Source: Syntrophaceae bacterium
GTDB taxonomy: Bacteria; Desulfobacterota; Syntrophia; Syntrophales; PHBD01
DNA length: 64,000 nt
Assembly (NCBI GenBank): GCA_013177825.1
Contig: JABLXX010000001.1
Span: 62,001 to 126,000, forward strand
Direction: 5' to 3'
Shown: positions 1 to 64,000 of the stretch, piece by piece
Numbering within the stretch: the stretch's first letter is position 1
Layout of the letters: the number at the start of each line of letters is the position of its first letter
Made by a program: the position numbers and the translations under genes
Notes under the pieces: generated by a model
Told to the model about the DNA's origin: nothing
Database searches by the model: none
What the model saw: the letters and a program-made list of their open reading frames with translations, nothing else

Positions 1-360
1 CAGAACGCCCGGTTCGACCACCGCCAAAAAGTTATCCCGGTCGATGGTCAGGATCCGGTTCATCTTCGCCAGGGACAGGAGTACGCCGCCGTGAATCGGA
101 ACGGCGCCTCCCGCCAGGCCCGTTCCGAGTCCCCGTGGCGTGACGGGGAAACGGAGCTCGTTGGCGAGCTTGAGGAGCGCACAGACCTGGTCGGCGGCCG
201 TCGCCTCGACGACAAGCTCCGGCATGGCAAAGGCCTCGACGGTCCCGTCCCTGCCGAAAGGCTCTTTCTTTACGGGGTCTTCGAGCACCAAGGCGGGTGC
301 GACGGCTTCCCGGATGCGGGCGACGGTTTCCGGTTCGAGGGGGCGGAAGTTCGATGCCAT
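1..360 (-). CDS. FAD-binding oxidase, GlcD/D-lactate dehydrogenase type (N-terminal part, runs off window)
   Basis: Reading leftward from an ATG at 360, 120 codons stay open to the window edge. The peptide contains the FAD_binding_4 (PCMH-type) signature: the segment TPRGLGTGLAGGAVP followed by GGVLLSLAKMNRIL and then VVEPGV. This is the pattern of glycolate oxidase subunit GlcD and D-lactate dehydrogenases, flavoproteins that oxidise 2-hydroxy acids. A GAGG sequence lies just upstream. It starts 7 bases after the stop of the ABC permease, so it is probably the last gene of that transport operon, which suggests that the imported compound or a derivative is oxidised. The substrate cannot be read from the sequence. 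The C-terminal half lies outside the window. Confidence 0.85.
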   Translation of the reverse strand, partial: MASNFRPLEPETVARIREAVAPALVLEDPVKKEPFGRDGTVEAFAMPELVVEATAADQVCALLKLANELRFPVTPRGLGTGLAGGAVPIHGGVLLSLAKMNRILTIDRDNFLAVVEPGVL

Positions 361-367
361 GGCGTCC

Positions 368-1042
368 TCAGAAGCTCCGGTGCTCGAAGCCCGGGAGCCG
401 GAGGCGGGCCTCCAGCGCCTGGAGAAGGAGCGTCGCCAGGGTCGTCATCACGAGGTAGCAGGCGCCGACCAGGAGAAACACCTCGGTGAACTTGAAGGAG
501 TCGGAGGCGAGGATCTTCCCTTCTCCCGTCAGCTCGATGCAGGTGATCATGTAGGCCAGGGAGGAATACTTGATCAGGTAGATGATCTCGTTCCCGCAGC
601 CGGGAAGGGCGCGGCGCATGGCCTGGGGCAGGATCACCGAGAAGATCGTCTGCGTCCGGGTGAAGCCCAGGGAGTGGGCCGCCAGCATCTGTCCACGCTT
701 GATGGACAGGAGCGCTCCCCGGATGTACTCGGAGTGATAGGCGGCGCTGCAGAGAGTGAATCCCAGGATTGCCGCGGTGAAGGGCGTCAGGTAGACGTTC
801 CAGTAGGGAAGGCCGAAATACCAGACGAAGAGCTGGACGATCAGGGGGATGCCCCGGAATATGGTGACGTAGAGATTCGCCGTGGAGGAGACGGCGCGGT
901 TGCCGAAGACCCGCAGGGTCCCTACGAGGATGCCCAGCAGGAGCCCCAGGGTTGCGGAGGGGACGATGAGCTGGATGCTCACCCAGAACCCCCGGAGCAG
1001 GGCCGGTGCCGCCTCATTCTGTATGTAGAGCCACTCTTCCAT
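368..1042 (-). CDS. polar amino acid ABC transporter permease (HisM/ArtM type)
   Basis: A 224-residue hydrophobic protein of the His/Glu/Gln/Arg-type permease family, usual length for it. Several membrane segments are visible, for example around residues 24-45 and 85-105. The cytoplasmic coupling loop reads HSLGFTRTQTIFSVILPQAMRRALPG, the family EAA-type motif that docks on the ATPase. It belongs with the ATPase at 1520-2278, the second permease at 2282-2959 and the binding protein at 3068-3826, forming a heteromeric permease pair. It is separated from the ATPase gene by about 480 bases that hold two dispersed repeats. Substrate unknown; polar amino acids or related small acids are typical. 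Confidence 0.92.
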   Translation of the reverse strand: MEEWLYIQNEAAPALLRGFWVSIQLIVPSATLGLLLGILVGTLRVFGNRAVSSTANLYVTIFRGIPLIVQLFVWYFGLPYWNVYLTPFTAAILGFTLCSAAYHSEYIRGALLSIKRGQMLAAHSLGFTRTQTIFSVILPQAMRRALPGCGNEIIYLIKYSSLAYMITCIELTGEGKILASDSFKFTEVFLLVGACYLVMTTLATLLLQALEARLRLPGFEHRSF

Positions 1043-1080
1043 GACGATTCTCTTTCGGTCGTACTGTTCGAGGGTGTCCC

Positions 1081-1285
1081 TCGCGCTCAGAAGCGTTTTT
1101 TCGACCCTGCAGCGTCTCGCTCCGCTGCAAAGTCATAACTCGCGCCTGCGGCGCTCAGACAGATGACTTTGCGGGCGCTGCGCTGTGACGGCAGGGTGCC
1201 CCGAAAAAGCCGCTATTCGCACTCGGGACACCCTCTCCTGCATCCGCTGGGCGCGGTCTGGGGTTTCCAGAGGAGCATTCAGGAC
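1081..1285. repeat. dispersed long imperfect palindromic repeat, copy A
   Basis: The reverse complement of this stretch closely matches 34885-35099, best over the 137 bases nearest 1081, where only about ten differences are seen by eye. Each copy is itself an imperfect palindrome. Arms that include a CAAAGTCAT / ATGACTTTG pair and flanking CCCTGC...GCAGGG and poly-T/poly-A tracts could fold into one long hairpin. It encodes nothing recognisable and sits between the ATPase and the second permease of the ABC operon. Most likely a REP- or MITE-like intergenic element. Confidence 0.8.
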
Positions 1286-1307
1286 GTCCCTGCCGGAAGC
1301 ATTTAGT

Positions 1308-1432
1308 GGGCTGTTCAAAAATGTCCGGATGCAAGGCCCCCGAAATCCTGAGCCATGAGTCGTACCCTTTTCGGTACGTCGAATGGCGAAGGATGAGGGA
1401 AACGCAGCAGATGGGCGTTTTTCAACAGCCTG
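1308..1432. repeat. 125-bp palindromic intergenic element with inverted ends
   Basis: The ends are inverted copies: GGGCTGTTCAAAAAT at the left and the complement of ATTTTT-like GTTTTTCAACAGCCTG at the right. The centre holds a perfect hairpin CGTACC-CTTTTC-GGTACG. The element has no coding content. Sequences of this kind recur between genes in deltaproteobacterial genomes (from general knowledge, not searched). It lies next to repeat copy A in the 477-base gap between 1043 and 1519, which otherwise holds nothing recognisable. Confidence 0.7.
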
Positions 1433-1519
1433 GCGGAAAAGCGTCCGCGACGACGGCAAACCCCGTGACACCCCCCGCGCCCCTGAGCGTTATCAAGCGG
1501 AGGGGACAGAACAGGTATT

Positions 1520-2278
1520 TCACCGGTTGTCCGTATATAGTTCCATTACTTTCGAGCAGAACTCCCGGGTCCGCTCGTTTTCCGCGCACCCGAAGATCTT
1601 CTCCGGCGGGCCCGCTTCGACGATGAGGCCGTCCTCCATGAAGACGATTTCGTCCGCCAGGGCCTGGGCAAAAGCGATCTGGTGGGTCGCCATGATCATC
1701 GTCATGCCGTGTTCCCCCAGGCTCCGGATCACTGCCAGAACCTCTCCGATCAGTTCCGGATCCAGCGCCGAGGTCGGCTCGTCCAAGAGCATCACCTTGG
1801 GGTCCATGGCCAGCGCCCGGGCGATGGAAACACGCTGCTTCTGACCTCCGGAAAGCTGGGCCGGGTATTTCTGCACATGGTCCCCGAGGCCGACCCGCTC
1901 CAGTTCGGCCATGGCACGGTCACGGGCCTCGCTGCGGCTCATCCGCCGGACCTTGACGAGGGCGATCTCCACATTCCGGAGCGCCGTGAGATGGTCGAAG
2001 AGGTTGAAGTCCTGGAAAATCATGCCCACCTGCTGGCGGTAGTGGTGGAGTTCCCTGCCATGGGCATGCTTGATCTCTCGCCCCTCCAGCCAGACCCGGC
2101 CCGCATCCGGGCGGACCAGGAAATTGATGCACTGGAGGAGCGTGCTCTTTCCCGCTCCGGACGGGCCGATGAGAATCTTCAGCTCCGCGCGGCGGATGGA
2201 CAGGGAGGTTCCGCGCAGGATTTCCTTTTTCCCGTATCGCTTCTTGATGCCTTCGACCTTCAGAATGGGTTCTTCCAT
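1520..2278 (-). CDS. polar amino acid ABC transporter ATP-binding protein (GlnQ/HisP type)
   Basis: A 252-residue ATPase that powers import by the neighbouring permeases. Walker A GPSGAGKST is at residues 38-46, the Q-loop follows as MIFQDFNLFDHLT, the ABC signature is LSGGQKQR, Walker B is VMLLDEP with D-loop SALD, and the switch histidine is in MATHQ. Length and motif order are those of the GlnQ/HisP family. It starts 3 bases after the stop of the upstream permease, so the two are almost certainly translated from one mRNA. Confidence 0.95.
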   Translation of the reverse strand: MEEPILKVEGIKKRYGKKEILRGTSLSIRRAELKILIGPSGAGKSTLLQCINFLVRPDAGRVWLEGREIKHAHGRELHHYRQQVGMIFQDFNLFDHLTALRNVEIALVKVRRMSRSEARDRAMAELERVGLGDHVQKYPAQLSGGQKQRVSIARALAMDPKVMLLDEPTSALDPELIGEVLAVIRSLGEHGMTMIMATHQIAFAQALADEIVFMEDGLIVEAGPPEKIFGCAENERTREFCSKVMELYTDNR

Positions 2279-2281
2279 GGT

Positions 2282-2959
2282 TCAGAACTCGTGATGGGAG
2301 TAGCCGGGAATGCGGACCTTCTGTTCCAGGAACCTCAGTCCCCGGATCCCCAGCCAGGTAAGGACGAGAAAAATGACCCCCGCTGCGGCATAGAGGGGCA
2401 TGTGCTGGTAGGTCCGGGTGGCTACAAAATGGGTCCGGGCCATGATCTCCGTCACGCCCAGGGCATAGGTTACAGCCGAGTCCTTGAGGATGATGGAATA
2501 CTCGTTCGACCAGCCGGGAATGGACAGCCGCAGGGCCTGGGGGAGGATAATGAACAGGATCCCCTTCGCATCGCTCATCCCGAGGGCCCGGGCCGCCTTC
2601 AATTGTCCCTCCGGCAGGGACAGGATGGCGCCCCGGAAGATCTGCGACTGGTAGGCCGCGCTGATGAGACCCAGGACGACCACCGCCACCGTGAAGGCGG
2701 AAAGGTTGATGTCCAGGGCCGTGCAGAGGCCGAAGTAGAACAGGAACAGGAAGACAAGGAGCGGGATCCCGCGGAAGAACCAGACGTACAGGGCGACCAG
2801 CGGCTGCAGCCGGCGGGGGCCATATACCTGCGCCACCGCAAGGGGGACGGCCAGGCAGAATCCGAACGCCATGGCTCCCAGGACGACTACCAGTGTGACG
2901 AAGGATCCTTCCAGAAGATAGGGCAGGGCGTCCAGGACGGCAAGAAGCGGTTCAGGCAT
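2282..2959 (-). CDS. polar amino acid ABC transporter permease
   Basis: Inner-membrane permease of the HisM/GlnP family, 225 residues from the ATG at 2959 (MPEPLLAVLDALPYLL). A TTG at 3001 would add 14 poorly hydrophobic residues; the ATG start is preferred because the family begins close to the first membrane helix, although no strong ribosome site is seen for either. The coupling loop reads ALGMSDAKGILFIILPQALRLSIPGW. It is preceded by a strong hairpin separating it from the binding-protein gene and is followed after 3 bases by the ATPase gene. Confidence 0.92.
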   Translation of the reverse strand: MPEPLLAVLDALPYLLEGSFVTLVVVLGAMAFGFCLAVPLAVAQVYGPRRLQPLVALYVWFFRGIPLLVFLFLFYFGLCTALDINLSAFTVAVVVLGLISAAYQSQIFRGAILSLPEGQLKAARALGMSDAKGILFIILPQALRLSIPGWSNEYSIILKDSAVTYALGVTEIMARTHFVATRTYQHMPLYAAAGVIFLVLTWLGIRGLRFLEQKVRIPGYSHHEF

Positions 2960-3006
2960 TGACGATCCGTGGTTCGGGCCGGGCAGGCCCCTCGTTGACA
3001 AACGAA

Positions 3007-3035
3007 CCCTCCCCCGTCGACGGGACGGGGGAGGG
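3007..3035 (-). promoter_or_regulatory. GC-rich intercistronic hairpin between binding protein and permease genes
   Basis: A 12-bp stem (CCCTCCCCCGTC with GACGGGGGAGGG) lies 33 bases after the binding-protein stop. There is no long U-run, so it looks like a partial terminator or an mRNA-stabilising structure. Such structures commonly keep binding-protein mRNA in excess over permease mRNA. Confidence 0.6.
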
Positions 3036-3067
3036 TGAACGGAATATCCCGGGGAAGTTCCCGGGGG

Positions 3068-3826
3068 CTATTTCTTGTCGATGTAGGTCTTGACCAGTTC
3101 CTTCCAATAGGGGGTCTTCATGAGCTTTTTCAATCCTGCATTGATCTTGCCCAGAAAAACCGTGTCCTCCTTGCGGAGGGCGTAACCGAACTGCTCGTCG
3201 GGCATGCCGAAGGTCCCCAGGATTTTGACGGCCTTTTTCTTGCTGATGGCGTCCTTGGCGGGTGCATCATCCATGGCGGCGGCGGCGATGCGGCCGTTGA
3301 GCACGTCTTCGATGGCCAGCGGCGCCGAGTCGTACTGAACGAGCTGGAATTTCAGGCCTTTTTTCTTGATAAGATTCTCATCGATCCACTTGGCCTCCGT
3401 CGTGCCGCGCTGGACGCCAATCTTGCTGCCGGCGGCCAGGACCTGCTCCACCGTCAGACGGGCATCCTTCCTGGCCACGAGGACCTGCTGGATTTTCCAG
3501 TAGGGAATCGAGAAATTGACCTGTTTTTTCCGGGCGTCGGTGATGCTCATCCCGGAGGCGACGATATCGATCTTTTTGGCCAGGAGGCTGGGGACGATGC
3601 TGTCCCAGTCCTGGGGCTGGTGCTTGACCTTGAAGCCCTGGTCCTTGGCGATCCAGTCGAGGGCCTTGATGTCGAAGCCATCGGGAACGCCTTTCTTGTC
3701 CACATAGGCGAAGGGCGGGAAATTGGCGTCGATGCCGTTTACATAGATCTTTTCCGCGGCGGAGGCGGGAGAGACCAGGAACAAACACAGAACCGCGACG
3801 GCAGCCAGCTGCCATGCCTTTCTCAT
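3068..3826 (-). CDS. periplasmic amino acid-binding protein of ABC transporter
   Basis: A 252-residue family 3 solute-binding protein. Residues 1-23 form a signal peptide (basic start, hydrophobic core, cleavage after ASA). The mature protein begins with a DANFPPFAYVDKKG segment and continues with GFDIKALDWIAK, then SGMSITDARKKQVNFSIPYW, all hallmarks of the SBP_bac_3 fold. It should capture its ligand in the periplasm and deliver it to the two permeases encoded downstream. It is the first gene of the leftward operon. The ligand cannot be assigned. Confidence 0.93.
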   Translation of the reverse strand: MRKAWQLAAVAVLCLFLVSPASAAEKIYVNGIDANFPPFAYVDKKGVPDGFDIKALDWIAKDQGFKVKHQPQDWDSIVPSLLAKKIDIVASGMSITDARKKQVNFSIPYWKIQQVLVARKDARLTVEQVLAAGSKIGVQRGTTEAKWIDENLIKKKGLKFQLVQYDSAPLAIEDVLNGRIAAAAMDDAPAKDAISKKKAVKILGTFGMPDEQFGYALRKEDTVFLGKINAGLKKLMKTPYWKELVKTYIDKK

Positions 3827-3855
3827 GGGATTCTCCTATTCTCGAGAGTTTTCAG

Positions 3856-3889
3856 GAGCCGCCCCGCCGGCGGGCCGGAAGGGCGGCTC
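3856..3889 (-). terminator. hairpin after the OmpA-like gene
   Basis: GAGCCGCCC and GGGCGGCTC form a 9-bp outer stem with a GC-rich interior, 10 bases past the OmpA-family stop codon. No clear U-run follows, so it may be a weak terminator or a 3' stabiliser between this gene and the transporter operon. Confidence 0.45.
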
Positions 3890-3899
3890 TGCGGGAAAT

Positions 3900-4976
3900 C
3901 TACTTCTGGATGATATACTCAACCACTGCGTCCACGCGGCGGTTTTTCTGCCGGCCTTCCTTGGTCTTGTTGTCCGCGATGGGCTGCGTCAGGCCGTATC
4001 CCTTGGCGGAGAGGCGATCCTTGTCCACCTTGAACTTGTCCACCATGTATTTCACGACCGACTTGGCCCTCTTCTCCGACAGCCGCTGGTTGAAGGCCTT
4101 GCCGCCGACGTTGTCGGTGTGGCCCTCGATGACGACCTTGATCTCCGGATGACGGTTGATCACGTCGGCGAACTTGGCGATTTCGTCATGATACTTTTTC
4201 TTCACGATCGCCTTGTTCGTATCGAACTGCACGTTGATCGTGGCCCTTCCTTTTTCCAGCATTTCCTTTTCGGTCGCCGTCTGTTCCGCCTTGGCTTCTT
4301 CCTTCATCTCCTTGACCGGTTCCGGCGGAGGCGGTGGAGGAGGCGGAGGAGCCACTTCGACCTTCGGCTCAACCGGGGGCGGAGGGGGAGGGGGCGCAGG
4401 CTTCTCGCCGCCGAAGAGGAAGCTCAGTCCCAGGGTGTATTCCAGGTTCTTCTTGGAGTTGTCGAAGACATACGGGAAGCGGACGTCACCCCGCAGGGCC
4501 AGCCGCTCGGTAATGAACCACTTCACGCCGGCGCCCACATCAACCAGGAATTTGCTCCTGTTTTCCACGACACCCGGGTAGTTGATCGACTGGCCGCCGA
4601 TGCCGGCCGCCAGGTAGGGGACCACCTTGTACTGCGGCAGGAGATAGAATAGGCCTTCCAGCCGGTAGTTGAAGACATCGGCCTTGTCGCTTCTGGCCGC
4701 CGTCCAGTTGTACAGGTCACTCTTGGTAATGTCCCAGGGCGCCGAGAATTCGCTGCGGACATAGTCGAGGGTGGCTTCCACGCCGAAGTAACGCGCCAGG
4801 TCATAGCCGAACCGAACGCCGTAAACGGGTGCATTCTTCAGATGCTGTGAATTGTCAAAGACGTAGCCTCCGATAAATGGAGTGACGGAAAAAGTGCCGG
4901 GACGAACCTCTGCCAGTCCCGGCGAGGCTGCAGCCAGGACGAGCAAAACGACGATGCCGCATAATAATTTCTTCAT
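3900..4976 (-). CDS. OmpA-family outer membrane protein
   Basis: A 358-residue protein from the ATG at 4976, chosen because GAGGAGGAAGCG lies directly upstream and a signal peptide begins there (MKKLLCGIVVLLVLAAASPGLA). An upstream in-frame start adds 16 residues without signal character. Residues about 25-200 alternate in a way expected for an eight-stranded outer-membrane barrel (OmpA_b-brl type). A proline-rich linker with repeated PPPPPPP follows. The C-terminal about 120 residues are an OmpA-like peptidoglycan-binding domain (VVIEGHTDNVG, then NQRLSEKRAKSV). It probably tethers the outer membrane to the cell wall. Confidence 0.93.
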   Translation of the reverse strand: MKKLLCGIVVLLVLAAASPGLAEVRPGTFSVTPFIGGYVFDNSQHLKNAPVYGVRFGYDLARYFGVEATLDYVRSEFSAPWDITKSDLYNWTAARSDKADVFNYRLEGLFYLLPQYKVVPYLAAGIGGQSINYPGVVENRSKFLVDVGAGVKWFITERLALRGDVRFPYVFDNSKKNLEYTLGLSFLFGGEKPAPPPPPPPVEPKVEVAPPPPPPPPPEPVKEMKEEAKAEQTATEKEMLEKGRATINVQFDTNKAIVKKKYHDEIAKFADVINRHPEIKVVIEGHTDNVGGKAFNQRLSEKRAKSVVKYMVDKFKVDKDRLSAKGYGLTQPIADNKTKEGRQKNRRVDAVVEYIIQK

Positions 4977-5522
4977 CGCTTCCTCCTCGAATTTGAGTTT
5001 CAGGGCTTTATTCCATTCTTGCAAACAACACCGGTGCCAGAACCGGTCCGCCAGCCGGAAAGCCGGCCGGGTTTCCTTCTGCCGGCGCTGTGCACGTGCC
5101 GGGGAAGCCCTTCCGGATATACCGGCCCGGGGAGATGGTGTTTTCAGTTCCCGGCCTGACCTCGTTCATGACCTGCTGGATCGGCTGCGGCTGGACATTC
5201 TCGCCGCTGGACAATACCTCCGTATGAGATGCCCTGGAATGCTGAAGCGACATCCCCATGCCTTCGGGAATTGCCGAGGGGGAAAGGAATGATCGGAAGG
5301 CAGTGGACATCACGGTTCCTTTTCTCGTATGCATGGAATTACTAAACTATCTTCCGGCCTTCCGTCAACCTGAAAATCGAAGGTCCCGCAACCGTTGGCC
5401 GGAGATTCCCCCCACCGAACGGGGGCAAGGGGCCGCCGGCCCCGGCGTCCGCCAGCTTTTCGTGGAAAAACGGAGCCATCTCTGCTACGGATTCGCCATC
5501 ATGCGCAGCAACGGAGGTTCCT
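4977..5522. other. intergenic region, no gene recognised
   Basis: About 550 bases between the divergent OmpA-like and SDR genes. A leftward open frame near 5008-5310 (starting MSTAFRSFLSPSAIPEG) has an AGGA upstream but no recognisable domain. It is left unannotated. The upstream regions of both flanking genes must lie here, but no convincing promoter was found by eye. Confidence 0.4.
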
Positions 5523-6311
5523 ATGAAGACATTCGATCTGTTCAAGCTGGACGGCAAGGTCGCCTTGGTGACGGGCGGCGGGCGCGGTATCGGGAAATTC
5601 ATCGCCACGGGCCTGGCCGAGGCCGGGGCGGATGTGGTCATCACCTCGCGGAAGATGAAGAACCTGGAAGCGACGGCTTCGGAATTGGAGAAGGAGACGG
5701 GTAAGAAAGTCGTTCCCATTGCCTGTGACGTGGCAAAGGAGGAAGAGGTCGAGAAGATGGTCCAGGCGGTCAAGGAGCGCTTCGGCCGGATCGACATTCT
5801 CGTAAACAATGCCGGGGCCACCTGGGGCGCGCCGACCCTCGATTTTCCCCTGGAGCGCTGGGACCAGCTCTTCAGCGTGAATGTCCGGGGCGTCTGGATC
5901 CTGACCCAGAAGGTCGCCCGGATCATGAAGGAGCAGGGGGGCGGAAACATCATCAACATCTCGTCCGTTATGGGTTTCCGCGGATCGGAAGAGTTGGCCC
6001 ATCCTGCAGTACCCTACAATTCCACGAAAGCGGCCATCAACGTCCTTACGATGAACCTGGCGGTGAAGCTGGCTCCCTACAAGATCCGCGTCAATGCCAT
6101 TGCTCCGGGCTTCTTCCGCTCGGACATGATGGCCTACATCGAGAAGCCCGAGTTCAAGGACGCTCACGACATGATCATCCAGGGCATTCCCCTGAGAAGA
6201 ATCGGGGACGCGGACGACATGAAGGGCTTGGTCGTCTTCCTGGCGTCCGACGCCTCCGCCTACATGACGGGCCACATCGTCGTCAACGACGGCGGCATGA
6301 TCGCCAAGTAG
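5523..6311 (+). CDS. short-chain dehydrogenase/reductase (FabG-like)
   Basis: A 262-residue classical SDR. The cofactor motif TGGGRGIG is at residues 17-24, NNAGA follows in the middle, the catalytic serine lies in ISSVMG and the catalytic YxxxK is YNSTK. The C-terminus has the usual PLRRIGDADDMKGLVVFLASD and GHIVVNDGG segments. It should reduce or oxidise a keto/hydroxy group with NAD(P)H; 3-oxoacyl-type substrates are common in the family. GGAGG precedes the ATG. The HpaB/AbfD-like gene follows 77 bases downstream on the same strand, so they may act on related acyl compounds. Confidence 0.92.
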   Translation: MKTFDLFKLDGKVALVTGGGRGIGKFIATGLAEAGADVVITSRKMKNLEATASELEKETGKKVVPIACDVAKEEEVEKMVQAVKERFGRIDILVNNAGATWGAPTLDFPLERWDQLFSVNVRGVWILTQKVARIMKEQGGGNIINISSVMGFRGSEELAHPAVPYNSTKAAINVLTMNLAVKLAPYKIRVNAIAPGFFRSDMMAYIEKPEFKDAHDMIIQGIPLRRIGDADDMKGLVVFLASDASAYMTGHIVVNDGGMIAK

Positions 6312-6388
6312 CAGGAGGCTCTCCGGAAGGAAGAGCATCCATCGCCCCGTTGCGGGAACGGATTCCATTGCAAGGAGGAGGAAGAAGC

Positions 6389-7831
6389 ATGGGCATCATG
6401 ACGTCCCGGCAGTACCTTGACAGCCTGCGGGCCCAGCATCCTTGTATCTATATCGGCGGAGAGCGGGTGGAGAACGTGGCCGACAGTCCCTGGTTCTCCA
6501 TCAGCCTGCGGGAGACCTGCACCCAGTACGACTGGCCGGGGGATCCGGCATTCGAAAAGGACTTCGCGGCCTGGTCGCCCTTCATCGAGGAAAAGGTGAG
6601 TTTCTGGACGCACCTGCGCCTGGGAACCGGCGAAGTGAGGAAACTGGTGGAAGTGATCAAGCGGAACAACAGCCGTCACTTCTGTTCCATGTGCATGGGC
6701 ATCGGGCTTTCCGTGATGTGGGCCACCACCTGGGACGTCGACCGGGCCCGGGGGACGAATTATCATGCCAATCTCCGAGCCTTTTTCGAGGAGATCCAGC
6801 GGAAAGACTTCCGCTATTGCATGGGGGTCATGGATCCCAAGGGCGACCGGTCCCTTCCGCCCTCCCGCCAGGCCGACCCGGATCTCCACCTGCGGGTGGT
6901 GTCCCGCAACAGGGAGGGAATCGTGGTGCGGGGCGCGAAGACACACACGTCCAACGCACCGCTGACCCACTTCATGTTCGTTTCTCCCTGCCGGGCCCTG
7001 GGGGAGGAAGACCGGGACTACGCCGTGTCCTTCGTGACTCCCATCGATGCAAAGGGGCTAACCTTCATTACCCGGCCGGCCCCGGGTCCCCGGGAGCCGC
7101 GGGAAATGGAGTCCCCCGTCAGCACACGGATCGGCTTCGTCGAGTGCCTGTCGGTCTTCGACGACGTGTTCATTCCGTGGGAACGGGTGTTTCTGTGCGG
7201 TGAGTGGGAATTCACGGAAAACTTCATCGGCTACTTCTCGCCCTACGTCCGTATCGCCAAGGGGGCCTGCACGTCCGCCCGCATCGACATCCTGGCCGGG
7301 GCGGCGGCCCTGGCGGCCCGGATGAACGGCACGGAGCGGGCCGGCCACATCCGCAACAAGATCACCGACATGATGATCGCCTCGGAGATCGGCTGGGGGT
7401 GCGTCCTCGGATCCCTGGCCAAGGCGACGGAGCACCCGAGCGGCATCCCCGTCCCGGACACGGGCATTTCCAATGCCGGCCTCTATCATACCCGGTTGAA
7501 ATTCATCGAATTCCTTGGGACCCTCCAGGAGATCGCCGGGGGCATCGTCACAACGATGCCCGTGGAGGCGGACTACCGGAATGAGGTGACACGCCCCTGG
7601 ATCGACAAGTACCTGCGCGGGAGCGCAAAATTTTCTACAGAAGACAGGATGAAGCTCCTCTATTTCATCCAGGATCTGACTGCCTCGCGATTCAGCGGCT
7701 ACCTTATGGCCAGTGCCATCTGCGCGGGAGGGACACCGGAGACGAACCGGGTGGAGGTCCAGCGCAGCTACGATCTCCCGGAGAAGATGGAAAACGTCCG
7801 GGCTTTCTGCGGCCTGGGCTTTCCCGGCTGA
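6389..7831 (+). CDS. 4-hydroxyphenylacetate 3-monooxygenase / 4-hydroxybutyryl-CoA dehydratase family flavoprotein
   Basis: A 480-residue protein from the ATG at 6389, chosen for the AAGGAGGAGG just upstream. Family resemblance comes from a N-terminal SLR segment, a VRGAKTHTSNAPLTHFMFV segment matching the flavin-binding middle domain, and VFIPWERVFL. In the FAD/[4Fe-4S] dehydratase AbfD, cysteines near residues 99 and 103 and a His-x6-Cys pair bind the cluster. Here C99 and C102 (HFCSMCMG) and a later cysteine (AKGAC) are present, but the histidine position appears to be valine. It may therefore be a divergent dehydratase/isomerase or a flavin-only enzyme. The substrate is unknown; an acyl-CoA role is an inference from the neighbourhood. 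Confidence 0.82.
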   Translation: MGIMTSRQYLDSLRAQHPCIYIGGERVENVADSPWFSISLRETCTQYDWPGDPAFEKDFAAWSPFIEEKVSFWTHLRLGTGEVRKLVEVIKRNNSRHFCSMCMGIGLSVMWATTWDVDRARGTNYHANLRAFFEEIQRKDFRYCMGVMDPKGDRSLPPSRQADPDLHLRVVSRNREGIVVRGAKTHTSNAPLTHFMFVSPCRALGEEDRDYAVSFVTPIDAKGLTFITRPAPGPREPREMESPVSTRIGFVECLSVFDDVFIPWERVFLCGEWEFTENFIGYFSPYVRIAKGACTSARIDILAGAAALAARMNGTERAGHIRNKITDMMIASEIGWGCVLGSLAKATEHPSGIPVPDTGISNAGLYHTRLKFIEFLGTLQEIAGGIVTTMPVEADYRNEVTRPWIDKYLRGSAKFSTEDRMKLLYFIQDLTASRFSGYLMASAICAGGTPETNRVEVQRSYDLPEKMENVRAFCGLGFPG

Positions 7832-7970
7832 GCACCTGCTCCGGTGCGGTCGGAACAGAAAAAAGAGGCGAAAACGGAAAAAGTCGTTGCTTCCCGGAAA
7901 CCGGCATGCTATAGGGTGCCCCCGCGTTGACGGGAAGCAATCATTTTATCAAGGAAAACCAGGGGTCAAG

Positions 7971-8060
7971 ATGGGCAGCGTCGTCAAAAAACGAAGAAGG
8001 AAAATCAGCAAGCACAAGTACAGGAAACGCCTCAAGGCCAACCGGCATAAGAAACGGTAG
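7971..8060 (+). CDS. bS22/mS38-like (AURKAIP1/COX24 domain) small ribosomal protein
   Basis: A 29-residue, extremely basic peptide beginning MGSVVKKRRRKISKHKYRK and ending in RHKKR. The MGSVVKKRR start and the KKRRKxxxKHKxRK core are the signature of the AURKAIP1/COX24 domain, which in bacteria corresponds to small-subunit proteins related to mitochondrial mS38. It is expected to sit on the 30S ribosomal subunit. AGGGG lies 6 bases upstream of the ATG and a strong terminator follows 54 bases after the stop, so it is probably a single-gene unit. Confidence 0.85.
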   Translation: MGSVVKKRRRKISKHKYRKRLKANRHKKR

Positions 8061-8113
8061 GCGGCAGGCACCCCGTGGCACGCGGGGCGGTTGGCGGAGG
8101 ACGTTAAAAATTT

Positions 8114-8156
8114 CCGGGGGCCGGTGGGAACCCACCGCGCCCCCGGTTTTTTTTTT
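8114..8156 (+). terminator. intrinsic terminator after bS22-like gene
   Basis: CCGGGGGC-GGTGGG pairs with CCCACC-GCCCCCGG around a short loop, followed by ten consecutive T residues. One of the strongest terminators in the window. Confidence 0.93.
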
Positions 8157-8383
8157 CCGTATCCGTCCGGACGGAAGGCAATGCCGGCAAAAAGGGGAAG
8201 AGCGGGACGGAATCCATGTTCCGTTTCCGGATCGTCGGTCTGCCGGATCGCGTGCGGTGAAGCATCATCCGCAACGCATAAAGGGCCGCGGAATGCCCTC
8301 CGATGCCCCTGGTCGCGTCTGGCTTACGGCCGTTTCAATCGGGCCGTCCGCTCAAGCTGTCCTCAATCATTGCCGCTTCGGAA

Positions 8384-8423
8384 AACAAGAAGGGGACAGA
8401 TTCAGATCTGTCCCCTTCTTGTT
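8384..8423. repeat. perfect inverted repeat containing GGGGACAGA
   Basis: AACAAGAAGGGGACAGA and its exact complement form 17-bp arms around TTCAGA. It lies in the 436-base gap between the bS22-like terminator and the end of lemA. Possible bidirectional terminator or REP-type element. Similar GGGGAC(A/G)GA...TTCTG words occur at 13128-13144 and 44016-44043. Confidence 0.65.
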
Positions 8424-8496
8424 TCGGATCTCAGGATTCGGGAGACTCGCGTGCGGATTTATGCAACGGTCCGCATCACGAGTATTCAACAACCCG

Positions 8497-9072
8497 TCAG
8501 AACTTCACCTGCGGCGCCGCTTTCGCTGCCTCCGGCACCTGAAAGAACGTGGCCGCGTTGAATCCGAACATCCCTGCCAGCAGGTTTGCCGGAAAACTCC
8601 GGATGGCCACGTTGTATACCCGAACGGCGTCGTTGTAACGTTTGCGCTCGACGGCGATGCGGTTTTCCGTTCCCGCGAGCTCATCCTGCAACTTCAGGAA
8701 GTTCTGGTTCGATTTCAGGTCCGGATACTTCTCCACGACGACCAGGAGGCGGCTCAAGGCGCCCGACAGCTCGTTGTTGGCGTTGATCTTGTCGGGGATC
8801 GATCCGGCACCGCCGACCCTGGCCCGTGCGTTGGTCACCTCCACCAGCACGCTCTTTTCCTGGGCGGCGAAGCCCTTCACCGTCTCCACCAGGTTCGGGA
8901 TGAGGTCGTATCGGCGCTGCAACTGGTTTTCCACCTGTGCCCAGGATGACTTGACCCCCTCATCGAGGGTTACGAACCGGTTGTAATTCCCCTTGAAGAA
9001 GCCATACAGCCCCATGGCCAGGATGACGAGCACCCCGATGACGACAAAAAACGCGATCTTTCCTTTCGACAT
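8497..9072 (-). CDS. lemA: LemA family protein
   Basis: A 191-residue protein with an N-terminal membrane anchor (residues about 6-26). The LemA helical-bundle core follows: NRFVTLDEGVKSSWAQVENQLQRR, then YDLIPNLVETVKGFA, then ERKRYNDAVRVYN and FPANLLAGMFGF. These are the signature segments of the family, whose biochemical role is unsettled. AAGGAGG precedes the ATG. It is last in a leftward run with the nucleotidyltransferase-like protein and the TPM-domain protein; LemA and TPM proteins are frequent neighbours. Confidence 0.95.
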   Translation of the reverse strand: MSKGKIAFFVVIGVLVILAMGLYGFFKGNYNRFVTLDEGVKSSWAQVENQLQRRYDLIPNLVETVKGFAAQEKSVLVEVTNARARVGGAGSIPDKINANNELSGALSRLLVVVEKYPDLKSNQNFLKLQDELAGTENRIAVERKRYNDAVRVYNVAIRSFPANLLAGMFGFNAATFFQVPEAAKAAPQVKF

Positions 9073-9092
9073 GACCAGCCTCCTTTATTGAT

Positions 9093-9824
9093 CTATTCCA
9101 TTTGATCTACAAAATCGCAAAGATTTCCGACTTCCCGCAAGTAAGACTTGAAGAGTGCAAGAGTCTCCGCACTCCTGGGGGTTCGGAGTCCTTCCCGGAT
9201 GTCCTGGCATTTTTCGAAAACGCTTCCATCCAATCCGGTGACGGCGGCCGTCTCCCGGATCAGTTGCCTCCGGTCCCTGGGCGCGGCTATTCCCTTGAGG
9301 TACAGCAGGGCCGTGAACAGGGAAAGAAAAGCTGTCATAGAGACGGCGATCAGCCTGCCGATGGGCTTGTCCTTGCCCTCCGTTTCCAGAAAGCCCGTCC
9401 TCAGGAGGAGCAGCTTTCCCTTCAGATCCCGTTCGAGCTGGAGGCGCAGGTTTGAGCGGTCGAAGGCCAGGCCCTTGAGAACATCTTCTCCGTAAACGGG
9501 AACGTAATGAAGCTGCATATTGAGAAACTCGACGGGGTAACTGTCGAGGGAGTGCAGGATCAGGGACCTGGTCATGAACAGGGGAATCGCCACCTTTCGC
9601 TTCCGCCAGCCGGATACAATCCTGAAGGCTCGGTCCAGATTGTTGACGCCGCTGTCGGTGAGAATCACCAGAAAGTTGAGATCCGACCGGCCGGCGACAT
9701 ATTCGCCGCGGGCGCCGCTCCCATAGAGGATGATCCCCTGCAGATCGTCGCCAAAGGCCTGTTTCATGTCGTCCCGGAAGGCCTCGAATATATCTTCCGG
9801 CCGCTGCGGAATTTTCCCCATCAT
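9093..9824 (-). CDS. nucleotidyltransferase-fold protein, active site altered
   Basis: A 243-residue protein with a Pol-beta/MNT-type nucleotidyltransferase motif at residues about 32-55: GSGARGEYVAGRSDLNFLV. In active members the GS motif is followed by DxD; here the second acidic residue is asparagine (DLN), so activity may be lost or changed. The C-terminal half is helical, with a hydrophobic stretch (AVSMTAFLSLFTALLYLKG). Two adjacent ATG codons are possible starts; the second, at 9821, is better spaced from GGGAGG. It lies between lemA and the TPM gene, so a link to envelope quality control is possible but unproven. Confidence 0.75.
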   Translation of the reverse strand: MMGKIPQRPEDIFEAFRDDMKQAFGDDLQGIILYGSGARGEYVAGRSDLNFLVILTDSGVNNLDRAFRIVSGWRKRKVAIPLFMTRSLILHSLDSYPVEFLNMQLHYVPVYGEDVLKGLAFDRSNLRLQLERDLKGKLLLLRTGFLETEGKDKPIGRLIAVSMTAFLSLFTALLYLKGIAAPRDRRQLIRETAAVTGLDGSVFEKCQDIREGLRTPRSAETLALFKSYLREVGNLCDFVDQME

Positions 9825-9860
9825 GGCACCTCCCTGCCGATCCTTATCCTCTGGCGCCGG

Positions 9861-10652
9861 CTAGAAGCCCCGGCTGGCTCCGCCCCCGCCGCTCGATCCC
9901 CCGCCGAATCCGCCGAATCCGCCGCCGCCGAATCCGCCAAATCCTCCACCGCCCCGGCCGCTGCCGCTCAGCAGGAGGAACAGGATCCATGGCAGGAGCG
10001 CCCGTCCCTGGGGGGTGAGCAGCAGTACGGCCACCACCGCGATGAGCAGGACCACCGTCAGGGGGGACATGCTCTTCCGGACGGAAGGCGAGGCCCGTCG
10101 GGAAGCTGTCTTCCCGGGGCTGCCGGTCAGTTGAATCCCGGCGTCCCTGGCGATTACCGTCGAGACGGCAAACATGCCGTTGTAAAGACCCATCCCGTAA
10201 TCACCCTGGCGAAGATGCGGGAGCATGTACTTGTCCATGATCTCGCCGGTCAGCCCGTCCGGGAGGATTCCCTCGACGCCGTAACCCGTCTCGATCCGGA
10301 GCTTTCGCTCCTTCACCGCCAGCAGGATCAGGACGCCCTTGCCCTGTCCCTTTTTCCCGATGCCCCAGGCCGAATAGAGCCCATTCGCGTAATCGTTCAG
10401 GTCTTCCTCGCCAAGGGCGGGCAGGACGGCCACGACCACGGAGGCTCCTGTCTTCTCAAGGACTTCCCGGGAGAGATTCTCCATCCGGTTTTTGTATTCG
10501 GTGGGAATGACGTTGGCGAAATCGTTGACGGCTCCGCTGTGTGCGGGAAAAGACGGTGCGGAATGGACTGCGGCAGGCAGCATCCAGAGAAGGAGCGCCA
10601 GGAGAAGGGGGAGGAATGTTCGGAATCGGCTGCCTGTTTTCGTCACGGTCAT
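9861..10652 (-). CDS. TPM-domain protein (YgcG-like), secreted and membrane-anchored
   Basis: A 263-residue protein with a signal peptide (residues about 10-32), then a TPM domain (VNDFANVIP, ENLSREVLEKTGASVVVAVLP, WGIGKKGQGKGVLILLA, IETGYGVEGILPD). A second hydrophobic segment lies near residues 202-218, and a C-terminal tail rich in GGFGG and GGGSSGGGG ends the protein. TPM proteins face the periplasm; some are linked to photosystem II repair or membrane protein turnover. First gene of the leftward unit with the nucleotidyltransferase-like protein and lemA. No good ribosome site was seen. Confidence 0.9.
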   Translation of the reverse strand: MTVTKTGSRFRTFLPLLLALLLWMLPAAVHSAPSFPAHSGAVNDFANVIPTEYKNRMENLSREVLEKTGASVVVAVLPALGEEDLNDYANGLYSAWGIGKKGQGKGVLILLAVKERKLRIETGYGVEGILPDGLTGEIMDKYMLPHLRQGDYGMGLYNGMFAVSTVIARDAGIQLTGSPGKTASRRASPSVRKSMSPLTVVLLIAVVAVLLLTPQGRALLPWILFLLLSGSGRGGGGFGGFGGGGFGGFGGGSSGGGGASRGF

Positions 10653-10799
10653 TATAAGGGCGAAATCCCTGTCCGGCCGCGATCCTTGGTCTGATTTGCG
10701 CTTCCGCCGGACTGCTCAAGATTGTGCATCATGATAAGGGATCGATGCGCGGATGGCAAACGGTTTGTTCCCCCCGGCAACGTTATGCTCCGGAATGAT

Positions 10800-10831
10800 A
10801 AAAGAAGCCCCCTCCTTGGGGAGGGGGCTTC
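10800..10831 (-). terminator. intrinsic terminator after groL
   Basis: GAAGCCCCCTCC and GGAGGGGGCTTC form a 12-bp stem with a 4-base loop, followed on the minus strand by TTTTAT. It lies 26 bases past the groL stop codon. Confidence 0.9.
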
Positions 10832-10856
10832 CTGCCGGTTTTCGTTCCGGAATGGA

Positions 10857-12527
10857 TCAGTAGTCCATGTCATCCATGCCCATGCCGCCCATGCCGCCCA
10901 TGCCGGGGGGCATGCCGCCGCCGGGCATCTGGGGCATGCCGGCCCCCTTCTTCGCGGGCGCCTCCGCCACCATGGCCTCGGTGGTCAGCATCAGGGCCGA
11001 TACGGAGGCGGCGTTCTGGAGAGCCAGGCGGGCGACCTTGGTGGGATCGATGATTCCTGCGCCGAACATGGCCACGTACTCGCCCGTGTCGGCGTTGAAG
11101 CCGTAGTCGCCCTTCTTTCCCTTGACCTTCTCCACCACGACGGAGCCTTCAAATCCGGCGTTCGCGGCAATCTGGCGGAGGGGTTCCTCGATGGCGCGCA
11201 TGATGATCTTCACGCCGTACATTTCGTCATCGGGCACCTTTGCCTTTTCCAGGGCGGGCAGGCAGCGCAGGAACGCCACCCCGCCGCCGGGAACGACTCC
11301 CTCCTCGACGGCTGCGCGCGTGGCGTTCAGGGCGTCCTCAACGCGGGCTTTCTTTTCCTTCATCTCGATCTCCGTCGCCGCTCCGACCTTGATGAGGGCC
11401 ACGCCGCCCACCAGTTTGGCAAGACGCTCCTGGAGCTTTTCGCGGTCGTAATCCGACGTGGTGACCTCCATCTGGCCCCGGATCATCTTCACGCGTTCCT
11501 GGATGGCCTTGCTGGTGCCGCCGCCGTCTACGAGAGTGGTGTTGTCCTTGTCGATCTCAATCTTCTTGCAGGTTCCCAGCTCTTTCAAGGTCACCGTTTC
11601 CAGCTTTACGCCGATATCGTCGGAAACCACCTGCCCGCCCGTGAGGATTGCGATATCCTCCAGCATGGCCTTGCGGCGGTCGCCGAATCCGGGGGCCTTG
11701 ACGGCGGCAACCTTGAGAGTGCCGCGGATCTTGTTGACCACGAGCGTCGCCAGCGCCTCTCCCTCCAGGTCCTCGGCCAGGATGAGGAGCGGCCGGCCTG
11801 TCCGGGCGACGGCCTCCAGGATCGGAATCATGTCCTTCATGGTGCTGATCTTCTTTTCATTGATCAGGATGTAAGGATCCTCCAGGACGATGTTCATTTT
11901 TTCCGGATCCGTTACGAAATAGGGGGAGATGTAGCCCCGGTCGAACTGCATGCCTTCCACCACGTCCAGGGTTGTTTCCATGCCCTTGGCATCCTCGACG
12001 GTGATGACCCCTTCCTTGCCGACCTTGTCCATGGCATCCGAGATGATCGAGCCGATGGTGATGTCGTTATTCGCGGAGATCATGCCGACCTGGGTGATTT
12101 CCTTCTTGTCCTTCACGGTCTTGGAGATTTTTTTCAACTCTTCCGTTACGATCTGGACGCCTTTGTCGATGCCCCTCTTCAGGGCCATGGGATTCATCCC
12201 GGCGGCCACGAGCTTGGAGCCTTCCCGGTAGATGGCCTGGGCAAGGATGGTCGCCGTCGTGGTGCCGTCGCCGGCGGTATCCGATGTGCGGGTGGAGACT
12301 TCCTTGACCATCTGGGCGCCCATGTTTTCGAACTTGTTGTCCAGTTCGATCTCCCGGGCGACGGTGACGCCGTCCTTCGTGACGGTCGGGGCGCCCCAGG
12401 TCTTGGAAATGAGGACATTGCGTCCCTTCGGTCCCAGGGTCACCTTCACTGCGTTGGCCAGGGTGTCGACGCCCTTCATGATCCGCTCCCGGGCCTTTAC
12501 GTTGTATTTGATCTCTTTTGCTGCCAT
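10857..12527 (-). CDS. groL: 60 kDa chaperonin GroEL
   Basis: A 556-residue GroEL, slightly longer than the usual 540-548. Clear landmarks are [16 protein letters not shown], the nucleotide-site segment [40 protein letters not shown] and [12 protein letters not shown]. The C-terminus is a methionine/glycine-rich tail ending in [15 protein letters not shown]. Together with GroES it encloses and refolds client proteins in the cytoplasm, using ATP. It follows groS after 21 bases and ends in a strong terminator. Confidence 0.99.
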
Positions 12528-12548
12528 GTCCGTTCTTTCCTCCCGTCC

Positions 12549-12836
12549 TTATTCGATGATCCCGAGGATGTCTTCCTCGCCCATGATGAGGTACTCCTCC
12601 CCGTCGATCTTGACTTCGGTTCCTCCGTAGCGGCCGAACAGGATCCGATTCCCTTTCTTTACCTCCGGGACAATCCGTTTGCCCGATTTGTCAAGGCGCC
12701 CCGGACCGACGGCCACCACCTTGCCCTCCTGGGGTTTCTCCTTGGCCGTATCGGGAATGATGATTCCACCCGCCGTTTTCGCGTCACTCTCCACGCGCTG
12801 TACCAGGACTCGATCATGCAACGGTCTGACCTTCAT
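12549..12836 (-). CDS. groS: 10 kDa co-chaperonin GroES
   Basis: A 95-residue co-chaperonin. It begins [16 protein letters not shown] and contains the mobile-loop segment [16 protein letters not shown], which contacts GroEL, and the terminal [31 protein letters not shown] lies just upstream of the ATG at 12836. A longer open frame upstream has no GroES similarity and is rejected. First gene of groS-groL. No CIRCE (TTAGCACTC-N9-GAGTGCTAA) was found upstream, so HrcA control of the usual type is not apparent. Confidence 0.98.
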
Positions 12837-12873
12837 ATTCGGACACCTCCTGTTATTTTGTAATTTTCGCTTT

Positions 12874-12903
12874 GCAGGCAGGCATTCCGAAGGGCCTGCC
12901 TGC
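12874..12903 (-). promoter_or_regulatory. hairpin in the groS 5' leader
   Basis: GCAGGCAGGC and GCCTGCCTGC form a perfect 10-bp stem with a 10-base loop, 37 bases upstream of the groS start codon and inside the predicted 5' leader. There is no U-run. It might stabilise the message or tune its translation; a role is not shown. Confidence 0.5.
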
Positions 12904-13002
12904 GCATTGAATTCGGGTTGTTCCGGCTCTCCCGGCGTCCTGCCGTCCCCGGCGGGATCCGATCCATGGGCCGAAAAGGATGCGTTGGAATTTAACCGGT
13001 GT

Positions 13003-13030
13003 AATTTAGTCATTCGACGGTCGTTGTCAA
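13003..13030 (-). promoter_or_regulatory. sigma-70-like promoter for groS-groL
   Basis: On the minus strand TTGACA (13025-13030) and TAAATT (13003-13008) are separated by 16 bases. This would start transcription near 12996 and give a leader of about 160 bases before groS. The CTTGACA could also serve a heat-shock sigma factor, but no matching -10 (CCCCAT-type) was seen. Confidence 0.6.
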
Positions 13031-13144
13031 GAGCTGAGAAATGGTTGGATGGACATTCGGCGGTCCTGGCTGCTTGACACAGTGCAGGATAGGCGATAGT
13101 CTCCTTCGAATTTGATGGCAAAGGAGACGGGGGACAGATTCTGC

Positions 13145-14101
13145 ATGAAAGCGTCCACCCGGACCATGATCCGGAAGCATGGCTGGCGAATCGATCGCGC
13201 CCTGCACCACTACCTGTATTTTACAAGGTATCACCCATACGTCCGCCTGAGCCTGGCGATGACCAGGCTGGCGACCGCCGCCCCGAGGTGGTTCCGGCCG
13301 TCGGCGATGCTGTTTCAGGCCGCTTTCGGCCGCTATCATGCAAAAGTCCTGTCTTCCTCGGAAGCGGTCAAGATTCTCACCCTCCGGGAGGACATCAGAC
13401 TTGCGGGTCCGGGAAACCGGCAGATCATTCCCTATGCCCATGCCACGGGGATTCTCTTCCGGGAGCCAGATTTCATCGCTGTCATGGACTGCCCCTGCCG
13501 GGCGGCAAGGGGGGGCGGGAAAGATTGCGCACCCGTCAACTGCTGCATCGCCGTCGGCAGGGACGTCGCCGGCTTCTGGCTCGACCACTGCGGAAGGTAC
13601 AACCCGCGGCGGATCACGCAGGAAGAGGCTCTGGCCCTGATCCGCGATTTCCGGAAGAGGGGGCATGTCACCCAGGCGTTCTTCAAGGTTGCTACCGGGG
13701 GCACGACGGGCGTGATCTGCAGCTGCTGTCCCGACTGCTGTGTGAGCCTGGAGGCGTCCCGAAGGGTCCGGAAGTTCGGGGGCTCCCTTTCCCAGAGCGC
13801 CTGCTCCGGCTATTCGGTTCGTGAAAACCGGGATCTCTGCCGGAGCTGCGGGGCCTGTGCAGGCATTTGCCCGTTCGGGGCGATGAACCTGCAGCACGGC
13901 GTCCGTTCATATGATCGGGCGGCCTGCATGGGCTGTGAACTTTGCGTCGAGCATTGCCCGGAAGGAGCTCTTTCGCTCTACCGGGATCCGGAAAAGCCCC
14001 TGCCTCTGGACATGGACTGGGTCCGCGAGCGGATGAAGACGGAAGGATCGGTGCCGGATATGGATATGGGAATGCACAACGTCGGGGAGATCGATTCGTG
14101 A
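13145..14101 (+). CDS. 4Fe-4S ferredoxin-domain protein, partner of GMC-type oxidoreductase
   Basis: A 318-residue protein from the ATG at 13145, preferred because a GGGGGA lies 10 bases upstream; an earlier ATG at 13115 has none. The N-terminal 200 residues are cysteine-containing ([26 protein letters not shown]). The C-terminal third carries two classical 4Fe-4S motifs, [15 protein letters not shown] and [15 protein letters not shown]. It probably passes electrons in the cytoplasm to or from the flavoprotein whose GTG start overlaps its TGA stop (GTGA). The overlap suggests a stable complex. The physiological substrate is unknown. Confidence 0.88.
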
Positions 14102-15435
14102 AACCGGCATCCGGACAGCGTGAGGAGTACGACGTCATCGTCGTCGGTTCAGGCGTATCCGGGGCCGCCGTCGCCCGGAGCGTGGCGGCGCAGGGCGGCC
14201 GGGTGCTCCTGCTGGAGCGGGGGGGACGGGTGAACCGGATGGGGAACACCCTGACGGTCATGCGGGTTCTTGAAAGGTGCGGCCTGACCCGCAGCAGGGA
14301 GATGAACCTTGTCACGTTCGCCGATTCCCTGGGCGGCGCCTCCAATCTTTCCGCCGGATGTGCCATGCCTCCGCCGTTGTCGGTCTTGTCCGGGTTTGGA
14401 ATCGACCTGTCCATCGAAGCCGGGGAGGTCCGCAGGGAACTGGGCATCGCCGAGCTTCCGGACCGTTTGATCGGCGAGGCGAATTTCCGCCTCATGGACG
14501 CCGCGGCATCCACCGGTCTTCCCTGGCGGAAGATGGAAAAATTCATCGATCCCGAAACGTGCGTCGAGGGCTGCAGCGACTGCATGCTGGGCTGCCGCCG
14601 AGGCGCCAAGTGGACAGCCCGGGCCTGGGTGGATGATGCGGTCCGTTCCGGGGCGGACCTGAAGATGGGCACTCGTGTGGACAGGGTTATCTGCGAAGGC
14701 GGCTCGGCCGCCGGCGTAGAGGGAAAGCGGCATGGGCGAGCCGTCCGGTACCGGGGGAAAGCGGTGGTCCTCTCGGCGGGCATGTCCGATGTCCACCTGC
14801 TCCGGCGGGCGGGCATCCGGGAAGCGGGCAAGGGATTCTGCTGCGACTGGCTCCAGTTCGTCGGCGGCGTCGTCCCGGGGATGAGCACGTACAGCGCCCA
14901 CCCCATGGCCGTGGGAACCACCGACCTCCACGAGTCCGAGGGCATCATCATCCTGCCGGTTTTCCCCAACTGGTCGCAGTTTGCCGTGCTCATCGCCTCG
15001 AAGGGATTCCAGCACTTCACGAAGCTCCGGGAGTTCAGGAATTACACGGGGATCATGGTGAAGGTGCAGGACGAGACGGAGGGTGAGATCTATCCGGGCG
15101 GATCCTTCTCCAAGCCTATCACCCTGCTTGACCGCAAGCGCCTCGACAAGGGGGTGGACCTGATCCGGAAGGTTTTGAGGAAAGCCGGGGCCCGGGAAGA
15201 CAGCATCCTGGCCTTGAACCCCATCGGCGCCCACCCCTCGGCCTCCTGCCGTATCGGCGAAGTGGTGGATGCCAGCCTTGAGACCAGAATCCAGAATCTG
15301 TACTGCTGCGATGCCGGCGTTCTGCCCCGGGCCATGGGAGCACCGCTCATCTGGACCCTGGCCGCTCTGGGAAAGCGCCTGGGAACCCATCTCGGCCGCC
15401 GCCTGTCTCTGGCTGCCGGATCCCGCGCCGCCTGA
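14098..15435 (+). CDS. FAD-dependent GMC-family oxidoreductase
   Basis: A 445-residue flavoprotein starting at GTG 14098, within the stop of the ferredoxin-like gene. The dinucleotide-binding fold is at residues about 11-35 (YDVIVVGSGVSGAAVA, then LLLERGG). The middle carries CVEGCSDCMLGCRRGAK, the GMC-family segment that follows the FAD domain and here is rich in cysteine. The C-terminal catalytic domain ends with GAHPSASCRIGEVVD and the FAD-contact NLYCCDAGVLPRAMG. GMC enzymes oxidise alcohols or related groups; with a ferredoxin partner and no obvious oxidase context, an anaerobic electron acceptor is likely (inference). Confidence 0.88.
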   Translation: MKPASGQREEYDVIVVGSGVSGAAVARSVAAQGGRVLLLERGGRVNRMGNTLTVMRVLERCGLTRSREMNLVTFADSLGGASNLSAGCAMPPPLSVLSGFGIDLSIEAGEVRRELGIAELPDRLIGEANFRLMDAAASTGLPWRKMEKFIDPETCVEGCSDCMLGCRRGAKWTARAWVDDAVRSGADLKMGTRVDRVICEGGSAAGVEGKRHGRAVRYRGKAVVLSAGMSDVHLLRRAGIREAGKGFCCDWLQFVGGVVPGMSTYSAHPMAVGTTDLHESEGIIILPVFPNWSQFAVLIASKGFQHFTKLREFRNYTGIMVKVQDETEGEIYPGGSFSKPITLLDRKRLDKGVDLIRKVLRKAGAREDSILALNPIGAHPSASCRIGEVVDASLETRIQNLYCCDAGVLPRAMGAPLIWTLAALGKRLGTHLGRRLSLAAGSRAA

Positions 15436-15520
15436 CGCACGGACGAAGAATCGGGCCTGCCTGCATCGCCGGATGCGGATTCGCCCCGGGACCCGATTCC
15501 CACGCCCGCACTGAAGGCTG

Positions 15521-16324
15521 TTACAGCCAGCGTTTCCGCCGCCTGTAGGATTTCACGTCCCGATAGGAGCGCACCATCCCCTCGGCCCCCATGCCCAGGT
15601 AGAATTCCTTCACGTCCGGATTCTCCACCAGTTCTCCCGCCGGACCCTCCATGACGATCTTTCCGTTTTCCATGACGTAGCCGTAATGGGCGATGGACAG
15701 GGCCATCCGGGCGTTCTGCTCCACCAGCAGGATCGTGGTGCCCTGCTCCTCATTGATGCGGCGGATGATGGTGAAAATCTCCTTTACGACCAGGGGGGCG
15801 AGGCCCAGAGAGGGCTCGTCCAGGAGGAGTAGCGACGGGTGGGCCATCAGGGCCCGGCCGATGACGATCATCTGCAGCTCACCGCCGCTGCAGTAGCCGG
15901 CCAGGTTCTTCCGCCGCTTCAGCAGGGCCGGGAAGTAGGCGTAGACCATGTCCAGGTCCTTCCTGTACGGACCGGGCGGCCGGGTGGCCGTACCCACCCG
16001 GAGGTTCTCTTCCACCGTCAGATACTTGAACGGTTGCCGTCCCTCCAGGACCTGGATGATTCCCTTGCGAGTGATTGTCTCCGGCGATTCGTTCTGGACG
16101 GGTTGTCCGCCGTAGAGAATCGTACCATCGGTGACCCTGCCGTTTTCCGGCTTGAGGAGGCCCGAGACGGCCTTGAGGGTGGAGGTCTTGCCGGCCCCGT
16201 TGCTTCCCAGGAGGGAGACGATCCGCCCCTTCTCCACCGCCAGGGAGACACCCTTGAGGACCTGGATCACGTCCGAATAGACCACCGAGATATTGTTGAG
16301 TTGCAGAAGAACCTCATTGTCCAT
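15521..16324 (-). CDS. livF: LIV-type ABC transporter ATP-binding protein LivF
   Basis: A 267-residue ATPase of the LivF family. It has LLQLNNISVVYSDVIQVLKGVSL at the start, Walker A GSNGAGKTS, the LivF-type signature YCSGGELQMIVIGRAL, Walker B LLLLDEPSLGLAP and the switch LLVEQN. The C-terminal tail ending in YRRRKRWL is typical of this group. It is the last gene of the livK-G-ligase-H-M-F operon, 12 bases after livM, and pairs with LivG to drive import. Confidence 0.94.
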   Translation of the reverse strand: MDNEVLLQLNNISVVYSDVIQVLKGVSLAVEKGRIVSLLGSNGAGKTSTLKAVSGLLKPENGRVTDGTILYGGQPVQNESPETITRKGIIQVLEGRQPFKYLTVEENLRVGTATRPPGPYRKDLDMVYAYFPALLKRRKNLAGYCSGGELQMIVIGRALMAHPSLLLLDEPSLGLAPLVVKEIFTIIRRINEEQGTTILLVEQNARMALSIAHYGYVMENGKIVMEGPAGELVENPDVKEFYLGMGAEGMVRSYRDVKSYRRRKRWL

Positions 16325-16336
16325 GGTCTTTACTCC

Positions 16337-17413
16337 TCAGTACGAGAACGGCCAGAGACGGAAGCTCGACCGGACGATCCTCCAGACCTCCGCCAGTCCC
16401 CGGGGCTCCAGGAGGATGAAGAGGACGATAGCCAGGCCGAAGGTGAACTCCCGCAGGGGGGCGATGTTCAGGCCGTATTCCGACAGGAGGCCCATGTTCA
16501 TGACCACCTCCGTGACGAACCGGAGGATCTCGTTCAATCCCGTGATGAAGACCGCCCCGAAGACGGCACCGGCCATGTTGCCCATACCGCCGATGATCAC
16601 CATGGCGATGTATTCCACCGAGAGACCCATGTTGAAGGGTTCCGCCGTGATGCTGACCAGGTAGTAGGCCCACAGGGCCCCGGCCACGCCTGCGTAGAAG
16701 GAACTGATCCCGAAGGCCAGGAGCTTGTAGGGGAACACGGGGATGCCCATCCCTTCGGCGGCCCGGTCATTGTCGCGGATCGCCACGAGCGCCCGGCCGT
16801 AACGGGTCCGCATCAGGTTCACGGCCATCCAGATCATCCCGGCCAGGACCAGGTAGATGGCGTAGAAGAACGACCGGTCACTGCCGATGGACCATCCCAG
16901 GATCTCCGCCCGGGGGACGGTGATGCCCATGGTTCCCTGGGTGACGGATTCCCAGTGGACGAGGACGTATTCGATGATGAACTGGCCCGCCAGCGTGGCG
17001 ATGGTCAGGTACAGACCCTTCAACCGTCCCGAGGGGATCCCGAAGACCATGCCGACCGCCGCCGCGACCAGGCCCGCCGCCGGGACCGCCGCCAGGAAGG
17101 GGACGTTCCACCGCGTGGCGAGGACGGCCGCCGCGTAGGCTCCTACGCCGACAAAGGCTCCGTGTCCCAGGGAGATCTGTCCCGTGTAGCCGACGAGAAT
17201 ATTCAGGCCCACGGCCGCGACGGCGGCGATGCCCGTCATGTTGAGAATGTGGATGAAGTAGGGCGAGGACGCGAAAGGGACGGCCCCGAAGAGCAGAACC
17301 AGCCCGAGAACGGCCCAGAGGCGACCGAAGTCGGTCTCGAACACCGTCAGTTCCTGGTCGTACCGTTCCCGGTAGTTCCCGCAGGGATGGAAGGTCCATT
17401 TTCTCGTTTCCAT
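16337..17413 (-). CDS. livM: LIV-type ABC transporter permease LivM
   Basis: A 358-residue inner-membrane permease with about nine to ten hydrophobic segments. The LivM hallmarks are GLNILVGYTGQISLGHGAFVGVGAYAAA, then RYGRALVAIRDNDRAAEGMGI and IIGGMGNMAGAVFGAV. It forms the channel with LivH. The ATG at 17413 lies 1 base after the livH stop, so translation is coupled. Confidence 0.94.
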   Translation of the reverse strand: METRKWTFHPCGNYRERYDQELTVFETDFGRLWAVLGLVLLFGAVPFASSPYFIHILNMTGIAAVAAVGLNILVGYTGQISLGHGAFVGVGAYAAAVLATRWNVPFLAAVPAAGLVAAAVGMVFGIPSGRLKGLYLTIATLAGQFIIEYVLVHWESVTQGTMGITVPRAEILGWSIGSDRSFFYAIYLVLAGMIWMAVNLMRTRYGRALVAIRDNDRAAEGMGIPVFPYKLLAFGISSFYAGVAGALWAYYLVSITAEPFNMGLSVEYIAMVIIGGMGNMAGAVFGAVFITGLNEILRFVTEVVMNMGLLSEYGLNIAPLREFTFGLAIVLFILLEPRGLAEVWRIVRSSFRLWPFSY

Positions 17414-17414
17414 G

Positions 17415-18293
17415 TCAGACCCTCTCGATTTCTTTCAGCCCGAAGAGCCCGTAGGGCTTCACCATCAGGATGACCACCAGGGCGATGTAGGGCACCACGT
17501 CCTTGAGGGAAGGGGAGAGGTAGCCCCCGGTGAAGGTCTCCAGGAGGCCGATGATGATGCCCCCCAGGATGGCCCCGCCGATGGAGTCCAGCCCGCCCAG
17601 GATGACCACCGGGAAGACCTTGAGTCCGATGGCCGACAGGTCGTGGACGTTGATGCCGTTGATCACGCCCAGGACGATGCCGCTCATTCCCGCCACCAGC
17701 GCGGCGATGGCCCAGGAGAGGGCGAAGACCCGCTTCACGTGGACGCCCAGGGAGAGGGCCGCCCGCTGGTTGTCCGCCACGGACCGCATGTAGATTCCCT
17801 GGGAGGAGAACTTGAAGAAGAGACCGAAGAGGATCAGGAAGACCGTTCCCACGGCCAGCACGGCCGTGTACACCGGCGGCACCGAGATGTTGCCCAGGGT
17901 GATCCCTATCCACTCGGGGAGAAAGTCGGGATAGGTGTGCAGGTTCCCGCCCCAGATGAACAGCAGCAGCCCCTTGAACATGGAGGCCAGCCCCACCGTG
18001 AGCATGATGACGAAGATGAGCGGCTCCCCGATGAGGGGCCGCAGGAACAGCCGCTCGATGACGAAGCCGAGGAAAAAACAGCCTGCGAGCGTCAGCAGGA
18101 AGGCCAGGGCAATGGGAAGCTCGGCCCATGTCACCAGGGCCAGGAACAGAAACGCCCCCATGGCCAGGAGTTCCCCGTGAGCGAAGTTGAGCACGCTCGA
18201 GGACTTGAAGATCATGACGAAGCCCAGGGCCGACAGGCCGTAGAGAAAGCCGATGCTCAGGCCGCTGACGAGAAGATGAAGGAAGAAATCCAT
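17415..18293 (-). CDS. livH: LIV-type ABC transporter permease LivH
   Basis: A 292-residue permease from the ATG at 18293 (MDFFLHLLVSGLSIGFLYGL), preceded by AGGGTG. An upstream in-frame start lies inside the ligase gene and is rejected. Family segments include LNFAHGELLAMGAF, IERLFLRPL, GINVHDLSAIGLKVFPVVILGG and GGAILGGIIIGLLE. It follows the acyl-CoA ligase by 17 bases. Confidence 0.94.
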   Translation of the reverse strand: MDFFLHLLVSGLSIGFLYGLSALGFVMIFKSSSVLNFAHGELLAMGAFLFLALVTWAELPIALAFLLTLAGCFFLGFVIERLFLRPLIGEPLIFVIMLTVGLASMFKGLLLFIWGGNLHTYPDFLPEWIGITLGNISVPPVYTAVLAVGTVFLILFGLFFKFSSQGIYMRSVADNQRAALSLGVHVKRVFALSWAIAALVAGMSGIVLGVINGINVHDLSAIGLKVFPVVILGGLDSIGGAILGGIIIGLLETFTGGYLSPSLKDVVPYIALVVILMVKPYGLFGLKEIERV

Positions 18294-18310
18294 GACACAC
18301 CCTTTCTGGT

Positions 18311-20215
18311 TCAATCCACCGGGATGACCCGGACCCGCGTCTCGATCCATCCTTCCCGGCCGTCGCGATAGCGGACGGGGGTCTTCACGTCCACTTCCTG
18401 CTCGTTCCGGTACATGGCCTCGATGAGGCGGAGATACAGTCCGTAGACGAAGCGGCGCCGCACCTTGCCCGTGCGCGTCAGCTCGTCGTCGTCGGCGTCG
18501 AGAAGCTTGTAGAGGAGGATGAACTTGCGGATCCGCATGAACGCCGGCAGCCGCTCGTTGACCTCCTTCAACTCGGAAAGGATCAGCCCTTCCACTTCCG
18601 GCCGCTGGGAGAGGTCGAGGTAGGTCGTGTAGGGTATCATCCGCTCTTCCGCCCAGTTGCCCACATTGCCGAAGTCGATGTTGACGAAGGCCGTGAGGAA
18701 GGGCCTGCCCTCGCCGAAGATCACCGCCTCCTTGATGTAGGGACTGAATTTCAGGCGGGTTTCAATGAAGTCGGGGGAGAAGGCCTCGCCGGTCTTGTTG
18801 CGGATGATCTCCTCCTTGCGGCCGATGATGACCAAGTGCCCGTCCTCGTCCAGGTAGCCCGCGTCGCCCGTCTTGAGCCAGCCGTCCTGGAAGGCCCCTT
18901 CCGTAGCGGCGAAGTCGTTGTAATAACCGGCGAAGTTGGCGTCAGCCCGGACCAGGACCTCCGAGTCCTCGGCGATTTTTACGTCCGTCCCCGGCAGGGG
19001 CCGGCCCACGGTCTCGGGCTTCACCTCGTCGTCCGGCTGGACCTGGAAGATCCCGCCCGACTCGGTCAGGCCGTAGCACTGCTTCAGGTTCAGTCCGACG
19101 GCGCGGAAGAAGCGGATCACGTCGGGGCTGATGGGATGCCCCCCCGTGAGGACGCACCGGAAACCGGAGCAGCCGATGCGATCCAGGAGCGGATCATAAA
19201 CGATCCGCTTCGCCAGGCTCTGCACCAGCCGGTCGGACCAGGGGCGGGAGCCGTTGCCCGGGCCCCGCTCGGCGGACCGGCGGCCCGCCGCCTCGGCCCA
19301 CCGGAAAAGAAGACGGTTGATCCAGCCGGCATCGGACATGCGGACCCGGATCCGGGAGGCGAGATCCTCCCAGAAGCGGGACGAGGTGATCAGGACGGAG
19401 GGGCCGATCTCCCGGAAGTCTTCCGTCACCGTCTCCGGGGTCTCCGGAAAGTTCATCGTCATTCCGCTCACCAGGGCCACGCCGACGCCCCACATCTGGT
19501 CGACGATCCAGGCCGGGGGAGAGATGGAGATCCAGTTTTCCCCGGGCCGGAGCGAGAGATGGTCCGTCCAGCTCCGTCCCATGGCGGTGAGGCCCCGGTG
19601 GCTCAGCATGGCCAGCTTGGAGACTCCCGTGGTTCCCGAGGTCTGGATCATGAGGGCCGTGTCCCGGGGATTCCCCCGGGCGATCTCCCGGCCGAAGCGC
19701 TCCGGGTCGCTCCGGTCCGCTTCTTCGCCCAGGTCAAGGAGCTCCCGGTAGCTCATCAGCCAGGGATCCTCCCGATAGAACCGCATCCCCGTGGGATCGA
19801 CATAAATAACCTTCCGGATATGGGAGAGATCGTCGCGGTGCTCCAGCAGTTTGTCCGCCTGCTCCTGGTCCTGGACGATGACGTAGGCGGCACCGATCCG
19901 GTTCAGGGAAAACAGGAGTTCGCCGGCGACGGAGGAGGTGAAGAGGTTCAGGGTGACGGCCCCCAGGGCCTGGGATCCCAGCTCTCCGAAGAGCCATTCG
20001 GGACAGTTGTTGACGATGAGGGCGACCGGCTCGCCGCGCCGGAGCCCCAGGGATTGCAGGCCCAGGGCCGTCTTCCGGACACACGACAGGTAGTCGTTCC
20101 AGGAGTGGGTCTGCCAGATGCCGTAGGCCTTCTCACGGATGGCCGTCCGGCCGCCCAGCAGGGCCGACTGTCGCGCCAGCACCTGCGGGAGGGTCAGGCG
20201 CGAAATGTCTTTCAT
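18311..20215 (-). CDS. AMP-forming acyl-CoA ligase inside the liv operon
   Basis: A 634-residue adenylate-forming enzyme that activates a carboxylic acid with ATP and CoA. Landmarks are MIQTSGTTGVSKLAMLSH (ATP loop), QCYGLTESGG, WLKTGDAGYLDEDGHLVIIGRKEE (hinge) and the lysine-bearing ELTRTGKVRRRFV. The start is ambiguous. ATG 20215 begins with family-like sequence; an ATG at 20356 overlaps the livG stop, has GGGGGA upstream, and would add 47 Gly/Pro/Ser-rich residues. The AMP-ligase placed between livG and livH suggests that the transported molecule is a carboxylate trapped as a CoA thioester. An aryl or branched acid is a reasonable guess given the Phe-rich leader; sequence alone does not fix it. 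Confidence 0.9.
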   Translation of the reverse strand: MKDISRLTLPQVLARQSALLGGRTAIREKAYGIWQTHSWNDYLSCVRKTALGLQSLGLRRGEPVALIVNNCPEWLFGELGSQALGAVTLNLFTSSVAGELLFSLNRIGAAYVIVQDQEQADKLLEHRDDLSHIRKVIYVDPTGMRFYREDPWLMSYRELLDLGEEADRSDPERFGREIARGNPRDTALMIQTSGTTGVSKLAMLSHRGLTAMGRSWTDHLSLRPGENWISISPPAWIVDQMWGVGVALVSGMTMNFPETPETVTEDFREIGPSVLITSSRFWEDLASRIRVRMSDAGWINRLLFRWAEAAGRRSAERGPGNGSRPWSDRLVQSLAKRIVYDPLLDRIGCSGFRCVLTGGHPISPDVIRFFRAVGLNLKQCYGLTESGGIFQVQPDDEVKPETVGRPLPGTDVKIAEDSEVLVRADANFAGYYNDFAATEGAFQDGWLKTGDAGYLDEDGHLVIIGRKEEIIRNKTGEAFSPDFIETRLKFSPYIKEAVIFGEGRPFLTAFVNIDFGNVGNWAEERMIPYTTYLDLSQRPEVEGLILSELKEVNERLPAFMRIRKFILLYKLLDADDDELTRTGKVRRRFVYGLYLRLIEAMYRNEQEVDVKTPVRYRDGREGWIETRVRVIPVD

Positions 20216-20345
20216 CCTGTCCCCCGGGGCGGATCCCGGGGAAGCCCCCACCGCGGATAACGGTGGAGATACCGGCGTTTCGGGACGCGCCCCGGAGAGC
20301 AGCCGGCTGAACCAGCGTCCGGAGGCGCGGGCCAGTAAAGCGGAG

Positions 20346-21173
20346 TCAGCCGCCATGTTCGTCCCCCAGGTAGGCCCGGATCACCTCCGGGTGGTTCCGG
20401 ATCTCCTCCGGCGTGCCCTCGGCGAGTTGCTCGCCGAAATTGAGAACCACAACGCGATCCGAGATGCTCATCACAATGGACATGTCGTGTTCCACGAGGA
20501 TCATGGTCTGACCCCACCCTTTGTTCAGTTCCAGGAGGAAGCGAACCATGTCTTCCTTCTCCTCCAGATTCATCCCGGCGAAGGGCTCGTCCAGAACGAG
20601 GAGCTTCGGTTCCAGGGCCAGCGCCCGTCCCAGCTCCACCCGCTTCATCAGGCCGTAGGGAAGGGACCCCACGGTCTTCTTGCGGATCGCCTGGATCTCG
20701 AGAAAATCGATCAGCTCCTCCAGGAGCCGGCGGTGGCGGATTTCCTCCCGGCGGACGGCGGGGCTGAAGAGGCAGGCGTCCGCCAGGCCGTACCCGCAGT
20801 GAATGTGCCGGGCCAGGAGCAGGTTCTGCAGCACCGTCATTCCCGGAAACAGCTCGATGTTCTGAAAGGTCCGGCCGATGCCGATCCGCACGAGGTGATG
20901 GGCGTGCATCCGCGTAATGTCCCGGCCGTTGAAGCGGATGCTCCCCTTCTGGGGCTGGTAAAACCCGGTGATGCAGTTCAGGAGGCTTGTCTTGCCCGCT
21001 CCGTTGGGGCCGATCACGGCCAGGAGTTCGCCCGTTCTGGTCGTGAGGCTCACGTCCTGCAGGGCCTGGACCCCTCCGAAGGCCAGCGACAGGCCTTCCA
21101 CGTCCAGGTCCGCCCGGCGGTCCGTCTCCGTGGTGGATTGGAAAAGGGCCGGCTCTCCCCGGAATGCCTTCAT
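20346..21173 (-). CDS. livG: LIV-type ABC transporter ATP-binding protein LivG
   Basis: A 275-residue ATPase from the ATG at 21173, preceded by AAGGAGC. It has LAFGGVQALQDVSL, Walker A GPNGAGKTS, the LivG insertion RTFQNIELFPGMTVLQNLLLARH, signature PYGLMKRVELGRAL, Walker B LLVLDEPFAGMN and switch LVEHDMS. The signature is LPYGL rather than LSGGQ, as is usual for LivG. It lies between livK and the ligase. Confidence 0.94.
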   Translation of the reverse strand: MKAFRGEPALFQSTTETDRRADLDVEGLSLAFGGVQALQDVSLTTRTGELLAVIGPNGAGKTSLLNCITGFYQPQKGSIRFNGRDITRMHAHHLVRIGIGRTFQNIELFPGMTVLQNLLLARHIHCGYGLADACLFSPAVRREEIRHRRLLEELIDFLEIQAIRKKTVGSLPYGLMKRVELGRALALEPKLLVLDEPFAGMNLEEKEDMVRFLLELNKGWGQTMILVEHDMSIVMSISDRVVVLNFGEQLAEGTPEEIRNHPEVIRAYLGDEHGG

Positions 21174-21237
21174 GGTTTTTGCTCCTTGTCTTTCCGGTGC
21201 CGCCGCGCGATAACCGGCAAGGCGGGACCCCGAGTGT

Positions 21238-21272
21238 CCGTGCCGGCACGGAATCATCCCGTGCCGGCACGG
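21238..21272 (-). promoter_or_regulatory. hairpin between livK and livG
   Basis: Two copies of CCGTGCCGGCACGG flank AATCATC. Each copy is self-complementary and together they can form a 14-bp stem 8 bases past the livK stop. There is no U-run. It probably protects the livK message, raising binding protein over the membrane parts. Confidence 0.6.
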
Positions 21273-21279
21273 CGGTCAT

Positions 21280-22479
21280 TTATTTCAGAAGCCGGATCTT
21301 TTCCTTCCCCGGCGTGTAGAAATTGGTCAGCGGAACGTAGGTGCCGTCTTCACGGACCTGGACAATGCGGGCCCGGAACGAGGCGCCGTGGTCCTTCTTC
21401 GTGTAGGTCACCGGCGGGAGCAGTCCCCCGAAGTCCTCGTTCTTGAAGGATTCCATGGCGCGATTGATTGTGTTGCGGTTGACCTGCTTGAACTTCTCCT
21501 GGGCGCGAACAAAGGCCCGCTCCATGATCATGCCGATGGCGACGCCTTCCCAGTAGGCCGCGTCGAAGCGATCGACGGTCCGATAGCGTTTCCAAAGTTC
21601 TTTCATGACGTTGATTCCCGGCGAGTTGTCGGACGGGAGCCCGCCCGGGAACTGCATGGCGAGGCGGTCCCTGATGAGGCCCTTGCTCTGCCGGAAGAAA
21701 TCGGGGTCCGTCGAGGTCCAGGTGCCGAAAAAGCGGGGGGAGTAGCGGAGCCGGTCGGCACTCCGGAGGGTCGTAATGATGGCCGAGGGCAGCATCTGCA
21801 TGAAGACGTATTGGGCGCCGCTCTTCTGGAGCCGGAGCAGCTCCGTGGTCAGGTCCACGGTCTTGGGCGGGAACTCTTCAATGGCGACGATCTTTACCCC
21901 CAGCCGGGCTGCGTATTCCCGTGTCGGCTGGTGGATGGAGCGGCCATAGGCGTTGTTGTAGGTCAGGAGCCCGACTTTCGGTGCGTCCTTTCCGGTGTGG
22001 ATTGCCTTGATGTACTCGAGGACGGCCTGGCAGTCCATGCGGTAGCTGCCGAAGGGGAGGTACATGTAGTCCACCGGCTTCTCCAGGATCTCCCAGCTGG
22101 TGGAAAAGTTGATGGTGGGTATCTTGTACTGCTGAACGATGGGTTTGGCCGCCAGCCCCTCACCGGCACCCCAGGTGGCGATCATGTCCACCTGGTCCTG
22201 AATGGCGAACTTCTTGACCGCCGCCACCGCCTCGGGAACCTTGTAAGCCGTGTCAGCCAGGAGGATCTCGATCCTGTTGCCGGCGACGCCTCCCTTGACG
22301 TCGTTGACGTAGGCCAGGTAGTCCTGCAGGCCCTTGGCGTGGAACTGGCCCCAGGTGGAGGCGGGCCCCGTCATGTTGATGGCGGCGCCGACCTTGATCG
22401 TCTTCGCCTCGACCGGGCCGGCGGCAAGAACCAGAACTGCCAGAACGGCCCACAGGGTGGAACAAAGCATCCGTCTCAT
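21280..22479 (-). CDS. livK: LIV-type ABC transporter substrate-binding protein
   Basis: A 399-residue periplasmic binding protein of the Leu/Ile/Val-binding (Peripla_BP_6) family. Residues 1-25 are a signal peptide cleaved after VEA. The mature part starts KTIKVGAAINMTGPASTWG and continues with GVAGNRIEILLADTAYKVPEAVAAVKKFA and VGLLTYNNAYGRS. GAAGGAGG precedes the ATG. First structural gene after the attenuator at 22495-22672, so its expression should follow phenylalanyl-tRNA charging. Ligand not determined; family members bind branched-chain and aromatic amino acids, and also aromatic or aliphatic carboxylates. Confidence 0.94.
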   Translation of the reverse strand: MRRMLCSTLWAVLAVLVLAAGPVEAKTIKVGAAINMTGPASTWGQFHAKGLQDYLAYVNDVKGGVAGNRIEILLADTAYKVPEAVAAVKKFAIQDQVDMIATWGAGEGLAAKPIVQQYKIPTINFSTSWEILEKPVDYMYLPFGSYRMDCQAVLEYIKAIHTGKDAPKVGLLTYNNAYGRSIHQPTREYAARLGVKIVAIEEFPPKTVDLTTELLRLQKSGAQYVFMQMLPSAIITTLRSADRLRYSPRFFGTWTSTDPDFFRQSKGLIRDRLAMQFPGGLPSDNSPGINVMKELWKRYRTVDRFDAAYWEGVAIGMIMERAFVRAQEKFKQVNRNTINRAMESFKNEDFGGLLPPVTYTKKDHGASFRARIVQVREDGTYVPLTNFYTPGKEKIRLLK

Positions 22480-22494
22480 GATTTCCTCCTTCGG

Positions 22495-22529
22495 AAAATA
22501 AAAAAGGCCGGGGATGATGTCCGCGGCCT
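22495..22529 (-). terminator. second leader terminator directly before livK
   Basis: On the minus strand AGGCCGCGG pairs with CCCCGGCCT (one mismatch), followed by TTTTTTATTTT. It ends 15 bases before the livK ATG and overlaps the space of the ribosome site. It may back up the first terminator or take part in alternative folding, because both share CCGCGG. Confidence 0.65.
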
Positions 22530-22533
22530 GGCC

Positions 22534-22574
22534 AAAAACAAAAAGCCGCGGGCGGTATGAGATCCGCCCGCGGC
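22534..22574 (-). terminator. attenuator terminator (3:4 hairpin) of the liv operon leader
   Basis: GCCGCGGGCGG and CCGCCCGCGGC form a perfect 11-bp stem with an 8-base loop, followed on the minus strand by TTTTTGTTTTT. It begins 27 bases after the leader-peptide stop codon. A competing 10-bp pairing is possible between leader bases 22606-22615 (GAGGUCUGCC) and 22559-22568 (GGCGGAUCUC), which would break the terminator stem. Confidence 0.85.
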
Positions 22575-22600
22575 CCTTTTATTTCATTCTGTGTCGGACC

Positions 22601-22672
22601 CTACAGGCAGACCTCCCGGGTAAAGCTAAAAAAGCCGAAAAAGAAAGTTGCCTGGATGGTTCCGGTGGACAT
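22601..22672 (-). CDS. phenylalanine-rich attenuator leader peptide
   Basis: A 23-codon open frame starting at the ATG at 22672, with GGGAGA 6 bases upstream. It reads MSTGTIQATFFFGFFSFTR and then EVCL, with six Phe among codons 10-17. This is the layout of the pheA and pheST leader peptides, which test Phe-tRNA charging: a ribosome stalled on the Phe codons changes downstream RNA folding. Here bases 22643-22652 (GGCAACUUUC) can pair imperfectly with 22606-22615 (1:2), the latter with 22559-22568 (2:3), and 22564-22574 forms the terminator (3:4). A longer open frame extending upstream has no start signal or known domain. Confidence 0.75.
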   Translation of the reverse strand: MSTGTIQATFFFGFFSFTREVCL

Positions 22673-22701
22673 TGATTTCTCCCGATGAAAAAAGTTGGGA
22701 A

Positions 22702-22731
22702 CTTTTACTTCGGAAGACCGGCGAATGTCAA
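22702..22731 (-). promoter_or_regulatory. promoter for the liv operon leader
   Basis: Minus-strand TTGACA (22726-22731) and TAAAAG (22702-22707) are separated by 18 bases. Transcription would start about 20-25 bases upstream of the leader-peptide ATG, as in known amino-acid attenuators. Confidence 0.6.
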
Positions 22732-22916
22732 GAGGAATTTGCCCTGGAATGATTTTCCCGTTTTTGTGACTCGTGCATTGCCTAAATAATATGGATCCGT
22801 TACCATGGAACCCGCCTGCGAAAGATCCGGCCGGCGGAGAACTCCGAATGCTTGCTGATTGCGGCAAGCGTACAGCCCGCCACATAAACGAAGACTCCAA
22901 GGGGAAGGTTGATGAA

Positions 22917-23696
22917 ATGAACGGAATCCTTTTCATGATCAACGGGATGTATGCCGGCCCCTGGATGTGGGAGAATTATAGGGGATGGTTCGAGGCCCGG
23001 GGCTGGCAATGTGTCACCCCCGTCCTGCGCCATCACGACACGCGGCCCGGCGATCCTCCGGACCCGCGGCTGGGGATGTTGAGCCTGCTTGATTTCGTGC
23101 AGGATCTGGAAGAGGAGATCCGTCGGCTGGACCGGAAGCCCGTCATCATGGGCCATTCCATGGGAGGCCTTCTCGCCCAGATCCTGGGAAGCCGCGGACT
23201 CGCCGCCGCGCTGGTCCTGGTTGCCCCCGCCGCTCCCGCGGGCATCCCGGTCACGAGCCCTTCCGTAACCAGAAGTTTCCTGGAGCAGTTCCTTCAGTGG
23301 GGATTCTGGCGAAAGCCGGTTCTGATGTCCTATGCGGATTCCCGGTACGGCGCCCTGAACCTGCTGCCGGAAGCGGAGGCGCGGCGCGTCTACGGCCGTT
23401 ACGTTCATGAATCTGGGCGGGCTCTCTTCGAGATGGGCCTATGGCCTCTCGACGGGAACCGGGCGTCCCGTGTCGATGCGGCGAGGATCGATGTCCCCGT
23501 GCTGGTCCTGGTCGGGGATCGGGACCGGATGACGCCACCGGCCGTGGCACGGAAGATCGCCGCGAAGTACCGCTCCGTCTCGATGCTGAAGGTGCTCCCG
23601 GGCCATGGTCACACGCTGCCGGCCGAACCGGGCTGGGAGGAGATCGCCGCCTTCATTCAGGATTGGCTGATGCAGGCCGTTCCGGGGCCGTTATGA
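22917..23696 (+). CDS. alpha/beta hydrolase
   Basis: A 259-residue alpha/beta-hydrolase-fold protein. The oxyanion segment is INGMYAGPWMWENY near the start, the nucleophile elbow is GHSMGG, the acid is in LVLVGDRDRMTPP and the catalytic histidine is in LPGHGH. The start at 22917 follows AAGGGGAAGG. It probably cleaves an ester, thioester or amide; no substrate clue. It is divergent from the liv leader and its last 6 bases overlap the end of the convergent ModF-like gene. Confidence 0.9.
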   Translation: MNGILFMINGMYAGPWMWENYRGWFEARGWQCVTPVLRHHDTRPGDPPDPRLGMLSLLDFVQDLEEEIRRLDRKPVIMGHSMGGLLAQILGSRGLAAALVLVAPAAPAGIPVTSPSVTRSFLEQFLQWGFWRKPVLMSYADSRYGALNLLPEAEARRVYGRYVHESGRALFEMGLWPLDGNRASRVDAARIDVPVLVLVGDRDRMTPPAVARKIAAKYRSVSMLKVLPGHGHTLPAEPGWEEIAAFIQDWLMQAVPGPL

Positions 23697-25160
23697 GGTC
23701 CGTTCCGCCGGCGCGGCCAGGGACAGCGTTTGGTCGATGCAGGCGGGCAGTTCGTCGGGGTGATGGGTTACGAACAGGATCGTGGTTTCCCCGGTCTCGG
23801 CGATCCGGTTCACCATCTCCAGGATCCGGCTCCGGTTTCCCGTGTCCAGGCCCTGGCATGGTTCGTCCAGGACCAGGAGTTCGGGAGATTTGACCATGGC
23901 CCGCGCCAGGAGTACCATGCGCCGCTCTCCGAAGGAGAGGGAATCGAAAGGCCGTCCGGCCAGCGCCGCGATGTCCAGGCGGGCCGCCCAATCGTCCGCC
24001 GCCCGGACCTGGCTCGCCGTCACATGGCGGTAAAGGCCTACGGAGTCGAAGAATCCCGAGAGGATGACGTCCCGGGCCGCCAGAGGCAGCCGATACCGGA
24101 TCTGGAACTCCGATGACACGAACCCGATGCGCGCCTTGATTTCCCAGATGCTTTCCCCCGATCCCCGGCGCCGGCCGAAGATCCGGATGTCATTGGAATA
24201 GGCCTGGGGATGGTCCGCCGTGATCAGGTTCAGAAGGGTGGTCTTTCCCGATCCGTTCGGTCCGACGATTGCCCAGCGCTCGCCTCGGCGGACGGTCCAG
24301 GAGAATCCGTCCAGGATCGTTGCATCGCCGTAACGGACGACGACGTCTCTCATGGCGATCAGAATGTCTCCACTTGCAGGGGTGGTCCTTTCGGCCTGCA
24401 AGGCTGACGGGCGATCCGCCACCGGCGGATCGAAGAGGACCCGGATTCGATCGGGAGTGAGCATCTCGTCCCGTGGACCCTGGAAAAGGACGCGCCCTTC
24501 CCGAACGCCCAGAACATGTGTGATCTCTGCGGGGATTTCATCCCTGCGGTGGGTTATGACGACGACTTGTGTGCCTGCGTTCATGACTGTGCGGACGATT
24601 TCCCGGAAGGCGCTACGCGAAGCCCTGTCCAGGCCGGCGAAAGGCTCGTCCAGGATAAGGATTTCCGGGTTCACAAGAAGGGCGCGGGCGATCAGGACTT
24701 TGCGGAATTCGCCCGTGGAAAGGAAACGGATCGGACGTTTCCCAAGGTCTGCAATGCCCAGGCGTCCGAGAAGACGGTCAACCTTCGCGGGGTCGTCCAT
24801 CCCGCCGCCCGCATTGCCGCCGACCGTATCCCGCACCCGTTCCAGGTCGTTCCACGAACCCGCGAAGGCACGAGCCGCATCCTTCGTTTCCTCCCGGGCC
24901 AGGATGCACTCCTGAAGCTCGAGGGAGACATGGCCGGGATGGCTGCCCCCCGAACGGTTTCCGTTGTGGATCACCCGTCCTCGGACATGGAGCTCCTCGC
25001 CGGCCAGGACCCGTGCCAGTGTGGATTTCCCCGCTCCGTTCGGGCCGAGGATAGCCCAGTGCTCGCCGCGGCGAATCTCCCAGGTTGTGTCGTGAAGGAG
25101 GAACGTTGTGCCGAGACGGACGGTGATGCCCTCCAGTTTCAGCAGGATGTTCGGATCCAT
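23691..25160 (-). CDS. double-domain ABC ATPase, ModF/PhrA-like
   Basis: A 489-residue protein with two complete ABC ATPase domains and no membrane segment. Domain 1 has GPNGAGKSTLARVLAGE and LLVNPEILILDEPFAGLD; domain 2 has GPNGSGKTTLLNLITADHPQAYSND and ELLVLDEPCQGLD. The AYSNDIRIFGRRRGSGESIWEIK segment is typical of ModF (once named PhrA), found near molybdate genes in some bacteria. Its role is not well established. The start at 25160 gives the usual ModF beginning; an upstream extension lacks similarity. Confidence 0.88.
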   Translation of the reverse strand: MDPNILLKLEGITVRLGTTFLLHDTTWEIRRGEHWAILGPNGAGKSTLARVLAGEELHVRGRVIHNGNRSGGSHPGHVSLELQECILAREETKDAARAFAGSWNDLERVRDTVGGNAGGGMDDPAKVDRLLGRLGIADLGKRPIRFLSTGEFRKVLIARALLVNPEILILDEPFAGLDRASRSAFREIVRTVMNAGTQVVVITHRRDEIPAEITHVLGVREGRVLFQGPRDEMLTPDRIRVLFDPPVADRPSALQAERTTPASGDILIAMRDVVVRYGDATILDGFSWTVRRGERWAIVGPNGSGKTTLLNLITADHPQAYSNDIRIFGRRRGSGESIWEIKARIGFVSSEFQIRYRLPLAARDVILSGFFDSVGLYRHVTASQVRAADDWAARLDIAALAGRPFDSLSFGERRMVLLARAMVKSPELLVLDEPCQGLDTGNRSRILEMVNRIAETGETTILFVTHHPDELPACIDQTLSLAAPAERTS

Positions 25161-25324
25161 TGTGATCTTGCCTTTGCCCGCCGCCGTTCCGGGAACGGAG
25201 CGGGTCCTGTCGCGAGTCTTTGTATTGACGCCGGCGCTGCACCGGTTTATCATGAGCGCACGGATGTCTCAAGACGGATGCATGGTGCATTCTTAAATCG
25301 CTGAGCAGAATTCAGGAGGCGGAA

Positions 25325-25771
25325 ATGAGAGTTCGTGTTTCGGCCGTATTCGAGCAGGCGGGTGAAGTCCTCTGTATGCGTTACATTTACGGAGGCAAGG
25401 ACGTGTACGCACTTCCGGGCGGCGGAGTCGACAAGGATGTTCCCCTCCAGGAGGCCACCACCCTGGAATGGAAAAACGAGTTGGGCGTGAAGCTGGTGAT
25501 CGGTGACATCATCATGATCGGCGAGGCGCCGGCGACGAAGCGCTATCCTCAGACCCTGCATGTTATATTTGAAGCCAGGGAGGTGCACGGTACGCCGAAG
25601 GTCCGGCCCGATCACACGCGCTCCCTGGAGGTCTGCTGGGTTCCCGTGGACAAGCTTGCCGACACGCCGCTTTACCCGGATGTCGGCAGGCAGCTCCATG
25701 AGTATTTCCTGGAGGGCGCCCGCCGGTCCCTGCCTTTTATTGCCAACTGCATGGAGCGGGGGTTCTGGTGA
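25325..25771 (+). CDS. Nudix-fold protein with degenerate Nudix box
   Basis: A 148-residue protein with Nudix fold features: RVSAVFEQAGEVLCMRY, YALPGGGVDKDV, then EATTLEWKNELGV. The canonical box is Gx5Ex7REUxEExGU. Aligning on the final ExGU, the box here keeps the second half E and the last E but replaces the first Glu by Val, the Arg by Leu and one metal-binding Glu by Asn. It may lack hydrolase activity or act as a sensor. GGAGGCGG precedes the ATG. The cyclic-nucleotide-binding gene overlaps its stop codon. Confidence 0.8.
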   Translation: MRVRVSAVFEQAGEVLCMRYIYGGKDVYALPGGGVDKDVPLQEATTLEWKNELGVKLVIGDIIMIGEAPATKRYPQTLHVIFEAREVHGTPKVRPDHTRSLEVCWVPVDKLADTPLYPDVGRQLHEYFLEGARRSLPFIANCMERGFW

Positions 25772-26298
25772 TATCGGTCGATATGCAGGAGACGGTCCTG
25801 CTGCGCCTCCTCGATGAAATCGCATTCTTCGATGTCTTCGAAGACGATGAAATCGTCAATCTCATGAAGATTGCCGCATGGGTAGACGTTCCGGTGAACC
25901 AGCGCATCATACGGGAGGGGGAACTGGACCTCAGGATGTACGTGCTGGTGAAGGGCCAGGCGGACGTGCTCTTCCGGGGCAAGACGATCGCCGGCCTTCA
26001 GGCGGGGGACATTTTCGGCGAAGTCGGTCTCATGGGAAAGCCCCGGATCGCCCACGTCGAAGCGCGGACGGACTGCCTGATGCTGGCCTTCGGCGCGGAC
26101 GACCTGAACCGCTTGATTCCCGATCTGCAGGTGAAATTCCTGCGGCGGGTGCTGGAGGCCGTTTTTTCCAGGCTTCAGAAGTCGAATATCCAGAAATGGA
26201 TGCAGCCTTCGGGAAGAAGAAAATCCAGGGGAGGGAGCGATACCATCGAACTGATGCCGCCCGGGACCATGACGGGAACAAGGGGCGTCCGGGACTGA
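25768..26298 (+). CDS. cyclic nucleotide-binding domain protein
   Basis: A 176-residue protein beginning at GTG 25768 inside the Nudix stop (GTGA). Residues about 15-135 form a cNMP-binding barrel: FFDVFEDDEIVNLMKIA, then VNQRIIREGELDLRMYVLVKGQADV, then GDIFGEVGLMGKPRIAHVEA. There is no DNA-binding domain, so it is a stand-alone sensor rather than a Crp-type regulator. The overlap with the Nudix-like gene suggests joint function in nucleotide sensing. Confidence 0.88.
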   Translation: MISVDMQETVLLRLLDEIAFFDVFEDDEIVNLMKIAAWVDVPVNQRIIREGELDLRMYVLVKGQADVLFRGKTIAGLQAGDIFGEVGLMGKPRIAHVEARTDCLMLAFGADDLNRLIPDLQVKFLRRVLEAVFSRLQKSNIQKWMQPSGRRKSRGGSDTIELMPPGTMTGTRGVRD

Positions 26299-26334
26299 AT
26301 CTCCGGGAGCCCCGATTCGACAGGGCATAATTCG

Positions 26335-26364
26335 GGAGGCCACAAGGTCAGGCCTCCTTTTTTT
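26335..26364 (+). terminator. intrinsic terminator, overlaps convergent gene end
   Basis: GGAGGCC and GGCCTCC are followed by seven T residues. The stem includes the stop codon of the leftward gene at 26348, so a transcriptional stop for the Nudix pair is built into the coding end of its neighbour. Confidence 0.8.
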
Positions 26365-26767
26365 CCTTTTTCTCTTCTTCCTTTTTCGGCGGTTCCCTCG
26401 GCTTTTCCTCTTTGTCCACATTCAGTTCCACGTCCATCCCCATCCCGGTTTCAGCGGCCGAGATCGTCTGTGGGGCGGGCGCGGTTCTTCCCTTGGTGAT
26501 GCTCAGGGCCATCCCGGAATAGTTGATGATCCAGTTTCTCAAATCGAACTGAATGTAGCGGACGCCGTTGATGCGGGTGATTTCTTTTACCATCTGTTCG
26601 AGACTGGCGAGTTCGAACTCCTCTTCCTTCCTGTTTTTCCTGAGTTCCCCGTAAATATACGCCGTGTTGCCGATAAACGAGTAGTCGATCTTTGTCGTAT
26701 CGACGTCGTAGCGAACCAGGATGCTTCGTATCTTGCGATTGATTTCGTAGCGGTCAACCGTGCCCAT
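26348..26767 (-). CDS. hypothetical protein, BON-like N-terminal half and charged tail
   Basis: A 139-residue protein from the ATG at 26767, chosen for GAAGGAGGG upstream. Residues about 5-85 (YEINRKIRSILVRYDVD, IGNTAYIYGELR, INGVRYIQFDLRNW) have the beta-alpha-beta pattern of a BON-type domain, but the match is not firm. The last 30 residues are almost only Lys, Glu and Pro. No signal peptide is visible. Function unknown. Confidence 0.7.
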   Translation of the reverse strand: MGTVDRYEINRKIRSILVRYDVDTTKIDYSFIGNTAYIYGELRKNRKEEEFELASLEQMVKEITRINGVRYIQFDLRNWIINYSGMALSITKGRTAPAPQTISAAETGMGMDVELNVDKEEKPREPPKKEEEKKEKKEA

Positions 26768-26915
26768 AGTCAATCCCTCCTTCACATTTCATAACATTAA
26801 AATGAGTGGATTTGAACCGCATTTCCATTGAATCAGGCAATCATCCGTTGACGGCTCGACTTTGTTTCCCTTATGATTTTTCATTGGAATCCTATCAAAT
26901 CGTTGAGGACTGAGC

Positions 26916-27587
26916 ATGGGGGACAAATCGGTTCTGCTGCTGGGTGCGACGGGCCTGGTGGGCGGCGAATGCTTGAAACTGCTGGCATCGACGGATGATT
27001 ACCGGCGGATTGTGGTGCCGGTTCGCTCCCCGCTTCCGGAGGTGTTTCGCGATTCCCGTGTGGAAGTCCATGTGATCGACTTCGAGCGGATCGACGCCTT
27101 CAAGTCCCTGTTTGCCGCGGATCACATGATTTCCTGCCTCGGGACGACGATCGGGAAAGCGGGGTCGCAGGAGCTCTTCCGCCGCGTCGATTTCACCTAT
27201 GCCTTCGAGACGGCAGGAAGGGCCGCTGAAAATGGGGCGTCCCATCTCCTTCTGGTGACGGCTCTCGGGGCCGAAGCTTCTTCCCGGGTCTTCTACAACC
27301 GTGTCAAGGGCGAACTCGAACAGGCCGTGAGGGGACTCCCTTTCCGAAGCGTGAGCATTTTCCGGCCGTCCCTCATCCTGGGCGACCGGCAGGAGAGCAG
27401 AATGGGGGAGTCCGCCGGGAAGGTGCTGTCGGCCCTCTTCGGTTTCGCCATTCCGGAACGTTACAAGCCGGTCCAGGCCGGCGACATCGCCAGGGCGATT
27501 CTGGCCGTTGCCCGGGAGTCCCACCCTGGCATCCGGGTGTTCGAATCGGATGCCATCCGGCGAATCGCCCGGAATATTGCCGCATGA
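26916..27587 (+). CDS. NAD(P)-binding Rossmann protein, HTATIP2-like atypical SDR
   Basis: A 223-residue protein with GATGLVGGECLKLL at residues 9-22 and the HTATIP2/YbjT-type markers SCLGTTIGKAG and FRRVDFTYAFETAG, followed by the YNRVKGELE segment. This is the atypical SDR group related to TIP30/CC3. It probably binds NADP; the substrate is unknown. Downstream, after about 100 bases, lies the peroxiredoxin gene. Confidence 0.85.
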   Translation: MGDKSVLLLGATGLVGGECLKLLASTDDYRRIVVPVRSPLPEVFRDSRVEVHVIDFERIDAFKSLFAADHMISCLGTTIGKAGSQELFRRVDFTYAFETAGRAAENGASHLLLVTALGAEASSRVFYNRVKGELEQAVRGLPFRSVSIFRPSLILGDRQESRMGESAGKVLSALFGFAIPERYKPVQAGDIARAILAVARESHPGIRVFESDAIRRIARNIAA

Positions 27588-27687
27588 CGAAGCGGGCTTT
27601 CCGCAGCCGCAATGGAATACCGGAAGCTGTTCGTTTCCGGAGGAGGTAACGGCCTTTCCATCCGCATCCAATCCGAGGAGGCAAGAC

Positions 27688-28152
27688 ATGACGGAGCGCA
27701 AAGTCATTCCAACCGGCAGGAAGGTGAAGGATTTCCGGCTCAAGGACCAGGACGGCGAAGATTTCCGGCTGGCGGCCTACCGGGGAAACAGGATTCTCCT
27801 GTCCTTCCACCCGCTGGCCTGGACCCCCGTCTGCGCCCTGCAGATGAAGGATCTGGAGAAGAAGTATCGAACATTTCAGAAGTTCAATACGCTGGCCGTC
27901 GGTCTCAGCGTGGACAGCGTGCCCTGCAAGGCCGCCTGGGCCAAAAGCATGAAACTCCGGCACACGCGAATCCTGGCGGACTTCTGGCCTCACGGCGGGG
28001 TGGCGAAATCGCTGGGTATTCTGCGGCCCGAAGGCTTCTCGGAGCGGGCGAACATCCTGCTCGACGAGACGGGAAACGTTGTGTTCACAAAGGTCTATCT
28101 CATACGGCAGGTTCCGGATCTGAGCGAGATCCTGGCGGTCTTGGGTGCCTGA
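27688..28152 (+). CDS. peroxiredoxin (AhpC/TSA family)
   Basis: A 154-residue thioredoxin-fold protein starting at 27688, preceded by GAGGAGG. The active-site segment is FHPLAWTPVCALQM, with the peroxidatic cysteine in TxxC. A second cysteine follows in DSVPCKAAW. It should reduce peroxides using thiol donors. Its C-terminal DLSEILAVL is short, as in AhpE-like forms. EmrA-type genes follow 38 bases downstream. Confidence 0.9.
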   Translation: MTERKVIPTGRKVKDFRLKDQDGEDFRLAAYRGNRILLSFHPLAWTPVCALQMKDLEKKYRTFQKFNTLAVGLSVDSVPCKAAWAKSMKLRHTRILADFWPHGGVAKSLGILRPEGFSERANILLDETGNVVFTKVYLIRQVPDLSEILAVLGA

Positions 28153-28190
28153 ACAGGGAGATCAAAAACAGAAGAGGGGATGCCTGAACC

Positions 28191-29282
28191 ATGATTTTGA
28201 AGGGAGACGTCTTTTTGCGTTACAGGAGGCCGATGGCCCTGTCCCTGCTCGCGCTTCTCATCCTCTGCGGCCTGGCCGGCTTTCTGTATTACCTCCGTTA
28301 CCGGAGCACACACGTTTCAACGGATGATGCCTTCGTGACCGGGCGAATCCACTCCATTGCCTCCAAGGTTCCCGGGACGGTGACCCGGATCGCCGTCATC
28401 GACAACCAGTTTGTGAAGCAGGGCGAGGTATTGGCGGAAATCGACGAGCGTGACTACGACGTCCGGGTCAGGGAGACCGAGTCCGCTGTCCGGGCCGAGA
28501 AGGCGAAGGAGCGGGAGATTTCTCTCCGGGGGGACGTCGCCCGCCGGCAGTTGGAGGAAGCGGGCTACCGTCTGGAATCGGCCCGGGCAAACCTGCGCCT
28601 TCAGGAGGTCCAGACCCGGCAGACGGAGATCGACCTGAAGCGGGCGATTCAGCTCCGGGAGAAGAAAATCATCGCCGAGGAGCGTTACGACCGGACCAGG
28701 ACGGCATTCGATACGGCCCGGGCTCAGGTGGAAGCCGCCCGGGAGCAGGTGAAGCAGGCGGAGGCCGCCGTCGAGACCCAGCGTTCCCTGATCCGCCAGA
28801 TGGAGTCGGCCCGGCAGTCCCAGGAAGCAACGGTGCGGCAGAAGGAGGAATCCCTCCAGGCCGACCTGCTCCGGAAAAGCTACACGAAAATCGTGGCGCC
28901 GGCGGACGGATACGTCACGAAAAGGTCCGTCGAGGTCGGGAACCAGATCCAGGCGGGGCAGCCGCTCATGGCCGTGGTTGCCCTCGATAGCGTCTGGATT
29001 GTGGCGAACTACAAGGAAACGCAGCTCGAGCGCATGAAACCGGGACAGAAAGCGGAGGTCCGGGTGGACGGTTATCCAGGCCGGACCTTCACCGGCCGGG
29101 TGGACAGCATCATGGCGGGAACCGGGGCGGTTTTCTCCCTCTTTCCCCCGGAAAACGCCACGGGCAACTACGTAAAGGTCGTGCAGAGAATTCCGGTCAA
29201 GATCCTTCTGGACCGGGGCACCGATCCAGGCCACATGCTGCGGGTGGGCATGTCCGTCGTACCGACGATCCTCGTCGAATGA
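28191..29282 (+). CDS. emrA: HlyD/EmrA-family membrane fusion protein
   Basis: A 363-residue periplasmic adaptor. One membrane segment lies at residues about 14-34 (SLLALLILCGLAGFLYYL), then STDDAFVTGRIHSIASKVPGTV (barrel-sandwich hybrid), a long coiled coil of about 150 residues rich in Arg/Glu/Gln, and AGQPLMAVVALDSVWIVANYKETQLERMKPGQ. It bridges the EmrB-type pump to an outer-membrane channel; no TolC gene is nearby. The transporter follows after 48 bases. Confidence 0.93.
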   Translation: MILKGDVFLRYRRPMALSLLALLILCGLAGFLYYLRYRSTHVSTDDAFVTGRIHSIASKVPGTVTRIAVIDNQFVKQGEVLAEIDERDYDVRVRETESAVRAEKAKEREISLRGDVARRQLEEAGYRLESARANLRLQEVQTRQTEIDLKRAIQLREKKIIAEERYDRTRTAFDTARAQVEAAREQVKQAEAAVETQRSLIRQMESARQSQEATVRQKEESLQADLLRKSYTKIVAPADGYVTKRSVEVGNQIQAGQPLMAVVALDSVWIVANYKETQLERMKPGQKAEVRVDGYPGRTFTGRVDSIMAGTGAVFSLFPPENATGNYVKVVQRIPVKILLDRGTDPGHMLRVGMSVVPTILVE

Positions 29283-29330
29283 GGGACTCCCCGCGGATTG
29301 TCCGGTCCGTCACACCTCCGGTGAGTTTGA

Positions 29331-30911
29331 ATGGATAATCCCGTCAACAAGTGGCTCGTCGCCCTTACGGTGATGCTGCCGACCCTGATGGTCATCATCG
29401 ACACGTCGGTCGTCAACGTATCGCTCGACCATATCCGCGGGAGCCTCTCCGCCGGGATCGACGAAGCAACCTGGTCCATCACCTCCTATCTGGCGGCGAA
29501 CGCCGTCATCGTTCCAATGACAGGCTGGCTCAGCCGGTTCTTCGGACGGAGACGGTATCTCCTGTTTTCCGTTACCCTCTTCACAGCCAGTTCCCTCCTC
29601 TGCGGCCTGGCCTGGAACATTCAGAGCCTGATCGTCTTCCGCGTCCTGCAGGGAATCGCCGGAGGATCCCTTCAGCCCATCTCCCAGTCAGTTCTCCTGG
29701 AGACCTTTCCACCGGTCCAGCACGGGATGGCCATGGCGATTTTCGGGATCGGGATCATGTTCGGCCCCATCGTCGGCCCGCTCCTGGGAGGCTGGATCAC
29801 CGACAACTGGTCGTGGCACTGGATCTTTTTCATCAACATTCCCATCGGTGCCGTCTCCCTCGTCATGACATCGCTGTTTATCCGGGACCCCTCCTACATG
29901 AAGCGGACGGCTCTGACGGTTGACTATGTCGGCCTGATCCTCCTGGGTCTCTGGGTGGGATGCCTGCAGATGATTCTGGACCGGGGCCAGCGGGAGGACT
30001 GGTTCGCCTCCGGACTGATCGTCACACTGGCGGCCGTCACAACCATCGCCTTCGTCTTTTTTGTCTTCCGGGAAATCTCGGTCCGATATCCCATCGTGGA
30101 TCTCGGCGTCTTCCGGGACTACTCGTTCTGCATCGGCAACGTCGTTGTCTTCTTCGTTCTCGTCAACCTTTTCGGGAGCATCGTGCTCCTGCCCATTTAC
30201 CTGCAGAGCCTGATGGGCTATACAGCCAGCCTGGCCGGCATCGTCCTCGGTCCCGGGGGGCTCGCCATCCTTGTCACGATGCCCCTCGTGGGCCGCCTCA
30301 TCACCCGGATCAACCCCAAGTTTGTGGTGGCGGTGGGTGTTATCATCACGGCCTGGGCCAACGTCCTGATGTCCCGGTTCACCTTGGGGGCGGATTTCTT
30401 TTCCGTCTTCTGGCCGCGCGTCGTCATGGGAGTCGGCATGGGAATGATCTTCATCCCCCTGACGACACTGACTCTGTCGGGGATCCGGCGTGAGGAAATG
30501 GGCAATGCAACCTCCATCTTCAACCTGGTGCGAAATGTCGGCGGCGGCCTCGGCGTCGCCTTCGTCACCACCATGGTCGCCCGGCGTTCCCAGTTCCACC
30601 AGGCGAGGCTGGTGGATTCGCTGACACCGTTCGACCCGAATTTCTGGTGGTCGTCGCAGCAGGCGGCTGAGATCGTTCAGCGGAAGGGACTGCCTGCGGC
30701 ATCGGCGTCCCAGGGCGGGCTGGGTGTTCTGTACGAACAGTTCCTCCGGCAGGCCTCCATGATGTCCTTCAACGACGCATTTCATGTGCTGGCGGTCATG
30801 ATGCTCTGCATGCTTCCCCTGGTCCTGCTCATGAAGCATGTCCGGCACGGACCGGAGCCCGAAGCCACCCCTGCCGCGGCTGCTCCGCCGGAGGAGAGGG
30901 CGGCGGCCTGA
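29331..30911 (+). CDS. emrB: MFS multidrug transporter, DHA2/EmrB family
   Basis: A 526-residue transporter with about 14 hydrophobic helices. Family motifs: VIIDTSVVNVSLDHI near the start (motif D1), GWLSRFFGRRRYLL (motif A), RVLQGIAGG (motif B) and GPIVGPLLGGWITDNWSWHWIFFINIPIG (motif C, antiporter). It should export drugs or toxic organic compounds by proton exchange together with the EmrA-like protein. The C-terminal tail is Ala/Pro-rich. Confidence 0.95.
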   Translation: MDNPVNKWLVALTVMLPTLMVIIDTSVVNVSLDHIRGSLSAGIDEATWSITSYLAANAVIVPMTGWLSRFFGRRRYLLFSVTLFTASSLLCGLAWNIQSLIVFRVLQGIAGGSLQPISQSVLLETFPPVQHGMAMAIFGIGIMFGPIVGPLLGGWITDNWSWHWIFFINIPIGAVSLVMTSLFIRDPSYMKRTALTVDYVGLILLGLWVGCLQMILDRGQREDWFASGLIVTLAAVTTIAFVFFVFREISVRYPIVDLGVFRDYSFCIGNVVVFFVLVNLFGSIVLLPIYLQSLMGYTASLAGIVLGPGGLAILVTMPLVGRLITRINPKFVVAVGVIITAWANVLMSRFTLGADFFSVFWPRVVMGVGMGMIFIPLTTLTLSGIRREEMGNATSIFNLVRNVGGGLGVAFVTTMVARRSQFHQARLVDSLTPFDPNFWWSSQQAAEIVQRKGLPAASASQGGLGVLYEQFLRQASMMSFNDAFHVLAVMMLCMLPLVLLMKHVRHGPEPEATPAAAAPPEERAAA

Positions 30912-31044
30912 TGAGAGACGGAAGAAACGGGATATCGAATTCATAAAGGACAGCAATGCCGGATGGACACGGCGGAGGGCCGGGCGTTCCGTTTCCCTCC
31001 CGCGATCCTGACGGCTGCAGCGTGCCGGAAAGGAGAAATCCGTG

Positions 31045-32031
31045 ATGAAGCAGCGACGGCTCGGAAAGAACGGCCCCCTCGTTTCGGCCCTGGGGCTGGG
31101 ATGCATGGGGATGTCCGAATTCTACGGCACCCGCGACGACGCGGAATCGCTGGCCACCATTCATCGGGCGCTGGAGATGGGAATCACCCTGCTCGACACG
31201 GCCGACGTGTACGGTCCCTTCCTGAACGAAGAACTGGTCGGAAAGGCCGTCCGCGGACGCCGGCAGGAGGTCTTCCTGGCCACCAAGTTCGGGATCCTCC
31301 GCAGCGACGATCCCCGATACCGGGGGGTGTGCGGAAAGGCGGAATACGTGCGCTCCGCCTGTGAAGCCAGCCTGCGGCGCCTGGGCGTCGAGGTCATCGA
31401 TCTCTACTACCAGCACCGGGTGGACCCGGACACGCCCATCGAGGAGACCGTCGGCGCCATGGCGGATCTCGTCCGGGAAGGAAAGATCCGGTTCATCGGC
31501 CTCTCCGAGGCGGGACCCGGCACGATCCGCCGGGCCCATGCCGTCCATCCCGTGACGGCCCTCCAGAGCGAGTATTCACTGTGGACGAGAGATCCCGAGG
31601 AGGGGGCGCTCACGGTCTGCCGTGAGCTGGGAATCGGTTTCGTGGCCTACAGCCCCCTGGGGAGGGGGTTCCTGACGGGGCAGATCCGCTCGTTCGAGGA
31701 TCTGCCGGAAGGCGACTACCGGCGGACCTCCCCACGGTTCCAGGGGGATAATTTCAGGAAGAATCTGGAACTGGTGAACCGCGTGGAGGCGATGGCCCGG
31801 GAGAAACAATGCCGGCCCGGGCAGATCGCCCTGGCATGGGTGCTCAGCCGGGGCGAGGACGTCGTTCCCATCTTCGGCACGAAACGCCGGAGCTATCTGG
31901 AAGAAAACGCGGGTGCGCTGGACATCGAGCTGACGGAGGCGGAGCGGAGCCTCCTGGAGGAGGCCTTCCCGATCCATAAGGCAGCCGGGGCGCGTTATCA
32001 GGAAGTCATGATGAGCTTCCTGGGCCGTTAA
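31045..32031 (+). CDS. aldo/keto reductase
   Basis: A 328-residue (alpha/beta)8-barrel reductase. It starts [28 protein letters not shown], has the catalytic Asp/Tyr in LLDTADVYG, catalytic Lys in ATKFG and His in YYQHRVD. The C-terminal NADPH-binding loop is [15 protein letters not shown]. It reduces an aldehyde or ketone with NADPH. AAAGGAG precedes the start; a GTG three bases earlier is also possible. Substrate unknown. Confidence 0.94.
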
Positions 32032-32138
32032 GCGGGAATGACCGCGATGGATTTCCCCGGTCCGGGACGTTGCTCAGGTTACCGTATGCCGGAACGGTCA
32101 TCGGGGCAGAACGAAAGAAGGAGAAGGAAACGCGGCCC

Positions 32139-32600
32139 ATGACGGAAATCTCCCCGAACCTGCTGTTCGTGATCTTTCTGGCTCTCGCGGCGGCGACTGT
32201 CCTCGTGTTCCGCCTGGTACCCCGGTCCCGGGGAAGCCTGAGGGCGACCCCGGAGGCGGAGGAGGCGTTCACCGCCGGCGAGGCGGATCCGGATTACCGC
32301 TATTACGCAGCCGGGTCAGAGGCGCATCCTTCGGCCCTGCTGATGCTCCGGGACGACTGGAGCCTGGAGGGTGGATGGCGTGAGCTGACGGACCCCGAGC
32401 GGGATCTTCCCGCAGCCGTCGAGGGGATGCTGCGGCTGGCGGCGGACCGGAACCGCCCCCTGCATGCCTCCGATCTCCTGGACCCTCATGGAATGAAGAT
32501 CGGTGCCTGGTACGGGCCGCTGGGACCGCAGCCGGCAATCCGTTTTCGAGAAGGCCGTCATTTGTCGATCGACACCACCCAGTGGGTGCATGAACCATGA
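32139..32600 (+). CDS. hypothetical protein with N-terminal membrane anchor
   Basis: A 153-residue protein from the ATG at 32139 (AAGGAAA upstream). Residues about 8-25 (LLFVIFLALAAATVLVF) form a membrane segment; the rest is soluble, with a DPDYRYYAAGSEAHPSALL segment and a C-terminal half rich in Arg, Asp and Pro. No domain recognised. Its stop lies 8 bases from the stop of the convergent acyl-CoA synthetase gene. Confidence 0.65.
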   Translation: MTEISPNLLFVIFLALAAATVLVFRLVPRSRGSLRATPEAEEAFTAGEADPDYRYYAAGSEAHPSALLMLRDDWSLEGGWRELTDPERDLPAAVEGMLRLAADRNRPLHASDLLDPHGMKIGAWYGPLGPQPAIRFREGRHLSIDTTQWVHEP

Positions 32601-32607
32601 TACAGGG

Positions 32608-34629
32608 TCAACCGGCGTAGATTCGCCAGTCCACGGCACAGGCTCCCTTTTCGTAGACCAGGACCGGATTGAGATCGATCTGCTCGATCTCGGGACGGTC
32701 CTTCACCAGTCGCGCCAGGGAATGCATCAGCCTTACCAGGGCCTTGAGGTCCTTCGGCTTCTGTCCCCGGACGCCCGCCAGGACCGGCCACCCCCGGATG
32801 CCCCGGATCGCCTGCAGAAACTCCTCATCCGAGGCCGGGAGGAGACAGAACCGGACGTCCCGGTAGATTTCCGTGAAGATGCCGCCCAGGCCGAACATGA
32901 GCGCGTGGCCGTACTGCGGGTCCTTCAGGACGCCGAGAATCACCTCCGTTCCGCCTGCCGGAGCCATCGCGGAAACGGTGACCCCGTCGATCCGGGCCAT
33001 CGGCATCTTCCTCCGCACCGTCTCCAGGATGTCTCCAAAGGCTGCTCTCACGGTCCCGCCGGAAGAGAGGTTCAGGCGGATGCCCCCGACGTCGGACTTG
33101 TGGGAAACGTCGGGTGATGCGACCTTTAGCGCCACCGGGCCTCCGAAGGCCTTCGCCGCGGCGGCGGCCCGGAAGGGCGTGTCGGCCAGGACGGTGTCCG
33201 CCACCGGGATACGGTACTTTTTGAGGAGCGACATGGCTGCGACGGGGGGGAGGAGATTCGTTGCTCCGGCCTGCGGTGCGGCGTGGGGCGCTTTCGCCGC
33301 CGGCGCTTCGTCGAAGCGTACCAGCTGTGCCAGGGCCCGGACGCCCCGCTCCGGTGTGGGGTAGACGGGAATTCCCTTTCTGTGCATCTTCAGGGCCTCC
33401 TCCCGCTCCACGTCGGCGCCGCCGCAGAAGACGACGAGTTCCCCCTTCCCGGTGACGATGTCCGAGGCGCCGTGAACGGGGTCGCCGAAGATGACGATGC
33501 TCGTGTCGTAGTCCGACTTTGCCTCGGCAATGACCTTCGCGTAGAGGCTGGGGTCGGTAATGGCGTCCCCCGTCAGGTCGATGGGGTTGTAAACACCACA
33601 GTGGGGCGGTAGAAAGGACCGGAGCCGCTTCTGGAGGGCCGCCGCAGGAATGGGGGAGGAGAAGCCGTACTTTTCCGCCTCGTCGATGGCGAGGATGGCG
33701 GCGCCGCCGGAACTGGATATGGACAGTAAGCGACGGCCCTTCGGTTTGTCCAGGTAAGCCAGAGCCTTGGCGAAGTCGTACAGCTCCTCCAGGTTGTCCG
33801 CCCGGCAGACCTTGTATTTCCGGAAGATGGCCTCGTAGATCTCGTCGGTCCCCGCCAGGGACTTGGTGTGGCTTTCCGCCGCCACGCGGCCCCGGGCGGT
33901 CCGGCCCGCCTTGAGGATGACCACGGGCTTGTTTACACTCCCCAGCGCTTCCAGGAAGGCGGCCGGTCGTTTCACCCCCTCCACGTAGAGGGCGATCACC
34001 CGGGTGTTCCGGTCCTCGTTGAAGTACCGGATGCAGTCCGATTCGTCCACGTCCGCCCGGTTGCCGAGACTGACGAAGACACTCACACCCAGGTCCTCTT
34101 CGGTGGCCCAGTCCATCAAGGCTGCCCCGACGGTGCCGCTCTGGGAGATGAAGGCCATCCGCCCGTGGGTGGTGAGGAGCGGCCAGGATGCGCAGAGGCT
34201 GGCATAGGGTGCGTTGACCCCCTGGCAGTTGGGGCCGATGAGGCGGACGTTGTATTTCCGGGCCGTTGCGGCCAGCTCGGCCTGAAGCTTTTCCCCTTCC
34301 TCCCCCGCTTCGGCGAAGCCGCCGGTGACGATCACGGCGGCCTTCACGCCGGCCTTTCCGCACTCCTCGACGGCCCCGATCACCATCCGCGACGGGATCA
34401 CGATCACGGCGAGGTCCGGCGCCGCAGGGATGGAGGCGATGTCCCTGTAGGACTTCAGGCCCAGGAGTTCGTCGGCCTTCGGGTTCACGGGAAAGATGGA
34501 GCCCTTGAACCCGGCGTGGATGAGGTTGTAGAGGACGTCGTAGCCGAGCTTCCCCGGCGTTCCGGAGGCCCCGACCATGGCGACGCTACGCGGCTTGAAG
34601 ATGGCGTCCAGGCGGCTCTTCCCTTTCAT
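32608..34629 (-). CDS. ADP-forming acyl-CoA synthetase (fused alpha-beta)
   Basis: A 673-residue enzyme from the ATG at 34629 with AAGGAGGGA upstream. The N-terminal CoA-binding Rossmann domain has FKPRSVAMVGASGTPGKLGY, the central succinyl-CoA-synthetase-like domains include IGPNCQGV, and the phosphohistidine loop AAESHTKSLAGTDEIYEA. The C-terminal ATP-grasp domain has GPVALKVASPDVSHKSDVGGI and ends with IDLNPVLVYEKG. It converts acyl-CoA plus ADP and phosphate to acid plus ATP (or the reverse), which is typical of energy conservation in fermenters and syntrophs. Confidence 0.94.
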   Translation of the reverse strand: MKGKSRLDAIFKPRSVAMVGASGTPGKLGYDVLYNLIHAGFKGSIFPVNPKADELLGLKSYRDIASIPAAPDLAVIVIPSRMVIGAVEECGKAGVKAAVIVTGGFAEAGEEGEKLQAELAATARKYNVRLIGPNCQGVNAPYASLCASWPLLTTHGRMAFISQSGTVGAALMDWATEEDLGVSVFVSLGNRADVDESDCIRYFNEDRNTRVIALYVEGVKRPAAFLEALGSVNKPVVILKAGRTARGRVAAESHTKSLAGTDEIYEAIFRKYKVCRADNLEELYDFAKALAYLDKPKGRRLLSISSSGGAAILAIDEAEKYGFSSPIPAAALQKRLRSFLPPHCGVYNPIDLTGDAITDPSLYAKVIAEAKSDYDTSIVIFGDPVHGASDIVTGKGELVVFCGGADVEREEALKMHRKGIPVYPTPERGVRALAQLVRFDEAPAAKAPHAAPQAGATNLLPPVAAMSLLKKYRIPVADTVLADTPFRAAAAAKAFGGPVALKVASPDVSHKSDVGGIRLNLSSGGTVRAAFGDILETVRRKMPMARIDGVTVSAMAPAGGTEVILGVLKDPQYGHALMFGLGGIFTEIYRDVRFCLLPASDEEFLQAIRGIRGWPVLAGVRGQKPKDLKALVRLMHSLARLVKDRPEIEQIDLNPVLVYEKGACAVDWRIYAG

Positions 34630-34884
34630 GTTCCCTCCTTTTTCGGTATGGATGTGAATGAGTCGGTGCGGCAGGGTCTCCGCCCCCCAAGCGAAGACGG
34701 CGCATGCTACCATAGTTCCTGGGGATTTTCCAGAAAAGGGGCACGATCAGGTTGGCGGCCGCGCCCCCGCGGCTGGCCGGTTCGGTCGGGGCGCGGGGGC
34801 TGCCACGGGGGCTTCCGCCGTCGCGGACGTTTTTTCCCGCGATTCGTCATCGACGGTCTGTCAGGCTGGAGGGATGGGAAAAAA
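34630..34884. other. GC-rich intergenic stretch upstream of repeat copy B
   Basis: The 578 bases between the acyl-CoA synthetase and the metallo-beta-lactamase-fold gene hold repeat copy B at 34885-35099. This left part contains GC-rich inverted words (GCGCCCCCGCGG and GGGGCGCGGGGGC) but no gene. AAGGAGGGA just before the synthetase start is its ribosome site. Confidence 0.5.
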
Positions 34885-35099
34885 GTCCCAATTGCTCCTC
34901 TGGAAACCCCCGGTCGCGCCCCCGCGAACGTTGGTCGGGGAGAGGGGCTTCCCGGAGCGCGAATGGCGGCTTTTTCGGGGTACCCTGCCGTCGCAGCGCA
35001 GCGCCCGCAAAGTCATCTGTCTGAGCGCCCCCAGGCGCGAGTTATGACTTTGCAGCGGAGCGAGACGATGCAGGGTCGAAAAAACGCTTCTGAGCGCGA
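34885..35099. repeat. dispersed long imperfect palindromic repeat, copy B
   Basis: Inverted copy of 1081-1285. Conserved blocks run from TGCTCCTCTGGAAACCCC through GGCGGCTTTTTCGGGG, CAAAGTCATCTGTCTGAGCGCC and AGGCGCGAGTTATGACTTTGCAG to CGAAAAAACGCTTCTGAGCGCGA. The final 137 bases are the best conserved and can fold on themselves. The copies lie about 34 kb apart in opposite orientation. Confidence 0.8.
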
Positions 35100-35207
35100 T
35101 GGAGGCGCCTCTCCATGGCAAGCCCGTTTCATCCCTTCGAGCGTCGGAAGATAGATATCACGGTGCTGAGATAAAAAATGTAGGGAAAAAACTTTGAGGA
35201 AAAGAAA

Positions 35208-36110
35208 ATGAGACACCGGAAAGCCGGAAGGGTGGCCGACGGGATCTGGTACCTGGGGCGGGAGGAAACAGGGCTTTACCTCCTGGAGGGAACCCGGGAA
35301 TCCATGCTCGTGAGCGGAGGGATGGTCTACATTCTGCCGGAGGTTGTCCGCCAGCTGGAATCCTTCGGGATCGACCGTGGGCGCATCACCCGGATCCTGA
35401 TCCTCCACGCCCACTTCGACCACCTCGGCGTCATCCCCTGGTGGAAGCGGACCTTCCCAAGCATGGAGGTCCTGGCCTCCGCCCGGGCCTGGGAGGTTCT
35501 GGCCATGCCGAAGGCCGTCGCTACGATCAACGAATTCAGCCGGATGGTCACGGATAGGATGGGTCTACAGGAGGGGCTGAAGAGCTTCGACCATGCCTGG
35601 CGGGACGACGTGGCGGGCCGGACGGTCTGCGAGGGAGACCGGATCGACCTGGGGGGGCTGGAGGTCCGGATTTTCGAAACGCCGGGCCACTCATCGTGCT
35701 CGATCTCCGCATACGTTCGGGTGCGGAAGGCCCTCTTCGCCTCCGACGGCGGCGGTATCCCCTTCAAGGATTTCTCGATTCCCCTGGGAAACTCCGATTT
35801 CACCCGATTCGAGGAGAGCCTCGAGAAACTCCGGGGGCTGGAGGTGGAACGCCTGTGTGCGGACCATTACGGATTTGTGACCGGGCCGGAGGCGGCGGGA
35901 TTCATCGGGCAGACCCTCGACGAGGCGCGCTCTCTGCGGAGGGTTATGGAAGAAGCCCTGGAGCGGTACGGCGGCGTGGAGGACGCCGCGCGGGTCCTGA
36001 CGGCCGACCTGTACGGAAGGCATCCGGATTACTTCATGTCGCCGGAGATCACCGAAGGCATCTTCCGGCAGATGATCCGCCACGTCGCGGATAGAACGCC
36101 GATGTCCTGA
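35208..36110 (+). CDS. metallo-beta-lactamase-fold hydrolase
   Basis: A 300-residue MBL-fold protein. The metal-binding motif is LILHAHFDHLG (HxHxDH), with further ligands in TPGHSSCS, ASDGGG and CADHYGF. The C-terminal 80 residues are helical. GAGGAAAAG precedes the ATG. Members hydrolyse thioesters, lactones or phosphodiesters; here no specific substrate can be assigned. Confidence 0.92.
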   Translation: MRHRKAGRVADGIWYLGREETGLYLLEGTRESMLVSGGMVYILPEVVRQLESFGIDRGRITRILILHAHFDHLGVIPWWKRTFPSMEVLASARAWEVLAMPKAVATINEFSRMVTDRMGLQEGLKSFDHAWRDDVAGRTVCEGDRIDLGGLEVRIFETPGHSSCSISAYVRVRKALFASDGGGIPFKDFSIPLGNSDFTRFEESLEKLRGLEVERLCADHYGFVTGPEAAGFIGQTLDEARSLRRVMEEALERYGGVEDAARVLTADLYGRHPDYFMSPEITEGIFRQMIRHVADRTPMS

Positions 36111-36160
36111 CGACGGAACGAACCGTGAGGCGCTTTCGGAGCAGAAAGGGTACGTCCTGT

Positions 36161-36979
36161 CTAAAGAAAAGAGTGCTCCGGTCCCGGGAACTCGCCCTGC
36201 CGGACCTCGACGATGTACTTCTCCACGGCCTCTTTCATCTGGGTGTTGATGTTGGCGTACTTCTTGACGAATTTAGGTGTGAAGCGTTCAAACATCCCCA
36301 GGAGGTCGTGGAGCACCAGAACCTGGCCGTCGCAGTGGACGCCGCCGCCGATGCCGATGGTGGGTATCGAGAGGGTCTCGCTGATCACCCGGCCGAGCTC
36401 CACCGGGATGCACTCCAGAACCACGGAAAAGGCCCCTGCCTCCTCGAGGATCTTTGCGTCTTCCAGGATCCGGTTCGCCGCCTCGCTCCCCTTGCCCTGG
36501 ACCTTGTAGCCTCCGAGCTGGTGAACCGCCTGGGGAGTCAGGCCCAGGTGGGCCATGACGGGAATCCCCGCGGCGGCGATGCGGCGCGTCACCTCGGCCA
36601 CTTCGCGGCCCCCTTCGAGCTTCACCGCCTGGGCGCCCGCCTCCTGGAGGAAGCGGCCGGCGTTACGGACCGCCTCGTCCGCCGAGGCCTGGTAGGACAT
36701 GAACGGCATGTCACCGATCACGAGAGCCCGGCTGACGGCCCGGCTGACGGCTTTTGTATGGTGGATCATGACGTCCATCGTCACGGGGAGCGTACTGTCG
36801 TATCCCAGCACCACCATCCCCAGGGAGTCCCCCACGAGGATCAGGTCGATGCCCGCCTCGTCCACGATGGCCCCGGTGGGGTAGTCGTAGGCGGTGATCA
36901 TGGTGATCTTCTCGCCTTTCTTTTTCATGTCCCGGACCGTTGCCGTCGTGACCTTGTTCACCTTGCCGTGGGTGCTCAT
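36161..36979 (-). CDS. panB: 3-methyl-2-oxobutanoate hydroxymethyltransferase
   Basis: A 272-residue PanB. It shows [33 protein letters not shown], then [28 protein letters not shown], the catalytic E in VLECIP and [20 protein letters not shown]. It transfers a hydroxymethyl group from methylene-tetrahydrofolate to 2-oxoisovalerate to make ketopantoate in pantothenate/CoA synthesis. Its ATG overlaps the TGA of the upstream gene (ATGA at 36976-36979). Confidence 0.98.
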
Positions 36980-37875
36980 GGAGTTCCTCCCGAAAAAATG
37001 GAATAAAGACGTTCGGCCTGCTCAGGGGAAAGGGTTCCTTTCATCCGGGCCAGTTCCACCGTTCGTTTTCCCAGGACGCAGTAGGTCTCCAGGAGGTGCG
37101 GCAGTTTTTCCCGGAAGGCCGCGAGGTGCTTGTCAATGGTTCCGGCGTCCCCCCGCGCCACGGGTCCGGTGAGGGCCTGGACCGTTCCCATGGTCTCGAT
37201 GTTCTTGAGCGTTCCCGCAACCAGGGGCCAGATGGCCCGGACCGCCGCCTCCCTGTCCATACCGATGGATTCGAAGACTTTCTCGACCTGGCGGATCAGG
37301 GTGACCAGGTAATTCGATGCCATGCAGGCGGCGGCGTGATAGAGGGCCTTGTTTTCCTCGGCGACGAAGAAGGGGGTGCCGCCAAGGTGCTGCACGATCC
37401 GGACGGCCCATTCCCGGGCGGGTTCGTCGGCGGTGACGCCGAAGATGCTGCCGGGAAGGTTCTGAAGCGCCATGGCGGAGTCGGCGAAGGCCTGCATCGG
37501 ATGAATGCTGGCCCTGAACGCACCGGCCTCCCGCGCGGGCTGGAGGAGGTCAAGCCCGCCGGCGCCGCTCATGTGAACCGCCGTCTGTCCCTTCCGGAAT
37601 CCTTTCCCGCTCGCGATTTCGCGACAGACCGGGAGGATCCTGTCATCGCCCGTGGTAATGAACACGGCGTCTCCCCGGGATGCCGCCTCGGCCGATCCGG
37701 CGGCCGCGAAGGCGCCCGTTGCCGAGACGGCTCTTTCCCTGGCCTCCGGAGAGACATCATAAAGGGCCGCCAGGGGATATCCAGCCTTCTGAAGCAGGAC
37801 GGCCATGGCAGTACCCACCTTGCCGAGGCCGATGACGGTGATGCGAACCCTGGAGGAGTCTTGGTGGGAGGTCAT
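36976..37875 (-). CDS. Rossmann-fold DUF2520-type oxidoreductase, panB partner
   Basis: A 299-residue protein with [22 protein letters not shown] at the start and the DUF2520 markers [31 protein letters not shown] and [16 protein letters not shown]. It resembles ketopantoate-reductase-like and F420-type reductases. Its stop overlaps the panB start, so it may supply the ketopantoate reductase step lacking a recognisable panE here. This role is an inference. The ATG at 37875 is chosen over an upstream TTG. Confidence 0.85.
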
Positions 37876-38002
37876 AAATAGATGCCCGGTCAACGTTCAT
37901 TTCCGAAATTGCCGAACAATCTTGTTGAAACATCGGCTGGATGTCAAGTATAAATCCCATTCCGTGTTGTGCAGCGCAATTCCAGTTCAGGAAAGCCGGC
38001 AC

Positions 38003-39802
38003 ATGAGAGACAGGAATCCCCCCGGAAAAAAGCCGTCCAACAAGGCCTCGCGGAGAAGGGAGTCCCTTCCGAAATCCGGCAGGCCCTCCCTTTCCGTATC
38101 TCCCGATTCATTTCCCGGGATTGGCAGTGAAAAGTGGGATCTGGGAAGCCTCGTCGATATCCTTCCCGATCCGACGTTCGCCATCGACCGGGACGGCACC
38201 GTTGTGGCCTGGAACCGGGCCATGTCGGAGCTGACCGGAATCGCCGCCGGGGAGATGATCGGAAAGGGCGACCATGAATATTCGATCGCCTTGTACGGTG
38301 AACGGCGTCCCATCCTCATCGATTTCATTCTCCATCCCGGAAGCGAATGGGAGGGAACATACGGCGGCCTGGTGAGGACCGAGGAAGGGCGTCTCATCGG
38401 TGAGTCATACATGCCGAATATGAGAGGCGCCCGGATGTACTTCCTCGGAAACGCAGCTCCCCTCTACGATGCCGGCGGAAATATCCGGGGCGCCATCGAA
38501 ACGATCCACGACCTGACGGCGCGACGGCAGATCGAACAGGCCCTTCAGGAAAGCGAGGAAAAATACCGGACCATCCTGGAGGCCATGGACGAGGTTTATT
38601 TCGAGGTCGACCTGGCAGGGAACCTGACCTTTTTCAACCGCGTGCTTCCTGAGTATGCCGGGTACAGCGAGGAGGAGCTGAAGGGGGCGAATTACCGGAT
38701 GTTCCTCGGCGAGGAGGCAGCCCCGCAGGTGTTTCCAATCTTCAACCGTGTTTTCAAGACGGGACTCCCGGAACGGACGTCGGAATGGGTCATGAAGCGA
38801 AGAGACGGCCGGACCCTCATGGTGGAAGCGGCCATTTTCCTGAAACGGGATGCCGAAGGGAATCCCATCGGATTCCGTGGGGCCGCCAGGGACATCTCGG
38901 AGCGGAAACGGGTGGAGAGCGAACTGCGCGAGAGTGAAGCACGATACCGGACGCTGGCGGAGCGCTCGTTTGCCGGCGTTTACGTTGTCCAGGACGGATT
39001 TTTCCGCTACCTGAACCGAAATGCCGCCTCCTATGCGGGGTATCACCCGGAGGAACTGGTCGGTACGAGCGCTGCGGACCTGGTCCTTCCGGAAGACCGG
39101 GAGCGATTGCGGCAATTTGCCCAGGACATGCTCAAAGGACTGCGTTCTGCCCCCTATGAGTTCCGGATCCGCACGAAGACGGGGGAAACCTGCTGGATCA
39201 TGGAAACCGTCACACCGATCCGGTTCCGCGGGCGACCCGCCATTCTCGGGAATTCCATGGACATCTCGGAGCGGAAGGGTGTGGAGGCGCAGCTTCGCTA
39301 TTTGAGCTCCCATGACGTTCTCACGGATCTCTATAACCGGGCTTATTTCGAGGAAGAGCTGAGTCGCATGCAGAGGGGCCGGTCCTTCCCCGTCAGCATC
39401 ATCATGGCCGACCTGGACGGCTTGAAAAGAATGAACGACGAAGAGGGGCATGCTGCCGGAGACGATCTCCTGAGACGGGCCGCCCGGGTTCTGCAGGATT
39501 CCATGCGGGCGGAGGACGTCCTGGCCCGGATCGGCGGGGACGAATTCGCGGCTCTCCTTCCATTATCGGATCACGACGTCGCCTCCTCCGTCATCGACCG
39601 CATCCGGAGTAACCTGGATCAGCATAACCGCGTGCATGCCGGTCCCGCGCTGAGCATTTCCATGGGCATGGACACGGGACAGAAGGGGGCGGACCTGACC
39701 CTGATCATGCAGGCGGCGGACCGGTTCATGCTCATCGAGAAGGCCAGGAAGAAAGCTGCGAATCCGCTTCTGGGAAGGGGAGGGGAACATGGCCCAGGAT
39801 GA
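38003..39802 (+). CDS. diguanylate cyclase with three PAS domains
   Basis: A 599-residue signalling protein from the ATG at 38003, preceded by AGGAAAG. Three PAS domains follow each other (around residues 45-165, 175-300 and 310-425), each with DITER-like linkers such as RDISERKRVE and MDISERKGVE. The GGDEF domain begins at DVLTDLYNRAYFEEEL; the active motif GGDEF is near residue 510, with an RxxD inhibitory site (RAED) five residues before it. It makes cyclic di-GMP from two GTP and should be feedback-inhibited. No membrane segment, so the PAS domains probably sense an internal cue. Its last 14 bases overlap the efflux adaptor gene. Confidence 0.94.
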   Translation: MRDRNPPGKKPSNKASRRRESLPKSGRPSLSVSPDSFPGIGSEKWDLGSLVDILPDPTFAIDRDGTVVAWNRAMSELTGIAAGEMIGKGDHEYSIALYGERRPILIDFILHPGSEWEGTYGGLVRTEEGRLIGESYMPNMRGARMYFLGNAAPLYDAGGNIRGAIETIHDLTARRQIEQALQESEEKYRTILEAMDEVYFEVDLAGNLTFFNRVLPEYAGYSEEELKGANYRMFLGEEAAPQVFPIFNRVFKTGLPERTSEWVMKRRDGRTLMVEAAIFLKRDAEGNPIGFRGAARDISERKRVESELRESEARYRTLAERSFAGVYVVQDGFFRYLNRNAASYAGYHPEELVGTSAADLVLPEDRERLRQFAQDMLKGLRSAPYEFRIRTKTGETCWIMETVTPIRFRGRPAILGNSMDISERKGVEAQLRYLSSHDVLTDLYNRAYFEEELSRMQRGRSFPVSIIMADLDGLKRMNDEEGHAAGDDLLRRAARVLQDSMRAEDVLARIGGDEFAALLPLSDHDVASSVIDRIRSNLDQHNRVHAGPALSISMGMDTGQKGADLTLIMQAADRFMLIEKARKKAANPLLGRGGEHGPG

Positions 39803-41006
39803 CCTTTCCGGGCTGAAAATCGACAAGTCCCGGAAAAAACAGCCCCTGACGGGATCCCGCAAGTGGACTGCCGCAGCCGTCGTGGCGGTTTTGATGGTGG
39901 GAGCGAGCATCCTCTATGCTCTGGGCGTCCTGACGCCGTCCGTCACGGTGGAGACGGCCGCGGTCTCGCAGGTTTATCCTTCCCAGAGCCTGACGGTCCT
40001 CAACGCCAGCGGTTATGTAGTGGCCCAGCGGAAAGCGGCGGTGGCATCAAAAGCCACCGGACGGCTGGTTGCACTCATGGTCGAGGAGGGAAGCCGCGTA
40101 CGGAAGGGCCAGGTCATCGCCCGGCTCGAAAATGAGGATGTACTCGCGGCGAAGGATCAGGCTGCGGCCAATCGGAATGTTGCCCGAGCGAACCTGGAAC
40201 AGGTCCGGGCGGAACGGGATGAGGCGAACCGGGACTATGGAAGGAACCGGCGCCTGGTCGAGACGGGAGCCGTATCGAGGTCGGCCTACGATCTGGCGGA
40301 GACGAGAATGCGCCGGGCCGAGGCCGCCGTGGCCTCCGCGGAGGCCACGGTCCGGGCGGCCGAGGCGGGTCTCCGGGGGGCGGAATCGGCCCTGGATTAT
40401 ACTCTCATCCGGGCGCCCTTCGACGCCGTCGTGCTGACCAAGAACGCCGACATCGGCGACATCGTCACGCCCCTCGGGGCGGCGGCCAATGCCAAGGCCG
40501 CCGTGGTGACCATCGCCGACCTGGGATCCCTGCTCGTGGAAGTGGACGTCTCGGAGTCCAACATCGGACGGGTCAAGCCGGACCAGCCCTGCGAAATCAG
40601 CCTGGACGCCATCCCGGAGATGCGTTTCCCCGGAGCGGTCCACACCATCGTTCCGACGGTCGACCGGAGCAAGGCCTCCGTCATGGTCAAAGTCCGTTTC
40701 CTGAAACCGGGCGACCGGCTCCTTCCGGACATGAGCGCCAAGGTGGCCTTCCTTTCCCGGCCGGTTGCGGAGGGGGAAGAAAAACCGCGTCTTGCCGTTC
40801 ACCGCACCGCCGTGATCGAGAAAGAGGGGAAGCGGATCGTCTTCATCGTCCGGGGCGACCGGGCGAAACAGGCGATCATCGGGACCGGGGAGGCCCTGGG
40901 GGACATGGTCGAGGTGACCGGCGGAGTTCAGACGGGGGACCGGGTGATCCTGAAACCTCCAGGGCGGCTCCGGGACGGGTCCCGCATCAGTGTTGCCGAG
41001 AAATGA
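39789..41006 (+). CDS. RND/MacA-type efflux periplasmic adaptor
   Basis: A 405-residue adaptor. A membrane segment lies at residues about 27-48 (AAAVVAVLMVGASILYALGVL), then the lipoyl-like halves (ASGYVVAQRKAAVASKATGRL, EEGSRVRKGQVIARLE), a coiled coil, and a barrel domain. It links an inner-membrane ABC exporter to the outer envelope. It starts inside the diguanylate cyclase gene and its end overlaps the ATPase gene by 4 bases. Confidence 0.92.
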   Translation: MAQDDLSGLKIDKSRKKQPLTGSRKWTAAAVVAVLMVGASILYALGVLTPSVTVETAAVSQVYPSQSLTVLNASGYVVAQRKAAVASKATGRLVALMVEEGSRVRKGQVIARLENEDVLAAKDQAAANRNVARANLEQVRAERDEANRDYGRNRRLVETGAVSRSAYDLAETRMRRAEAAVASAEATVRAAEAGLRGAESALDYTLIRAPFDAVVLTKNADIGDIVTPLGAAANAKAAVVTIADLGSLLVEVDVSESNIGRVKPDQPCEISLDAIPEMRFPGAVHTIVPTVDRSKASVMVKVRFLKPGDRLLPDMSAKVAFLSRPVAEGEEKPRLAVHRTAVIEKEGKRIVFIVRGDRAKQAIIGTGEALGDMVEVTGGVQTGDRVILKPPGRLRDGSRISVAEK

Positions 41007-41707
41007 CCGACAGCCCGCCCATCGTCCGGATCCGCGATCTCTGCAAGGCCTACCGCCGGGGAAGCCTCGAAGTTCCGGTTCTGTACGACATCTCCTTTGA
41101 CATCCGGAACGGTGAATTCCTCTCCCTCATGGGGCCTTCCGGATCGGGCAAGAGCACCCTCCTCAACCTCATCGCCGGGATCGACCGGGCCGACAGCGGC
41201 AGCATCCTCGTTGACGGCGTGGAGATCACGGTCCTCTCGGAGACGGAACTGGCGGCGTGGCGGGCCGGATCCGTGGGCTTCATCTTCCAGTTCTACAACC
41301 TGATCCCCGTCCTCACCGCCCTGGAAAACGTCGAGCTTCCCCTGCACCTCTCGGGCCTTTCGAAGCGGGAGCGGCGGGAGCATGCGCGGATGTGCCTGGA
41401 CCTGGTGAACCTCTCCCACCGCCTGGACCACTACCCGGGACAGCTCTCCGGGGGCGAGCAGCAGCGGGTGGCCATCGCCCGGGCCATCGTCACGGATCCG
41501 TCCCTGCTCGTGGCGGACGAGCCGACAGGGGACCTCGACCGGGTCTCGGCGGCGGAGATCCTGGACCTGATGGCGCGGCTCAACGGGCAGCTCGGGAAAA
41601 CCATCATCATGGTGACCCACGATCCCCGGGCCGCCCAGCGGGCGGGCGTTCTCCGGCATCTGGACAAGGGGGTGCTGAGCGACGATGATCCTGCGCATCC
41701 TCTTTAG
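41003..41707 (+). CDS. ABC exporter ATP-binding protein (MacB/LolD type)
   Basis: A 234-residue ATPase: IRDLCKAYRRGSLEVPVLYDISF, Walker A GPSGSGKST, VGFIFQFYNLIPVLTALENVELPL (the MacB/LolD Q-loop region), signature LSGGEQQRVAIARA, Walker B LLVADEPTGDLD and switch MVTHD. It drives the two FtsX-type permeases downstream; ATGA overlap with the adaptor, 23-base overlap with the first permease. Confidence 0.95.
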   Translation: MTDSPPIVRIRDLCKAYRRGSLEVPVLYDISFDIRNGEFLSLMGPSGSGKSTLLNLIAGIDRADSGSILVDGVEITVLSETELAAWRAGSVGFIFQFYNLIPVLTALENVELPLHLSGLSKRERREHARMCLDLVNLSHRLDHYPGQLSGGEQQRVAIARAIVTDPSLLVADEPTGDLDRVSAAEILDLMARLNGQLGKTIIMVTHDPRAAQRAGVLRHLDKGVLSDDDPAHPL

Positions 41708-42839
41708 GAACGCGTTCCGGAACCGGCTCCGGACGGGGCTCACGATCCTGGGCATCACCGTTGCCATCCTGGCCTTCGGCCTCCTCCGGACCGTCGTCTC
41801 CGCCTGGTACGCCGGCGTGGAGGCCGCCTCGGCGGCCCGCCTGGTGACCCGGAACGCCGTCTCCCTCGTCTTCCCGCTCCCCCTTTCCTACAAGGAGAAG
41901 ATACGCCAAATCCCGGGCGTCCGCGGTGTTTCCTGGGGAAACTGGTTCGGCGGCATCTACATCGAGGAGAAGAACTTCTTCCCGAATTTCGCCGTGGACG
42001 CCCGGACGTACCTGGACCTCTACCCGGAATTCATTCTTCCGGAAGACCAGTTGAAGTCCTTTCTGGGCGACCGGAAGGGGTTCGTGGCGGGGCGCAAGAT
42101 CGCCGCCCAGTTCGGATGGAAGCCCGGGGATACGGTTACGCTCCGGGGCGTGATCTACCCCGGCAACTGGGACTTCGTCCTCCGGGGCATCTACCGGGGC
42201 CGGGACAAGACCATCGACGAGACCCAGTTCTTCTTCCACTGGGACTACCTGAACGAGACGATGCGGCGCAAATTCCCCGGGAGGGCCGACCAGGTAGGGT
42301 TCTACATGATCGGCGTGACCCATCCGGACTTGGCTGCGGAGGTGTCCTCGGCGATTGACGAAACCTTCCGGAACTCACTGGCAGAGACCCTGACGGAAAC
42401 GGAGAAGGCCTTCAACCTGGGTTTCATATCCATGACTTCCACCATCGTCATGGCCATCCAGCTTGTCTCCATCGTGATCATTGTCATCATCATGGCCGTG
42501 GTGGCCAACACGATGGCCATGACGACGCGGGAGCGCATCGGCGACTACGCCATTCTCAAGACCCTGGGCTTCGGCGGCCGCCACATCGCCGCCTTGATCT
42601 TCGGCGAGGCTCTGGTCATTACACTGACGGGGTGCGCTCTGGGGATGGCCCTGACGTATCCCGTTGCGCGGGCGTTTACGGAGAGCCTGCCGAATTTCTT
42701 TCCCGTCTTCAACGTTTCCTCATCGACACTCGTCCTGGACGTGGCGGCGGCCCTGCTGGTGGCGGGTGTCGCAGGCATCGTTCCCACGCGAACGGCCATC
42801 GGGATCCGCATCGCCGACGGGCTCCGGAGGATCGGATAA
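41685..42839 (+). CDS. ABC exporter permease, FtsX/MacB-like (first)
   Basis: A 384-residue permease with an N-terminal membrane helix (LTILGITVAILAFGLL), a large periplasmic domain of about 220 residues and three C-terminal helices with the FtsX segment AMTTRERIGDYAILKTLGFGGRHI. The protein exports or extracts lipids, peptides or drugs rather than importing. Stop and next start overlap in TAATG. Confidence 0.93.
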   Translation: MILRILFRNAFRNRLRTGLTILGITVAILAFGLLRTVVSAWYAGVEAASAARLVTRNAVSLVFPLPLSYKEKIRQIPGVRGVSWGNWFGGIYIEEKNFFPNFAVDARTYLDLYPEFILPEDQLKSFLGDRKGFVAGRKIAAQFGWKPGDTVTLRGVIYPGNWDFVLRGIYRGRDKTIDETQFFFHWDYLNETMRRKFPGRADQVGFYMIGVTHPDLAAEVSSAIDETFRNSLAETLTETEKAFNLGFISMTSTIVMAIQLVSIVIIVIIMAVVANTMAMTTRERIGDYAILKTLGFGGRHIAALIFGEALVITLTGCALGMALTYPVARAFTESLPNFFPVFNVSSSTLVLDVAAALLVAGVAGIVPTRTAIGIRIADGLRRIG

Positions 42840-44005
42840 TGGCGGTTCCCCTTTCGTACAGCTTCCGGAATCTCTGGACACGGCGCCTCACGACGGTCCT
42901 GACCGTCTCCGGCATGGCACTGGTGGTCTTCGTATTCGCCACGATCCTGATGCTGGCCGAAGGACTCCAGAAGACCCTCGTGGAGACGGGTTCCTACGAC
43001 AACGTGGTTGTCATCCGGAAAGGATCGGGATCCGAGGTCATGAGCGGCGTGGACAGGCAGCAGGCTTCCGTGGTGGAGGTCCAGCCGGAGGTGGCGGTCG
43101 GGTCCGACGGCAGGAGACTGCTCGTCAAGGAACTCGTCGTCCTGATCGCCCTGCCGAAGCGGGACACGGGGCAGAAGTCGAACGTGGTCCTCCGGGGGAT
43201 CATGGAGGCCTCCCCGGCCCTGCGTCCCCAAGTGAAGATCGTGGCGGGGCGGCTTCCCCGCATGGGAACCACGGAGGTCATGGCGGGAATGGGGATCGTC
43301 CGGGGTTTCCGGGGCGTCGGGATGGGCGAGACCCTCTGCTGCGGGCTCCGGAACTGGCGGATCGTGGGGATCTTCGACGCCGGGACGACCGGATTCAACT
43401 CGGAGATCTGGGGGGACGTCGACCAGTTCATGCAGGCCTTCCGGAGGCCCGTGTATTCGTCCGTTCTGTTCAAGCTGCGGGACTCCGCCGGGTTCGACGC
43501 CATGAAGGCAAGGATCGAAAAAGATCCGCGCCTGACCCTGGAGGCAAGGCGGGAGACCCGCTACTACCTGGACCAGTCGGAGGCGATGGCCAAGTTCCTG
43601 CGGATCCTTGGCCTCTCGCTCACGGTCATCTTTTCCCTGGGGGCCGTCATCGGGGCCATGATCACCATGTACTCGGCCGTGGCGAACCGGACAGCCGAAA
43701 TCGGGACGCTCCGGGCGCTGGGATTCCAGCGGCGGAGCATCGTCCTGGCCTTCCTGGTGGAGTCGCTGCTCCTCGGTTTCCTGGGCGGCGCCGTGGGGCT
43801 GTTCTTTGCCTCCTTCATGCAGTTTGTTTCGGTCTCCACGATGAATTTCCAGACCTTCGCGGAGCTGGCCTTTTCCTTCACCCTGAGTCCCGCCATTGCA
43901 GTCGAGGCGATGCTCTTTTCCCTGGGGATGGGCTTTGTGGGGGGTGTGCTGCCGGCGTTCCGGGCCGCCCGACTGAACATCGTAGACGCCCTGCGGGCGG
44001 TGTAA
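42839..44005 (+). CDS. ABC exporter permease, FtsX/MacB-like (second)
   Basis: A 388-residue permease starting in the TAATG overlap (MAVPLSYSFRNLWTRRLTTVLTVSGMALVVF). It has a periplasmic domain and the C-terminal FtsX segment AVANRTAEIGTLRALGFQRRSIVLAFLVESLLLG. The two permeases differ in sequence, so the exporter is a heterodimer. A hairpin follows 10 bases after the stop. Confidence 0.93.
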   Translation: MAVPLSYSFRNLWTRRLTTVLTVSGMALVVFVFATILMLAEGLQKTLVETGSYDNVVVIRKGSGSEVMSGVDRQQASVVEVQPEVAVGSDGRRLLVKELVVLIALPKRDTGQKSNVVLRGIMEASPALRPQVKIVAGRLPRMGTTEVMAGMGIVRGFRGVGMGETLCCGLRNWRIVGIFDAGTTGFNSEIWGDVDQFMQAFRRPVYSSVLFKLRDSAGFDAMKARIEKDPRLTLEARRETRYYLDQSEAMAKFLRILGLSLTVIFSLGAVIGAMITMYSAVANRTAEIGTLRALGFQRRSIVLAFLVESLLLGFLGGAVGLFFASFMQFVSVSTMNFQTFAELAFSFTLSPAIAVEAMLFSLGMGFVGGVLPAFRAARLNIVDALRAV

Positions 44006-44015
44006 TGAAGGGGAA

Positions 44016-44043
44016 AAGGGGACGGACTGGATTCTGTCCCCTT
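44016..44043. terminator. hairpin between export cassette and rnhA
   Basis: AAGGGGAC and GTCCCCTT form a stem around a central GGACTGGATTCT, between two convergent genes. It shares GGGGAC...TTCTG words with 8384-8423 and 13128-13144. There is no long T-run, so it may be a weak bidirectional terminator. Confidence 0.5.
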
Positions 44044-44046
44044 CGG

Positions 44047-44523
44047 CTAGGGCCGGTAACCCGGGTCTGGCGGCAGGTTGGGCAGCCGGGCCGCTTCCTG
44101 GGCGAGGCGGTCGCACCGTTCGTTTTCCACGTTCCCTGCGTGACCGCGAACCCACTGGAAGCGGACCCGATGGCGTTCGCACAGGTCCAGGAGTTCCTGC
44201 CAGAGATCGGCGTTCTGGGCCTTTTCCCGCCGGGTGCGCATCCAGTTCTTCTCCTTCCAGCGCCTGGCCCAGCCTTTGTCGATGCCGTTGAAGACGTACT
44301 GTGAATCGGTGATGAGTGTGCCTTCGCACGGTTTCTTAAGGGCCTGGAGACCCTGGATGGCCGCCTGGAGCTCCATGCGGTTGTTCGTCGTCAGCCGGCA
44401 GCCGCCGGACAGCTCCTTCCGGTGCGAGCCGGAAAGAAGAACGACGCCCCAGCCTCCCGGTCCGGGATTTCCCAGGCAGGCTCCGTCGGTGAAGATGGTG
44501 ACGCTGTTGCGGTTCGGGACCAT
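44047..44523 (-). CDS. rnhA: ribonuclease HI
   Basis: A 158-residue RNase HI. The four catalytic acids are in FTDGACLGNPG, NNRMELQA, ITDSQYVFNGI and NERCDRLAQ. The basic handle region reads KGWARRWKEKNWMRTRR. It removes RNA from RNA-DNA hybrids in the cytoplasm. The ATG at 44523 gives the usual beginning (MVPNRNSVTIFTDGA) and has GGAAAGG upstream; an earlier in-frame ATG adds 10 residues. Confidence 0.97.
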   Translation of the reverse strand: MVPNRNSVTIFTDGACLGNPGPGGWGVVLLSGSHRKELSGGCRLTTNNRMELQAAIQGLQALKKPCEGTLITDSQYVFNGIDKGWARRWKEKNWMRTRREKAQNADLWQELLDLCERHRVRFQWVRGHAGNVENERCDRLAQEAARLPNLPPDPGYRP

Positions 44524-44807
44524 ACATGCCTTTCCGTCTCGAAATGGGCGCATCTTAGGGCACAGGGCGGGAAGGAGTCAAGCCGATCACGGGCGAGAAT
44601 GAATAACCGTCTGGATTCTTTAGGAGAAAAGACAAAGACATTGACAGGAAAACCCGATCTGCTTTAGGAGCACCCGAAAAAGAGCGTTCCCGTCCGCTGC
44701 GAAGAGCGGGAGCGGAGGACCCGGGGGACGGTCTGATTGTCCCGGGAAAACGGGGAATCGGCCGTCCGGTCGAAAGAGGACACATGCATCGCAGGAGGTG
44801 AAACTGC

Positions 44808-45005
44808 ATGATCAAGAAGGCGCTTGTGAAGGGAGAAATGGACAGGAGAATCATCGAGCAGAAGATCCGGAACCGGGAAATCACCGAGGAGGAACTGGCC
44901 AAGGGGCTGGCGGCGCTCCCGGACGTGGCGGACAAGGCCGAGTATGTCAAGGTGCGCTTGGATGAAAAACGCAAGCCCGGCGGCAAGGTCTCCCATGCTG
45001 ATTGA
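44808..45005 (+). CDS. small conserved-looking protein upstream of tatD
   Basis: A 65-residue, highly charged helical protein (MIKKALVKGEMDRRIIEQK..., then EEELAKGLAALPDVADKAEYV). GCAGGAGGTG gives a strong ribosome site. Its stop overlaps the tatD start by 11 bases, which supports it as a real, co-translated gene. No known domain. The 284 bases before it, back to rnhA, contain no other gene. Confidence 0.7.
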   Translation: MIKKALVKGEMDRRIIEQKIRNREITEEELAKGLAALPDVADKAEYVKVRLDEKRKPGGKVSHAD

Positions 45006-45759
45006 TTCGCATGCCCATCTCGAGATGCGAGACTTCGATCCCGACCGGGAGGAGGTCGTCCGGCGGGCCGTGGAGAGCGGTGTCTCGACCATGGTCACCG
45101 TGGGGACGAACCTCCGCGACTGCCGGAAGGCCGTCGCCATCGCCGCGAAGTTCAGGGAGGTATACGCCGCCATCGGGATCCACCCCCATGACGCCGGCAG
45201 CATCGACGACGAGACCTACCGGAAGATCCGGAAACTGGCTGAAGAACCGAAGGTCGTCGCCTACGGGGAGATCGGCCTCGATTTTTTCCGGAACCGTTCT
45301 CCCCGGGAGGTCCAGCTCCGCCGCTTCTCCGAGCAGCTTGAACTGGCAGCGGAATTGAACCTGCCGGTGATCATCCACGACCGGGAGGCCCATCGCGAGA
45401 CGCTGAGGACGCTGCGGACCTGGAAGGGGCAAAAGCCGGTTGTCATCCATTGCTTTTCCGGAGATGCCGTCATGGCGCAGGAATGCGTCTCCCGGGGGTA
45501 TTACATTTCCATTGCCGGTCCGGTTACGTACCCGAAGAACGACAAACTGGCGGAGGTGGTCCGACAGATCCCCCTGGAGCGGCTGCTCGTCGAGACGGAC
45601 TGTCCCTATCTGACCCCCCAGGCCCACCGGGGCAAGAGGAACGAGCCGGCCCATGTCCTGTTCACGGCCCGCAAGGTGGCCGAGATCCGGGGACTCTCCC
45701 TGGAGGAAGTTGCGGAGGCGACTTCGAGGAACGCCCGCCTGGTCTTTAACATTCCGTAA
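44995..45759 (+). CDS. tatD: TatD family metal-dependent hydrolase
   Basis: A 254-residue TIM-barrel hydrolase. Metal-binding residues are in LIDSHAHLEM (HxH), GEIGLDFFRN, VIIHDREAH, VIHCFSGD and LVETDCPYLTP. This is the TatD/YcfH DNase group, which removes nucleotides from DNA ends or acts in quality control. Start at 44995 overlaps the small gene before it. Confidence 0.95.
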   Translation: MLIDSHAHLEMRDFDPDREEVVRRAVESGVSTMVTVGTNLRDCRKAVAIAAKFREVYAAIGIHPHDAGSIDDETYRKIRKLAEEPKVVAYGEIGLDFFRNRSPREVQLRRFSEQLELAAELNLPVIIHDREAHRETLRTLRTWKGQKPVVIHCFSGDAVMAQECVSRGYYISIAGPVTYPKNDKLAEVVRQIPLERLLVETDCPYLTPQAHRGKRNEPAHVLFTARKVAEIRGLSLEEVAEATSRNARLVFNIP

Positions 45760-45814
45760 ATGCTTTGAAACCCGGTTGCTTTTTTCCGGAAAGGGGATTA
45801 GGATTTCGACTCGA

Positions 45815-45890
45815 CATACGGGGGTGCCGCAGAGGCTGAGAGAATACCCTTTGAACCTGACCTGGATCATGCCAGCGTAGGGAGCGGAGA
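45815..45890 (+). promoter_or_regulatory. TPP riboswitch (THI element)
   Basis: The conserved core is present: GGGGGTGCC, then GGCTGAGAGAATACCC, then TTTGAACCTGACCTGGATCATGCCAGCG and TAGGGAG. These are the pyrimidine- and pyrophosphate-binding arms of the thiamine pyrophosphate aptamer. It precedes thiN-thiD-thiC and is followed by a terminator, so TPP should switch the operon off by early termination. Confidence 0.97.
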
Positions 45891-45904
45891 TAGGACGAAC
45901 GGAA

Positions 45905-45947
45905 GGGGCCATATCCCGCGGAGCAGGGGATGGCCCCGTTGTTTTTT
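45905..45947 (+). terminator. riboswitch expression-platform terminator
   Basis: GGGGCCAT and ATGGCCCC enclose CCCGCGGAGCAGGGG, followed by GTTGTTTTTT. It lies 15 bases after the TPP aptamer and 29 before the thiN start. Confidence 0.88.
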
Positions 45948-45975
45948 GTGGACCAGCTTTTCAGGTTGGTGAAGC

Positions 45976-46647
45976 ATGGGGCGAATCGTTTTCATTCTGT
46001 CGGGGGGGCCCATTCCGGACCCGGAGTTTCTCCGGGAGAGAATCGCTTCGATCGGTCCTGCGGCGATCCTCTGCGCCGACGGCGGTGCTCGTCACGCTTA
46101 CGGACTGGGCGTGATTCCCGAGGCGATCGTCGGCGACATGGATTCCCTGGACGACGAAGCGGCACGCTACTTTTTTGACAAGGGGTGCCGGTTCCTCCGG
46201 CATTCCCGGGAGAAGGACGAAACAGATACGGAACTGGCGCTGGCAGAGGCCCTGGGCATGAAACCCGACGCCGTCTGGATCTTCGGCGCCCTGGGACGAA
46301 GGCTGGACCACACCCTGGCCAACCTGTCGCTTCTGGCCTGCGAGGCCGCATCGGGGTTCGACGTCCGCCTGATGGATCCCTTCTGCGAGGCCTTCCTCGT
46401 CCGGGACATGCAAATCCTGGAAGGGGAGCCGGGACAGACGGTTTCCGTCTTTCCTCTCGGCGATGCGGCGGAGGGAATTACCCTGGAAGGATTCGAATAC
46501 CCCCTGGACGGGGCGACAATGAAGCCCGGGAAACCTTATGGAGTCAGCAACCGTCTTCTCGCCGCCCGGGGAGTGATCCGGGTCCGCAAGGGGGCGCTTC
46601 TTGTCATTCGCTATTTCGAGGCGGGGGTCTTCCCCGCAGGAGACTGA
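45976..46647 (+). CDS. thiN: thiamine pyrophosphokinase
   Basis: A 223-residue TPK: FILSGGPIPD, CADGGARHAYGLGVIPEAIVGDMDSLDD (ATP/Mg site), DETDTELALAEAL, FGALGRRLDHTLANLSLL, and the C-terminal thiamine-site GVSNRL. It converts thiamine to thiamine pyrophosphate, the riboswitch ligand. First gene behind the TPP riboswitch. Its start codon has only a weak ribosome site (GGTTGGTG). Confidence 0.95.
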   Translation: MGRIVFILSGGPIPDPEFLRERIASIGPAAILCADGGARHAYGLGVIPEAIVGDMDSLDDEAARYFFDKGCRFLRHSREKDETDTELALAEALGMKPDAVWIFGALGRRLDHTLANLSLLACEAASGFDVRLMDPFCEAFLVRDMQILEGEPGQTVSVFPLGDAAEGITLEGFEYPLDGATMKPGKPYGVSNRLLAARGVIRVRKGALLVIRYFEAGVFPAGD

Positions 46648-46651
46648 ACAG

Positions 46652-47473
46652 ATGGGCATTGTACGCGTCTTGACGATCGCCGGCTCCGACTCCGGGGGCG
46701 GCGCGGGGATTCAGGCGGACCTGAAAACGATTACGGTCCTGGGCGGCTTCGGAATGAGCGTGATCACCGCCCTGACGGCCCAGAACACCCGCGGAGTCTG
46801 GGGAATTCACAAGGTGCCGCCGTCCTTCGTGGCGGCCCAGTTCGACGCCGTGGCGGGGGACATCGGGGTGGACGCCGCCAAGACGGGGATGATCGCTTCA
46901 AGGTCGATTATCCGCATGGTGGCGGCGAAGGTTCGGGAATACGACATCGATCGGCTGGTCGTCGATCCGGTCATGGTCGCCAAGGGCGGTGCCTCGCTGA
47001 TGGAGGCCGCCGCCCGGAACGCTCTTATCCGTGAACTGATTCCCCTGGCCCGCGTGATCACCCCGAACATTCCCGAAGCGGAGGTCCTGACGGGGATCGA
47101 CATCCGGGGGACGGAAGACATGAAGCGGGCCGCGGAGGCCATCGCCGGAATGGGAGCCCGAAGCGTCGTCGTCAAGGGCGGGCACCTGGAGGGCGATGCG
47201 GTGGATCTGCTCTACGAGAACGGCGAATGCCGCCTGTTCCGGACTCCGCGACTCCGGACAAAGGATACCCACGGGACCGGCTGTACGTTTTCCGCCGCGC
47301 TGACGGTCGGTCTGGCGAAGGGGCAATCCGTCGAGCAGGCGGTGGCGGAAGCGAAACGGTATATCACGTCGGCGATCCGCCACAGCCTGCGGCTCGGAGG
47401 CGGCAACGGCCCGACGAACCACCTGGCGCCGCTTCTGGAGAGACGGAAGGAAGAGGAAGGAGAAGCATCATGA
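46652..47473 (+). CDS. thiD: hydroxymethylpyrimidine (phosphate) kinase
   Basis: A 273-residue ThiD: VLTIAGSDSGGGAGIQADLKT at the start, GFGMSVITALTAQNTRGV, VDPVMVAKGGASL and the C-terminal DTHGTGCTFSAAL. It phosphorylates hydroxymethylpyrimidine twice for thiamine synthesis. ATG at 46652 follows GCAGGAGA; its TGA overlaps the thiC ATG. Confidence 0.97.
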   Translation: MGIVRVLTIAGSDSGGGAGIQADLKTITVLGGFGMSVITALTAQNTRGVWGIHKVPPSFVAAQFDAVAGDIGVDAAKTGMIASRSIIRMVAAKVREYDIDRLVVDPVMVAKGGASLMEAAARNALIRELIPLARVITPNIPEAEVLTGIDIRGTEDMKRAAEAIAGMGARSVVVKGGHLEGDAVDLLYENGECRLFRTPRLRTKDTHGTGCTFSAALTVGLAKGQSVEQAVAEAKRYITSAIRHSLRLGGGNGPTNHLAPLLERRKEEEGEAS

Positions 47474-48765
47474 CACAGCTCGAGGCCGCCAGGAGCGGAC
47501 AAATCACGGAAGAGATGAAGATCTGCGCCGAGGTGGAGGGGGTCGATCCCGAAATCCTCAGGAGCGGCATGGAAGAGGGGACGATCGTGGTGGTGCGAAA
47601 CGCCTTCCACAAGGGAATCAAGCCCCTGGCGATCGGCAGGGGCCTGCGGACGAAGATCAACGCCAACATCGGCACGTCGAAGGACCGGGCGGACGTGGCG
47701 GCGGAGCTGGAAAAGGTCCGGATCTGCGTGGAGGCCGGGGCGGACACGGTCATGGACCTTTCCACCGGCGGGGACATCCGGGTGATACGGAAAGCCATCC
47801 TGGAGGCGTCGCCGCTGGCCATCGGGACCGTTCCCATCTACCAGGCCGCCGCCCGGATGCTGGAGCAGGGGAAGTCCTTCGTCGACATGAGCGGGGAGGA
47901 CCTGTTCGAGGCCATCGAGGAAAACGGCCGGGACGGCGTTGACTTCATCACCGTCCACTGCGGCGTAACGCGGCGCAGCGTCGCATCTGTCGAGGCCCAG
48001 GGGCGGCTGCTCGGCATCGTCAGCCGGGGCGGATCGCTGACGGCCCACTGGATGGAGATGAACGGGCTGGAAAATCCTCTCTTCGAGCATTATGATCGGC
48101 TCGTCGAGATCGCCGGGCGCTACGACATGGTGCTCAGCCTGGGCGACGGCCTGCGTCCGGGCTGCCTGGCCGATGCAACGGATCGCGGACAGATCCAGGA
48201 ACTGGTTCTCCTGGGAGAACTGGCGAAAAGGGCCCGCGACCGGGGCGTACAGGTCATGATCGAGGGGCCTGGCCATGTGCCGATCCAGGACATCGTGGCG
48301 AACATTCAACTCCAGAAGCGGCTCTGCAACGGTGCACCTTTCTATGTGCTGGGTCCGTTGCCGACGGACATCGCGCCGGGTTACGATCACCTGACATCGG
48401 CCATCGGCGGGGCCATCGCCGGAGCCGCGGGAGCGGATTTCCTCTGCTATGTGACTCCGTCCGAGCATCTGCGGCTTCCGACCCTCGAGGACGTCCGGGA
48501 AGGAATCATGGCCTCCCGCATTGCGGCCCATATCGCGGACCTTGCCAAGGGGCTCCCCGGCTCCTGGGAGAAGGATCGGAGCATGGCGAGGTACCGCAGG
48601 GAACTGAACTGGGAAGGACAGATCGGCGCCTCCATCGATCCGGACAAGAGCAGGGCCATGCTGGAAACGAGCCGGAGTGCCGATGAGGAAGGCTGCACCA
48701 TGTGTGGTGAATTCTGCGCCGTCCGGATGGGCAGGGCAGGGAAGATCCATCGGGAGGAATCATGA
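47470..48765 (+). CDS. thiC: phosphomethylpyrimidine synthase
   Basis: A 431-residue radical-SAM-type enzyme that makes the pyrimidine moiety from aminoimidazole ribotide. Segments NIGTSKDRADVAAELEK, STGGDI, SRGGSLTAHWM, GDGLRPGCLADATD, MIEGPGHVPI and GPLPTDIAPGYDH are characteristic. The C-terminal cluster motif is CTMCGEFC, CX2CX3C as in the short anaerobe-type ThiC, whereas the long E. coli type has CX2CX4C. ATGA overlap with thiD; its own stop overlaps the next small gene. Confidence 0.97.
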   Translation: MTQLEAARSGQITEEMKICAEVEGVDPEILRSGMEEGTIVVVRNAFHKGIKPLAIGRGLRTKINANIGTSKDRADVAAELEKVRICVEAGADTVMDLSTGGDIRVIRKAILEASPLAIGTVPIYQAAARMLEQGKSFVDMSGEDLFEAIEENGRDGVDFITVHCGVTRRSVASVEAQGRLLGIVSRGGSLTAHWMEMNGLENPLFEHYDRLVEIAGRYDMVLSLGDGLRPGCLADATDRGQIQELVLLGELAKRARDRGVQVMIEGPGHVPIQDIVANIQLQKRLCNGAPFYVLGPLPTDIAPGYDHLTSAIGGAIAGAAGADFLCYVTPSEHLRLPTLEDVREGIMASRIAAHIADLAKGLPGSWEKDRSMARYRRELNWEGQIGASIDPDKSRAMLETSRSADEEGCTMCGEFCAVRMGRAGKIHREES

Positions 48766-48977
48766 AGGAAGGATCGATATGGTTCATCATCGCCGGCATG
48801 ATCGTCACCGCCTCGGTTCTCATCCTGGCCGCGGCGGAGTCGTTCCTAGATCTTCTGCTGGGTGTGGTGCCGCTTGTTTTCGTGGTCGTCTTTGGCGCGA
48901 CATATTGGGTCGGCCGCAGGCGCCGCCGCCAGGGGCTCAATCCCCTGTCGGAAGACCTGCCGGACACGGATGAATGA
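48762..48977 (+). CDS. small two-helix membrane protein
   Basis: A 71-residue protein with two hydrophobic helices (residues about 6-27 and 30-48), then GRRRRRQGLNPLSEDLPDTDE. It overlaps the thiC stop (ATGA) and its end overlaps the cca start by 8 bases, so it is embedded in the operon. No known domain; a role in thiamine metabolism is not supported beyond position. Confidence 0.65.
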   Translation: MKEGSIWFIIAGMIVTASVLILAAAESFLDLLLGVVPLVFVVVFGATYWVGRRRRRQGLNPLSEDLPDTDE

Positions 48978-50334
48978 AGAGCCCCGGGAGGAAAAAGACC
49001 GGCTGAGAACCGTCGCCCTGGCCATTGCGAAAAGACTGAAGGAGGCGGGATTCGAAACCTTTTTCGTGGGCGGCTGCGTCCGCGACCTCCTGCTCGGAAC
49101 GGAACCGGAAGACATCGACATCGTCACCTCCGCAACGCCGGAGAACGTGCAGTCCCTTTTCACCCGGACGGTTCCCCTGGGAGCCCGGTTCGGCGTCGTC
49201 ATGGTGGTGGAGGAGGGCCTGCCTTTCGAAGTGGCGACCTATCGCACCGAGGAAGGATACCTGGACGGCAGGAGGCCTTCCCGGGTCCGGTTCGCCGATG
49301 CCCGTGAGGACGTGCTGCGGCGCGATTTCACCGTGAACGGCCTTCTCATGGAGCCGGAAACGGGCTGCATAGCGGATCACATCGGAGGCCTGGCGGACCT
49401 TCGCGATCGGCTGATCCGGACCATCGGAGCCCCGGCGGACCGCTTCGCCGAAGATCACCTCAGGATGCTGCGGGCGGTTCGTTTTGCCGCCGTACTCGAT
49501 TTTTCCATCGATCCCGAGACATTCAATGCCGTCCGCGCGGGAGCCGGATCCATCGTCCGCATCAGCGGCGAGCGGGTTCGGGAGGAGCTGACGAAGATCC
49601 TGGTCAGCCGCGGCGCCCGCCGGGGGATGGAGCTGCTGGCGGAGTTGGGGCTTCTCGCACGGCTGCTGCCGGAGGTGGATGCCCTGGCCGGTGTGTCCCA
49701 GCCGCCGCGTTTCCATCCGGAAGGAGACGTCTGGACCCATGTCCTCAAGATGCTGGAACTGCTCCCGCGCGCGGAGAACGGCCGGGGCGACGGCCGGCTT
49801 GCCTGGGCCGCGCTGCTGCATGACATCGGGAAGGCGGTCACGCGGACGGAGGACGAGCGGGGTATCCATTTTTACGGCCATGTCCGCGAGGGAATGAGGC
49901 TGGCGGAAGGCATCCTGCGGCGGCTCCGGTTTTCCAATCAGGACGCCGATGCGGTCCTGGAGCTGATCCGGTATCACATGCATTTCATGTCGGTGGGCGA
50001 GATGAGGCCCGGCACGCTCAAACGGCTCCTCCGCCGACCGGATTTTCCGCTTCACCTCGAACTGCACAGGCTGGATTGCCTCGGCAGCCATGGCATGCTG
50101 GATACATTCGACTTCTGTCGGGGAAAGCTGGCCGAACTGAGCCGGGAGGACCTTCATCCTCCCCGCCTGATCGACGGCCGGGATCTGATCGGGCTGGGGT
50201 TTGCACCGGGACCCCTGTTTCGTGAAATCCTCACCGCCGTCGAGGATGCTCAACTGGCTGGAGAAATCGGGCATGCCGACGAGGCACGCCGGTTTGTGCT
50301 GGAGCGGTTCGGGGACCGGCTGAGTGACCGCTAG
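48970..50334 (+). CDS. cca: CCA tRNA nucleotidyltransferase with HD domain
   Basis: A 454-residue class II nucleotidyltransferase. The head domain has FFVGGCVRDLLLGTEPEDIDIVTSA (catalytic DxD), the R/RRD segment VLRRDFTVNGLLMEPETG and RFAEDHLRMLRAVRFAA. The HD domain carries WTHVLKMLELL and ALLHDIGKAV. It adds or repairs the CCA tail of tRNA; two tRNA genes follow 200 bases downstream, both with encoded CCA, so repair would be its main job on them. Confidence 0.95.
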   Translation: MNEEPREEKDRLRTVALAIAKRLKEAGFETFFVGGCVRDLLLGTEPEDIDIVTSATPENVQSLFTRTVPLGARFGVVMVVEEGLPFEVATYRTEEGYLDGRRPSRVRFADAREDVLRRDFTVNGLLMEPETGCIADHIGGLADLRDRLIRTIGAPADRFAEDHLRMLRAVRFAAVLDFSIDPETFNAVRAGAGSIVRISGERVREELTKILVSRGARRGMELLAELGLLARLLPEVDALAGVSQPPRFHPEGDVWTHVLKMLELLPRAENGRGDGRLAWAALLHDIGKAVTRTEDERGIHFYGHVREGMRLAEGILRRLRFSNQDADAVLELIRYHMHFMSVGEMRPGTLKRLLRRPDFPLHLELHRLDCLGSHGMLDTFDFCRGKLAELSREDLHPPRLIDGRDLIGLGFAPGPLFREILTAVEDAQLAGEIGHADEARRFVLERFGDRLSDR

Positions 50335-50487
50335 AAATAGGCGCGTTCGAAGTGGATGTCGGAGCAGGTGGCGGCGTTCCCGGCACGGGGTTCACCCGGT
50401 ACATTGAAGAGTGATGGGTCAGGTTGTCGGGGCGCGCTATCGCTTATCCATGGCCCGTCAGGGCCGTTTTCCCGGGATGATTTTTTA

Positions 50488-50515
50488 TTGACAAAGACTT
50501 TTTATCTGTTATAGT
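50488..50515 (+). promoter_or_regulatory. strong promoter of the tRNA pair
   Basis: TTGACA (50488-50493) and TATAGT (50510-50515) are 16 bases apart, 20 bases before the tRNA-Gly gene. Confidence 0.85.
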
Positions 50516-50534
50516 CCGGCACCACAAAACAAGA

Positions 50535-50609
50535 GCGGGCGTAACTCAGTGGTAGAGTGCTACCTTGCCAAGGTAGACGTCGACGGTTCAAATCCGTTCG
50601 CCCGCTCCA
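50535..50609 (+). tRNA. tRNA-Gly (anticodon GCC)
   Basis: Acceptor GCGGGCG pairs with CGCCCGC. The anticodon arm is TACCTTGCCAAGGTA (GCC), the T arm contains GGTTCAAATCC, and the discriminator T is followed by encoded CCA. Confidence 0.97.
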
Positions 50610-50618
50610 GTCATTTCC

Positions 50619-50693
50619 GGCGGCATAGCCAAGTGGCAAGGCAGCGGTCTGCAAAACCGTTATTCACCGGTTCGAATCCGGTTGCCGCCTCCA
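50619..50693 (+). tRNA. tRNA-Cys (anticodon GCA)
   Basis: Acceptor GGCGGCA pairs with TGCCGCC. The anticodon arm has CGGTCTGCAAAACCG (GCA), the T arm CGGTTCGAATCCG, and CCA is encoded. It is the last core gene before the IS remnants and low-GC island, so it may have been the target of an older insertion. Confidence 0.96.
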
Positions 50694-50703
50694 AATAATA
50701 CAA

Positions 50704-50737
50704 AGGGGTTACGCTGTATTTCGTAACCCTCTTTTTT
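50704..50737 (+). terminator. intrinsic terminator of the tRNA pair
   Basis: AGGGGTTACG and CGTAACCCTCT form a stem, followed by six T residues, 10 bases after the tRNA-Cys CCA. Confidence 0.9.
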
Positions 50738-50879
50738 CGTCTGGTTGCATAGTGGTTGCGTGTTCGGCACAACCCGTCAAATCTTCCCCGTTTGAATCCC
50801 GTTCGTCGATATTGGTCCTGCTCTCATGACCTGCCCTCGAACCACGTACCACACTTAGAGATCATTTTCTGCCTCTGGA

Positions 50880-51690
50880 TGCCCCTCAATGGAGCCATGC
50901 TTCCGCTGCGGGAGGACGATAATTCAATGAGCTGTGCAGCCTGACCGTGCCGAATTCCACCCTCCATCGCTCAATCAGCACCTGGTGTCGGTCGAAGGCA
51001 AACACAAGAACCGTCATTGAGCCACAGGCGGCCCTGCTTCCGCTGTCTCTTGGGAAACTTCCGTTCTTCCTCCCTCCAGATCCGCTCCACCCGCTTGTGG
51101 TTGACCCGGAATCCCTCCCCTTGTAAAAGACCCGTGATCATCCGGTAGCCGTAACGACCATATCTGCCGGCTGGCCGGACAATCTCCGCCCGCAGTCATT
51201 CCTCATCATCCGGAAACGAATCAGGCCGCCTCCGGGTCGACCTTGGCTAACCAATCGCCCGACAGACACGCCACTCGGAAACGTCCGGCTCCGACCGGAC
51301 GTGTTCCACGCAACATCTTCATCTGTCGGGACGTAATCCTTTCCCTCCAGCGCCTCCTTCAGGATCAGCTTGTCCAGCGACAGATCCGCCACCGCCTTTT
51401 TCAGGCGCTTGTATTCAATCCCCAGATCCCTCGGACGACGGGCCTGATACACCTTTATCCCGCCGTATTCCAGGCGACAACGATAATACGTCTGCTCCGC
51501 GATCCCCATCTCCCGGAAGTCTGAAGCACATTGAGCCCCCTTGGACATCTTCACACACGCTTCCCGCAGATGCCCGATGATCTGCTCCGCCCCCAGTAAA
51601 TCGCTTCCTATCCTGACCTCCTGCATGATCCAGATCTATGCCCCCATCATAATATGAAAAATGGATTCGTTTGGAGGCGGGAAGGTCACA
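50880..51690 (-). pseudogene. decayed IS3-family element (orfA plus broken orfB)
   Basis: Leftward remnant of an IS3-family insertion sequence. The orfA part (51380-51626) reads AEQIIGHLREACVKMSKG, EQTYYRCRLEYGG and ADLSLDKLILKEALEGK, an HTH/leucine-zipper transposase N-terminus. The orfB reading frame (VEHVRSEPDVSEWRVCRAIG, then PRSTRRRP) is interrupted by TAG where GQPRST is expected and again by TGA. It continues as RYGRYGYRMITGLLQGEGFRVNHKRVERIWREE and later, in other frames, RLHSSLNYRPPAAEAW. The outer end near 51690 has TGACCTTCCCGCC. It cannot make active transposase. The sequence from 50738 to 50880 holds nothing recognisable. Confidence 0.88.
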
Positions 51691-51798
51691 AAAGAGGAAC
51701 CGGTTCGCGGAACCCGGCAGACAAAAAATGCGGCTCATGTGCTGATCAATAATAATGACAACTGTAATATATATGAATAAAAACAGTATATTAAATAG

Positions 51799-51822
51799 TA
51801 TAATAGAGCGAGCGCTCGTTTT
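51799..51822 (+). promoter_or_regulatory. promoter with palindromic operator ahead of the TetR gene
   Basis: A perfect TATAAT (51799-51804) is followed directly by GAGCGAGCGCTCGTTTT, whose core CGAGCGCTCG is a perfect palindrome. ACGAGCGCTCGT-like sites are common TetR-family operators. The -35 region is poor. Placement next to the -10 box suggests autorepression by the regulator encoded at 51914. Confidence 0.6.
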
Positions 51823-51913
51823 ATCTTGACTCTCAGCCAAAGATTGATTAAGAGAGACACAAAACTTTGAGGGGTGTCCTTATCCCCACTCATTGCATCA
51901 GGAGCGCTGCGCG

Positions 51914-52609
51914 ATGACCTTCGATGAATTCCGAAAATTGATTGACCTGTCGATGGAAGAGATTTGCACTGACTTTATCCGGGAAAATCGTGATCTAGTC
52001 CGGGTCAAGAAGCAAAGGACAGCCGTGAAGAATATGCTGAAAATCTTTGAATCGACCGTGGAAATCAGCAATCGGAAGGGATTCAAAGCTATGAGCGTGC
52101 GTGATTTGAGCCGTGCGACAGGTCTCAGCATGGGGGGGCTGTATTCTTTTATCAGTAGCAAAAATGATCTCCTGGATATCATTCGCGTTGGATACAGGAT
52201 CATTACTCGGATCTTGACTGAGGCGATCGCTGAAGTCTCCGATCCACATGAAAAGCTTCACAAACTTATCCAGACACATGTCTACCTGAGTGAGGCGATG
52301 CGAAGTTTGTTTTATTTCGTCTACATGGAGACAAGGTATCTGAAAAAAGAGGCTCAAAAGAAATCTATGGAGATGGAGTTGTTCACGGAAAAGCTCTTCA
52401 CTGACATCCTTGATGAGGGCTGCATAAGAGGGCAGTTTCATTCAGTGGATACAGTGCTCACAGCGGCAGCGATTAAGGCTCTCTTGCAGGACTGGTACTT
52501 GAAACCATGGAAATACCGGCAACGTAAAATCACAGTTGAGGCATACGCCCAATTTGTAACGGCAATTGTCGATAGTTATGTACTGCTGTCACCAGCCACA
52601 CCGGAATGA
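51914..52609 (+). CDS. TetR family transcriptional regulator
   Basis: A 231-residue regulator from the ATG at 51914, with AGGAG 10 bases upstream. The N-terminal HTH region reads STVEISNRKGFKAMSVRDLSRATGLSMGGLYSFISSKNDLL, located unusually far in (residues about 45-90) after a charged extension. The C-terminal ligand domain is helical. It most likely represses the island's catabolic genes until a CoA thioester or acid is present. First gene of the island. Confidence 0.92.
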   Translation: MTFDEFRKLIDLSMEEICTDFIRENRDLVRVKKQRTAVKNMLKIFESTVEISNRKGFKAMSVRDLSRATGLSMGGLYSFISSKNDLLDIIRVGYRIITRILTEAIAEVSDPHEKLHKLIQTHVYLSEAMRSLFYFVYMETRYLKKEAQKKSMEMELFTEKLFTDILDEGCIRGQFHSVDTVLTAAAIKALLQDWYLKPWKYRQRKITVEAYAQFVTAIVDSYVLLSPATPE

Positions 52610-52704
52610 GCACGCATTCGTCTCCTTTTAGGAAATGGTAACTCATCGGGGGAAAAGGAATAATAAAGTCAAGGTTCACTGAAACAGAACAGGGAGGGTA
52701 AGGC

Positions 52705-53778
52705 ATGGATTGTACCGACAAAACAAAAGCGGTTCGCGAAGGAGAAGGATTCGAGGTAAAACGCGTAGAGGCCTTCCTTAAGGATTCCATTCCAGGGCTG
52801 GACGGGCAGCTTGAAGTGTCGCAGTTTCCCGGAGGCTTTTCCAATTTAACCTATCTCATCAAAATTGGCGAACGGGAACTTGTCTTCCGCCGACCGCCTT
52901 TCGGTACAAAAGCAAAAAGTGCCCATGACATGGGTCGTGAATACCGAGTCCTCAAGCAGTTGAAGCCTGTGTTTCCATATTGTCCGAGACCTCTCCTGTT
53001 TTGTGAGGACGAATCCGTAATCGGCTGTCCATTTATTGTTATGGAGCGACTGAAAGGTGTCTTACTGAGGAAAGAACTGCCGCCTGGGCTTGCGTACACA
53101 CCAGATCAGGCCCGGAAGCTTTGTGAGAACATTCTCGACGTACACGTGGCTCTTCACAAGGTGGATTACATCCGGGCCGGCCTGGAAGATTTCGGGAAGC
53201 CTGAAGGATATGTACAGCGACAGGTTGAAGGTTGGAGCGAACGCTACCGTCAGGCCAGAACGCCCGATGCACCTGACTATGAGAAAGTAATGACCTGGTT
53301 GGCGGACAAGATGCCAGGTGACAGCGGTATCGTCTCCGTTATTCATAACGATTATAAGTTGGACAACATCCTCCTCAAGCCAGACCAGCCTCCCATTGAA
53401 GTCCAATGTGTCCTGGACTGGGAAATGGCAACCGTTGGTGATCCTCTCATGGATCTAGGCGGGACCTTGGCCTTTTGGGTCGACCGCGATGATCCACCCA
53501 TCCTCCAAGCAGTCAGTGTTACCCCAACAAATAAAATGGAAGGCGCCATGACGCGGAAGGAACTCGTGGAGCGATACTGCGAGAAAATGGGCATTTCCAT
53601 CGAACATATCGATTATTATCACGTCTTCGGTCTCTTTCGCCTGTCTGTCATCATCCAACAAATCTATTACCGCTTTTACCACGGTCAGACGAAAGATGTG
53701 CGCTTCAAACCGATTGTGATCGGCGTCCACGCCTTGGAGGAAGCGGCCCAAAAAGTCATCGCTCAATCCGATCTTTAA
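52705..53778 (+). CDS. APH-fold phosphotransferase (ACAD10/LvaA-like kinase)
   Basis: A 357-residue aminoglycoside-phosphotransferase-fold protein. It has FPGGFSNLTYLI (nucleotide loop), the catalytic loop VIHNDYKLDNILL and the metal-binding DWEMATVGDPLMDLGG, the pattern of the branch near acyl-CoA dehydrogenase ACAD10/11 and of LvaA. Members of that branch phosphorylate hydroxyacyl-CoA, not antibiotics. Neighbouring acyl-CoA ligase and lactonase-like hydrolase fit such a pathway. GGGAGGG lies upstream of the ATG. Substrate is an inference. Confidence 0.88.
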   Translation: MDCTDKTKAVREGEGFEVKRVEAFLKDSIPGLDGQLEVSQFPGGFSNLTYLIKIGERELVFRRPPFGTKAKSAHDMGREYRVLKQLKPVFPYCPRPLLFCEDESVIGCPFIVMERLKGVLLRKELPPGLAYTPDQARKLCENILDVHVALHKVDYIRAGLEDFGKPEGYVQRQVEGWSERYRQARTPDAPDYEKVMTWLADKMPGDSGIVSVIHNDYKLDNILLKPDQPPIEVQCVLDWEMATVGDPLMDLGGTLAFWVDRDDPPILQAVSVTPTNKMEGAMTRKELVERYCEKMGISIEHIDYYHVFGLFRLSVIIQQIYYRFYHGQTKDVRFKPIVIGVHALEEAAQKVIAQSDL

Positions 53779-53979
53779 GAAAAACATGCCGTATGGGAGG
53801 GGGTGATTGACCAGAAGTGCAAAGCCAGAAGACGGGATGTGTTGAGCAGTGAGACATGTGTGGTGTGTGGGCACTTTCCGGCATTATGGACGATAGGAAC
53901 AAGGAACAAAATCATCGTATTTTTAATAATGATTCAATAAGGCCAATTACATCATCATTCCCACAAGGAGGGAGAATCC

Positions 53980-55659
53980 ATGTCTAATAAAGGTCAAAAA
54001 GATACTGTGATGCCACCGCTCCAATGGCCAAAGGCGGGTGTCATCACGGTAAAATATGAAGGTGAAATTCAGGATGTCTGGGCCTGCCGATACGGAACCC
54101 TTACGGAACTTATGAAGGCTGGTGTGGCCAAGTACGGGAATAAGCAAATGTGGTATTTCCCCGAAAACAACCTGCGCTGGTCTTACAACGACTTCAACTC
54201 CGTCGTTAACAACGTCGCTTTTTGCCTGAGTCAGGATTACGGCGTGCAAAAGGGTGACCGTGTCGCCTTAATGATGAACAATGTGCCCGCAGCTTTTGTC
54301 GCCTACCTGGCGCTGTCTCAGATCGGTGCTATATCGGTTATTATAAACGCACGACTCGCATCCGAGGAAGCACAGCGCCAGCTGGAGGATGCCGGGTGCG
54401 TTGCATTGGTCATCGAGGCCCGCCTTTGGGATGACATGAAAAGAGTTGTCAGTTCATTGACCGGGCTTCAGCATATTTTTATTGCGGAAGGTGATGCTGC
54501 TGATGGGGCGGTTGCGTTTTCACAATTGATGGAAAAAAAGGCCTTACGGGAAGTGATTGCCGATGTTAGCGAACGAGACATTTGCAGCCTGCTTTATACC
54601 TCGGGGACGACGGGCCGTCCCAAGGGAACAATCATCACACACCGGGGCCTCATCAATAATGCACTAAATGGCATAAACTGCGCCACGCACATCTATAACG
54701 CACCCTTTGAAGAATGGCGGCAGTTAATTCTGACCCCCTTCTTCCATGTGACTACGCTCCATTCGCTCGTGAACTTCACCCTCCTTGGTGCCTCCTCCAT
54801 AGTCATACCGATGTTCAAAGCCAAAGAGGCCGTGGACCTAATCATCGATGAAAAGATCAATTTCATGATCATCGTTACGGCTATGTTCTGGCTCATGCGG
54901 ATGCAACCACGCTACCCAGAAATGGTAAAGGCTAAGTCCCTAAAATACATAATGCAGGGCGGATCTCCCATGCCACCAGAACTCTTCAAGGAACTGTTCA
55001 AGGATTTTCCGGATGCCCGTGTGGGGAACGGGTATGGATTCACGGAAGGCACTTCCCTTGGCTGGCTCACGTTACTGGGGGGGGACTGGGACATCCTTAT
55101 CAAGAAAGCGGGAAGTGTTGGCGGGACGTTGGGCAACACCATGTTGAGGATCACAGACAGCAATCTGCAGGACGTCCCACGCGGACGGACTGGCGAGATC
55201 TTGGCTGCTAGTCCGGGGATTAGTCCGGGCTACTGGAATCTTCCTGATGAAACGGCAAAGAGCTTCATCCTCGACGAAGAAGGACGCCGCTGGTTCCGCA
55301 CGGGCGACCTCGGATACATGGATGATGATGGTTACACTTACCTTGTAGACCGAGCTAAGGACATGATCATCCGGGGAGGTGAAAACGTCTATTGTGTGGA
55401 GTTGGAGAACCTGATCAGTCAACATTCGAAGGTGCTCGAGGTCGGTGTCGTCGGGGTTCCAGACAACGTCTTGGGTGAAAAGATCAAGGCTGTCGTGTTT
55501 CCCCTCCCCGGTGAAACGGTGACCGAAGACGAGATAAAGGACTTCTGCCGCAGCCGCATTGCCCGTTACAAGGTTCCGGATTACGTCGTATTCACGGATC
55601 AGTTATTGCCCAAGAACCCAGGAGGAAAACTCATCAAAAAAGAATTAAAAAGCATATAA
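53980..55659 (+). CDS. AMP-dependent acyl-CoA ligase
   Basis: A 559-residue adenylate-forming ligase. Markers are LLYTSGTTGRPKGTIITHRG, GNGYGFTEGTS, WFRTGDLGYMDDDGYTYLVDRAKDMIIRGGENVYCVELE and the catalytic lysine in PKNPGGKLIKKEL. It forms an acyl-CoA from an acid, ATP and CoA in the cytoplasm. AAGGAGGGAG precedes the ATG. It lies between the kinase and the phosphotriesterase-family gene and is unlike the ligase in the liv operon. Confidence 0.94.
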   Translation: MSNKGQKDTVMPPLQWPKAGVITVKYEGEIQDVWACRYGTLTELMKAGVAKYGNKQMWYFPENNLRWSYNDFNSVVNNVAFCLSQDYGVQKGDRVALMMNNVPAAFVAYLALSQIGAISVIINARLASEEAQRQLEDAGCVALVIEARLWDDMKRVVSSLTGLQHIFIAEGDAADGAVAFSQLMEKKALREVIADVSERDICSLLYTSGTTGRPKGTIITHRGLINNALNGINCATHIYNAPFEEWRQLILTPFFHVTTLHSLVNFTLLGASSIVIPMFKAKEAVDLIIDEKINFMIIVTAMFWLMRMQPRYPEMVKAKSLKYIMQGGSPMPPELFKELFKDFPDARVGNGYGFTEGTSLGWLTLLGGDWDILIKKAGSVGGTLGNTMLRITDSNLQDVPRGRTGEILAASPGISPGYWNLPDETAKSFILDEEGRRWFRTGDLGYMDDDGYTYLVDRAKDMIIRGGENVYCVELENLISQHSKVLEVGVVGVPDNVLGEKIKAVVFPLPGETVTEDEIKDFCRSRIARYKVPDYVVFTDQLLPKNPGGKLIKKELKSI

Positions 55660-55672
55660 ATTGAGGGAAACC

Positions 55673-56653
55673 ATGAAAACGATACAGTCAGTCGCCGGCC
55701 CCATAGATGTCGCCAGTCTGGGAAAGACATTAATCCATGAGCATTTCTTGTTCGGTTATCCCGGATGGGAGGGGGATGCCAGCGTCGCTGGCCAATTCGA
55801 TTATAAAGCATGTATCCAGGCCGGTCTGCAAATGGCTGAAAAAGTCAAAGCACATGGTGTTAAAACTATTGTGGATGCAACTCCAAACGATATGGGGCGC
55901 AATCCCACCCTCCTTAAGGAAATTGCAGAAAAGAGCGGTCTGAACATCATCTGTGCATCGGGTTACTACTCGGAAGCAGAGGGTGCCAGCCCTTATTTCA
56001 AGGCATGGAGCAAATTCGGAGACGGTGTAAAACAGATTTATGATGTGTTTAAGAAAGAGACCACTGAAGGAATCGGGGCGACAAGAATTAAGTCAGGAGT
56101 TCTCAAGCTCGCATCGAGCAAAGGGATTATCACCGATTATGAACGGATGTTCTTTAAGGCGGCGGCCTTGGTCTCTCAGGAAGAAGGCATCCCCATCGTG
56201 ACACATACGGAGGAGGGCACTCAAGGTCTCGAACAAACGGATCTTCTTTTGTCAGCGGGGGTGGACCCTAAGCGGATCATGATCGGTCATATTTGCGGCA
56301 GTACGAACATGGAATACCTGCTCTCCATTCTCGAAAAAGGCGTGTACATCGGTTTTGACCGATTCGGCATCGAGGGAATTGCCGGAACACCCAAGGATTC
56401 CCGGCGTGAGGCCTGCCTGATCGGTCTGTTGGGCATGGGGTATACCTCGCAGATAATGATCTCCCATGATTGGGTAAATTATTGGCTGGGGAGGCAAGGA
56501 GTATCGGCTATCATATCGATTGTCATGCCGAACTGGAAACCAACCCATCTCTTTGAGGATGTCCTGCCTATACTGGAGAAAGCTGGTGTGAAAGCTGACC
56601 AAGTAGAGTCCATGCTCAACGAGAACCCGCGTCGGTTCTTCGCCGGATCATGA
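55673..56653 (+). CDS. phosphotriesterase-family metal hydrolase (lactonase-like)
   Basis: A 326-residue binuclear-metal amidohydrolase from the ATG at 55673. All metal ligands of the family are seen: LIHEHFL (HxH), the carboxylated lysine in SGVLKLASS, PIVTHTEEGT, IGHICGS and ISHDWVN. In the phosphotriesterase-like lactonases this site opens acyl lactones. A lactone or ester substrate is more likely than an organophosphate. GAGGGAAACC lies upstream; the ligase stop is 13 bases earlier. Confidence 0.92.
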   Translation: MKTIQSVAGPIDVASLGKTLIHEHFLFGYPGWEGDASVAGQFDYKACIQAGLQMAEKVKAHGVKTIVDATPNDMGRNPTLLKEIAEKSGLNIICASGYYSEAEGASPYFKAWSKFGDGVKQIYDVFKKETTEGIGATRIKSGVLKLASSKGIITDYERMFFKAAALVSQEEGIPIVTHTEEGTQGLEQTDLLLSAGVDPKRIMIGHICGSTNMEYLLSILEKGVYIGFDRFGIEGIAGTPKDSRREACLIGLLGMGYTSQIMISHDWVNYWLGRQGVSAIISIVMPNWKPTHLFEDVLPILEKAGVKADQVESMLNENPRRFFAGS

Positions 56654-56835
56654 CAAATAGTTGAGTGTATTGAACACCGGCAAAACCGCTTAGCTTGGAG
56701 TTTATCCCTTCTCTTTTTGCCCTGTTCTATGAGCCCCGAGATTCGGTAGAGGTGAAGAGCGAAGGAGTCCCTTGATTGATGTGGGGGATCGGCAGAAGGA
56801 AAAGATGAAGAATACTAATAAAGGAGCAAGAAATT

Positions 56836-57843
56836 ATGTGGAAGTTGGAACCCAGCGATGAGTATATGCATCCTGTTGAAGAAGCAAAGAATTTTAACGA
56901 AAGCATGTACTTCAATGTTTTTGATGCAGAAAAAAAAGTGGGTGGTTTCTTCCGAATCGGAAATCGCCCGAACGAGGGATATGCCGAGACGACAATATGT
57001 CTCTACCTCCCCGACGGGAGTGTGGCCTTCATGTTCAACCGTCCAAAGATAGTGGGGAATGAAGCATTTGACGCCGGCGGGATGAAATTCGAAGCTTTGG
57101 AACCCTTCAAGAAACTTTCCATCACCTATGATGGAAAGGTGCTCCTTCTTAGCAATCCCTTGGAGATGAACAACCCCAAGAAAGCCTTTGCTGAGAATCC
57201 TTATCTCGATTGCTCTGTGCGGTTGGAATATATTGGCCTATCTCCCATGTTCGGCGGAGAGCCCATGGAAGAAAAGAAACTAAGTGAACATGCGGAAATG
57301 GTAAACTTCGCCCGGAGACACTATGAACAGCATGTAGCGGGAAAAGGGGACATCCGTATAGGAGACCGGAGTTGGCAAATCGACGGTTTCGGCGTGCGGG
57401 ACCACTCATGGGGGCCTCGCTACTGGCAATCTATATGGTATTATCGCTGGATGACGGCGAATTTCGGCGCCGATTTCGGCTTCATGATAAGCCTCATTGC
57501 AATGCGCGACGGCACGAAAGTGCGTTCCGGCATGGTGTTCACCGAAGGCCGCTACGATTTGATCAAAGACAATGATATTCAGACGGAGTGGATGGGAGAA
57601 GATCGTTACCACAAACGGCTTCTCATTACCGCCAGAACGGCGAACGATACTTACGAAATCGATGGAAATGTCCTCTCCCTCCTGCCTTTGCGCAATCAGC
57701 GTGTTTCTCCGGAAGGAGAAACATTGGCAACGCGGATCTCCGAAGGCATGACGGAGTGGAAGTGTCGAGGGAAGGTCGGCTACGGTCTTTCGGAATACCT
57801 GGATCAGCTTGTTGACGGAAAGGCCGTTGGGGCGACTTCATGA
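56836..57843 (+). CDS. DUF7064/DUF7065-like protein
   Basis: A 335-residue protein without signal peptide. The segment IDGFGVRDHSWGPRYW near residue 190 matches the conserved RDHSWGPR of the AttH-like, lipocalin-related DUF7064 group, and ESMYFNVFDAEKKVGGFFRIG at the start fits the paired N-terminal half. Such proteins often sit beside APH-fold kinases and acyl-CoA enzymes in steroid or lipid catabolic clusters (general knowledge). The enzymatic role is unknown. AAGGAGCAAG precedes the ATG. Low-GC codon use as in the rest of the island. Confidence 0.75.
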   Translation: MWKLEPSDEYMHPVEEAKNFNESMYFNVFDAEKKVGGFFRIGNRPNEGYAETTICLYLPDGSVAFMFNRPKIVGNEAFDAGGMKFEALEPFKKLSITYDGKVLLLSNPLEMNNPKKAFAENPYLDCSVRLEYIGLSPMFGGEPMEEKKLSEHAEMVNFARRHYEQHVAGKGDIRIGDRSWQIDGFGVRDHSWGPRYWQSIWYYRWMTANFGADFGFMISLIAMRDGTKVRSGMVFTEGRYDLIKDNDIQTEWMGEDRYHKRLLITARTANDTYEIDGNVLSLLPLRNQRVSPEGETLATRISEGMTEWKCRGKVGYGLSEYLDQLVDGKAVGATS

Positions 57844-57859
57844 AGACGTCTGACAAGAT

Positions 57860-58020
57860 CAAGCTGGCAGAGCACCTTGGGAAATCTTCACACACGCTTC
57901 CCGCAGATATTCGATGATCTGCTCCGCCATAAATCGCTTTCGACTCATCCTGCCCTCCTCGCGAATCCAGTCTTATGCCGTTATCCTAACATAAAACTGG
58001 AAACGTTGAGGGGCAGGTCA
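57860..58020 (-). mobile_element. truncated IS3-family fragment (left end and start of orfA)
   Basis: Leftward, from TGACCTGCCCCTC at 58020, the sequence reaches an ATG at 57948 encoding MSRKRFMAEQIIEYLREACVKISQG and then breaks off near 57860. It is clearly related to the fragment ending at 51690 but not identical (MSRKRF versus altered bases there). The IS end lies only 5 bases from the tungstate ATPase stop codon at 58026. Confidence 0.85.
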
Positions 58021-58025
58021 AGTTT

Positions 58026-59117
58026 CTATTTCCGGATCAGGTGGACCGCCGTGGCCTTGAAGGAGGCGTCGACGGCGCTCCCCTCTTCAAGCGTCAGGTC
58101 TTCCACGGACGAGGCCGTCACGTATGCCGTGATCGGAAATCCGCAGTCCAGCAGAACCTTGTAGAAAAGGCCCATGGGAACGACATTCGCGATCCTTCCA
58201 TGGAAAACATTCCGGGCGCTTGCTCCGCCTGTCGGGAAGTTTGTAGACAGGGTGACCTGCTCCGGGCGGATACAGCACAGGACCGGATCCCCGATCCGTC
58301 CGATTCCGACTGCCTCGATCCGGCCGCCGGATATCTGCACGGTCACCGTTCCCGCCCCTGTCCCGGCGATTTCACCGCCAAGAACCGTTTCCACGCCCAC
58401 GAAGGAGGCGACGAACTCGTCCAGGGGATGGTTCATGACCTCCTCGGGGGCGCCGACCTGAACGATTCCCCCTTGTTTCATGATCGCCATCCGGTCGGAG
58501 AGGCGAAGGGCCTCGACGCGGTCGTGGGTGGCCATCACAGCGGTGGTTTTCGTTTACCGGAGGATCCGCTGCAGGTCGTCCATCAGACCTTCCCGGGTGG
58601 GCGGGTCGAGGGAAGAAAAGGGCTCGTCGAGAAAGATGATCTCCGGTTCCACGGCGAAGGCCCGGGCCAGGCTCGTCCTCTGGGCCTCCCCGCCGGAGAG
58701 CTTCCGGGCATGTCGCCCCGTCAGATGTCCGATGCCGAAGCGCTCCATGCATTCCGTAACGGTCCGGCGGATGACGTCGCGGTCTGCCCCCCGGAGCTTG
58801 AGGCCCGAGGCCACGTTGGACTCGACGGTTCCGTCGAAGAGCAATGGCTCCTGGAAGACCATGGCGATTCTCCGCCGGTATTCCAGAAGGCCGTTTCCCG
58901 CCTCCACGGCATCTCCGCGGAAGGAAAGGGCGCCCCTGCGGCGGGGCAGGAGGCAGGCCAGCACGAGCAGAAGGGTCGATTTTCCGGCCCCGTTCGGACC
59001 GATGAGGGACAGGACCTCGCCTTCCCGGATGCAGAATTCGGGAATGTCCAGGACGGCGACACCGCCCCTGCGCACCTCCAGATCCCGAATCAGAAGGACG
59101 GCTCCGGAATCGTTCAT
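58026..59117 (-). pseudogene. tupC: tungstate/molybdate ABC ATPase interrupted by an in-frame TAA
   Basis: The full reading frame is 363 codons. Residues 40-48 are Walker A (GPNGAGKST), followed by VFQEPLLFDG, signature LSGGEAQR, and Walker B IIFLDEPFSSLD. After LQRILR comes a TAA at 58554-58556; then the same frame continues TKTTAVMATHDRVEALRLSD (H-loop) and a C-terminal oxyanion-regulatory domain. One base change (for example from GAA) would restore it. A GTG/ATG 15 bases further could restart translation, giving two fragments. Without the H-loop the first fragment should be inactive. It is the last gene of the transporter operon, its start overlapping tupB (ATGA). Confidence 0.85.
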
Positions 59118-59812
59118 CGCGGCCTCTGCTGCTGCTGGATGGCGGTAAGGATGGAATTGATGACGAAGGCCAGGAGCAGCAGGATGATCCCCAGCGCAAT
59201 GGCGATGTCGAAGTTGCCCTTGCCCGTCTCCATGACGGTGGCCGTCGTGAGGACGCGTGTGTAACCCTTGATGTTACCGCCGACCATGATGGAGGCACCG
59301 ACCTCGGAGATGACGCCTCCGAAACCCGCCATGACCGCCGCAAGGAGGGGCAGCTTCGCTTCCTTCATGAGCATCCAGACCATCTGGAGGCGGGTGGCCC
59401 CGAGGGCCAGGATCTGGAGGCGCAGGTTTTTCGGGAGGTGCTGGATGGCCGCGAGGGTGATTCCCATGACGATCGGCGTGGCGATGATGGCCTGGGCGAT
59501 GACGATGGCCGTCGGTGTGTAGAGGATCTCCATGAAGCCGAAGGGCCCGTTTCGCCAGAGGAAGATCGACACGAACAGGCCCACGACCACCGGCGGCAGC
59601 CCCATGCCGGTGTTGATGAGGCTGATGACGAGCCGCTTGCCGGGAAACTCCGTCAAGGCGACGGTGGTGCCCACGGACATACCGAAAATCAGGCTGATTC
59701 CCGTGGCCGCTCCGGAAACCTGGAGGGAGAGCCAGGTGATGCCCAGGACCTCCCGGTCAAACGAAAAGAGAAGGTAAAAGGCCTGCCGGATGCCTTCAAG
59801 GATCAGGTCCAA
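59114..59812 (-). CDS. tupB: tungstate ABC transporter permease
   Basis: A 232-residue permease. It has five or six hydrophobic segments and the BPD-type coupling loop ALGATRLQMVWMLMKEAKLPLLAAVMAGFGGVISEVGAS, close to TupB/ModB. MGLPPVVVGLFVSIFLW is typical of TupB. It forms the channel for oxyanion uptake. The ATPase gene starts within its stop. Confidence 0.92.
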   Translation of the reverse strand: MDLILEGIRQAFYLLFSFDREVLGITWLSLQVSGAATGISLIFGMSVGTTVALTEFPGKRLVISLINTGMGLPPVVVGLFVSIFLWRNGPFGFMEILYTPTAIVIAQAIIATPIVMGITLAAIQHLPKNLRLQILALGATRLQMVWMLMKEAKLPLLAAVMAGFGGVISEVGASIMVGGNIKGYTRVLTTATVMETGKGNFDIAIALGIILLLLAFVINSILTAIQQQQRPR

Positions 59813-59947
59813 AATTCACCTGCGGATTCTGCGATGGTGAAACCCGCCGCGACGATCCGCCTTCGATCGCCGCGGCGGGCAGGTTCTTCATTCAGCCCGG
59901 ATCGGGTCTGCCGCAGCACGGGAAACGGGCGGCGGCATTCCAGCCGG

Positions 59948-60820
59948 TTACTTGCCCAGGGACTCCTCTTTCTTCCCGGCATCCGGGAAGAAAAGGGGCG
60001 ATCCGAATTTTTCCACGCCGAAGGTTCCGATGATCTTCTGGGTCTCCGGGGCCACCATGAAGTCCGCGAAGGCCTTGGCGCCGTCGGCGTTGATCTTCTT
60101 GAACTTGGCCGGATTGACCGGAATCACCGAATAAACGTTCAGCAGGATGGCGTCTCCCTGGTTGAGGATATCGAGTCCCAGGTTCTTCTTCAGGGCCAGG
60201 TAGGTGCCCCGGTCCGCCAGGGTGTAAGCCTTTTTCTCCGCCGCGACGTTCAGGGTCTGGCCCATGCCGAGACCCGTCTGCTGGTACCACGTTTCCTTTT
60301 CGGGATTGATGCCGGCGGCCTTCCAGATGCCTTTTTCCTTCGCATGGGTTCCCGAATTGTCACCCCTGGACATGAAGAGCGCCTTCGAGAGGGCGATCTG
60401 CTTGAAGGCGGCCGCCGCGCTCTTGGACATCTTGACTGTCGCAGGGTCACCCGGGGGGCCGACGACGATGAAGTCGTTGTGCATGACCAGGGTGCGTTTC
60501 GTGCCGTTACCCTCCGCCATGAAAGCCTTCTCCGCGGCAGGCGAATGGACGAGAAGCACGTCCGCCTCGCCCTTCTTGCCCATCGCCATGGCCTGACCGG
60601 AACCGACGGCGATGGTCTTCACGAAGTAGCCTGTCTTCTTCTCGAAGATGGGGATCAGGACGTCCAGCAGGCCCGAGTCCTGGGTGCTGGTCGTCGTTGC
60701 CAGGATCAGGTTCTTCATCGTTGCCGGCGCCGCCGTGGCGTTGCCTGCCATTCCGACAGCCAGAACCAGCGCGAGGACGACGGCCAGCAAAGCCGTCCGC
60801 AGATACGATCGTTTCATCAT
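59948..60820 (-). CDS. tupA: tungstate-binding protein TupA
   Basis: A 290-residue periplasmic protein from the ATG at 60820, with AAGGAGG 8 bases upstream. Signal peptide residues about 5-30 (cleavage near ATA-A). The mature protein opens with ILATTTSTQDSGLLDVLIPIF; the TTTSTQDSGLL segment is the TupA oxyanion-binding signature. Further markers are AVGSGQAMAMGKKGEADVLLVHS and SRGDNSGTHAKE. It captures tungstate (possibly molybdate) for tungsten enzymes such as aldehyde:ferredoxin oxidoreductases or formate dehydrogenases. Confidence 0.94.
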   Translation of the reverse strand: MMKRSYLRTALLAVVLALVLAVGMAGNATAAPATMKNLILATTTSTQDSGLLDVLIPIFEKKTGYFVKTIAVGSGQAMAMGKKGEADVLLVHSPAAEKAFMAEGNGTKRTLVMHNDFIVVGPPGDPATVKMSKSAAAAFKQIALSKALFMSRGDNSGTHAKEKGIWKAAGINPEKETWYQQTGLGMGQTLNVAAEKKAYTLADRGTYLALKKNLGLDILNQGDAILLNVYSVIPVNPAKFKKINADGAKAFADFMVAPETQKIIGTFGVEKFGSPLFFPDAGKKEESLGK

Positions 60821-60846
60821 TGTATGAACCTCCTTGGAGTATTTGA

Positions 60847-61689
60847 TTATTTTTTCATCTTCCACTCATCGGAATTGGGGAAGAACAGCGGGCTGCCGTA
60901 TTTGTCCTTGCCGAAGTCACGCACGATCAGCTGGCCTTTTCCCGGCGAGGTCAGCCAGGCGATAAAGGTTGCCGCATCTTTGGCGTTGACCTGCGGGAAC
61001 TTCTGAGGATTGACCGGTATCAGGGAAATGAAGTTCAGAAGCGCCTCGTCGCCCTCGACCAGCACGGCCAGCTTGATGTCCTTCTGCAGGGACAGGTAGG
61101 TCGCCCGGTCGATGAAGGTGTAAGCCTTCTGCTGATCGGCATAGCGCAGCGTGGCGACGTTCCCCTCGGAGCCCTTCTCGTAGATTTTATACCAGGCGCC
61201 GGCGGGCTTCATTCCCGCCTGATCCCAAATGACCATCTCCGCCACATGAGTCCCGGACTTGTCGCCCCGGCTGATGAAGAGAGCATTCTTCGCGGAGAGT
61301 GCCTTCAGGGCGTCGGCGGCCTTTTTCATCCCCTTGATCCCCGCTGGATCCGCGGCCGGCCCGACGATGACGAAGTCGTTGTACATGAACGGAATCCGCT
61401 TTGTACCGTATCCGTCTTTGATGAATTTCTCCTCGAGGGACTTGGCATGGACCATGACAAGATCCACGTTCCCATTCGTGGCGATTTTCAGGGCCGCACC
61501 CGTCCCGGCCCCCACGTGACGGACCCGGATGCCCGTATCCTGCTCGAAGCGGTCTTCCAGGAGAGACACAATCCCGGAATCGATGGGACCGATCGTGCTG
61601 GACAGAAGAAGGAAGCCCTCTCCCGCCTGACACGGCCCGGTGAAGAGAAGCACAAGGAAGAGGACGAATGAGAAAACGGATTTTTTCAT
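60847..61689 (-). CDS. second TupA-like oxyanion-binding protein, altered site
   Basis: A 280-residue periplasmic protein with a signal peptide (residues 1-22). It is homologous along its length to the neighbouring TupA (VGAGTGAALKIATNGNVDLVMVHA, SRGDKSGTHVAE, FGKDKYGSPLFFPNS). The TTTSTQDSG ligand loop is replaced by SSTIGPIDSG, so binding specificity may differ. It starts 3 bases after the regulator stop and ends 27 bases before tupA. Tandem duplication followed by divergence is the simplest explanation. Confidence 0.9.
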   Translation of the reverse strand: MKKSVFSFVLFLVLLFTGPCQAGEGFLLLSSTIGPIDSGIVSLLEDRFEQDTGIRVRHVGAGTGAALKIATNGNVDLVMVHAKSLEEKFIKDGYGTKRIPFMYNDFVIVGPAADPAGIKGMKKAADALKALSAKNALFISRGDKSGTHVAEMVIWDQAGMKPAGAWYKIYEKGSEGNVATLRYADQQKAYTFIDRATYLSLQKDIKLAVLVEGDEALLNFISLIPVNPQKFPQVNAKDAATFIAWLTSPGKGQLIVRDFGKDKYGSPLFFPNSDEWKMKK

Positions 61690-61692
61690 GAT

Positions 61693-62625
61693 TCAGCTCC
61701 TTTCCGAATGGATGGTGTGCAGAACGCGGCCTGCACGGTGAAAATCATACCCTCCCAGCCGTTCCACGCTCCGCTGGAAGGACAGACTCTGCAGGCCTTC
61801 GAGAAAGGCCTGAACGCCCATGCTGAAAAAGGTGGCCTGCCGGAGGACCATGTCGAAACTCTCCGTGGCCAGGGGAACCATTTCCAGGCCCAGGAGCCTG
61901 GCTACGGCGGATGAGGCGATTCCTGCGTCGGCGTCTCCCGTAAGTACGGTCAGGCCGACGTCCATGTGGGTGAAAACCACCCGGTCATACCCCGGAAGGA
62001 TCTCCGGTTCAGCCCCTGCCTTCTTCAGGTGATAGTCCAGCAGGATGCGGGTGCCGGCACCAGGCTGGCGATTCACGATCCGCGCCCGCATCCGGATGAG
62101 ATCGTCGAATCCGCGTATCTCGAGAGGGTTGCCTTTTGCCGTTATCAGGCCGATCTCCCGGTTGAAGAGGTGAACCACCACCCAGCCTGCTCCCTGCAGG
62201 TATTGTGCAATAGCCGCAGGGGTGTTGTATTCGCCGCTTGCCGGGTCGATGATATGCGTCCAGGCGAGGTCGGTATAACCTTTTCCGAGGGCCTTCAAAC
62301 CGTCGGCACTCCCGGTGCTGGCCGTGAAGATGTAGAATTCGGGATGAGACGCCTTGAGCGTCGCCAGAAGCATGTCGAGAACGGGATCGTTGCTTCCCGC
62401 CGCAAGCAGGGCGCCCTCGATCCGGGTGCTCTTCCGGCGGGCCTCCTGGAGTCCATCGCCTGCCCGAGTCCGGATCCAGTCATCGACCAGCGCCTTCGGG
62501 AAAAGCCATTTCCCCGTCACCCGGGTTGCCGGGATCCGGCGGGCCTTGATGAGGGCGTAAACTTGTTTTTCATGGATATCCAGGTAGTCGGCCACTTCCT
62601 TCGTATTCATGAATTCGTTCGGCAT
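61693..62625 (-). CDS. HTH regulator with periplasmic-binding-like ligand domain
   Basis: A 310-residue protein. Residues 1-55 form an excisionase/MerR-type helix-turn-helix (MNTKEVADYLDIHEKQVYALIKARRIPATRVTGKWLF). Residues about 70-300 match a PBP-like domain (AAGSNDPVLDMLLATLKASHP, GTRILLDYHLKKAG, VGLTVLTGDADAGIASSAVARLLGLEMVPLATESFDMVL) related to molybdate-binding proteins. It should sense the oxyanion or cofactor state in the cytoplasm and control the transporter operon. First gene of the unit; low-GC promoter upstream. Confidence 0.9.
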   Translation of the reverse strand: MPNEFMNTKEVADYLDIHEKQVYALIKARRIPATRVTGKWLFPKALVDDWIRTRAGDGLQEARRKSTRIEGALLAAGSNDPVLDMLLATLKASHPEFYIFTASTGSADGLKALGKGYTDLAWTHIIDPASGEYNTPAAIAQYLQGAGWVVVHLFNREIGLITAKGNPLEIRGFDDLIRMRARIVNRQPGAGTRILLDYHLKKAGAEPEILPGYDRVVFTHMDVGLTVLTGDADAGIASSAVARLLGLEMVPLATESFDMVLRQATFFSMGVQAFLEGLQSLSFQRSVERLGGYDFHRAGRVLHTIHSERS

Positions 62626-62693
62626 GGCTGCGTATCCTCGAAGTTTCGTCCATAGCGGATTTGGGACAGGGAATCAAGACGAAGACGTACCAT

Positions 62694-62722
62694 TTATTAC
62701 TAAAAATCATAAATATTCACAA
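62694..62722 (-). promoter_or_regulatory. promoter of the tungstate transporter operon
   Basis: Minus-strand TTGTGA (62717-62722) and TAATAA (62694-62699) are 17 bases apart in an AT-rich stretch (62690-62760) within otherwise GC-rich DNA. The leader to the regulator start is about 60 bases. Confidence 0.6.
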
Positions 62723-62990
62723 ATAAGAACTCTGGAGGCTGTTCGAGTTTTGATTATTTTTGATGATTGGTGAAACAAGCAAATGGGAATGAAGGCATAT
62801 TGGAGAGATAAAAGAGGAAGGGTGCTTAGTTGTCTGCCCGCAGCATCGAAATCGCCGCCGTTCCACGGGAAAGATGGACAGCCGGGGGCTAGACAGGCTA
62901 AACTTCTTGACATATTGGGCATTTTACCCGATAGTTCCAAGGTTCCCGTGCCGGTGGGGCCGTTCGAACCGGCATGTTCGGAGGATTCCC

Positions 62991-63866
62991 GTGGAAAAAA
63001 TAGGCTGGATCGGAACCGGCGTCATGGGCCGTTCCATGGCCATGCACGTCCTGAAAGGCGGCTATCCCGTTTCCGTCTTCAACCGAAGCCGGGAAAGGGC
63101 TGAAGATCTGTGCCGGGAAGGCGCGATATGGTGCGACAGTCCCGGGGAGGTCGCCGCCCGGAGCGATATCGTCTTCACCATGGTCGGCGAGCCGGCCGAC
63201 GTCGAACGGGTCATCCTGGGGGAAGATGGCGTGCTTGCCCGGATCCGGAAGGGATCCGTTATCGTCGACATGACCACGTCCGAGCCATCCCTGGCTGTTC
63301 GGATTTACAACGAGGCAAGGGCACGATCCGTTTCTTCCCTGGATGCACCGGTTTCCGGCGGAGACGTCGGGGCGAGGGAGGGAACGCTGGCGATCATGGC
63401 CGGTGGCGATGAAGAGGCCTTCCGGCGCGTCCTTCCGGTATTCGAGCGGATGGGCGGGAACATCGTCCTCATGGGCGGCCCCGGCATGGGCCAGCACACG
63501 AAGATGAGCAACCAGATCCTGGTTGCCTCGACGATGATCGGCGTCGTGGAGGCCCTGCTCTACGCCCGGCGTGCGGGTCTCGATCTGGAACAAACGATCG
63601 GCGTCGTGGGAAAGGGGGCCGCCGCGTCGTGGGCCTTCAACCAGCTGGGGCCGCGAATCGTGAAGGGAGACACGGCCCCGGGTTTTGCAATCCGCCATTT
63701 CGTGAAGGACATGGGAATCGCCCTGGCCGAGGCAAAGAAAATGAGACTGTCTCTCCCGGGGCTTGCCCTGGTGAACCAGTTCTATCTGGCCGCCGTGGCG
63801 GAGGGACTTGAAAATGAAGGAACCCACGCTCTCTTTCACGTTCTCGACAGGATGAACCGCCCCTGA
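62991..63866 (+). CDS. 3-hydroxyisobutyrate dehydrogenase family protein
   Basis: A 291-residue beta-hydroxyacid dehydrogenase starting at GTG 62991 (GGAGG 6 bases upstream). The cofactor site is IGWIGTGVMGRSMAMHVLKGGY, the substrate motif is LDAPVSGGDVGAREGTLAIMAGG, the catalytic lysine lies in GPGMGQHTKMSNQI. It oxidises a 2-methyl-3-hydroxy acid, tartronate semialdehyde-type or similar compound with NAD(P). Divergent from the regulator gene, separated by an AT-rich region of about 360 bases. Confidence 0.93.
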   Translation: MEKIGWIGTGVMGRSMAMHVLKGGYPVSVFNRSRERAEDLCREGAIWCDSPGEVAARSDIVFTMVGEPADVERVILGEDGVLARIRKGSVIVDMTTSEPSLAVRIYNEARARSVSSLDAPVSGGDVGAREGTLAIMAGGDEEAFRRVLPVFERMGGNIVLMGGPGMGQHTKMSNQILVASTMIGVVEALLYARRAGLDLEQTIGVVGKGAAASWAFNQLGPRIVKGDTAPGFAIRHFVKDMGIALAEAKKMRLSLPGLALVNQFYLAAVAEGLENEGTHALFHVLDRMNRP

Positions 63867-63892
63867 AGGCCGGGGAAAAGAGGGAGCGCAAC

Positions 63893-63910
63893 AAGCCGGG
63901 AACCCGGCTT
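63893..63910. terminator. short GC hairpin after the dehydrogenase gene
   Basis: AAGCCGGG and CCCGGCTT are almost contiguous, 27 bases past the stop codon, followed by TTCGG and a second small hairpin (CTTCGCT-CG-CAGCGAAG). Weak terminator at best. Confidence 0.35.
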
Positions 63911-63974
63911 TCGGCATAGGCTTCGCTCGCAGCGAAGATGGAAAGAAACAAACAAATCGAGGAGAGAAGAAAAC

Positions 63975-64000
63975 ATGCAGGAAGAAGGAAGAGAGAACGA
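63975..64000 (+). CDS. start of an unidentified gene (cut by window end)
   Basis: GAGGAGAG lies 9 bases upstream of an ATG that opens MQEEGREN before the window ends. Too short to identify; reported because the ribosome site is strong and the position fits a downstream gene. Confidence 0.45.

Follow-up and report, generated by a model that had tools for sequence, protein, structure and literature searches.

The leaders of pheA (pheL) and pheST (pheM) combine phenylalanine codons with terminator/antiterminator logic. The same combination is found in a leader that lies within a 64,000-nucleotide stretch of the genome of a Syntrophaceae bacterium (hereafter the window), but there it stands in different bacteria, before different genes and with a tandem terminator. 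In the his leader, stem-loops AB, CD and EF alternate with BC and DE (PMC10989985). The window leader resembles the his operon leader of E. coli and Salmonella in its alternating chain of pairings, 1:2, 3:4 and 5:6 against 2:3 and 4:5, among which a ribosome on the cognate codons decides in his and would decide here. It differs in that the EF stem is the attenuator in his, whereas the window leader has U-runs after both 3:4 (C:D) and 5:6 (E:F), and in that it carries phenylalanine codons and precedes a transporter/ligase operon. No Rfam family matched the leader region at its gathering threshold; the best match was His_leader (RF00514; 29.6 bits, E 0.0049, gathering threshold 49), and Phe_leader (RF01859) scored 15.2 bits (gathering threshold 55). 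The operon behind the leader is similar to the E. coli LIV-I/LS operons in its LIV-type permeases, ATPases and binding protein, but it also contains an acyl-CoA ligase, and its best LivG, LivH, LivM and LivF scores were all below the NCBIfam cut-offs.

The kind of attenuator is already known; among the matches listed in a search of the open literature, which covered titles and abstract openings, we found no report of this target operon, of the regulon or of the tandem-terminator layout. Judged from the sequence, the window leader is probably (with a probability of about 0.85) a ribosome-mediated attenuator responding to charged tRNA-Phe, which governs the genes SBP-livG-ligase-livH-livM-livF for phenylalanine supply.

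The leader in the window

All elements of the leader are on the minus strand. The promoter-like TTGACA and TAAAAG (22731–22726 and 22707–22702, with an 18-nt spacer), which the first-pass annotation had read from the sequence, are present to the base, though a strict sigma-70 promoter rule gave no match at this position. A TTGAC followed by A, T or C was present 60–160 nt 5′ of strand 2 in 52/52 leaders of the family, with about five expected by shuffling. Downstream, a ribosome-binding site GGGAG, read from the sequence (22683–22679), precedes an ORF (22672–22601) for the 23-codon leader peptide MSTGTIQATFFFGFFSFTREVCL, in which six phenylalanine residues occupy codons 10–17 (within 22645–22622), in agreement with the earlier description.

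The leader RNA contains six strands that can pair in alternative ways. Strand 1 (22654–22643, read from the sequence) is the protector and partner of strand 2, which is GAGGUCUGCCUG (22615–22604) with the core GGUCUGCC. Strand 3 (22574–22559) is common to the antiterminator 2:3 and to terminator 1 (3:4), and strand 4 is located at 22555–22545. Hand checks on the sequence reproduced the competing pairings that had been claimed, namely 1:2 between 22652–22643 and 22615–22606 (8/10 paired), 2:3 between 22615–22606 and 22568–22559 (ten pairs including two G-U, which extend to 12 pairs) and the rival 3:4. Terminator 1 (22574–22540), detected by both a terminator scan and folding, has a stem of 11 perfect pairs (22574–22564 with 22555–22545) followed by a U-run past the leader stop, also as claimed. 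Behind it in tandem is a second terminator (22529–22500), which lies inside the region that the first-pass annotation covered and was not described there; it consists of a hairpin in which strands 5 and 6 pair except at one mismatch (22529–22505) and a U-run (22505–22500), and ends 20 nt before the start codon of the binding protein. This second terminator was missed by a stricter terminator scan that caught the first. Part of strand 4 (22551–22545) is also a perfect complement of strand 5 at 22527–22521. The leader RNA as a whole had a minimum free energy z-score of −4.56, with 0/200 shuffles equally stable, and the 1:2 pairing alone was within chance (45/200 shuffles equally stable).

The neighbour 5′ of the leader is a gene for an alpha/beta hydrolase on the plus strand (22773–23696, start codon not settled), followed by a minus-strand gene for a ModF-like twin ABC ATPase (23691–25253; 448 bits, just under the NCBIfam cut-off of 459). 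Elsewhere in the window are a TPP riboswitch at 45810–45900 (Rfam RF00059, 62.4 bits) and two tandem tRNA genes at 50535–50690 (Rfam tRNA).

Leaders in relatives and at other operons

The element was found in 52 of 80 fetched relatives, counted after the removal of four spurious pattern matches (L051, L077, L081 and L082), and the alignment analysed below (A2) comprises 52 of 53 leaders, with L027, which is cut upstream, omitted. The leader of a same-genus ortholog differs in 3 of 23 residues, keeps all six phenylalanines and has an identical terminator-1 stem. Conservation of the phenylalanine codons and of the alternative stems had been set beforehand as the test of the attenuator, and it held across the 52 aligned leaders. 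In frame 0, at least three phenylalanine codons were present in 52/52 rows, with a mean of 5.4 of 15 codons, compared with means of 2.5 and 2.7 in the other frames, of which frame +2 has stops in 48/52; the third base was T 235 times and C 45 times. Tyrosine occurs in some of the leaders of the transporter operon, and tryptophan is absent save in one over-extended start (L036). A leader ORF was detected in 51/52, and its ribosome site scored at least 4 of 6 in 40 of these 51, the window among them, so that the leader ORF, ribosome site and run of cognate codons of a ribosome-mediated attenuator are all present. The exception, L020, lies 5′ of the binding protein with its strands conserved and its reading frame broken.

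The strand-2 core is almost invariant in A2, and pairing was found in 97.4% of cells for 2:3 (at most 47% when slid) and in 95.6% for 3:4. Covariation in the two stems, which the first-pass annotation had named as a check, was found in part. For 3:4, both sides were changed in 32 cells compared with 10.6 in shuffles, but the number of pairs with such double changes was not beyond chance (5 compared with 3.6 in shuffles; 95/500); for 2:3, covariation was one-sided except in one cell, because strand 2 hardly varies. Both stems are thus conserved as pairings, and the antiterminator 2:3, mutually exclusive with the terminator as in a ribosome-mediated attenuator, is a conserved feature. Terminator 1 was called by rule in 52 of 53 leaders of this operon (the call in L038 is the wrong hairpin), where an intrinsic terminator separates the leader ORF from the first gene. 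In most leaders the distance from the start of the strand-2 core to the stop codon is 10 or 19 nt, and a complement for strand 1 is located near −42 or −48 of strand 2. Row by row, the 1:2 pairing was weak against shuffles and reached 0.05 or better in 15/52. It was absent in five leaders of an FFFF type, in which the stop is 2 nt before the strand-2 core start and a recognisable ribosome site is lacking. These five (L049, L052, L055, L056 and L057) have a second design ending in ...FFFF(D/G), in which the stop falls where strand 2 begins, and are perhaps translated leaderless.

An ortholog of the binding protein was detected in 118 of 155 genomes of the order (119 rows, E 1e-90 or better), the order being Syntrophales as judged by the names of relatives. 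In at least 108 of these 118, counting the strongest model rows listed (at least 53.8 bits), the leader model matched on the same strand no more than 400 nt upstream of the ortholog, and several of the ten genomes without one have a partial protein or a contig end. In a tree of 81 binding proteins, with a midpoint root for drawing only, all 53 leader-bearing rows fell on one side of a branch with 100/100 support, together with the leaderless L051 and with L013, which has no upstream DNA. A palindrome, TGAATGA-N4-TCATTCA, was found upstream in 16 of 25 leaderless orthologs (weak in L077) and at 0/52 leader loci; it has the form of the Bacillus FadR consensus and is a putative operator of the FadR type. 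Between the leaderless loci (L058–L083) and the leader loci, the regulator would have changed on orthologous operons.

We examined 38 further matches of a covariance model (R1) that had been built solely from the leaders of the LIV-type operon and that matched in 140 of the 155 genomes. Twenty of them precede aroF, with phenylalanine and tyrosine in 20/20 and tryptophan in 18/20; both of the aroF products scanned (L125 and L163) were DAHP synthases over cut-off. The aroF leader of the own genome (G000:C11:19533-19682), a weak match (E 1.8e-4), reads ...TYWFGFYYF... and heads a cluster with aroB, pheA and aroDE-like genes; no leader was seen directly before pheA, the leader of this cluster being placed before aroF. 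Three matches precede trpE (L172, L174 and L176, all over cut-off) and have three or four consecutive tryptophans, and six precede ilvB (L167, L168, L171, L173, L175 and L177; both of two scanned over cut-off), with valine/leucine runs in 6/6. The attenuators of trpE and ilvB often carry tandem terminators. The codon content follows the pathway downstream in the aroF, trpE and ilvB leaders, and since codons match pathways there, the LIV/ligase operon looks to be part of a phenylalanine regulon; the presence of one attenuator family before all of these genes thus supports the earlier proposal that the operon is a phenylalanine-supply system.

Leaders with phenylalanine codons were found at further sites. 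Four genomes have one before a stand-alone acyl-CoA ligase (L131, L133 and L135 with a clean ORF, L134 without), one has it before a sodium:solute symporter plus ligase (L137, in a genome with no detected ortholog of the binding protein), and two precede ADP-forming acyl-CoA synthetases (L164 and L169). Two others precede a thiolase (L166 in G075 and L170 in G074), and neither genome is among the 118 with an ortholog. The thiolase of L170 is accompanied by a BbsA-like zinc-ribbon protein.

These results bear on whether the leader is an attenuator at all. A U-rich tract yields some phenylalanine in any frame, and a chance ORF over such a tract, beside the terminator of the upstream gene, could have the look of a leader peptide. 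This explanation, to which we give almost no weight, was rejected because the upstream gene is divergent, so that the leader terminators do not end another minus-strand unit, and because frame, stop and pairings are conserved; leaders of the family at further amino-acid operons, which carry different codons, speak against it as well.

The proposed switch

With enough charged tRNA-Phe, the ribosome would reach the leader stop against strand 2 and cover that strand, so that 3:4 would form as terminator 1, and terminator 2 (5:6) would catch the read-through past it. When charged tRNA-Phe is short, the ribosome would stall on the phenylalanine codons over strand 1, and strand 2 would capture strand 3 ahead of the synthesis of strand 4. 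The latter, left free, may then pair with strand 5 and disarm terminator 2 also, and the operon would be transcribed. We infer from the sequence the role of the ribosome, the opening by phenylalanine shortage and the 4:5 step.

Folding with constrained alternatives, the check that had been asked for, showed that either 2:3 or 3:4 forms depending on the strand that is covered. With strand 1 covered and the RNA extended to 22559, short of strand 4, 2:3 formed (−28.4 kcal/mol); covering strand 2 instead gave 3:4 (−30 to −34 kcal/mol). Once strand 4 is made, the fold with 3:4 (−58.6 kcal/mol) beats 2:3 with 4:5 (−50.9 kcal/mol) and 2:3 with 5:6 (−51.7 kcal/mol), and so the switch must be kinetic and timing decides, as it does in classical attenuation.

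By rule, terminator 2 was present in 29/53 leaders of the LIV-type operon, 15/20 of aroF, 3/3 of trpE, 4/6 of ilvB and 4/4 of the ligase leaders. Among the LIV calls, L021 and L049 look spurious and L010, L015, L026 and L048 were missed but are visible by eye; the single calls at the symporter and thiolase leaders also look spurious. Terminator 2 is thus absent from about half of the LIV leaders. In the window, 4:5 and 5:6 are nearly isoenergetic. When matched 4:5 pairing was compared with permuted partners, 0/2000 permutations were as good over all 57 rows, but the pairing was not clearly beyond permutation within the LIV leaders (121/2000) or within the aroF leaders (409/2000). The main argument for the 4:5 step is that a terminator just before the ribosome site would need an antidote if the operon is to be expressed. 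Taken together, conservation, reading frame, pairings, nascent folding, distribution and the related leaders support the first proposal that phenylalanine codons control a transporter and ligase operon by attenuation.

The operon and its candidate substrate

The leader is followed, on the minus strand, by genes for a LIV-type substrate-binding protein (SBP, 21280–22479; Peripla_BP_6 by Pfam/NCBIfam and by predicted fold), a LivG-type ATPase (20346–21257), an AMP-forming acyl-CoA ligase (18311–20356; best NCBIfam model FadD11, 259 bits against a cut-off of 950), a LivH-type permease (17415–18350), a LivM-type permease (16337–17413) and a LivF-type ATPase (15521–16324), the last being the final operon gene recognised in the window; the four Liv-type assignments are also from Pfam/NCBIfam. 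The Peripla_BP_6 protein, two BPD_transp_2 permeases and two ABC ATPases make up a LIV-type (HAAT) ABC transporter. The order SBP-livG-ligase-livH-livM-livF is kept in the fetched relatives over whatever part of it their DNA covers. In the own genome this binding protein is represented by a single ortholog, alongside seven distant LIV paralogs, and the leader model gave no match in the fetched loci of these seven.

A gene for a PaaK-family ligase is present 3′ of livF on the same strand in 22/30 leader loci compared with 0/16 leaderless loci, sometimes only beyond a gap of up to ~1.5 kb; these counts are from 47 loci with at least 7.6 kb past the SBP start, among which near relatives are not independent, and L013, which lies in the leader clade and has such a gene, was placed in neither group. 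Six PaaK-family genes that were scanned gave 172–238 bits with phenylacetate-CoA ligase models as the nearest, cut-offs of 646 and 700 not being reached. No PaaK-family gene was found in the window.

One account of the substrate accepts the attenuator and takes the operon for a plain importer of phenylalanine (aromatic amino acid), its ligase being a passenger from an older role. LIV-type systems carry amino acids, the solved structure closest to the predicted fold of the binding protein is valine-bound (3lkb), and the leaders hold phenylalanine and some tyrosine, with tryptophan confined to the over-extended start. Yet the ligase is inside the operon wherever the locus DNA reaches that far, the PaaK-family ligase is added in most of the leader loci, and elsewhere phenylalanine leaders precede CoA ligases without an amino-acid transporter. 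We regard plain import as a real contender, although with the odds somewhat against it.

In anaerobes, incorporation of aryl acids, for example of phenylacetate into phenylalanine, would depend on uptake together with a CoA ligase and a ferredoxin oxidoreductase. The route is known from other organisms, and the window operon is a candidate for its uptake and ligase steps. Our results suggest that the cells scavenge an ingredient of phenylalanine when they are short of phenylalanine; perhaps an aryl acid of the phenylacetate type would be taken up and CoA-activated as the precursor. A ferredoxin-dependent arylpyruvate oxidoreductase could then carboxylate the activated acid to phenylpyruvate, a step that we put forward tentatively, at a little less than even odds. 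The own genome has a prephenate dehydratase, and the cell should therefore make phenylalanine itself, which counts against the supply reading. It also has an IorA over cut-off, 133 kb from the operon and adjoined by a gene that reads as iorB-like; IorA was over cut-off in 108 of the 155 genomes and absent at E 1e-150 in 16, some of which have the operon, a distribution that is compatible with incorporation of an aryl acid and not specific to it. In 27 of 34 same-contig pairs picked among the matches listed (L182–L186 among the loci), iorA shares the strand of the operon and lies 15–35 kb downstream of it. Judged by their translations, the intervening genes are probably recJ, purN, purM and those for homoserine dehydrogenase and phosphoglycerate mutase; since these are housekeeping-like, we took the nearness as ordinary synteny and dropped it as a functional link. 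Synthesis of phenylalanine from phenylacetate is cited for rumen cultures in a published account (PMC7356843).

Evidence from fatty-acid systems points in another direction, in which phenylalanine shortage would be no more than a proxy for scarce nutrients, and the cargo of the operon would be fatty acids or other acids that are not aromatic. The operon ligase is FadD-like, the other closest solved structure of the binding protein (4n03) has a bound fatty acid, with aryl-acid binders ranking below both 3lkb and 4n03, the presumed FadR-like palindrome is shared by most leaderless orthologs and by none of the leader loci, and a thiolase follows a phenylalanine leader in two genomes. These thiolase-linked leaders are not explained by uptake and activation of an aryl acid in its simple form. 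Against such a proxy, the codons are specific (phenylalanine here, tryptophan at trpE, valine/leucine at ilvB and mixed aromatic at aroF), and a signal of general starvation would require no such match; we consider this proxy unlikely. The ligase in the operon, the PaaK-family gene, IorA and the rumen report together favour import and activation of a phenylalanine precursor, which would explain more than plain import of phenylalanine, although the predicted fold of the binding protein stands nearest to valine and fatty-acid binders, and a sequence comparison of its pocket with amino-acid binders did not decide between ligands.

In its fullest form, which we offer as speculation more apt to fail in some part than to hold as a whole, Syntrophales would have a phenylalanine regulon governed by an attenuator of six strands, built like that of his. 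One stalled ribosome would disarm both of its tandem terminators and so turn on the uptake of aryl acids and their activation with CoA. The cells would obtain phenylalanine from phenylacetyl-CoA through reductive carboxylation as well as by the shikimate route, and the operon, formerly one for fatty acids, would have been captured when the attenuator replaced a FadR-like operator.

The leader codons name phenylalanine, and so give a testable function to an operon that would at best be named for branched-chain amino acid transport and a fatty-acid ligase. One attenuator family stands before aro, trp, ilv, transport and ligase genes in a little-studied anaerobic order, a group of mostly uncultured bacteria, and with a change of codons the amino acid that is sensed would change. 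In the tandem-terminator layout, a single stall could release both locks. If the operon does take up and activate an aryl acid, syntrophs that feed on aromatic-rich waste would turn phenylacetate back into protein.
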